Origin: a virus
IMG/VR virus record: IMGVR_UViG_3300021185_002047
Span: 1-21,341 of that record
Strand: one strand, 5' to 3'
DNA length: 21,341 bases
This document shows, piece by piece, positions 1-21,341 of the stretch (the stretch's first letter is position 1; each line of letters starts with the position of its first letter). Both the position numbers and the translations under genes were made by a program. Under the pieces are notes generated by a model. The model was not told the DNA's origin. It made no database searches and worked only from the letters and a program-made list of their open reading frames with translations.

Positions 1-171
1 GGTGCCGTACACGGTGCTGAAGTTTCGGGTGGTACTATTGTATCCGGAGCAGCGATGGGAGATTTAAGTGGATTTACACTTACATTAACTGCACAAGAAA
101 CTATTCCGGCTTATTTTGTTACAGCGGCGGTAGTAACTTCGAATGCAAGTGCTACTAAAATAGCACCGTAA
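1..171 (+). CDS. C-terminal part of a virion structural protein (5' end outside window)
   Basis: Reading frame 1 is open from the first base to a TAA at 169-171, giving 56 residues. The translation is rich in Gly, Ala, Thr, Ser and Val with alternating hydrophobic positions, as in beta-rich phage structural proteins, and ends in TKIAP. It lies directly before a terminator and the head genes, so a head or major virion protein expressed as the last gene of a transcript is plausible, but too little is present to name a family. The start is outside the window. Confidence 0.6.
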   Translation, partial: GAVHGAEVSGGTIVSGAAMGDLSGFTLTLTAQETIPAYFVTAAVVTSNASATKIAP

Positions 172-192
172 TCATTATTTTTTCATTTGATT

Positions 193-226
193 AAAAGAGG
201 GGTAACAGAAGTGTTGCCCTTTTTTT
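193..226 (+). terminator. Rho-independent terminator after the first structural gene
   Basis: An 8-bp stem GGGTAACA (200-207) / TGTTGCCC (212-219), with one T-G wobble, closes a GAAG tetraloop and is followed by seven T (220-226). Four A precede the stem. It lies 20-30 bases after the stop at 171 and just before a promoter-like element, marking a transcript boundary. Confidence 0.85.
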
Positions 227-249
227 ATGCAAAAAACATATTATCTTCG
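220..249 (+). promoter_or_regulatory. Bacteroidota-type promoter before the head genes
   Basis: The element TATCTTCG at 242-249 fits the Bacteroidota -7 box (TAnnTTTG). No exact TTTG lies 23 bases upstream, but the T-run of the terminator occupies that place. An ATG at 227 lies upstream of this box, so the promoter favours the ATG at 260 as the true start. The sequence CGTTATATA that follows is repeated upstream of the gene at 20324. Confidence 0.55.
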
Positions 250-259
250 TTATATAGAT

Positions 260-610
260 ATGAAAATATTAACCACCTCGACAAATAGCCAAGTTGTAAA
301 AATTATTCCTAGAGAATATGCATCAACGGCAACGGTTACTTTAAGAGATGATCAAACAAATACGGTAAGCACTTTTACAGATATAAGCTTGACACAAACA
401 GGAGACTATAATATAATAAATGAAGCCTTTGCCTTAAAAGAAGGGTATTATTATGATATGATTGTAACTGCATCCGGATCTGTTATTTATAAAGATAAAG
501 TATTTTGTACTGATCAATCTGTGGATCAATCAACAAATCAATATTACACAGTTAATAAAGATGTATACAAAAGTGATACATCGTACGATGAAGATTATAT
601 AATTTTATGA
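260..610 (+). CDS. Small conserved phage virion-type protein, unknown function
   Basis: A 116-residue protein beginning MKILTTSTNS. I chose ATG 260 over the in-frame ATG at 227, because the latter overlaps the terminator T-run and lies upstream of the likely -7 box at 242-249. The protein alternates short beta-type stretches (VVKIIPR, TATVTLRD, GYYYDMIV) and ends with acidic residues (SYDEDYIIL). I recall similar small proteins near portal genes of Bacteroidota phages, so a head or head-tail role is inferred. It shares the ATGA overlap with the portal gene, so the two are probably translationally coupled. Confidence 0.75.
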   Translation: MKILTTSTNSQVVKIIPREYASTATVTLRDDQTNTVSTFTDISLTQTGDYNIINEAFALKEGYYYDMIVTASGSVIYKDKVFCTDQSVDQSTNQYYTVNKDVYKSDTSYDEDYIIL

Positions 611-2415
611 GTGTAAAAATAGTACAACTAGCAAGCTATACATCCCCGAAAGTTAGCGAACAAAAGAATCAAGATTATGTTTCTTATGGAGATGATAATA
701 ATTACTTTCAATATCTTATTGACAGATACAACGGAAGTCCTACAAACAACGCAGCTATAAACGGGATCTCTCAATTAATATTTGGAGAAGGTTTAGATGC
801 TACAGACTCTAGTAAAAATCCGGATGGATACGCTAAAATGAAATCTTTATTTAGAGATGATTGTATCCAAAAGCTTTGTAACGATTTAAAGTTAATGGGT
901 CAATGTGCTATACAAGTTATATACTCTAAAGACAGATCACAAATTGCACAAATAGAACACTTTCCTGTAGAGACTTTACGAGCAGAGAAGTGTAACAAAG
1001 AGGGAGATATAGAGGCTTATTACTATCATTCAGATTGGAGTAAAGTAAAGCCACAAGACGATTTAAAACGCATACCGGCATACGGTTTCAGTAATGAGGC
1101 AATAGAGATATACTATGTGAAACCATATAGAACAGGCTATTACTATTACTCTCCTGTGGATTATCAAGGTGGCTTACAATACTCTGAGCTAGAAGAAGAG
1201 ATAGCAAACTATCATTTAAACAATATAATGAACGGTTTAGCTCCTAGTATGCTAATAAACTTTAATAATGGTATTCCCTCGGAAGAGGAGAGACGTATTA
1301 TTGAAACAAAAGTAAAAGATAAGTTTAGTGGTACATCTAATGCAGGAAAATTTATATTGTCTTTTAACGATAACGAGACACAAGGAGCAAGTATAGAACC
1401 GGTTCAATTATCGGATGCACATAGTCAATATCAATTCCTTTCGGATGAATCGATGAAAAAGATAATGGTAAGCCACAGAATCGTTTCTCCTATGCTTTTG
1501 GGTATAAAGGATAACACCGGACTAGGAAACAACGCAGAAGAGCTTAAAACGGCTTCTAATTTGATGGACAATACTGTAGTAAGACCGTTTCAAAATCTAC
1601 TTATTAATTGTTTAGACAATATACTATCATATAATGAGATCTCTTTAAAGCTATATTTTAAAACTTTACAACCTATTGAGTTCGCAGATCTAGAAAATGC
1701 TTTGACTAAAGAAGCGGTTGAAGAGGAAACAGGGCAAAAATTATCTTTAAGTGAAGAGGATTTAAAAGCACCTTGTTGGGATGGGTACGAAATGATAGGA
1801 TATAAAAATAAAGATGGTAAAAAAGTTCCTAATTGTGTACCTATCGAAGCTGCCGATCAAATGAGATCTACAGTTTTAGAAGCTTTAGAAGGTTTAGGAG
1901 AGGATGAGGATTTAAGTGAATTTGTTTTAGTAGATGAAAGACCGGCAAATCACGAGACTGATACAGAGATGGAAGGTATTATGAACTTTGCAAACGTAAT
2001 AAAAGGATCTCCGAGTAAGAAAAGCAAACAAGACACAACCTTATTTAAGATAAGATATCAATATGCACCTTTAACAACAAGTAAAAATAGCAGAGAATTT
2101 TGCGAAAAAATGGTAAAAGCTGCTAAATTATATAGAGTTGAAGATCTAAATAAAAAACTCGATATGAATGAGGGATTTGGCAAGGGAGGATCCGATAGCT
2201 ATAATCCATTTTTATTCAAAGGCGGAGTTAATTGTAAGCATTTTTGGATGAGAAAAATCTATATGAGGAAAAATAATCGAAAGATTTCTGTAAACGATGC
2301 CAAGCGTATGATTAACGATCTAGATCCTAGCCAAAGAAAAGATGCTAGGTTTGAGGATAACGATCCTAGAGTAGCACAAATTGCAGAAGAGAAAAATAAC
2401 TATTGGAGAGCATAA
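607..2415 (+). CDS. Phage portal protein with C-terminal MuF-like extension
   Basis: A 602-residue protein. Residues ~1-350 look like a phage portal, the dodecameric ring through which DNA enters the head: it starts with a YGDDNNYFQYLIDRYNGSP segment and carries the stretch SHRIVSPMLLGIKDNTGLG near residue 290-305, a common portal signature. Residues ~389-413 hold CWDGYEMIGYKNKDGKKVPN followed by CVP, a short Cys/Gly motif I recall from various phage proteins. Residues ~470-565 contain REFCEKMV and the segment FLFKGGVNCKHFWMRKIY, resembling MuF/gp7-like minor head domains, which are normally a separate gene beside the portal. The length (portals are usually 400-500 residues) supports a portal plus extra domain. 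It overlaps the previous gene by 4 bases and is followed by a connector 3 bases later. Confidence 0.85.
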   Translation: MSVKIVQLASYTSPKVSEQKNQDYVSYGDDNNYFQYLIDRYNGSPTNNAAINGISQLIFGEGLDATDSSKNPDGYAKMKSLFRDDCIQKLCNDLKLMGQCAIQVIYSKDRSQIAQIEHFPVETLRAEKCNKEGDIEAYYYHSDWSKVKPQDDLKRIPAYGFSNEAIEIYYVKPYRTGYYYYSPVDYQGGLQYSELEEEIANYHLNNIMNGLAPSMLINFNNGIPSEEERRIIETKVKDKFSGTSNAGKFILSFNDNETQGASIEPVQLSDAHSQYQFLSDESMKKIMVSHRIVSPMLLGIKDNTGLGNNAEELKTASNLMDNTVVRPFQNLLINCLDNILSYNEISLKLYFKTLQPIEFADLENALTKEAVEEETGQKLSLSEEDLKAPCWDGYEMIGYKNKDGKKVPNCVPIEAADQMRSTVLEALEGLGEDEDLSEFVLVDERPANHETDTEMEGIMNFANVIKGSPSKKSKQDTTLFKIRYQYAPLTTSKNSREFCEKMVKAAKLYRVEDLNKKLDMNEGFGKGGSDSYNPFLFKGGVNCKHFWMRKIYMRKNNRKISVNDAKRMINDLDPSQRKDARFEDNDPRVAQIAEEKNNYWRA

Positions 2416-2418
2416 TAT

Positions 2419-2922
2419 ATGGCAACGGCACTATTTATAAAGAGAGCAGATATTGTTAAGAATACCATAATTAATGGTAATGTTGACACAGATAAGTTTA
2501 TACAATTCATTAAAATAGCTCAAGAGATGCATATTCAAAATTATCTTGGTACTGAGCTTTACAATAAGATTAGTGCGGATATAATTGCAGATTCATTAGC
2601 GGGGAATTATTTAACCCTAGTTAACAAGTATGTGCAACCTATGTTAATCCATTATGCTATGGTAGATTATTTACCTTTTTCAGCGTACGAAGTAAAAAAT
2701 GGAGGGTTATTTAAACACAGAAGCGAAAATTCGGAGACTCCGGCAAAAGATGAGGTTGATTTCTTAGTTCAAAGATATAGAAACTTTGCAGATTTTTACA
2801 CAACTAGATTTTTAGATCATATGAGCTTTGAAGCTTCGAGTAAATATCCGGAATATTATAGTAACTCAAATGAAGATATGCATCCGGATCGAAACAATAA
2901 TTTTGTGGGTTGGGTTTTATGA
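2419..2922 (+). CDS. Probable head-tail connector / adaptor protein
   Basis: A 167-residue, mostly helical protein. It begins ATALFIKRADIVKNTIINGNV and has a middle segment QNYLGTELYNKI and a C-terminal half of long helices (DFLVQRYRNFADFYTTRFLDH). This pattern fits the small DUF6712-like adaptor proteins that follow portal genes in Bacteroidota phages; the family assignment is from memory of sequence style and position. A connector would sit beneath the portal in the mature virion. It starts 3 bases after the portal stop and overlaps the next tiny gene by ATGA. Confidence 0.65.
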   Translation: MATALFIKRADIVKNTIINGNVDTDKFIQFIKIAQEMHIQNYLGTELYNKISADIIADSLAGNYLTLVNKYVQPMLIHYAMVDYLPFSAYEVKNGGLFKHRSENSETPAKDEVDFLVQRYRNFADFYTTRFLDHMSFEASSKYPEYYSNSNEDMHPDRNNNFVGWVL

Positions 2923-2999
2923 GTACATACGGAATTAAAAAAAGTAATATTGTAAAATTAATGCAATACATAAAAGAAAAGAGCAAAACTAAAAAATAA
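2919..2999 (+). CDS. Tiny basic protein, unknown
   Basis: A 26-residue reading frame, ATG overlapping the connector stop (ATGA) and ending in TAA at 2997-2999. The product is strongly basic with a lysine-rich tail (KEKSKTKK). Support is only the coupled start and the fact that it fills the gap to the next gene; no family is recognised. It could be a minor virion or DNA-binding peptide, or non-functional. Confidence 0.4.
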   Translation: MSTYGIKKSNIVKLMQYIKEKSKTKK

Positions 3000-3014
3000 T
3001 GCGTTATATATAAT

Positions 3015-3182
3015 ATGGGATTTGGAAGTATATATTCGGTAAGTTGGTTCGGAGATACAAATGCAGCGAATGGTTGGGGAATAGTATATCCCTCAAATGC
3101 GGATGGCTCATTATTGACGGCAGATACAACATTAATATTAGCAGATACGACAACAATAAAAGCAGATGCGACAGAATTTTAA
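3015..3182 (+). CDS. Small virion-type protein with ADTT repeats
   Basis: A 55-residue frame from ATG 3015 to TAA 3180-3182. It starts MGFGSIYSVSWFGDTN and contains GWGIVYPSN, a composition I recall for small proteins before tail-fibre genes in Bacteroidota phages. The C-terminal half has three near-repeats (TADTT, LADTT, KADAT). The upstream sequence GCGTTATATATAATATG resembles the start regions of the genes at 260 and 20324, so it may have its own promoter. The tail-fibre gene starts 9 bases later. Function unknown; a tail or fibre-attachment role is inferred from position. Confidence 0.6.
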   Translation: MGFGSIYSVSWFGDTNAANGWGIVYPSNADGSLLTADTTLILADTTTIKADATEF

Positions 3183-3191
3183 ATAAAAAAA

Positions 3192-4304
3192 ATGGCAAAA
3201 CAAGTAATTAATATTGGGACAACCGCAAACGATGGAACAGGAGATCCGTTAAGAACAGCCTTTGACAAGGTCAATGATAACTTTAATGAATTGTACACAG
3301 ATGATACAAACGATGTATCCTCAATAGTAGCTACTGCTCCAATAGCTAGAAACAACGCTACAGGAATTGTTACAATCTCTTTAAATGATGCGGGAATTGT
3401 TACAGATAAAATAGCAGATGATGCAGTTACGGCAGATAAACTTGCAAACTCAATTAATACAGAGATAGCAGCAAATACAGCAAAAGTCACAAATGCAACA
3501 CATACAGGAGACGTGACAGGATCAACAGCTTTGACAATTACAGATGATGCAGTAACAATTTCAAAGATTGCAGATGCTGCCATAGTTACAGAAGCAGAGG
3601 GAATTGGTTCTAATGATAACGACACTACTTTACCTACTTCAGCGGCTGTAAAAGATTATGTAGACGGACAAGGTATTGGAGCACTTACAGCTACTGATGG
3701 AGGTTTTGTTGTAGGAAATGGTTCAGCGTTTATAGTAGAAAGTGGATCAACTGCTAGAGATTCAATAGGACTAGGTACTAGTGGTCATATACAATTTCAT
3801 TGTTTAGGGGTTGGACAAGCTGCATCAACAAATAACGGTCAGATAGATGCAACAACTTTATATGCTAGTGGTAATATAGGAAAGGATTCGGGCGATTATA
3901 TAACTTGGACAACCGACACGCAACTTGATTTTTATGTCAATGGAAGTAATGAAATGAGGCTAGAAGCGGATGGTGATTTGCACGTTGATGGAGATGTTAT
4001 CGCTGCTAGTACAACTGTATCTTCCGATGAGAAACTTAAAAAAGACATTAAACCAATCGAAGATGCTTTAGAAATAGTAGGTGCTATTAAAGGAGTAGAT
4101 TTTACTTGGAAAAAAGATGACAAGAGATCTAGTGGAGTAATTGCACAAGATATACAATCTGTTATGCCTCATTTAGTAAAAGAAGTAAAAGAATTAGATT
4201 CAGACGATAGTCACTTAGCTGTTAATTACGATGGTCTTATTGGAGTATTAATTGAAGCAGTAAAAGAATTAAAAGCAGAAGTAGAAACTTTAAAAAACAA
4301 ATAA
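3192..4304 (+). CDS. Tail fibre protein with C-terminal S74 intramolecular chaperone
   Basis: A 370-residue protein. The N-terminus INIGTTANDGTGDPLRTAFD...NDNFNELY is a common tail-fibre start in phages and probably attaches the fibre to the virion. The middle (~40-200) is Ala/Thr/Asp-rich with repeated motifs such as ITDDAVTISKIAD, typical of trimeric fibre shafts. Residues ~277-370 form an S74 (endosialidase-type) chaperone: SDEKLKKDIKPIEDALE, then GVIAQDIQSVMPHLV, then a C-terminal coiled coil. In this family the domain drives trimerisation and cuts itself off at the Ser-Asp pair, here S278-D279. It recognises the host surface in the tail. It ends in a 1-base overlap with the next gene. 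The stretch has no CCGG, unlike flanking genes, suggesting a different origin. Confidence 0.9.
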   Translation: MAKQVINIGTTANDGTGDPLRTAFDKVNDNFNELYTDDTNDVSSIVATAPIARNNATGIVTISLNDAGIVTDKIADDAVTADKLANSINTEIAANTAKVTNATHTGDVTGSTALTITDDAVTISKIADAAIVTEAEGIGSNDNDTTLPTSAAVKDYVDGQGIGALTATDGGFVVGNGSAFIVESGSTARDSIGLGTSGHIQFHCLGVGQAASTNNGQIDATTLYASGNIGKDSGDYITWTTDTQLDFYVNGSNEMRLEADGDLHVDGDVIAASTTVSSDEKLKKDIKPIEDALEIVGAIKGVDFTWKKDDKRSSGVIAQDIQSVMPHLVKEVKELDSDDSHLAVNYDGLIGVLIEAVKELKAEVETLKNK

Positions 4305-4720
4305 TGGCTTTAATAGGAAATTGCACTACAGTAGAGTGTACATATAGTGACACAGAAACAGAAGAAATTACAATTACCTACGGTGATGACGAAGGGGAAT
4401 TGGCAGGAACAACTGAAACAATAACAGTTCCTACTAAAGATTGTACGACAACTAATCACTCTGATATTTATTTATGTATTCGATCAGTTAATAATTATAA
4501 TTCGTGGTTAGTAGCTGATGGAGAAACTATAAAAGAAAAAGAATTTCAAGTAGATTTTGCAATATATACAGACCAAGCTACAAGAGATGCAGATAAAGAA
4601 GATTTTTTATGGCAAGATGTTATGGTTTTGCACAGTATAGAAATAGATGAGAATTTATATAGTCAAGCATATTCTCAGATTAAATTAATGATAGGATTTA
4701 CAAATTTAACAGACGCTTAG
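4304..4720 (+). CDS. Unknown protein between the two fibre genes
   Basis: A 138-residue acidic protein starting MALIGNCTTVECTYSDTETE. The first half is Thr/Glu-rich with probable beta strands (EEITITYGDDEGE); the second half is more mixed and ends YSQIKLMIGFTNLTDA. Two Cys in the first 12 residues are notable. No family is recognised. It starts on the last base of the S74 fibre stop codon and is followed by the second fibre gene after one base, so it is probably a tail-tip, baseplate or fibre-associated protein made together with them. Confidence 0.7.
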   Translation: MALIGNCTTVECTYSDTETEEITITYGDDEGELAGTTETITVPTKDCTTTNHSDIYLCIRSVNNYNSWLVADGETIKEKEFQVDFAIYTDQATRDADKEDFLWQDVMVLHSIEIDENLYSQAYSQIKLMIGFTNLTDA

Positions 4721-4721
4721 T

Positions 4722-5582
4722 ATGCCAATTAAAACATCGGGTGCTCTTGCCCTTATTGCTGATATTGAAGCTGAATTTGCTCAAGGAAACGACAATGTTA
4801 GTCTAGCCCAAGCGGGTGTTGATGCGGGATTAGATGCAGGAGATTTAGGAATGTTTGAATTTTATGGACTTAGTGATGCCGTTGCTCCTACAGTAACAGT
4901 ACAAAGTTCGTCAAGTGTTACTTCTAGTGGATTTACTGCAAATGGTAATGTCACAGCAGATGGAGGTGCAGGAGTATCTGAGAGAGGATTCTATATAGGA
5001 ACAAGTACAACTGCAACAAGCAACACTAAATATACAGTTAGCGGGACAACAGGTGCTTACACTTATAACTTTACAGGAGCAAGTTCGCAGACAACTTACA
5101 GAGTTTTTGCTTTTGCTACGACTTCAGCAGGAACAACTATAACAAGTTATGTATCTACAACAACAAGTGCAGATTATCAATTGTTAGGTGTAACGTCAAA
5201 TTCATTTAGTCACAATGGTAGAAATTATGGTATAAATGGTTTTAGTACAATGCCAAGTTCACAAAAGCCTAGTGGTACAAAAACTGTTTCAGTTTCAAAT
5301 AGTGGTTCAACGATTACTTCATTTTTTAGAGCATACGCCTCTGGTCCTTCTAATGGTGGGATATACATACAATATATGAATATGGGAGGACAAGGTGTAA
5401 GTAATAGTAGCTCTAGAGAAGCCATTGGTGGTAATTATGGTAATCACGGAAGTGGAACTACAACAAGATCAATAGGAGGAAGTTCAATAAGTGGTAGAGG
5501 TGGTATGTACCTTTATTGGTATGTTGGATGGAAACGAGGTGGAACTGTTTTAGGTTACAATACTATTTTCTACTATGGATAA
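4722..5582 (+). CDS. Second tail fibre / adhesin with FN3-like domain
   Basis: A 286-residue protein. Residues 1-50 (MPIKTSGALALIADIEAEFA ... DLGMFEFYGLS) look like a virion-attachment segment seen at the start of many phage tail and fibre proteins. Residues ~58-150 resemble a fibronectin-type-III-like repeat (TVQSSSSVTSSGFTANGNVT, SERGFYIGTS, TYRVFAFATTSAG). The C-terminal ~130 residues are Ser/Gly-rich (GGNYGNHGSGTTTRS, SGRGGMYLYWYVGW) and end GYNTIFYYG, as in exposed receptor-binding tips. It likely binds the host envelope or a surface glycan. The gene lacks CCGG like its neighbours. Confidence 0.75.
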   Translation: MPIKTSGALALIADIEAEFAQGNDNVSLAQAGVDAGLDAGDLGMFEFYGLSDAVAPTVTVQSSSSVTSSGFTANGNVTADGGAGVSERGFYIGTSTTATSNTKYTVSGTTGAYTYNFTGASSQTTYRVFAFATTSAGTTITSYVSTTTSADYQLLGVTSNSFSHNGRNYGINGFSTMPSSQKPSGTKTVSVSNSGSTITSFFRAYASGPSNGGIYIQYMNMGGQGVSNSSSREAIGGNYGNHGSGTTTRSIGGSSISGRGGMYLYWYVGWKRGGTVLGYNTIFYYG

Positions 5583-5599
5583 AAAAACATATACAAATT

Positions 5600-6157
5600 A
5601 TGCATAGTTTATTTTGGATTTTTGATAATGTTATTTCTGCTGATAAATGTAAAGAATATATTGATCTAGCAAATGATAATTTTCATAAAGCAGGAGTTGG
5701 TGGAGATGAATTATTAAATACAGGTAGCATTGATGAAGATACTAGAAAAACAAATATTTTTTGGAGTGATAATAAAGAGTTATTTGAATTAGCTACTAAA
5801 TATGGAAAAATAGCTAATAAAGAAGCAGGATGGAATTTAGATGTAAAAGCAATAGAAAGTTTTCAAATAGGACAATATCCTGTAGGTGGTCACTATGATT
5901 GGCACCCCGATAGTTCAGGTATGTTTGTAAATGATCACAATCTTGCAAGGAAAATATCTATGGTACTTTGGTTAAATGAAGATTTTGAAGGTGGTGAATT
6001 TGAATTTCATAAATGTTACACTTCAGAAAATATAATAAAACCAAGTATTGGTACAATGGTATTTTTTCCATCGTGGATGATACATAGAGTAAAACCAGTA
6101 ACAAAAGGTGTAAGGTATAGTGCAGTATCTTGGATACTTGGAAAACCATTAATATAA
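5600..6157 (+). CDS. 2-oxoglutarate/Fe(II)-dependent oxygenase (prolyl-4-hydroxylase-like)
   Basis: A 185-residue double-stranded beta-helix hydroxylase. The Fe(II) ligands are visible: H102 and D104 in HYDWHPDSSG and H162 in PSWMIHRVKPVTKG; R172 in GVRYSAVSW would bind 2-oxoglutarate. FEGGEFEFHKC is also typical. These enzymes couple decarboxylation of 2-oxoglutarate to hydroxylation of a protein or other substrate; the substrate here is unknown. An in-frame TTG at 5516 would extend the protein, but that part overlaps the fibre gene in another frame and reads as junk, so ATG 5600 is chosen. The gene lies directly after two fibre genes and overlaps the next gene by TAATG, suggesting a role in modifying fibres or the host surface (inference). 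Confidence 0.9.
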   Translation: MHSLFWIFDNVISADKCKEYIDLANDNFHKAGVGGDELLNTGSIDEDTRKTNIFWSDNKELFELATKYGKIANKEAGWNLDVKAIESFQIGQYPVGGHYDWHPDSSGMFVNDHNLARKISMVLWLNEDFEGGEFEFHKCYTSENIIKPSIGTMVFFPSWMIHRVKPVTKGVRYSAVSWILGKPLI

Positions 6158-6297
6158 TGGAAGATTTGAAGATAGCTTTTACTAATATATTTGCACTTGG
6201 GTTAAGTGTTTCAGAAGCTAATCCCGTATTGCAAACGGTTTCTTTATTATTAGCTATCGGATATACTACAATATCAATATATAAAAAACTTAAATGA
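6157..6297 (+). CDS. Small membrane protein, lysis-region
   Basis: A 46-residue frame from ATG 6157 (sharing an A with the oxygenase TAA) to TGA 6295-6297, which overlaps the next ATG as ATGA. The segment VLQTVSLLLAIGYTTISIY is a probable single transmembrane helix, preceded by an amphipathic part (LKIAFTNIFALGLSVSEANP) and followed by a basic KKLK end. It is too small for a family assignment, but a holin or antiholin-type role is suggested by size and position before other lysis genes. Confidence 0.7.
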   Translation: MEDLKIAFTNIFALGLSVSEANPVLQTVSLLLAIGYTTISIYKKLK

Positions 6298-6689
6298 AAT
6301 TACCGAAAAACGGAGTGGCGAGAGAGATAAGAAGTTATGTAGGTTCGTTACTAATATTCCTTTTTGTTATTGGATTGATAATAGCTTTGATACAATTCCC
6401 TGTACTAGATACAAATAAAGAGGTTGTAATGATGCTGATAGGTACAATCTCAGCTTCTATTGGAATAACAGTAGCTACTATAACCGGAAGTAAGCCAGAT
6501 GATATAAACGCTCTTAAACAATCTTTAGAGAAAAAAGAACATCAAATAGAAATGCTAGTAACAGCCAAAGACAATCTTGAAGAAATGGTAATTAACTTGC
6601 AAAAGGAAATGCTACAAAACCAAGACAATATGATGGATAAAATAATCCTAAAAGCTGCAATGGATTTTGATGATAAAAAAAGGAAATAA
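6294..6689 (+). CDS. Membrane protein with two TM helices and a coiled coil (lysis-associated)
   Basis: A 131-residue protein. Two hydrophobic segments are visible at ~18-36 (SLLIFLFVIGLIIALIQF) and ~47-65 (MMLIGTISASIGITVATITG), with a short soluble link between them. The remaining residues ~70-131 form a charged helix or coiled coil (LKQSLEKKEHQIEMLV, NLQKEMLQNQ) ending in KKRK. Both termini probably lie in the cytoplasm. The shape fits holin-like or spanin-like phage membrane proteins, but I do not recognise a specific family. ATGA overlap with the preceding small membrane protein points to coexpression. Confidence 0.75.
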   Translation: MKLPKNGVAREIRSYVGSLLIFLFVIGLIIALIQFPVLDTNKEVVMMLIGTISASIGITVATITGSKPDDINALKQSLEKKEHQIEMLVTAKDNLEEMVINLQKEMLQNQDNMMDKIILKAAMDFDDKKRK

Positions 6690-6737
6690 GTTACTCCTTA
6701 AGTAGCTTTTTGTATATTAACAGGAAAAATATTACTT

Positions 6738-6896
6738 ATGATAAAAAAGTATTACGATATAGCAAAAGCAGAAGTTATTAAATGGGTATTTAATGGGTGG
6801 AATAGCGAAAGTATATTTGAGAAAGGTAAGGTTATCTTTGTAGGTTTTGTATTGTTTTTTATTCTTTGGAAATTAATTTATAGCATATTTGTATGA
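6738..6896 (+). CDS. Small membrane protein before the endolysin
   Basis: A 52-residue frame from ATG 6738 to TGA 6894-6896. The N-terminal half is polar/amphipathic (MIKKYYDIAKAEVIKWVFNG) and the C-terminal half has one strong transmembrane helix (VIFVGFVLFFILWKLIYSIF). The stop overlaps the endolysin ATG (ATGA), so they are probably coupled. No family is recognised; a holin, antiholin or spanin component is plausible from the neighbours. Confidence 0.7.
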   Translation: MIKKYYDIAKAEVIKWVFNGWNSESIFEKGKVIFVGFVLFFILWKLIYSIFV

Positions 6897-7249
6897 ATCT
6901 TAATTACTTTTCATTATCAGAGTTTGATTGCCCTAGTTTACCCAATTCGGGCAAGAATATGGATTTACAGTTTCTTACTAAACTTGAATCAGCCCGAAAA
7001 ATTGCAGGAATACCCTTTAAAATCACAAGTGGTTACAGAACAGCAGACCATAACGAAACAGTTGGAGGTGTGCCAAACTCAAGCCACCTCATTGGGGTTG
7101 CAGCAGATATCGCAGTTGGTAGTGGAAACGAAAGATACGTTATACTTAATGCTCTTATTAGAGCCGGTTTTAAAAGAATCGGTGTAGCAAAAACTTTTAT
7201 ACATTGTGACACAGATTTAAATAAGCATAATTCGGTATGGACATATTAA
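6893..7249 (+). CDS. Endolysin, M15-family peptidase
   Basis: A 118-residue zinc peptidase of the VanY/M15 type that cuts the peptide stems of peptidoglycan. Visible signatures: FSLSEFDCPS at the N-terminus (common in phage M15 proteins), KITSGYRTADHN at ~43-54, the metal-binding SSHLIGVAADIAV with H65 and D72, and FIHCDTD with H104 as the third zinc ligand. It has no signal peptide, so it needs a holin for release. It is full length for the single-domain M15 endolysins and lies among membrane proteins as a lysis cassette. Confidence 0.92.
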   Translation: MNLNYFSLSEFDCPSLPNSGKNMDLQFLTKLESARKIAGIPFKITSGYRTADHNETVGGVPNSSHLIGVAADIAVGSGNERYVILNALIRAGFKRIGVAKTFIHCDTDLNKHNSVWTY

Positions 7250-7309
7250 TTTGCGGGTATATCTCTTTTAGATTAGTTGAGTATTTAATAATTGAAACAA
7301 TAAAACCTC

Positions 7310-7729
7310 TTGTCAGAAAAGAAAAAAATAAAGGATACAGCGGTAGGTAAATTTCTTTTAAATAAAATTCCTAACGTAGTGGGAGCGATAGCAGGAAATA
7401 CAGCTGTAGGAAGCGTATTACAAGCTATTATAGGCGGTTCTGATATGTCCGAAGAGGATAAGACCATAGCTCTAAAAAAGCTCGATCTAGAGAGGGCTGA
7501 GATAGATGGAACAACTAGACGATGGGTTGCAGATGCTAGATCCGGAAGTTGGTTAGCTTCTAATGTACGTCCATTAGTATTAATATTTCTTACAATTAGC
7601 TATGTAGTAGGATGGTATCTTAGCTATCCACTTGACTCAATTACCGGATTGCTCTCGATTGTCATAGGTGGCTATTTTGGTTCTAGAGGAGTTGAGAAAG
7701 TATTCGGTAATAAACTACACGATAAATAG
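7310..7729 (+). CDS. Holin of the 3TM type, TTG start
   Basis: A 139-residue protein. The start is TTG at 7310: an in-frame TAA lies just upstream and the next in-frame ATG is at about residue 46, which would remove much of the conserved region. A basic N-terminus leads to Gly/Ala-rich hydrophobic residues (VVGAIAGNTAVGSVLQAIIG). Residues ~65-90 (RRWVADARSGSWLASNVRP) match the conserved segment of the Holin_3TMs family, followed by two clear transmembrane helices (PLVLIFLTISYVVGWYL and ITGLLSIVIGGYFGSRG). It would permeabilise the inner membrane for the M15 endolysin. The preceding AATAAAAC is an A-rich Bacteroidota-type start context. Confidence 0.8.
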   Translation: MSEKKKIKDTAVGKFLLNKIPNVVGAIAGNTAVGSVLQAIIGGSDMSEEDKTIALKKLDLERAEIDGTTRRWVADARSGSWLASNVRPLVLIFLTISYVVGWYLSYPLDSITGLLSIVIGGYFGSRGVEKVFGNKLHDK

Positions 7730-7778
7730 AACAGAAGGGTATTTTAAAGCTTTCTGCTCAATCTTTTTATATTTTTAG

Positions 7779-7786
7779 TATATTCG
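7779..7786 (+). promoter_or_regulatory. Promoter -7 box (TATATTCG) before the replication genes
   Basis: TATATTCG fits the Bacteroidota -7 box and is the same as the box at 11944. There is no clear TTTG at the expected upstream site, only TTTCTG. It lies 110 bases before the gene at 7889, in the 159-base gap between the lysis and replication genes. Confidence 0.45.
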
Positions 7787-7792
7787 TACAGT

Positions 7793-7809
7793 AGACTTTT
7801 TAAAAGTCT
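7793..7809 (+). repeat. 17-bp near-perfect palindrome
   Basis: AGACTTTT-T-AAAAGTCT, two 8-base arms around a single central T. It begins where transcription from the promoter at 7779 would start, so it could be an operator for a dimeric regulator or a hairpin in the RNA leader. There is no T-run directly after it, so it is not a standard terminator. Confidence 0.6.
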
Positions 7810-7818
7810 CTTAAAACG

Positions 7819-7887
7819 CTTGTAATATATATACTATATATCTATATATATACAAGATATATAATATAAATATATATATATATACAT
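7819..7887 (+). repeat. AT-only tract with inverted repeat; possible DNA-unwinding element
   Basis: From 7824 nearly all bases are alternating T and A, interrupted by only a few C or G. An inverted repeat CTTGTA (7819-7824) ... TACAAG (7851-7856) with TA-rich arms frames the first half, and (TA)n runs to 7883. Such tracts melt easily and can form cruciforms, as at replication origins. It lies between the lysis and replication genes. No consensus DnaA box (TTATNCACA) was seen nearby, so the origin role is inference. Confidence 0.5.
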
Positions 7888-7888
7888 T

Positions 7889-8143
7889 ATGGAATTAGAT
7901 GAGCAAATAAGAAAGATTGTAAGCTATAAAACTTGGAGCGTAAAACGTAAAACTGATACGTTGTTAGAAATGGATGCAGAAATGTACACAAATTTAGGAA
8001 TAGAATCCACTAAGACTGAAAAGAAAAATGTAAAAGCTATAAGCCGAAAAATATATAGAGCTATAAGTTTAATAAACCCACTAGATGGCTATATATTAGA
8101 AGCTCATATGAACGAGAAAGATCTTACAGATTTAACGAAGTAA
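7889..8143 (+). CDS. Small unknown protein before NinG
   Basis: An 84-residue, charged and mostly helical protein (MELDEQIRKIVSYKTWSVKR at the start, KKNVKAISRKIYRAI in the middle). No domain is recognised. It directly follows the AT-rich tract and shares an A with the NinG start (TAATG), so it is the first gene of the early/replication operon. The basic helical middle could bind DNA, but this is speculation. Confidence 0.65.
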   Translation: MELDEQIRKIVSYKTWSVKRKTDTLLEMDAEMYTNLGIESTKTEKKNVKAISRKIYRAISLINPLDGYILEAHMNEKDLTDLTK

Positions 8144-8541
8144 TGAGATGTAAAAGTAGAAAGTGTATTGTTAAAAAACTTGACACAATATTTAGTCAAT
8201 ATATCCGTTTGCGTAAATCTAAAAGAGGTATTTCAGAATGTTATACTTGTGGGATAAAAGGTCATTGGAAAACTTTACAATGTGGACACTTTATGTCTCG
8301 TAAACACTATTCAACTAGATGGGATGAGCTTAATTGTCAAGTTCAATGTTATAAATGTAATATACACGGATACGGAGAGCAATTTAGATTTGGTCAACGA
8401 TTATCTAAAGAGTACGGAACAGATACACCGGATATTTTAGAGAGTAAATGCAGAAATATTTCAAAGTTTTCTAATTTGGATCTATTAGAAAAAATAGATT
8501 ATTACAAAAGTATAGTTGAACCTTTGTTGTTAAAGAATTAA
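8143..8541 (+). CDS. ninG: NinG/Rap-like recombination nuclease
   Basis: A 132-residue protein matching the lambda NinG (Rap) family, a structure-specific recombination endonuclease that acts on branched DNA. Residues 10-28 (VKKLDTIFSQYIRLRKS) are typical of the family, followed by a zinc-binding region with C33, C36 (CYTC), C47 and H49 (LQCGHF), then MSRKHYSTRWDELN and C69, C72 (QCYKCN) and HGYGEQFRFG, as in HNH-related folds. In lambda, Rap promotes recombination between short homologies and resolves branched intermediates. Here it is upstream of SSB-like and helicase genes, fitting a replication-recombination module. Confidence 0.88.
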   Translation: MRCKSRKCIVKKLDTIFSQYIRLRKSKRGISECYTCGIKGHWKTLQCGHFMSRKHYSTRWDELNCQVQCYKCNIHGYGEQFRFGQRLSKEYGTDTPDILESKCRNISKFSNLDLLEKIDYYKSIVEPLLLKN

Positions 8542-8553
8542 ATCATATATTTG
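8523..8553 (+). promoter_or_regulatory. Consensus Bacteroidota promoter inside the end of ninG
   Basis: TTTG at 8523-8526, 19 bases, then TATATTTG at 8546-8553: an exact match to the Bacteroidota vegetative consensus (TTTG, 19 bases, TAnnTTTG). It is the best promoter in the window. The -33 box lies in the last codons of ninG and transcription would begin near 8560, heading directly into a terminator 45-75 bases later. Confidence 0.7.
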
Positions 8554-8559
8554 ATCGTT

Positions 8560-8636
8560 CAATAGTTCGATATCATTCTTGCTTCACCGCTTGGATGTCA
8601 TAAAAGGGGAGTTTTAGTCAGACTCCTCTTTTTTTA
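8560..8636 (+). ncRNA. Candidate small RNA (~75 nt) with own promoter and terminator
   Basis: This ~75-base segment lies between the consensus promoter at 8523-8553 and a strong terminator at 8606-8635. It holds no start codon followed by a useful open frame. A 6-bp stem GATATC (8569-8574) / GATGTC (8594-8599), with one wobble, closes a 19-base C/T-rich loop, then the terminator hairpin follows. A GTTCGAT sequence recalls a tRNA T-loop, but the rest does not fold as a tRNA. The next gene has its own promoter (8653), so this looks like an independent short transcript. Target unknown. Confidence 0.5.
8606..8635 (+). terminator. Rho-independent terminator after ninG / small RNA
   Basis: Stem GGGGAGT (8606-8612) / ACTCCTC (8622-8628) with one wobble, a 9-base loop, four A before the stem and seven T after it (8629-8635). 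It ends both the ninG transcript and the short RNA proposed to start near 8560. Confidence 0.85.
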
Positions 8637-8652
8637 TTAACATTATTTTTCT

Positions 8653-8660
8653 TATCTTAG
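8653..8660 (+). promoter_or_regulatory. Promoter -7 box (TATCTTAG) before the SSB-like gene
   Basis: TATCTTAG is identical to the box at 10399 and fits TAnnTTTG at most positions. A T-run ends the previous terminator around the -33 place. Transcription would start near 8667, 15 bases before the ATG at 8682. Confidence 0.5.
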
Positions 8661-8681
8661 CTTAAACTTTAAAACTTATAT

Positions 8682-9110
8682 ATGAAAGGAACTATTGTAA
8701 CAATTGACAAAGCCGGATCTTATAATGATATGGAGATCAACGAAGTAACGTTTAAACACGGTGAAAAAATCAAATTTTTTATTAAAAAGACTGATCGAAA
8801 TCCAAATGGAGATTTAGTTAATAACTTAATCCTTAATGGGGAATCTGTAAACGGTCATACTTTTGAGTATGAATTAACTCCTACCGGAAATGGTAAGATT
8901 ATTAGAGAAAATAACTTTACTGCTAAACCAAAATTTAACGGTGGAGGCAAAAGCTATGGAGTAAAAGATGAGAAAACTCAAAACTCTATATTGATGCAAG
9001 TGTGTTTTAAAGAATGTATGCAGGCATTTGCAAAAGAAAATGAAGAAGTGGTGCTTCCAAAGACCTTGGAATATTTTAACTATCTTCGTAACGAACTAAA
9101 TAATTTATAA
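8682..9110 (+). CDS. Putative single-stranded-DNA-binding-like protein
   Basis: A 142-residue protein starting MKGTIVTIDKAGSYNDMEIN. The first ~90 residues look beta-rich like an OB fold (KGTIVTIDKAG, KIKFFIKKT, GHTFEYELTPTGNGKII); then comes a basic flexible segment (AKPKFNGGGKSYGVKD) and a C-terminal helical part (QNSILMQVCFKECMQAFAKE). I recall similar proteins described as ssDNA-binding in Bacteroidota phages, but no diagnostic residue exists, so this rests on fold appearance and on position before the helicase. Two bases separate it from the next gene, with which it shares a terminator at 9421. Confidence 0.5.
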   Translation: MKGTIVTIDKAGSYNDMEINEVTFKHGEKIKFFIKKTDRNPNGDLVNNLILNGESVNGHTFEYELTPTGNGKIIRENNFTAKPKFNGGGKSYGVKDEKTQNSILMQVCFKECMQAFAKENEEVVLPKTLEYFNYLRNELNNL

Positions 9111-9111
9111 T

Positions 9112-9402
9112 ATGTCACAATTTAAATATGAAAGCGAGTTTGTGGATCCGATTTATGTAAAAAATCCAAGTCCTAAATTTAAAGCAGGAGTTGCAAACTT
9201 TGATGCAAAGCGTGAGGATTTAATCGCCTATTTGCAAAACCTAAATGGAGAGTATGTTAATTTTCAAATTACTAGATCTCCGGATAAGACAGATGACTAT
9301 GGGTTAAAGAAATTAGTATTGACTAGAACTTGGCGAACTGAGTTAAATGAGGTCGCTGCTAGTACACATATGCCCGACAGAGAGGAAGCGAGTCCTTTCT
9401 AG
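9112..9402 (+). CDS. Small protein with acidic, PF-ending tail
   Basis: A 96-residue protein. The body has probable strands (NGEYVNFQITRSPDK, GLKKLVLTRTWRTELNE) and the end MPDREEASPF resembles the acidic, PF-terminated tip by which bacterial SSB recruits replication enzymes. The family is not recognised. It is cotranscribed with the SSB-like gene at 8682 and precedes the helicase, so a role as SSB or SSB-partner is possible (inference). Confidence 0.65.
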   Translation: MSQFKYESEFVDPIYVKNPSPKFKAGVANFDAKREDLIAYLQNLNGEYVNFQITRSPDKTDDYGLKKLVLTRTWRTELNEVAASTHMPDREEASPF

Positions 9403-9420
9403 AGTTATTTACAAACCAAG

Positions 9421-9455
9421 AAAAGAGTAGCCGTAAAATGTTACTCTTTTTTTTT
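9421..9455 (+). terminator. Rho-independent terminator before the helicase gene
   Basis: A 9-bp stem AAAAGAGTA (9421-9429) / TACTCTTTT (9442-9450) with a 12-base loop, followed by T to 9455 (nine T in all from 9447). It ends the 8682-9402 transcript. The T-run touches the next promoter box. Confidence 0.85.
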
Positions 9456-9462
9456 ATCTTTA
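9455..9462 (+). promoter_or_regulatory. Promoter -7 box (TATCTTTA) directly before the helicase start
   Basis: TATCTTTA begins on the last T of the terminator and ends four bases before the ATG at 9467. Transcription from it would start on or about the A of the ATG, giving a leaderless mRNA. No TTTG is seen at the -33 position, so confidence is limited. Confidence 0.4.
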
Positions 9463-9466
9463 TTAT

Positions 9467-10378
9467 ATGCTTATCGAATTTTCTGAACAAATTGACTATC
9501 TAAAAAAAATTAAAAGCGGAGAAATTAAAACCGGATCCCGACTTGGAATCCCTAGCTTTGATGAATATATCCGTTTCAAACCATCTAACTTTAATGTAAT
9601 ACTCGGACACGCTAACGTTGGTAAAACGAGTGTAGCTTTATACCTTATGCTTTTGTATAGCAAATTACACGGTAAAAGATGGGTAGTGTATTCTAGTGAG
9701 AATGAACCTTATTCTATTATCCGTAGACTTATGGAGTTTATGGAGTCTATGCCTATAAATAAAATATCCGATGAAGGGTTTAAAAGATCTAGTGATTTTA
9801 TAAATTCTCATTTTAAGTTTATTGACACAAAAGATATGTACACTTATAAAGAACTATTGATTTTATCTAAACAAATTAAAATGGCTTGGGATTACGATGG
9901 TCTTTTTATAGATCCTTATAATTCTTTAAAGAAAGATTTTGAATTGCTTAAATCCGTAGGAGGTCACGAGTACGATTATCACGCTTGTACTGAGATCCGA
10001 ATCTTTTGTAAAGAGTTTAAAATAACTACTTGGTTAAATACTCACGCTAATACGGCAGCTTTAAGATCGTTGCACCGCTTCGAGGATCCTTATGCGGGTT
10101 ATCCCGTACCTCCACAAGCTAGTGATATTGAGGGAGGAGGTAAATTTGTAAATCGTGCGGATGATTTTTGGGTTGTGCATCGTTACGTTCAACATCCTAC
10201 TGACTTTATGTATACACATATACACGTGAGAAAAGTAAAAGAGGTTGAAACCGGAGGGAGACCGACTATGTTACAAGAGCCTATTCGTCTTAAATCTATT
10301 CCTAATAACGTAGGGTTCACCCTAGATGAAAAAGATATGTTAGAAGTCGTTAAAACCCCTAAAAACTTGCCTTTTTAA
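9467..10378 (+). CDS. DnaB/RecA-fold replicative helicase-like ATPase
   Basis: A 303-residue P-loop ATPase of the DnaB helicase C-terminal/RecA type. Walker A is GHANVGKTS (47-55), Walker B is GLFIDPYN (~145-152) and a sensor/H4-like motif is LNTHANTAALR (~190-200). The later segment HIHVRKVKEVETGGRP matches the KxKE.GG-like end of DnaB helicases. It lacks a DnaB N-terminal domain and is shorter than bacterial DnaB (~450 residues), as is common in phages. It would unwind the phage fork as a hexamer. The protein ends KNLPF, again PF. A promoter and terminator flank the gene, so it may be regulated separately from the SSB-like genes. Confidence 0.8.
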   Translation: MLIEFSEQIDYLKKIKSGEIKTGSRLGIPSFDEYIRFKPSNFNVILGHANVGKTSVALYLMLLYSKLHGKRWVVYSSENEPYSIIRRLMEFMESMPINKISDEGFKRSSDFINSHFKFIDTKDMYTYKELLILSKQIKMAWDYDGLFIDPYNSLKKDFELLKSVGGHEYDYHACTEIRIFCKEFKITTWLNTHANTAALRSLHRFEDPYAGYPVPPQASDIEGGGKFVNRADDFWVVHRYVQHPTDFMYTHIHVRKVKEVETGGRPTMLQEPIRLKSIPNNVGFTLDEKDMLEVVKTPKNLPF

Positions 10379-10398
10379 TACATTTAAAATATAATGCT

Positions 10399-10406
10399 TA
10401 TCTTAG
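10399..10406 (+). promoter_or_regulatory. Promoter -7 box (TATCTTAG) before the sigma-factor operon
   Basis: TATCTTAG, identical to the box at 8653, lies 12 bases before the ATG at 10419. The -33 place has TTTTTAATA and no exact TTTG. It would drive the small membrane protein and the sigma-like gene. Confidence 0.5.
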
Positions 10407-10418
10407 TATAAAAACAAG

Positions 10419-10595
10419 ATGGGTTTTGACATACAATTCATACCAATATACGGAATATCATTAGGAATATTATACTATAATCCTCGTATTGATCCGGGTG
10501 TAGAAGAAGAAGTTTCTGATAACGATATGTATCATCAAGTTACTTTATGTTTTTTATTCATTGGAATACATATAACTTTGTGGAATCTATACTAG
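10419..10595 (+). CDS. Small membrane protein overlapping the sigma gene
   Basis: A 58-residue frame from ATG 10419 to TAG 10593-10595. Two hydrophobic segments (IQFIPIYGISLGILYY and VTLCFLFIGIHITLWNLY) surround an acidic stretch (DPGVEEEVSDND). I recall small proteins with this shape from Bacteroidota phages. The start lies 12 bases after a promoter box. It overlaps the following sigma-like reading frame by up to 49 bases, depending on that gene's start. Function unknown; its place before a sigma factor allows a regulatory role, though none is shown. Confidence 0.65.
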   Translation: MGFDIQFIPIYGISLGILYYNPRIDPGVEEEVSDNDMYHQVTLCFLFIGIHITLWNLY

Positions 10596-11182
10596 AAAAA
10601 ATATCAAAGTATCATAAAAAATGGATTGAAATTCTTACAGCTTTAGGTTGTAATAAAGTTTTAGCAGAGGATCTAGTTCAAGAAATGTACATTAAAGTAC
10701 ATCAATACATTAAAGATCACAAAAAAAGTATTTTATACAATGGAGAGGTTAATACCTTTTTTATTTATGTGATGTTAAAAAATATGTATTTTGATTATTG
10801 CAGACAAAAGAACCGAATTAACATAACAAGTTGGGATGACTTAGAATGGTTAGGGGATAAAATAGAAGATGAAATATTTGATGGCAAAACAAACGATGAA
10901 TACAATAAACATTTATCTATTCAAGAATGGTACAACGATGATTTATATTTAGAGCTTTTAGAATTAGACAATATAACCGAAGCAGAGTACACAAAAGATG
11001 AGCTTGGAAAGTATTATATGAGGAGGATATTTAAAGAAGTATATCTTGATCGTGTAAAAGTTTCAGAGTTATCTAGATCAACAAATATAACATATTGGAG
11101 TTTACGAAACACATTGAAGATTATTAAAAAAGAAATAAAAAAATATTATGAAACTAGGAGATTTGATAGCAACGATAACTAA
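10547..11182 (+). CDS. Sigma-70-family (ECF-like) sigma factor
   Basis: A 211-residue protein with the outline of a small sigma factor, which would bind host RNA polymerase and direct it to chosen promoters. Region 2 is seen at ~35-90: LAEDLVQEMYIKVHQY is close to the ECF AEDLVQEVF motif, then FFIYVMLKNMYFDYCRQK. A long acidic linker follows (DKIEDEIFDGKTNDE). Region 4 is likely near the C-terminus: VKVSELSRSTNITYWSLRNT, a helix-turn-helix for the -35 box. The start is uncertain: the ATG at 10547 overlaps the membrane gene by 49 bases; GTG at 10580 would overlap less. A promoter switch during infection is the likely purpose (inference). Confidence 0.7.
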   Translation: MFFIHWNTYNFVESILEKISKYHKKWIEILTALGCNKVLAEDLVQEMYIKVHQYIKDHKKSILYNGEVNTFFIYVMLKNMYFDYCRQKNRINITSWDDLEWLGDKIEDEIFDGKTNDEYNKHLSIQEWYNDDLYLELLELDNITEAEYTKDELGKYYMRRIFKEVYLDRVKVSELSRSTNITYWSLRNTLKIIKKEIKKYYETRRFDSNDN

Positions 11183-11303
11183 ATACACCGGAATCAAATG
11201 GCTAGTCAATAAAATAGTCATAGATTTTCTCGGTTATAAATCTTGTGGATGCGATAAGAGACAAGAAAAATTAAATGAAATAAAAATTGATTTATGGAAA
11301 TAG
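11148..11303 (+). CDS. Small conserved phage protein with CGCDKRQEKLN motif
   Basis: A 51-residue frame from ATG 11148 to TAG 11301-11303, overlapping the sigma gene by 35 bases in another frame. The translation MKLGDLIATITKYTGIKWLV ... YKSCGCDKRQEKLNEI carries a CGCxxRxxxLN motif that I recall as conserved in small proteins of Bacteroidota and marine phages, which argues that it is real. It may bind a metal through its two Cys. Function unknown. Confidence 0.65.
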   Translation: MKLGDLIATITKYTGIKWLVNKIVIDFLGYKSCGCDKRQEKLNEIKIDLWK

Positions 11304-11497
11304 ACGATGTAATGTGGTATAAAGGTTTTAAAAAAAACTTTACCGGAACCATAACAAAAAAAGAGATTAAGAAAATATCTCAAATTCATTCCGATTGGTT
11401 TAATCATTCTTTTTACATTCCTTGTAATTGTAAGGGCAACCAAACTTTAAAAAATTGGGTTTTAGATATAGATAAAAAAATTAAAGATGAATATTAG
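11294..11497 (+). CDS. Small unknown protein
   Basis: A 67-residue basic protein starting MEIDDVMWYKGFKKNFTG. A CNC pair in the middle (YIPCNCKGNQTL) could help bind a metal. It overlaps the previous gene's stop by 10 bases and the nuclease-like gene by 11 bases, so it belongs to the same operon. No family is recognised. An overlapping minus-strand frame (11234-11443) was judged a shadow. Confidence 0.6.
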   Translation: MEIDDVMWYKGFKKNFTGTITKKEIKKISQIHSDWFNHSFYIPCNCKGNQTLKNWVLDIDKKIKDEY

Positions 11498-11915
11498 TGA
11501 TGTTCATAAATGGGAAAAGGCAATTATTGCTTTGTATAACTTTGATGGATGGGATCTACAATGGTGCGGAGGAGGTTTTGAGCATTACGATGCAGTTGGC
11601 AGAACTCCTAAAGGTTTCGAGTGTGTAATTGAAATGAAGTTTAGACAAACATATTATGCTAGTAAAATGCTAGAAGTCGATAAATATAAAAGACTTATGG
11701 ATATGCCGTATGATATGGTCAAACTTTATTTTGTAAACGATCCAAAAGCAAATTATCTTTTTTATTTAAATAAAATAACAATGCCGGATCCGGTTCAAAT
11801 GTATTGTCCAGACACTACAATGTGGACTAAAAAAAGAACTAATAAAAATGTTTATTTGTTAGACGAAAGCCAAGCTGTTATAAAAAATATTAATGATCCG
11901 GATATAGGATATTAA
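11487..11915 (+). CDS. Probable PD-(D/E)XK-fold nuclease
   Basis: A 142-residue protein. The stretch HYDAVGRTPKGFECVIEMKFR (~33-53) has the order of a restriction-endonuclease-like core: an Asp in a beta hairpin (HYDAVG), a turn, then the E-x-K of IEMK, with an N-terminal Glu helix (KWEKAIIALYNF). These would bind the catalytic metal. Such proteins cut DNA or repair and recombine phage DNA, but some are inactive. It is cotranscribed with the sigma-like gene and small proteins, and is followed by a promoter. The assignment rests on motif pattern alone. Confidence 0.6.
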   Translation: MNISDVHKWEKAIIALYNFDGWDLQWCGGGFEHYDAVGRTPKGFECVIEMKFRQTYYASKMLEVDKYKRLMDMPYDMVKLYFVNDPKANYLFYLNKITMPDPVQMYCPDTTMWTKKRTNKNVYLLDESQAVIKNINDPDIGY

Positions 11916-11920
11916 AAAAT

Positions 11921-11951
11921 TTTGTTAATAACATAAAAAGGTTTATATTCG
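11921..11951 (+). promoter_or_regulatory. Consensus Bacteroidota promoter before the 11957 operon
   Basis: TTTG at 11921-11924, 19 bases, then TATATTCG at 11944-11951. The spacing is identical to that at 8523 and 19562. The -7 box ends five bases before the ATG at 11957, so the mRNA would have almost no leader. It would drive the long gene run from 11957 towards the terminase genes. Confidence 0.65.
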
Positions 11952-11956
11952 TAGAT

Positions 11957-12265
11957 ATGAAAGGAGTAGATACGAGTTTAAGAAAAACTTTTTTATTGAA
12001 ATACGATCTTTATACTGTGAACTTTGATAAGGTTTATAAGCCTATAAAAGCTGCTCACGATAAAAAGCCTACTCCTAAGACCATCGAGATGCTTAATGCT
12101 TTACATCAAATTGCTATCTATATAAATAGTGTAGAGGCGGATTTAAATGCTATGGTACAAATTAATAGTGACGATAGGCTTGACAAAAACCGAGCTATAT
12201 TGAGAGCTAGAAAATCGGAAGCTGAATTTAATGACTTTAAAAATAAATTTAAGATTAACTTATGA
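11957..12265 (+). CDS. Small helical protein, unknown
   Basis: A 102-residue protein, mostly charged and helical with a likely coiled coil (LHQIAIYINSVEADLNAMV; LDKNRAILRARKSEAEF). No motif is recognised. It is the first gene after the promoter at 11921 and shares ATGA with the next gene. Position at the head of a replication-type operon suggests an early gene, but no function can be assigned. Confidence 0.65.
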   Translation: MKGVDTSLRKTFLLKYDLYTVNFDKVYKPIKAAHDKKPTPKTIEMLNALHQIAIYINSVEADLNAMVQINSDDRLDKNRAILRARKSEAEFNDFKNKFKINL

Positions 12266-12525
12266 CTAAAAACGATTGGACTATCGAACGTAAAACCTAT
12301 GCACAAAAGCAAGGTTATGGTAAAAAAGAAAAGATTGTCGAGGTTACTAGATACCACGTAACTGTGCCGACTTATGAAGGAACTAAAGAGTGCGCTGTCG
12401 AAACTTTAGACGAAGCTTGTGATATTATAAAGCAATTTATTGAAGGCTTTAATGAGATTAAAAAAGCCAAAAAAGAATACGATGAATTTTGCACTAATAA
12501 TAAATGGACTAGATATGGCACTTGA
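12262..12525 (+). CDS. Small unknown protein
   Basis: An 87-residue, Lys- and Glu-rich protein starting MTKNDWTIERKTYAQKQGYG. The first half is likely strand-rich (IVEVTRYHVTVPTYEG) and the second is a charged helix (EGFNEIKKAKKEYDEF). It shares ATGA with the previous gene and overlaps the next by 11 bases. No family is recognised. Confidence 0.65.
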   Translation: MTKNDWTIERKTYAQKQGYGKKEKIVEVTRYHVTVPTYEGTKECAVETLDEACDIIKQFIEGFNEIKKAKKEYDEFCTNNKWTRYGT

Positions 12526-12700
12526 TAGATATAAACAAAATCTCCGGATTGAAGGAAACAGAGTTATCTCCTATACTACTCACGTTGCTACTATTGACGG
12601 CAATAAGTTACACGAGTTAGGATGGTGGTCGGTAACGACACAAAAGCATATTAATTATGTAGCTAAAGAATTAGATCTACAATTAATAAAATCCTTATGA
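12515..12700 (+). CDS. Small unknown protein
   Basis: A 61-residue protein starting MALDRYKQNLRIEGNRVISY. ATG 12515 was chosen over a more upstream ATG (12440), which would overlap the previous gene by 86 bases and read as junk there. It contains likely strands (NRVISYTTHVATID) and a C-terminal helix (HINYVAKELDLQLIKSL). It ends in ATGA overlapping the next gene. No family is recognised. Confidence 0.6.
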   Translation: MALDRYKQNLRIEGNRVISYTTHVATIDGNKLHELGWWSVTTQKHINYVAKELDLQLIKSL

Positions 12701-12939
12701 GTATGCCTATAAAAAACAACCTTATTGATTTATACAATAAAATGTCTAATGAAGATAAAGTCTTTATGATTGAACTAATGAGAAAAGATATTAGTGTTTT
12801 TGTTGATGTAAAAGTCAACCAAAAAAGAATGGGATATCATATGGATTTAGACTCAGAAATTCCTGTTAGCTTAAATGGAATATCTGTGGAATTAAACCTA
12901 GAAAGTAAAATAAAAATAAAAGATGGAGATTTTATCTGA
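12697..12939 (+). CDS. Small unknown protein
   Basis: An 80-residue protein. The first half is helical (NNLIDLYNKMSNEDKVFMIE) and the second is strand-like (VFVDVKVNQKRMGYHMDLD, VSLNGISVELNLESKIKI). A second Met two codons in (ATG 12703) could be the start. No family is recognised. It overlaps the zinc-ribbon gene by 17 bases. Confidence 0.6.
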   Translation: MSMPIKNNLIDLYNKMSNEDKVFMIELMRKDISVFVDVKVNQKRMGYHMDLDSEIPVSLNGISVELNLESKIKIKDGDFI

Positions 12940-13060
12940 TTGTTGCGGAGCAATTTTATTTCCTGTAGAGGCAGATATTTGCACTAAGTGTTACAAACCT
13001 TGTGAAGCAATTGAAATAAAAGAAGATATGAACGGCAATAAAGTAAAGTTTAAATTATGA
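12923..13060 (+). CDS. Small zinc-ribbon-like protein
   Basis: A 45-residue frame from ATG 12923 to TGA 13058-13060, overlapping both neighbours. The translation MEILSDCCGAILFPVEADIC followed by TKCYKPCEAIE gives C-C and CxxC pairs spaced like a zinc ribbon; I recall similar tiny proteins with a SDCCGA start in many phages. Function unknown; nucleic-acid or protein binding is typical of such ribbons. The coupled ATGA to the flap endonuclease gene supports that it is real. Confidence 0.7.
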   Translation: MEILSDCCGAILFPVEADICTKCYKPCEAIEIKEDMNGNKVKFKL

Positions 13061-13770
13061 TATTACTTGTTGATGCAGATTCTATGATATTTGCAAGTTG
13101 CTATCGATCTAATCGACAACCGGATGAAGATCCTTTTTGGGATGATATAGAGGATGCTAAGGCAAAGTTTGACCAAATGTATCTAAAGGTATTAGGGCAA
13201 ATAGAAGATCTTGTTACAGTCGATGATATACTTACCTTTAGTGGAAGCACCGGTAATTTTAGAAAGCACTTGACTAAAAAATACAAAGCAAATAGAACAA
13301 ACCAAAAGAAACCTCCATTACTAGGAAAAATGCACAGATATGTTAGAGACACTTACGATAGCATAAATGGAAGTGGAGTTGAGACCGATGACTTAGTAGC
13401 TACATATTGGTATAAAATAAGCAGAGATGCCGGAAGAGATAGTGTTATGATTGTTTCTATTGATAAAGACTATCAACAATTTCCTGCTTTAATTTACAAC
13501 TATGGATATAAACATAGATGTATATATGACATTTCCGAAGATCAAGCTCGATATAATTTTTATGAGCAAATGATAGCCGGAGATACAGCTGACAATGTAA
13601 ATTATTTCTTAGGTAAAGGGGTTTCATTTTGCAAAAAGTATTATTCCGGATGCGAAACTGAATATCAATATCGAAGAAAATTATTCGAACTATTTAAAAG
13701 ACAATATAAAAGTAAGGCACGAGAAAAATACATCGAGTGCTATAATCTATTAAAACTAAAAATTTTATGA
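13057..13770 (+). CDS. 5'-3' exonuclease / flap endonuclease (FEN)
   Basis: A 237-residue PIN-like nuclease of the T4 RNase H/T5 FEN type, which removes RNA primers and 5' flaps on the lagging strand. The acidic metal-binding residues are seen in order: ILLVDADSM (D6, D8), YKANRTNQKKPP (the helical-arch basic segment), GVETDDLVATYW, IVSIDKDYQQFP and AGDTADNVN, followed by LGKGVSF, a helix-hairpin-helix-like end. The order and spacing match the family well. It lies in the replication operon beside the DnaA-like gene. Confidence 0.88.
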   Translation: MILLVDADSMIFASCYRSNRQPDEDPFWDDIEDAKAKFDQMYLKVLGQIEDLVTVDDILTFSGSTGNFRKHLTKKYKANRTNQKKPPLLGKMHRYVRDTYDSINGSGVETDDLVATYWYKISRDAGRDSVMIVSIDKDYQQFPALIYNYGYKHRCIYDISEDQARYNFYEQMIAGDTADNVNYFLGKGVSFCKKYYSGCETEYQYRRKLFELFKRQYKSKAREKYIECYNLLKLKIL

Positions 13771-14210
13771 ATGCTGAAACTATTTTAAAAATTGTAAACG
13801 AAGAGAGTGGAGTTGATATAAGAACTCAAACAAGACGCAGAGATGTAGCAGAGTCTAGATTTATATATTTTGATCTTTGTAGGAAGTATGCTAGTGACAC
13901 AAAAAGTCTTGCTCAAATAGGTGAAACTGTAAAAAGAGATCACAGTAGTGTTTTGCACGGAGTAAAAAGATGTAAAGATTGGACACAAGTAAATAAAGAT
14001 TTTCGATTTAAGTATAGTGGTATTGAAGATTTAGTTAAAAGACAACATCGAATCTATAAAAGATATGAAACTCCTGTAACAGCTAGTGATAGGATTTTAT
14101 ACCTAGAGGATCAAATGAAATTAATGGTCGCTATGCAAAAGGATCTTAGAAGAGAGTTAAAACTAAAGTCAAAAAGAATAGAAAGTTTAATGTCAGGAAG
14201 TAGATCTTAA
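13767..14210 (+). CDS. DnaA domain IV-like DNA-binding protein
   Basis: A 147-residue protein. Residues ~24-70 match the C-terminal DNA-binding domain of bacterial DnaA: RDVAESRFIYFDLCRKYA, then SLAQIGETVKRDHSSVLHGV (the DnaA signature is close to RDHSTVLHA), then KRC. In DnaA this helix-turn-helix reads DnaA boxes. The AAA+ ATPase domain is absent and the C-terminal ~60 residues form a charged coiled coil. It could recruit host replication machinery or block host initiation; both are inferences. It shares ATGA with the flap endonuclease and TAATG with the methyltransferase gene. Confidence 0.8.
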   Translation: MNAETILKIVNEESGVDIRTQTRRRDVAESRFIYFDLCRKYASDTKSLAQIGETVKRDHSSVLHGVKRCKDWTQVNKDFRFKYSGIEDLVKRQHRIYKRYETPVTASDRILYLEDQMKLMVAMQKDLRRELKLKSKRIESLMSGSRS

Positions 14211-15007
14211 TGAAAAAGAAAAAAGCAATAAAACTATTAGAAGAGTCTGAATATAAATTTGCTAAAACTGCAAAAAACAAAAATCCTCATTGGTACACAT
14301 TAAGGAAAACTTGGGATAGCGAACAAGATTTTGAAGATGTAGTGCAATTCATAAGAGATAATGGAGAGATTGAAAGATTTTGGAAAATAGAATATAAATG
14401 TTTTCACTATAAAGGATGGAAGTGGTGGACTATGGGATCTCCTTTAGATGAAACAATTCTAATAAATAAAACATATGCTAGTGAACGTTATAATAAAATA
14501 GCGTACAAATACGATGATTTATTTACATCTGAATCTTACAAAAAAGAAAACCAAGATATTGTAGATATGTTAACTCCCTATCTGTATAATGTAGGGATAA
14601 TAGACGTTGGTTGTGGTACAGGATTATTGCTAGATATGTTTACAATAGATCCTACCTTTTATACAGGAATAGATCCTAGCTATGGTATGATCAAAAAAGC
14701 TAGATTAAAACATCCTATTCATAAATTTAAACTAGACAAACTTGAGACTTATATAGGATATGACAATACTATTGTTTCTTTGTTTGGTTGTATGAATTAT
14801 GTATTACCGGATTATTTACATAGAGTAGAAGAGTTATCTCAAAGACATTTTTTAATGTTTTATAAAAATAAATATAACCCTGTTACATACGATATTGCTG
14901 ACATAAAAATGTATCCCTTTAAGTACACTAAAAAAGAATTACAAAAAAGGTTTAAAAACTCAAGCGTAATATCTTGGAACAATTACTATATAGTTTCTAG
15001 CCTATGA
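14210..15007 (+). CDS. SAM-dependent methyltransferase
   Basis: A 265-residue protein. The first ~90 residues are a separate part rich in Trp and Tyr (HWYTLRKTW, CFHYKGWKWWTMGSPLDET), of unknown role. Residues ~95-200 form a Rossmann-type methyltransferase: motif I IIDVGCGTGLLLDMF (~129-142), followed by GIDPSYGMIKKARLK (motif II/post I). No DPPY or NPPY motif of a base-modifying DNA methylase was found, so it may methylate a small molecule, protein, tRNA or sugar. It is coupled to the next glycosyltransferase gene by ATGA, suggesting they modify the same target. Confidence 0.8.
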   Translation: MKKKKAIKLLEESEYKFAKTAKNKNPHWYTLRKTWDSEQDFEDVVQFIRDNGEIERFWKIEYKCFHYKGWKWWTMGSPLDETILINKTYASERYNKIAYKYDDLFTSESYKKENQDIVDMLTPYLYNVGIIDVGCGTGLLLDMFTIDPTFYTGIDPSYGMIKKARLKHPIHKFKLDKLETYIGYDNTIVSLFGCMNYVLPDYLHRVEELSQRHFLMFYKNKYNPVTYDIADIKMYPFKYTKKELQKRFKNSSVISWNNYYIVSSL

Positions 15008-15552
15008 AATACTTAATTCAAAATGTACCTCAAAGAGATGTGTCAATTCTTTTAGATCAATTAAAGGATGTTGGTTTATATGTCGACAAAAACAAAAAAC
15101 CTCTTGAGTCTTTTATAGAAACTTTAAAACTAGCAAAAGATGAAAGTGCTTTGTATATGGAGGATGACATTATATTATCAAAAGATTTTATTGATGACAC
15201 AAGTTCATTTATAAATATGAATAAAAATAATGTAATTAACTTTTGGACATTAAAGAAGAGCATAAAGGAAACAACGTTAATGCTCTCCTCAAGTTTTATG
15301 TCTAATTTATGCGTATACTTTCCAAATCATCACATTAAAGGATTAATAGATTTTTACAATAAAGGATGGAGTAGAATTAAAGAACACCCTACAGGAATGG
15401 ATTTAATGGTTAGGGATTATTTAGTTGCTACGAAAACAAAGTATTGGTTATATCAACCTAGCTTAGTGCAACACAAAAAAATTGTTTCTGCAATTAATCC
15501 AAAAAGATCTAAGTACAGACAATCAATAACATTTAAAGATGAAAATATATAA
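15004..15552 (+). CDS. Glycosyltransferase-like protein
   Basis: A 182-residue protein. The segment ALYMEDDIILSKDFIDDT (~49-66) is the nucleotide-sugar and metal site of GT-A glycosyltransferases (acidic EDD motif). The N-terminus KYLIQNVPQRDVSILLDQL and the end LYQPSLVQHKKIVS fit small phage glycosyltransferases, including the QPSLVQH element seen in this group. It would transfer a sugar to DNA, a protein or a host glycan; the acceptor is not visible. It overlaps the methyltransferase by ATGA and the PAPS-reductase-like gene by 14 bases. Confidence 0.75.
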   Translation: MKYLIQNVPQRDVSILLDQLKDVGLYVDKNKKPLESFIETLKLAKDESALYMEDDIILSKDFIDDTSSFINMNKNNVINFWTLKKSIKETTLMLSSSFMSNLCVYFPNHHIKGLIDFYNKGWSRIKEHPTGMDLMVRDYLVATKTKYWLYQPSLVQHKKIVSAINPKRSKYRQSITFKDENI

Positions 15553-16687
15553 AAAAAATAATGTATATGAGGAGTCGTTGAATAGGATACGTTTCCTATA
15601 CGATGAGTTTGATGAGGTCGTAGTGGGTTACTCGGGTGGAAAAGATTCGACTGTGACCCTTAGATTAGCTGTAGAGGTTGCTAGAGAGAAAGATAAACTA
15701 CCGGTTAAAGCATTATTTATAGATCAAGAAGCAGAGTGGGGTGCAGTAATAGAACATATGAGAGAAGTGCAAGCGGATCCGGATATAGAATTATTATGGT
15801 ATCAAATACCTTTTGACATTTATAATGCAAGTTCTAATTTGAAACAATGGATTACAGCTTGGGAAGATGGAGTAGAAACTATGAGACCTTATGAGCCTAA
15901 TTCTATAAGGGAAAACAAATATGGTACAACTAGCTTTTATGATTTATTTAATAAGATAATTGAAATAGATTTTCCGGAGAATACAATATTGTTAGGAGGA
16001 GTCAGATCTGAAGAGAGTCCTAGACGGCACGTGGCTATGACACAAGATGCAACGTACAAGTACATTACTTGGGGTAAGAAACTTAATCCGAGTAAAGGTC
16101 AATATACATTTTATCCTATATATGATTGGAGCTATACCGATATTTGGAAAGCTATACACGATAAGCAATGGATATATACTAAGGTTTATGATTATCAATA
16201 TATGTATGGAGTTTCTATTAGAGCTATGAGGGTGTCTAATTTACATCACGAAACTGCTATTGAGACTTTATTTTATTTACAAGAAATTGAGAGAGACACT
16301 TGGACGGCTTTAACAAAAAGAATGTCCGGAATAGATACAGCCGGAAAACTATCGAAGGATGATTACTTTGTAAAAGAGTTGCCATTTATGTTTAGATCTT
16401 GGGAGGAGTATCGAGATTTTCTGACACAAAACCTTGTAAAAAACGATAAGCTAAGAAAGAAGTTTGAAAAGAAATGGATTGCATACGATGAAAAATATAA
16501 AGATATGCTTTTGAGAGACAAGCTTATCAAAGCAGAAATTAATACAATTTTAGCAAACGATATTGATTTAAACAAATTGCGTAACTTTACAGAGACACCG
16601 GAGATGGAGGACTTTAGAAGATGGTCTCGAGGTGAGGAATTAAAATACACTAGAATTAAAAACAGATACATACCTTATGAGTCTTGA
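15539..16687 (+). CDS. PAPS-reductase-like PP-loop ATPase (IbrA-type)
   Basis: A 382-residue protein of the adenine-nucleotide alpha-hydrolase type. The PP-loop signature VGYSGGKDSTVTL (29-41) is exact for PAPS reductase/ATP-sulfurylase-like enzymes, and ALFIDQEAEWGAV plus LLGGVRSEESPRRH follow in the expected order. Length and pairing with a ParB-like gene match IbrA/DUF3440 proteins, not true assimilatory PAPS reductase. Such proteins activate a substrate with ATP; related DndC enzymes act in DNA phosphorothioation, but no dnd partners are seen. It overlaps the next gene (IbrB-like) by 11 bases, so the two very probably work together. Confidence 0.85.
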   Translation: MKIYKKNNVYEESLNRIRFLYDEFDEVVVGYSGGKDSTVTLRLAVEVAREKDKLPVKALFIDQEAEWGAVIEHMREVQADPDIELLWYQIPFDIYNASSNLKQWITAWEDGVETMRPYEPNSIRENKYGTTSFYDLFNKIIEIDFPENTILLGGVRSEESPRRHVAMTQDATYKYITWGKKLNPSKGQYTFYPIYDWSYTDIWKAIHDKQWIYTKVYDYQYMYGVSIRAMRVSNLHHETAIETLFYLQEIERDTWTALTKRMSGIDTAGKLSKDDYFVKELPFMFRSWEEYRDFLTQNLVKNDKLRKKFEKKWIAYDEKYKDMLLRDKLIKAEINTILANDIDLNKLRNFTETPEMEDFRRWSRGEELKYTRIKNRYIPYES

Positions 16688-17342
16688 AGAAAACATAAAT
16701 ATGGAATACGAATTAGCAGAAGATAAAATAAATTTTATTGAAGGTATTCAAGATCTTTTGCATAATTTATCCCCTCTAGGAAGCCAACCTGTTAACAGAG
16801 TAAAATGGGTAGACATAGACAAAGTACAAGCAAACGATTATAATCCTAACAGCGTAGCCAAAACAGAGATGAAGTTATTGTACACATCGATAGCACACGA
16901 TGGTTATACTCAACCCGTTGTAACGGTTTATGACAAAAAAAAGGATAAATACGTTATAATAGATGGATTCCATAGGTATTTTACTTGTAAAAGCTATAAG
17001 GACATACTTGAAAGGAACCACGGTAAGCTTCCGGTAGTAGTTATCGAGAAAGACATAAACGATCGTATGGCTTCTACAATTAGACACAATAGAGCAAGAG
17101 GGAAGCATTCTATATCTGGAATGAGTAACATAGTATTTGAGATGTTAGATAACGGATGGCAAGATGCAGAGATCTTAGAGGAGCTTGGTATGGAGTCCGA
17201 AGAGTTGATAAGGTTGAAACACATTACCGGATTCAGTAAACTATTTGCTGACACAGACTATAAAAAATCTTGGGAACATAAAAAGCAATTACAAATCAAA
17301 AAGAAGTACAAAGATGAAAATCCAAAAGAAAAAATTATCTAG
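16677..17342 (+). CDS. ParB/IbrB-like protein, first of two
   Basis: A 221-residue protein with a ParB/Srx-type N-terminal domain: VKWVDIDKVQANDYNPNSV (~42-60), GYTQPVVTVY (~77-85), VIIDGFHRYF (93-102) and a basic TIRHNRARGKHSISGM motif. In ParB proteins GxxR-type motifs bind CTP; here the GFHR element is the equivalent. It follows the PAPS-reductase-like gene with an 11-base overlap, as in the ibrA-ibrB pair. A DNA-contact or nuclease-like role for the pair is inferred. It overlaps a second ParB-like gene by 29 bases. Confidence 0.82.
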   Translation: MSLEENINMEYELAEDKINFIEGIQDLLHNLSPLGSQPVNRVKWVDIDKVQANDYNPNSVAKTEMKLLYTSIAHDGYTQPVVTVYDKKKDKYVIIDGFHRYFTCKSYKDILERNHGKLPVVVIEKDINDRMASTIRHNRARGKHSISGMSNIVFEMLDNGWQDAEILEELGMESEELIRLKHITGFSKLFADTDYKKSWEHKKQLQIKKKYKDENPKEKII

Positions 17343-17856
17343 TATAAAACCATATTGGAGAAACGCTAGGAAAAATCAACGTACGGTTGAAGCTCTAAAG
17401 CAATCTATACAAAAGTATGGATTTAATCAACCTCTAGTTGTTGACACAAAAAATGTCATAATAACCGGACACGCTAGATACAAAGCTTTAATGCAATTAG
17501 GTTATGAAGAGATCGATTGCGTAGTAGCAGATCTTAGTGAGCAAAAAGCTAAAGAGTACCGAATAGCCGACAACAAAACTCACGAGCTTACTATATGGGA
17601 TAACGATGAGCTAATGATCGAACTTAGAGAGATTGGTAACAATATAGATATGCAAGGATACTTCCAAAACATAAACCTAGATTCTTGGCTAGATGATTCA
17701 GTAGGATATAACATTACCAATACCTCTCAAGAGGACTTTGAGAAACAACAACATCAAATGGACAATAAGTTTAAAGATGAGGAGAGAGCAGAGAAAGCAA
17801 TTGTAACTTGCCCACATTGTTTTGAAGAGTTTGAATTAGATAAAAAAGACATATAA
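17314..17856 (+). CDS. ParB-like protein, second copy, with CxxC end
   Basis: A 180-residue protein. I chose ATG 17314 over an upstream ATG at 17245, because the longer start overlaps the first ParB-like gene by ~98 bases and reads as junk there. The domain is MKIQKKKLSSIKPYWRNARK, then GFNQPLVVDTKNVIITGHAR (36-55), then EYRIADNKTHELTIWD. It matches the ParB N-terminal fold found near phage terminases. The C-terminal 20 residues TCPHCFEEFELDKKDI carry one CxxC, half of a zinc finger. It differs clearly from the upstream ParB-like protein and is not a recent duplicate. It abuts the small terminase gene. Confidence 0.82.
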   Translation: MKIQKKKLSSIKPYWRNARKNQRTVEALKQSIQKYGFNQPLVVDTKNVIITGHARYKALMQLGYEEIDCVVADLSEQKAKEYRIADNKTHELTIWDNDELMIELREIGNNIDMQGYFQNINLDSWLDDSVGYNITNTSQEDFEKQQHQMDNKFKDEERAEKAIVTCPHCFEEFELDKKDI

Positions 17857-18242
17857 TGAGTGACAAAAGTGACACTATAAAAAAAGAGGATAAAGAACCG
17901 GCATTCGATAAGATTAAAACAAGTATGCTAGAAGCTCTAGAAAACTCTTTAGGAATTGTTTCAATAGCTTGTAGAAAAATCGGGATATCTAGACAAACTC
18001 ATTATAGATGGCAAAAAGAGGATGCAGATTATGATAAAGCTTCTAAGGAGATTATAGAGGCTACAATCGATTTTGTTGAGTCTAAGCTATTCGATAATAT
18101 CTCAGATAAAAAAGAAGCTTCTATTATGTTTTATTTAAAGTCTAAGGCAAAGCATAGGGGATATGTAGAAAGACAAGAGCTTGATATGGGAACTAATAAT
18201 CATTTCCGAGTAGAAATCATAGATGAAGAAACTACAGACTAA
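17856..18242 (+). CDS. Small terminase subunit (TerS-like)
   Basis: A 128-residue DNA-binding protein. The helix-turn-helix SIACRKIGISRQTHYRWQKE (~36-55) is typical of phage small terminase subunits, followed by DKASKEIIEATIDFVESKLF and ASIMFYLKSKAKHRGYVERQ, as in Bacteroidota phage TerS. It recognises the packaging start site (pac/cos) on phage DNA and loads the large subunit. It shares TAATG with the ParB-like gene and overlaps TerL by 20 bases. Confidence 0.85.
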   Translation: MSDKSDTIKKEDKEPAFDKIKTSMLEALENSLGIVSIACRKIGISRQTHYRWQKEDADYDKASKEIIEATIDFVESKLFDNISDKKEASIMFYLKSKAKHRGYVERQELDMGTNNHFRVEIIDEETTD

Positions 18243-19383
18243 TGTAGTATTTAGACACCTGGAGCAAACTGATAAACGAATTATCATCGAGCAAGGTGGT
18301 ACTAGATCCGGCAAAACTTATAACATATTGCTATGGATTATATTTGGGTATGCTTTAAAGAACACAAAGAAAACTATATCAATAGCTAGAAAGACATATC
18401 CATCTCTTAGGACTTCTGCTATGAGAGATTTTATTGAGATACTTAGATCCTACGAATTGTACGATGAGACGTTACACAATAAGTCAAGTGCTGAATATAG
18501 GTTAAATGGAAACCTTATTGAATTTATATCTTTAGATCAACCGCAAAAGGTACGTGGTAGAAAACGGGATTTGCTATTTATTAATGAGGCTAATGAGTTG
18601 CATTGGGAAGATTGGCAACAATTAGTATTCCGTACAAAATATCGCATTATAATAGACTACAACCCTAGTGACGAGTTTCATTGGATATATGAAAAGGTAA
18701 AGACTAGAGAAGATTCTGAGTTTCATATCACTACTTATAAAAATAATCCATTCTTAGATCCGGAGATCAAAAAAGAGATCCTCAGACTAAAAGACACAGA
18801 TGAACAATATTGGAACATATATGGATTAGGTCAAGTTGGCGTTGGTAAAAGTTTAATCTTTAGATCAAACCTTGTAGACACTATACCATTAGATGCAGAG
18901 TTTTTAAGCTATGGTATGGACTTTGGATATACAAATGACCCTACGACATTAATTGGAGTCTACAGAAAGGATATGAGCCTTTACTTCGAGGAGTTAATAT
19001 ATCGAACCGGATTAACCAATAGAGATATTGCAAAGCAATTAGAGTCATTAGGAATCAATCGAAGGTCTGAGATCTTTGCAGATTCGGCAGAACCGAAAAG
19101 CATAGATGAGATTTATAAGTTTGGATGGAATATTAAACCGGCAACTAAAGGAAGAGATTCAATTAACATCGGGATCGATATGCTAAAGAGGTACACATTA
19201 TTTATCACTAAGAATAGTACAAACACAATAAAGGAATTTAGAAACTACAAGTGGAAAGAAGACAAGAATGGTAATGTACTTAATACACCGGTTGATGCCT
19301 TTAATCATAGTTTAGACGCATTGAGATACGCAACCTATAACAAGCTATCAAGACCGAATTACGGCAAGTATGCTATTCGGTAG
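18223..19383 (+). CDS. Terminase large subunit (TerL)
   Basis: A 386-residue packaging motor. The ATPase has Walker A GGTRSGKT (25-32) and Walker B DLLFINEAN (116-124). The RNase H-like nuclease follows, with the acidic residues in YGMDFGYTNDPT (D233), IFADSAEP (D287) and FNHSLDALRYA (D365). The protein drives DNA into the procapsid through the portal and cuts it. It is full length, although slightly short for the PBSX-type TerL. It ends within the minus-strand gene at 19373-19525 (11-base convergent overlap). Portal genes are 17 kb upstream in this window, an unusual separation. Confidence 0.95.
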   Translation: MKKLQTNVVFRHLEQTDKRIIIEQGGTRSGKTYNILLWIIFGYALKNTKKTISIARKTYPSLRTSAMRDFIEILRSYELYDETLHNKSSAEYRLNGNLIEFISLDQPQKVRGRKRDLLFINEANELHWEDWQQLVFRTKYRIIIDYNPSDEFHWIYEKVKTREDSEFHITTYKNNPFLDPEIKKEILRLKDTDEQYWNIYGLGQVGVGKSLIFRSNLVDTIPLDAEFLSYGMDFGYTNDPTTLIGVYRKDMSLYFEELIYRTGLTNRDIAKQLESLGINRRSEIFADSAEPKSIDEIYKFGWNIKPATKGRDSINIGIDMLKRYTLFITKNSTNTIKEFRNYKWKEDKNGNVLNTPVDAFNHSLDALRYATYNKLSRPNYGKYAIR

Positions 19384-19525
19384 CTTTCTCCATTTGGTAG
19401 ATCCTGTATTCTATAACACGATTATTACATTTGTTACAACAAGATCCCCAACTAGACAGAGGCTCGGGGTTGTGACCCCATCCCATAAACTCTACATTAC
19501 AAAGACAACATTTATTTTTTTCCAT
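19373..19525 (-). CDS. Small zinc-finger protein on the minus strand
   Basis: A 50-residue frame read on the minus strand from ATG at 19525-19523 to TAG at 19375-19373. The translation MEKNKCCLCNVEFMGWGHNP, then EPLSSWGSCCNKCNNRVIEY, has paired CxxC motifs and the G-W-G-x-N-P-x-P-L centre typical of small phage proteins of this form (CxxC...GWGNNPxPL...CCxxCN). It is the only minus-strand gene found. It converges with TerL, overlapping by 11 bases with no terminator between them, so the two may interfere or the gene may be expressed at a different time. Function unknown; a metal-binding regulator or host-takeover factor is plausible. Confidence 0.8.
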   Translation of the reverse strand: MEKNKCCLCNVEFMGWGHNPEPLSSWGSCCNKCNNRVIEYRIYQMEKATE

Positions 19526-19561
19526 AATTCTAATGTACAGATAAAAAAGTTATTAAAAAAT

Positions 19562-19592
19562 TTTGTTTATAAGATATATTTTACTATCTTGC
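19562..19592 (+). promoter_or_regulatory. Bacteroidota promoter for the leader and 19711 gene
   Basis: TTTG at 19562-19565, 19 bases, then TATCTTGC at 19585-19592. The spacing is the same as at 8523 and 11921. Transcription would start near 19597, about 110 bases before the next ATG at 19711, leaving a long leader. Confidence 0.65.
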
Positions 19593-19596
19593 GGTA

Positions 19597-19710
19597 TAAT
19601 TAATAAAGAGAGGTTAATAACTCTGAACCTATATTCGATTTATTCGTCTTGGAAAGGGTGCTCTTAATCTCTCCTCTTATTAATAAAAAGTGTAATTTAA
19701 AACTATTGAT
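19597..19710 (+). promoter_or_regulatory. Structured 5' leader (hairpin) before the 19711 gene
   Basis: The RNA from the promoter at 19562 would have a ~110-base leader. Two nested stems are visible: TTAATAA (19600-19606) / TTATTAA (19677-19683), 7 bp, then GAGAGGTTAA (19608-19617) / TTAATCTCTC (19664-19673), 10 bp with one wobble, separated by a small internal loop. The apical part (19618-19663) is a 46-base loop. No terminator T-run follows, so this is a leader rather than an end. It could be a regulatory element or a processed RNA; no known riboswitch class was recognised. Confidence 0.5.
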
Positions 19711-19950
19711 ATGACTAAAACTATTGACTTACTAAAAGAGTTCGAGAAAAAAAGCAAAAGAGCTGTCGATCTTGGAAATTTAATAGGGTTTGCTAAAACC
19801 TTGGAGAGTGACTTAGAGAATTATGTAATTCCTAAAGTAGAGAATAGAGGATCTACTCATTATGATAGAAACGATATTGCTAGAGACCTTAACGAAATCC
19901 TTAAAGATTTAAAAGATCTTATTGAAGGAATTGATAAAATAGAGATATAA
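19711..19950 (+). CDS. Small helical protein, unknown
   Basis: A 79-residue, highly charged and helical protein (MTKTIDLLKEFEKKSKRAVD; RDLNEILKDLKDLIEGIDKI). No family is recognised. It follows a promoter with a structured leader and shares an A with the next gene (TAATG), so the two form a separate small operon ending in the terminator at 20262. Its placement between TerL and the tail chaperone is unusual for a tail gene. Confidence 0.65.
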   Translation: MTKTIDLLKEFEKKSKRAVDLGNLIGFAKTLESDLENYVIPKVENRGSTHYDRNDIARDLNEILKDLKDLIEGIDKIEI

Positions 19951-20228
19951 TGGATAGTAGGTTCGAGCATTTAGGTTGGCATATTGATTACTACTTTAAT
20001 AAAAAGTATATTGGAAGTGAATTACTTGAGAAACCGGATAGAGAAAAAACCGGTTATGAAGGGCGTATCCGAAAGGTGCTAGATAAAGATCTAGTGCTAA
20101 AGGGTAAGAAGTATAAGATGGGTAGTATTGTTTTTACAGAATGTATTCCGTTATGTGGTAAGGTTGTCAGAGATAGTTTAAGGATAATTAATCCGCAAGA
20201 TGTTGTTGATTGGGGTAAAATGTCTTAA
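19950..20228 (+). CDS. Small protein, unknown
   Basis: A 92-residue protein starting MDSRFEHLGWHIDYYFNKKY. It is rich in charged and aromatic residues, with strands in the middle (GYEGRIRKVLDKDLVLKGKK) and two Cys (CIPLC). No family is recognised. It is coupled to the preceding gene (TAATG) and followed by the terminator at 20262-20290. Confidence 0.65.
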   Translation: MDSRFEHLGWHIDYYFNKKYIGSELLEKPDREKTGYEGRIRKVLDKDLVLKGKKYKMGSIVFTECIPLCGKVVRDSLRIINPQDVVDWGKMS

Positions 20229-20261
20229 AAATCTTTTTTTTTGTTTTGATTTAGTTAATTT

Positions 20262-20290
20262 AGGGGTGGCGAAAGCTGCCTCTTTTTTTT
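20262..20290 (+). terminator. Rho-independent terminator before the tail genes
   Basis: A 9-bp stem AGGGGTGGC (20262-20270) / GCTGCCTCT (20275-20283) with three wobble pairs and a GAAA tetraloop, followed by T up to 20290. It ends the 19711-20228 operon and precedes a promoter box at 20304. Confidence 0.85.
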
Positions 20291-20303
20291 GTTAAAAAAA
20301 TAA

Positions 20304-20311
20304 TATCAACG
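20304..20311 (+). promoter_or_regulatory. Promoter box (TATCAACG) for the tail operon
   Basis: TATCAACG is a weaker -7 box, but the run TATCAACGTTATATA is nearly the same as TATCTTCGTTATATA before the gene at 260, suggesting that head and tail genes share a late promoter type. It lies 12 bases before the ATG at 20324. Confidence 0.45.
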
Positions 20312-20323
20312 TTATATAATCAT

Positions 20324-20992
20324 ATGAAAGTACAAGTTAAAATTCCCACAAGCTTAAACGAGTTATCGTTGTCTCAATATTCTAAATACATTGATATAGT
20401 AAATCAATTTGAAAAAATGAAGGATGAATCTTCAAATCCGGAGATCTTTTATCAATTAAAAACTCTTGAGATCTTTTGTGGTGTAAATTATGAGGATGGA
20501 TTAAAGCTTAGGGTACAAGATGTAAAAAGAATAGTTTCTCAAATAGAAAAGTTACTATCAGAGAAGCCGGATCTAATAACAAAGTTTACAATAGGTGATA
20601 CTACATTTGGCTTTATACCTAAGCTTGACGATATGACCTTTGGAGAGTACATAGATCTTGACACAAACTTAGGGGATTGGAATAATATGCATAAAGCATA
20701 TGCGGTTCTTTACAGACCTATAAAAAAAGAGGATGGGGATAAGTACCTTATAGAAGAGTACAGAGGAGATGTCTATTATGAGGCTATGAAACATACCCCA
20801 CTAGATGTAGTTTTTAGTTCTTTGGTTTTTTTTTATCATTTAGGGATCGACTTGTCGAACGCTATGACGAAATATTTGGAGGAGTCGACACCGGAGGTTT
20901 TGGAGCAGCAGAAACTTTTGGAAAAAAATGGGGTTGGTATCAATCGGTCTATACGCTTGCTCAAGGAGACATTACAAAATATGACAATATAA
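20324..20992 (+). CDS. Tail assembly chaperone, frame-0 product
   Basis: A 222-residue, mostly helical protein with the layout of phage tail assembly chaperones: N-terminal KIPTSLNELSLSQYSKYIDI, then TFGFIPKLDDMTFGEYIDLD, then NMHKAYAVLYRPIKKEDG (~125-145), a common signature in Bacteroidota phages. The C-terminal part ~168-222 overlaps a second open frame (-1) and uses codons such as TTG, TCG and CAG more than its surroundings, as expected for dual coding. These chaperones bind the tape measure protein during tail assembly. The frame-0 product ends at TAA 20990-20992; a frameshift at 20826-20834 would extend it. Confidence 0.75.
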   Translation: MKVQVKIPTSLNELSLSQYSKYIDIVNQFEKMKDESSNPEIFYQLKTLEIFCGVNYEDGLKLRVQDVKRIVSQIEKLLSEKPDLITKFTIGDTTFGFIPKLDDMTFGEYIDLDTNLGDWNNMHKAYAVLYRPIKKEDGDKYLIEEYRGDVYYEAMKHTPLDVVFSSLVFFYHLGIDLSNAMTKYLEESTPEVLEQQKLLEKNGVGINRSIRLLKETLQNMTI

Positions 20993-21087
20993 CAAAAGAG
21001 AATTTAAACACTTGCTTACTAGCATTAGCATTCGAAAAGGAAAAGAACGAACTAGAAGCGAAACAAATTAAAAACAATTTCAAATGA
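20818..21087 (+). CDS. Tail chaperone -1 frame extension (start-less, frameshift product)
   Basis: The -1 frame relative to 20324 is open from the TAG at 20815-20817 to TGA at 21085-21087 and has no ATG, GTG or TTG codon at all. The translation resembles the second part of tail assembly chaperones: RYDEIFGGVDTGGFGAAETF, GKKWGWYQSVYTLAQGDITK, LNTCLLALAFEKEKNELEAK. Without a start codon it is best explained as the C-terminus of a fused protein made by -1 frameshifting at the T-run, giving about 254 residues. This matches the G/GT arrangement in lambda and many tailed phages. It ends in ATGA with the next tail gene. Confidence 0.75.
   Translation, partial: FFGFFLSFRDRLVERYDEIFGGVDTGGFGAAETFGKKWGWYQSVYTLAQGDITKYDNITKENLNTCLLALAFEKEKNELEAKQIKNNFK
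20826..20834 (+). promoter_or_regulatory. Slippery site for -1 ribosomal frameshift (nine T)
   Basis: Nine T in a row, read in frame 0 as GTT TTT TTT TAT, contain a T_TTT_TTT heptamer at 20827-20833. A -1 shift keeps both tRNA anticodons paired. The run lies 10 bases after the -1 frame's last stop. A second candidate, A_AAA_AAT at 20923-20929, would also join the two frames. No clear stem downstream was determined. Confidence 0.6.
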
Positions 21088-21341
21088 GCGGTACAGGAGC
21101 AAGAGGATTTTATTTAATTACTGACACATTAAAAGACGAACTCGTAGCAGACGAATCAGTAAAGACAGTAACATATGGAGATATTACTCAAATAGATCTA
21201 AGTAAGCAAACCATATTCCCTTTGTCTCATATAATGGTAAACCAAGTCTCTCAACAAGAGAGAACCTTGAGCTTTAATGTAACCGTTATGACTATGGATA
21301 TTGTAGATGAATCTAAAGATGCTACAACTGACATATATCTC
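21084..21341 (+). CDS. Tail protein, N-terminal part (3' end outside window)
   Basis: From ATG 21084 (overlapping the chaperone stop as ATGA) an open frame of 86 codons runs off the window. It starts MSGTGARGFYLITDTLKDEL and contains TVTYGDITQIDLSKQTIFPL and SHIMVNQVSQQERTLSF, a combination I recall from tail or neck proteins of Bacteroidota phages. The place after a tail assembly chaperone supports a tail or tape-measure-neighbour role. No further domain can be judged from the visible part. Confidence 0.65.
   Translation, partial: MSGTGARGFYLITDTLKDELVADESVKTVTYGDITQIDLSKQTIFPLSHIMVNQVSQQERTLSFNVTVMTMDIVDESKDATTDIYL

Follow-up and report, generated by a model that had tools for sequence, protein, structure and literature searches.

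A single tail-module gene of the marine bacterial virus analysed here very probably gives rise to two protein forms by programmed -1 recoding at a run of nine T residues (T9), whichever machine slips. The two proteins would share residues 1 to about 170. The majority of the product would be read in frame 0 throughout and end in a C-terminal extension of 52 residues, whereas the minority would shift by -1 at the T9 run and end instead in an 84-residue helical domain with the motif FGKKWGWY, terminating 95 nt past the frame-0 stop. By analogy with lambda gpG/gpGT, the two may be the short and the extended version of a tail assembly chaperone, made in a fixed ratio. The slip could be made by the ribosome or by RNA polymerase, and both could contribute at a single T9 run. 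Observed directly were the architecture and its constancy in 389 loci, the selection on both frames, the absence in most clusters of a start codon that could serve the -1 domain, and the conserved coupling of its stop to the start of the next gene.

The window, i.e. the whole stretch of DNA that was analysed, corresponds to one complete virus record in IMG/VR, 21,341 bases long. Its distal part contains the large terminase gene (18223-19383), small genes, a 222-aa ORF (20324-20992) and a partial gene from position 21084. The features of the locus, in window positions, are:

20324-20992, + strand: frame-0 ORF of 222 aa, which encodes the putative tail assembly chaperone in its short form, from ATG (20324) to TAA (20990-20992); phrog_32199.
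20826-20834, + strand: T9 run, the proposed recoding site, exactly nine bases, including the in-phase heptamer T_TTT_TTT (20827-20833).
20818-21087, + strand: -1 frame from stop to stop, 89 aa, following TAG (20815-20817) and ending with TGA (21085-21087), with no ATG, GTG or TTG.
20834-20992, + strand: dual-coded stretch, i.e. the frame-0 C-terminal extension and the first part of the -1 domain, with selection in both frames.
20993-21087, + strand: 95 nt past the frame-0 stop, coding in the -1 frame only, with a normal third-position pattern in that frame.
20841-20843, + strand: TAG in the +1 frame, two codons past the T9 run, by which the third frame is shut.
21084-21341, + strand: next tail-module gene, phrog_30964 (function unknown), extending off the contig end.

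The -1 TGA and the ATG of the downstream gene overlap as ATGA (21084-21087). An earlier, sequence-only reading had described a -1 frame open to its TGA with none of the three start codons, and its coordinates were right to the base. The overlap with frame 0 of about 160 nt and the continuation beyond the frame-0 stop were likewise as claimed, and the heptamer that it had placed near the beginning of the -1 frame is present, in phase and inside the T9 run. Two further T9 runs occur in the window (9447-9455 and 20234-20242), both intergenic, and the run at 20826 is the sole intragenic one. Elsewhere the window encodes a 2OG-Fe(II) oxygenase (PF13640; 5516-6157) beside probable tail-fibre genes, an endosialidase-type S74 chaperone protein (3192-4304) among those same genes, and, directly upstream of the terminase genes, a PAPS reductase-like protein and, after it, two proteins with ParB N-terminal domains (15539-17856).

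Purifying selection acts on both frames of the overlap and holds the -1 domain more tightly than frame 0. When the frame-0 amino acids of the window were held fixed, the -1 frame was open in 1% of synonymous redraws. Over 58 relatives the joint probability of -1 openness given the frame-0 amino acids was about 10^-143, and 10^-22.7 when these were reduced to 10 clusters at 50% identity. As controls, the +1 frame was open in 0 of 58 relatives, as was the -1 frame in an upstream stretch of the same length (0/58). Conversely, the openness of frame 0 given the -1 amino acids had a probability of about 10^-107. The wobble base of frame 0 was changed in 0.40 of comparisons upstream, against 0.16 in the overlap, and that of the -1 frame in 0.32 past the frame-0 stop, against 0.19 in the overlap. 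Within the overlap the ratio of nonsynonymous to silent rates (dN/dS-like) was 0.28 (0.25-0.32) for the -1 frame, which matches the level of ordinary genes here (0.26-0.27), and 0.52 (0.45-0.63) for frame 0. With selection on both, it follows that both frames are in use.

Relatives were sought in IMG/VR, in one genome per prokaryote species and in a phage collection. Both parts were detected in 388 loci, which together with the window make 389; grouping by protein identity gave 97 clusters at the 80% level and 18 at the 50% level. Members include Bacteroidetes MAG contigs, a locus of Galbibacter pacificus that resembles a prophage, and the Nonlabens phages P12024S and P12024L, and a sequenced Galbibacter isolate (L174) is among the loci. 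Three loci (L173, L175 and L176) lie on MAG contigs labelled Epsilonproteobacteria, Euryarchaeota and Pseudooceanicola, and are probably virus contigs binned into the wrong organism.

The second part is in the -1 frame in all 388 related loci, as it is in the window, and T_TTT_TTT is in phase in 389/389. The T-run of the relatives has nine bases in 350 loci and ten in 38; a length of seven or eight occurs in none. A second scan of DNA by amino-acid context, in which each Phe could be TTC and the preceding codon could have any third base, gave at least 119 sites, and all of those listed have nine Ts. The length of the frame-0 extension is on the other hand variable, from 7 codons through 16-25 in the P12024 and L314 groups up to 87, and the median distance from heptamer to frame-0 stop is 55 codons in the family. 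The 7-codon value comes from two loci on one contig (L024, 3001-3522; L084, 2519-3040), in which a stop within the usually open extension cuts frame 0 short, 7 codons past the T-run, with the -1 domain left intact; this suggests that the frame-0 extension can be lost, or else a base error. The ATGA overlap between the -1 stop and the next start is found in 245 of 379 loci and in 58 of 93 clusters, so that the ribosomes reaching the next gene are those on the -1 track. A comparison of homologues had been named beforehand as a check, and the T-run (9 or 10) and the -1 relation of the two parts are kept in all loci. The programmed frameshift proposed from the window is, as recoding, strongly supported by the constant -1 relation, by a T-run of at least nine, by the purifying selection on both frames and by a conservation of the -1 domain equal to that of an ordinary gene.

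As regards the machine that slips, we favour, by a narrow margin, -1 ribosomal slippage on U_UUU_UUU, to which we would give about an even chance. T_TTT_TTT stands in perfect phase at the overlap, and tail-chaperone frameshifts are the known use of such an architecture in long-tailed phages, those demonstrated being ribosomal (PMC5009743); frameshifting in chaperone genes has been measured at 6-7% (PMC3711429). A conserved stem-loop or pseudoknot downstream of the site was not found over 58 relatives (mean folding z about 0, with upstream controls folding slightly better), nor was an upstream element, seen as a block of lowered synonymous variation before the run. RNA stimulators are not obligatory for ribosomal -1 slippage. 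The window itself has a hairpin just 3' of the slip site (20834-20934, z -2.4) which is not common to the family and is possibly a lineage-specific stimulator.

What speaks against the ribosome, besides these two negative results for the family, is that the run always has at least nine bases although the heptamer requires seven, and the length of the run therefore makes slippage by RNA polymerase a serious alternative. The polymerase would add one U on the T9 run, the -1 domain would be read in the normal frame, and the same two proteins would result, their ratio being fixed in the mRNA pool by the share of transcripts with ten U. A run of nine A or T whose length is conserved in homologues has been regarded as very likely to indicate transcriptional slippage, and a U-run is used in this way in Shigella mxiE (Baranov et al. 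2005, PMC1088944). The present loci show both properties, the run being nine or longer in 389/389 and never seven or eight. Further, the final Phe codon is TTC in none of the 97 clusters, whereas TTC makes up 21% of the Phe codons upstream (P about 2e-10), and that change from TTT to TTC would be silent in both frames. Three loci with a base other than T after the two Phe codons (L173, L309 and L317) have TTT before them and so still reach nine (Fisher p 0.002 at 80% clustering), albeit L309 and L317 possibly represent one shared event and the preceding TTT could retain three aromatic residues for reasons of the protein. The lack of a conserved RNA stimulator also agrees with the polymerase, as does the +1 frame, which in 93 of 97 clusters meets a stop no more than 3 codons on; this early closure may, however, be a by-product of dual coding. 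Against these points stands the precedent that the tail-chaperone shifts known from experiment are ribosomal (PMC5009743). Nine Ts would also arise from the heptamer together with a preceding aliphatic residue (NTT) and the conserved Leu (-1 frame) and Tyr or Trp (frame 0) that follow. Since these protein constraints flanking the heptamer partly explain the nine-T rule, we keep ribosomal slippage as the first choice. The earlier claim of a frameshift at the ribosome is accordingly sustained for the recoding as such, the invariant T9 run making transcriptional slippage almost as likely as the ribosomal slippage that it assumed.

We consider it probable that the protein is a tail assembly chaperone. 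Because neither sequence nor fold gave a match, we infer this role from the tail module and the architecture. The AlphaFold2 model of the frame-0 protein has a mean pLDDT of 83.6 and is compact over residues 1 to about 185, with a C-terminal extension of low confidence; the -1 domain is predicted to be mainly helical. The PHROGs family of the frame-0 protein is of unknown function. Neither the frame-0 nor the -1 part had a match in Pfam or among PDB sequences, and comparison with solved folds (Foldseek) gave no meaningful match for either; it was mostly over helical ends and so rules nothing out. With hhalign, similarity to lambda G/T, HK97 gp13 and P2 E was undetectable. To our knowledge, recognised chaperone families seldom match each other. 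In BFVD the relatives of the frame-0 protein are all unnamed or uncharacterised. Weak and non-significant BFVD rows were named 'tail assembly chaperone' (E 0.29). The models of the frame-0 and the -1 part both found matches in a few BFVD proteins (e.g. A0A516L5A8, 260 aa), as natural in-frame fusions would give, but those of the -1 part are weak. The conserved extension announced by the sequence-only reading was confirmed as conserved, to the degree of an ordinary gene; its putative chaperone identity comes from genome context and architecture, and profile, PDB and hhalign comparison gave no match to known chaperones, a profile search with the -1 frame having been named beforehand as a check.

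The tail module is best seen in the relative L167, in which the genes run in the order terminase, chaperone with -1 domain, two small and two larger genes, tape measure, protease and probable capsid, with the portal further downstream. The chaperone (1892-2536) and the tape measure gene (7308-9152, by PHROGs) are on one strand with four genes between them, so that the position upstream of the tape measure gene is found but the direct adjacency of lambda and P2 is not. The order in this region of L167 (1892-14497) is unusual, with tail genes between the terminase and head genes.

It is unlikely, though conceivable, that the recoding is real and the protein some other tail or head factor needed in two forms. 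The failure of profile, fold and hhalign comparisons to match a characterised chaperone, the PHROG of unknown function and the non-adjacent tape measure gene would all be in line with such a factor. Against it, the phage is long-tailed with a recognisable tape measure gene, and the gene is a small one, early in the tail module, with the architecture of a -1 extension. A tail assembly chaperone remains the preferred identity.

The -1 frame is entered at the T-run itself. In 60 of 97 clusters, ATG, GTG and TTG are all absent between the nearest preceding -1 stop and codon 35 beyond the site, the conservation of the -1 protein starts at the run (FFLSFRDR, with F1, F2, L3 and F5 invariant), and synonymous variation drops from about 0.4 to 0.00 precisely at the three codons of the run. 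With no start codon and conservation from the run onward, internal initiation offers no explanation. That the -1 part is a separate gene, translated from an internal start or by ribosomes that re-initiate past the frame-0 stop, is thus highly improbable. It could appeal to gene 39 of P12024S (L161, 3028-3195), which is annotated from an ATG of its own in the -1 frame, and a homologue with a separately started second part had been named as evidence against a frameshift. Such an annotation does exist, yet the -1 frame of that phage is open and conserved upstream of the ATG to the T9 run, and the start therefore looks artefactual; gene 39 is probably a mis-annotated recoding product. The same holds beyond P12024S, the -1 protein being conserved upstream of any such start, and with a separate gene the T-run would serve nothing.

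A homopolymer error in sequencing or assembly that divides one gene, to which such runs are prone and for which a window consisting of one metagenomic contig might be suspected, is refuted by the homologues, with a chance close to nil, as identical phase and run recur in 389 loci from many projects, in the Galbibacter isolate and in two phage isolates, and as frame 0, which a single-frame gene would let decay past the run, is instead open and under selection.

Programmed -1 recoding at the T9 run works like lambda G/GT and P2 E/E+E', with a dual-coded stretch about ten times that of either. Shared with lambda are an upstream ORF with a -1 extension reached via a slippery heptamer, a common N-terminus and a tape measure gene downstream. 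In lambda, GGGAAAG lies 15 nt before the G stop and GT joins almost the whole of G to T; in P2, which has a T-rich slippery site (T_TTT_TTG), a -1 frame and a tail operon in common with the present system, the heptamer is 18 nt from the stop. Here the distance is 156 nt, in keeping with the earlier statement that most of a domain is dual coded, and the products consequently differ by an exchange of C-terminal ends and not by the lengthening of one of them. Thus, unlike in lambda, from which the proteins also differ by the lack of detectable sequence similarity, the C-termini are alternatives. A further difference from lambda and P2 is that the run never has fewer than nine Ts and that the RNA stimulator is not conserved. 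Slippery sites of P2-like phages are T6G, T7G or T7C (PMC3931495), whereas every run here has 9 or 10 T.

Genes 38/39 of the Nonlabens phages P12024S and P12024L, the only matching isolates in the phage collection, are direct homologues with the same T9 run and -1 frame; they differ in a shorter frame-0 extension (25 codons) and are annotated as two hypothetical proteins. With genes known for transcriptional slippage (Thermus dnaX with A9, Shigella mxiE with a U-run, and IS transposases) the locus has in common a conserved run of nine identical A or T at the frame junction (PMC1088944); slippage by the polymerase is here a candidate, and in the known chaperone genes the shift is ribosomal. In the openly accessible papers searched, no report was found of recoding of this sort in flavobacterial or Bacteroidetes phages.

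For hundreds of marine phages, a 'hypothetical' gene pair is hereby given a probable role, together with the domain of 84 residues that it had lacked. Gene finders based on start codons overlook the -1 domain in the window and in many relatives, and give it a late start in P12024S. The idea of lambda G/GT, a short slip close to a stop, is widened to include a pair of dual-coded C-termini that are alternatives to each other. Somewhat short of an even chance, and to be held tentatively, is the full picture of a large, mainly marine flavobacterial siphovirus family that would set its tail-chaperone ratio by polymerase slippage on T9 and draw mutually exclusive C-terminal domains from the same ~160 bases. 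With the invariant T9 run and the isolates P12024S and P12024L, it becomes testable whether a phage sets its chaperone ratio by slippage of the polymerase and not of the ribosome.
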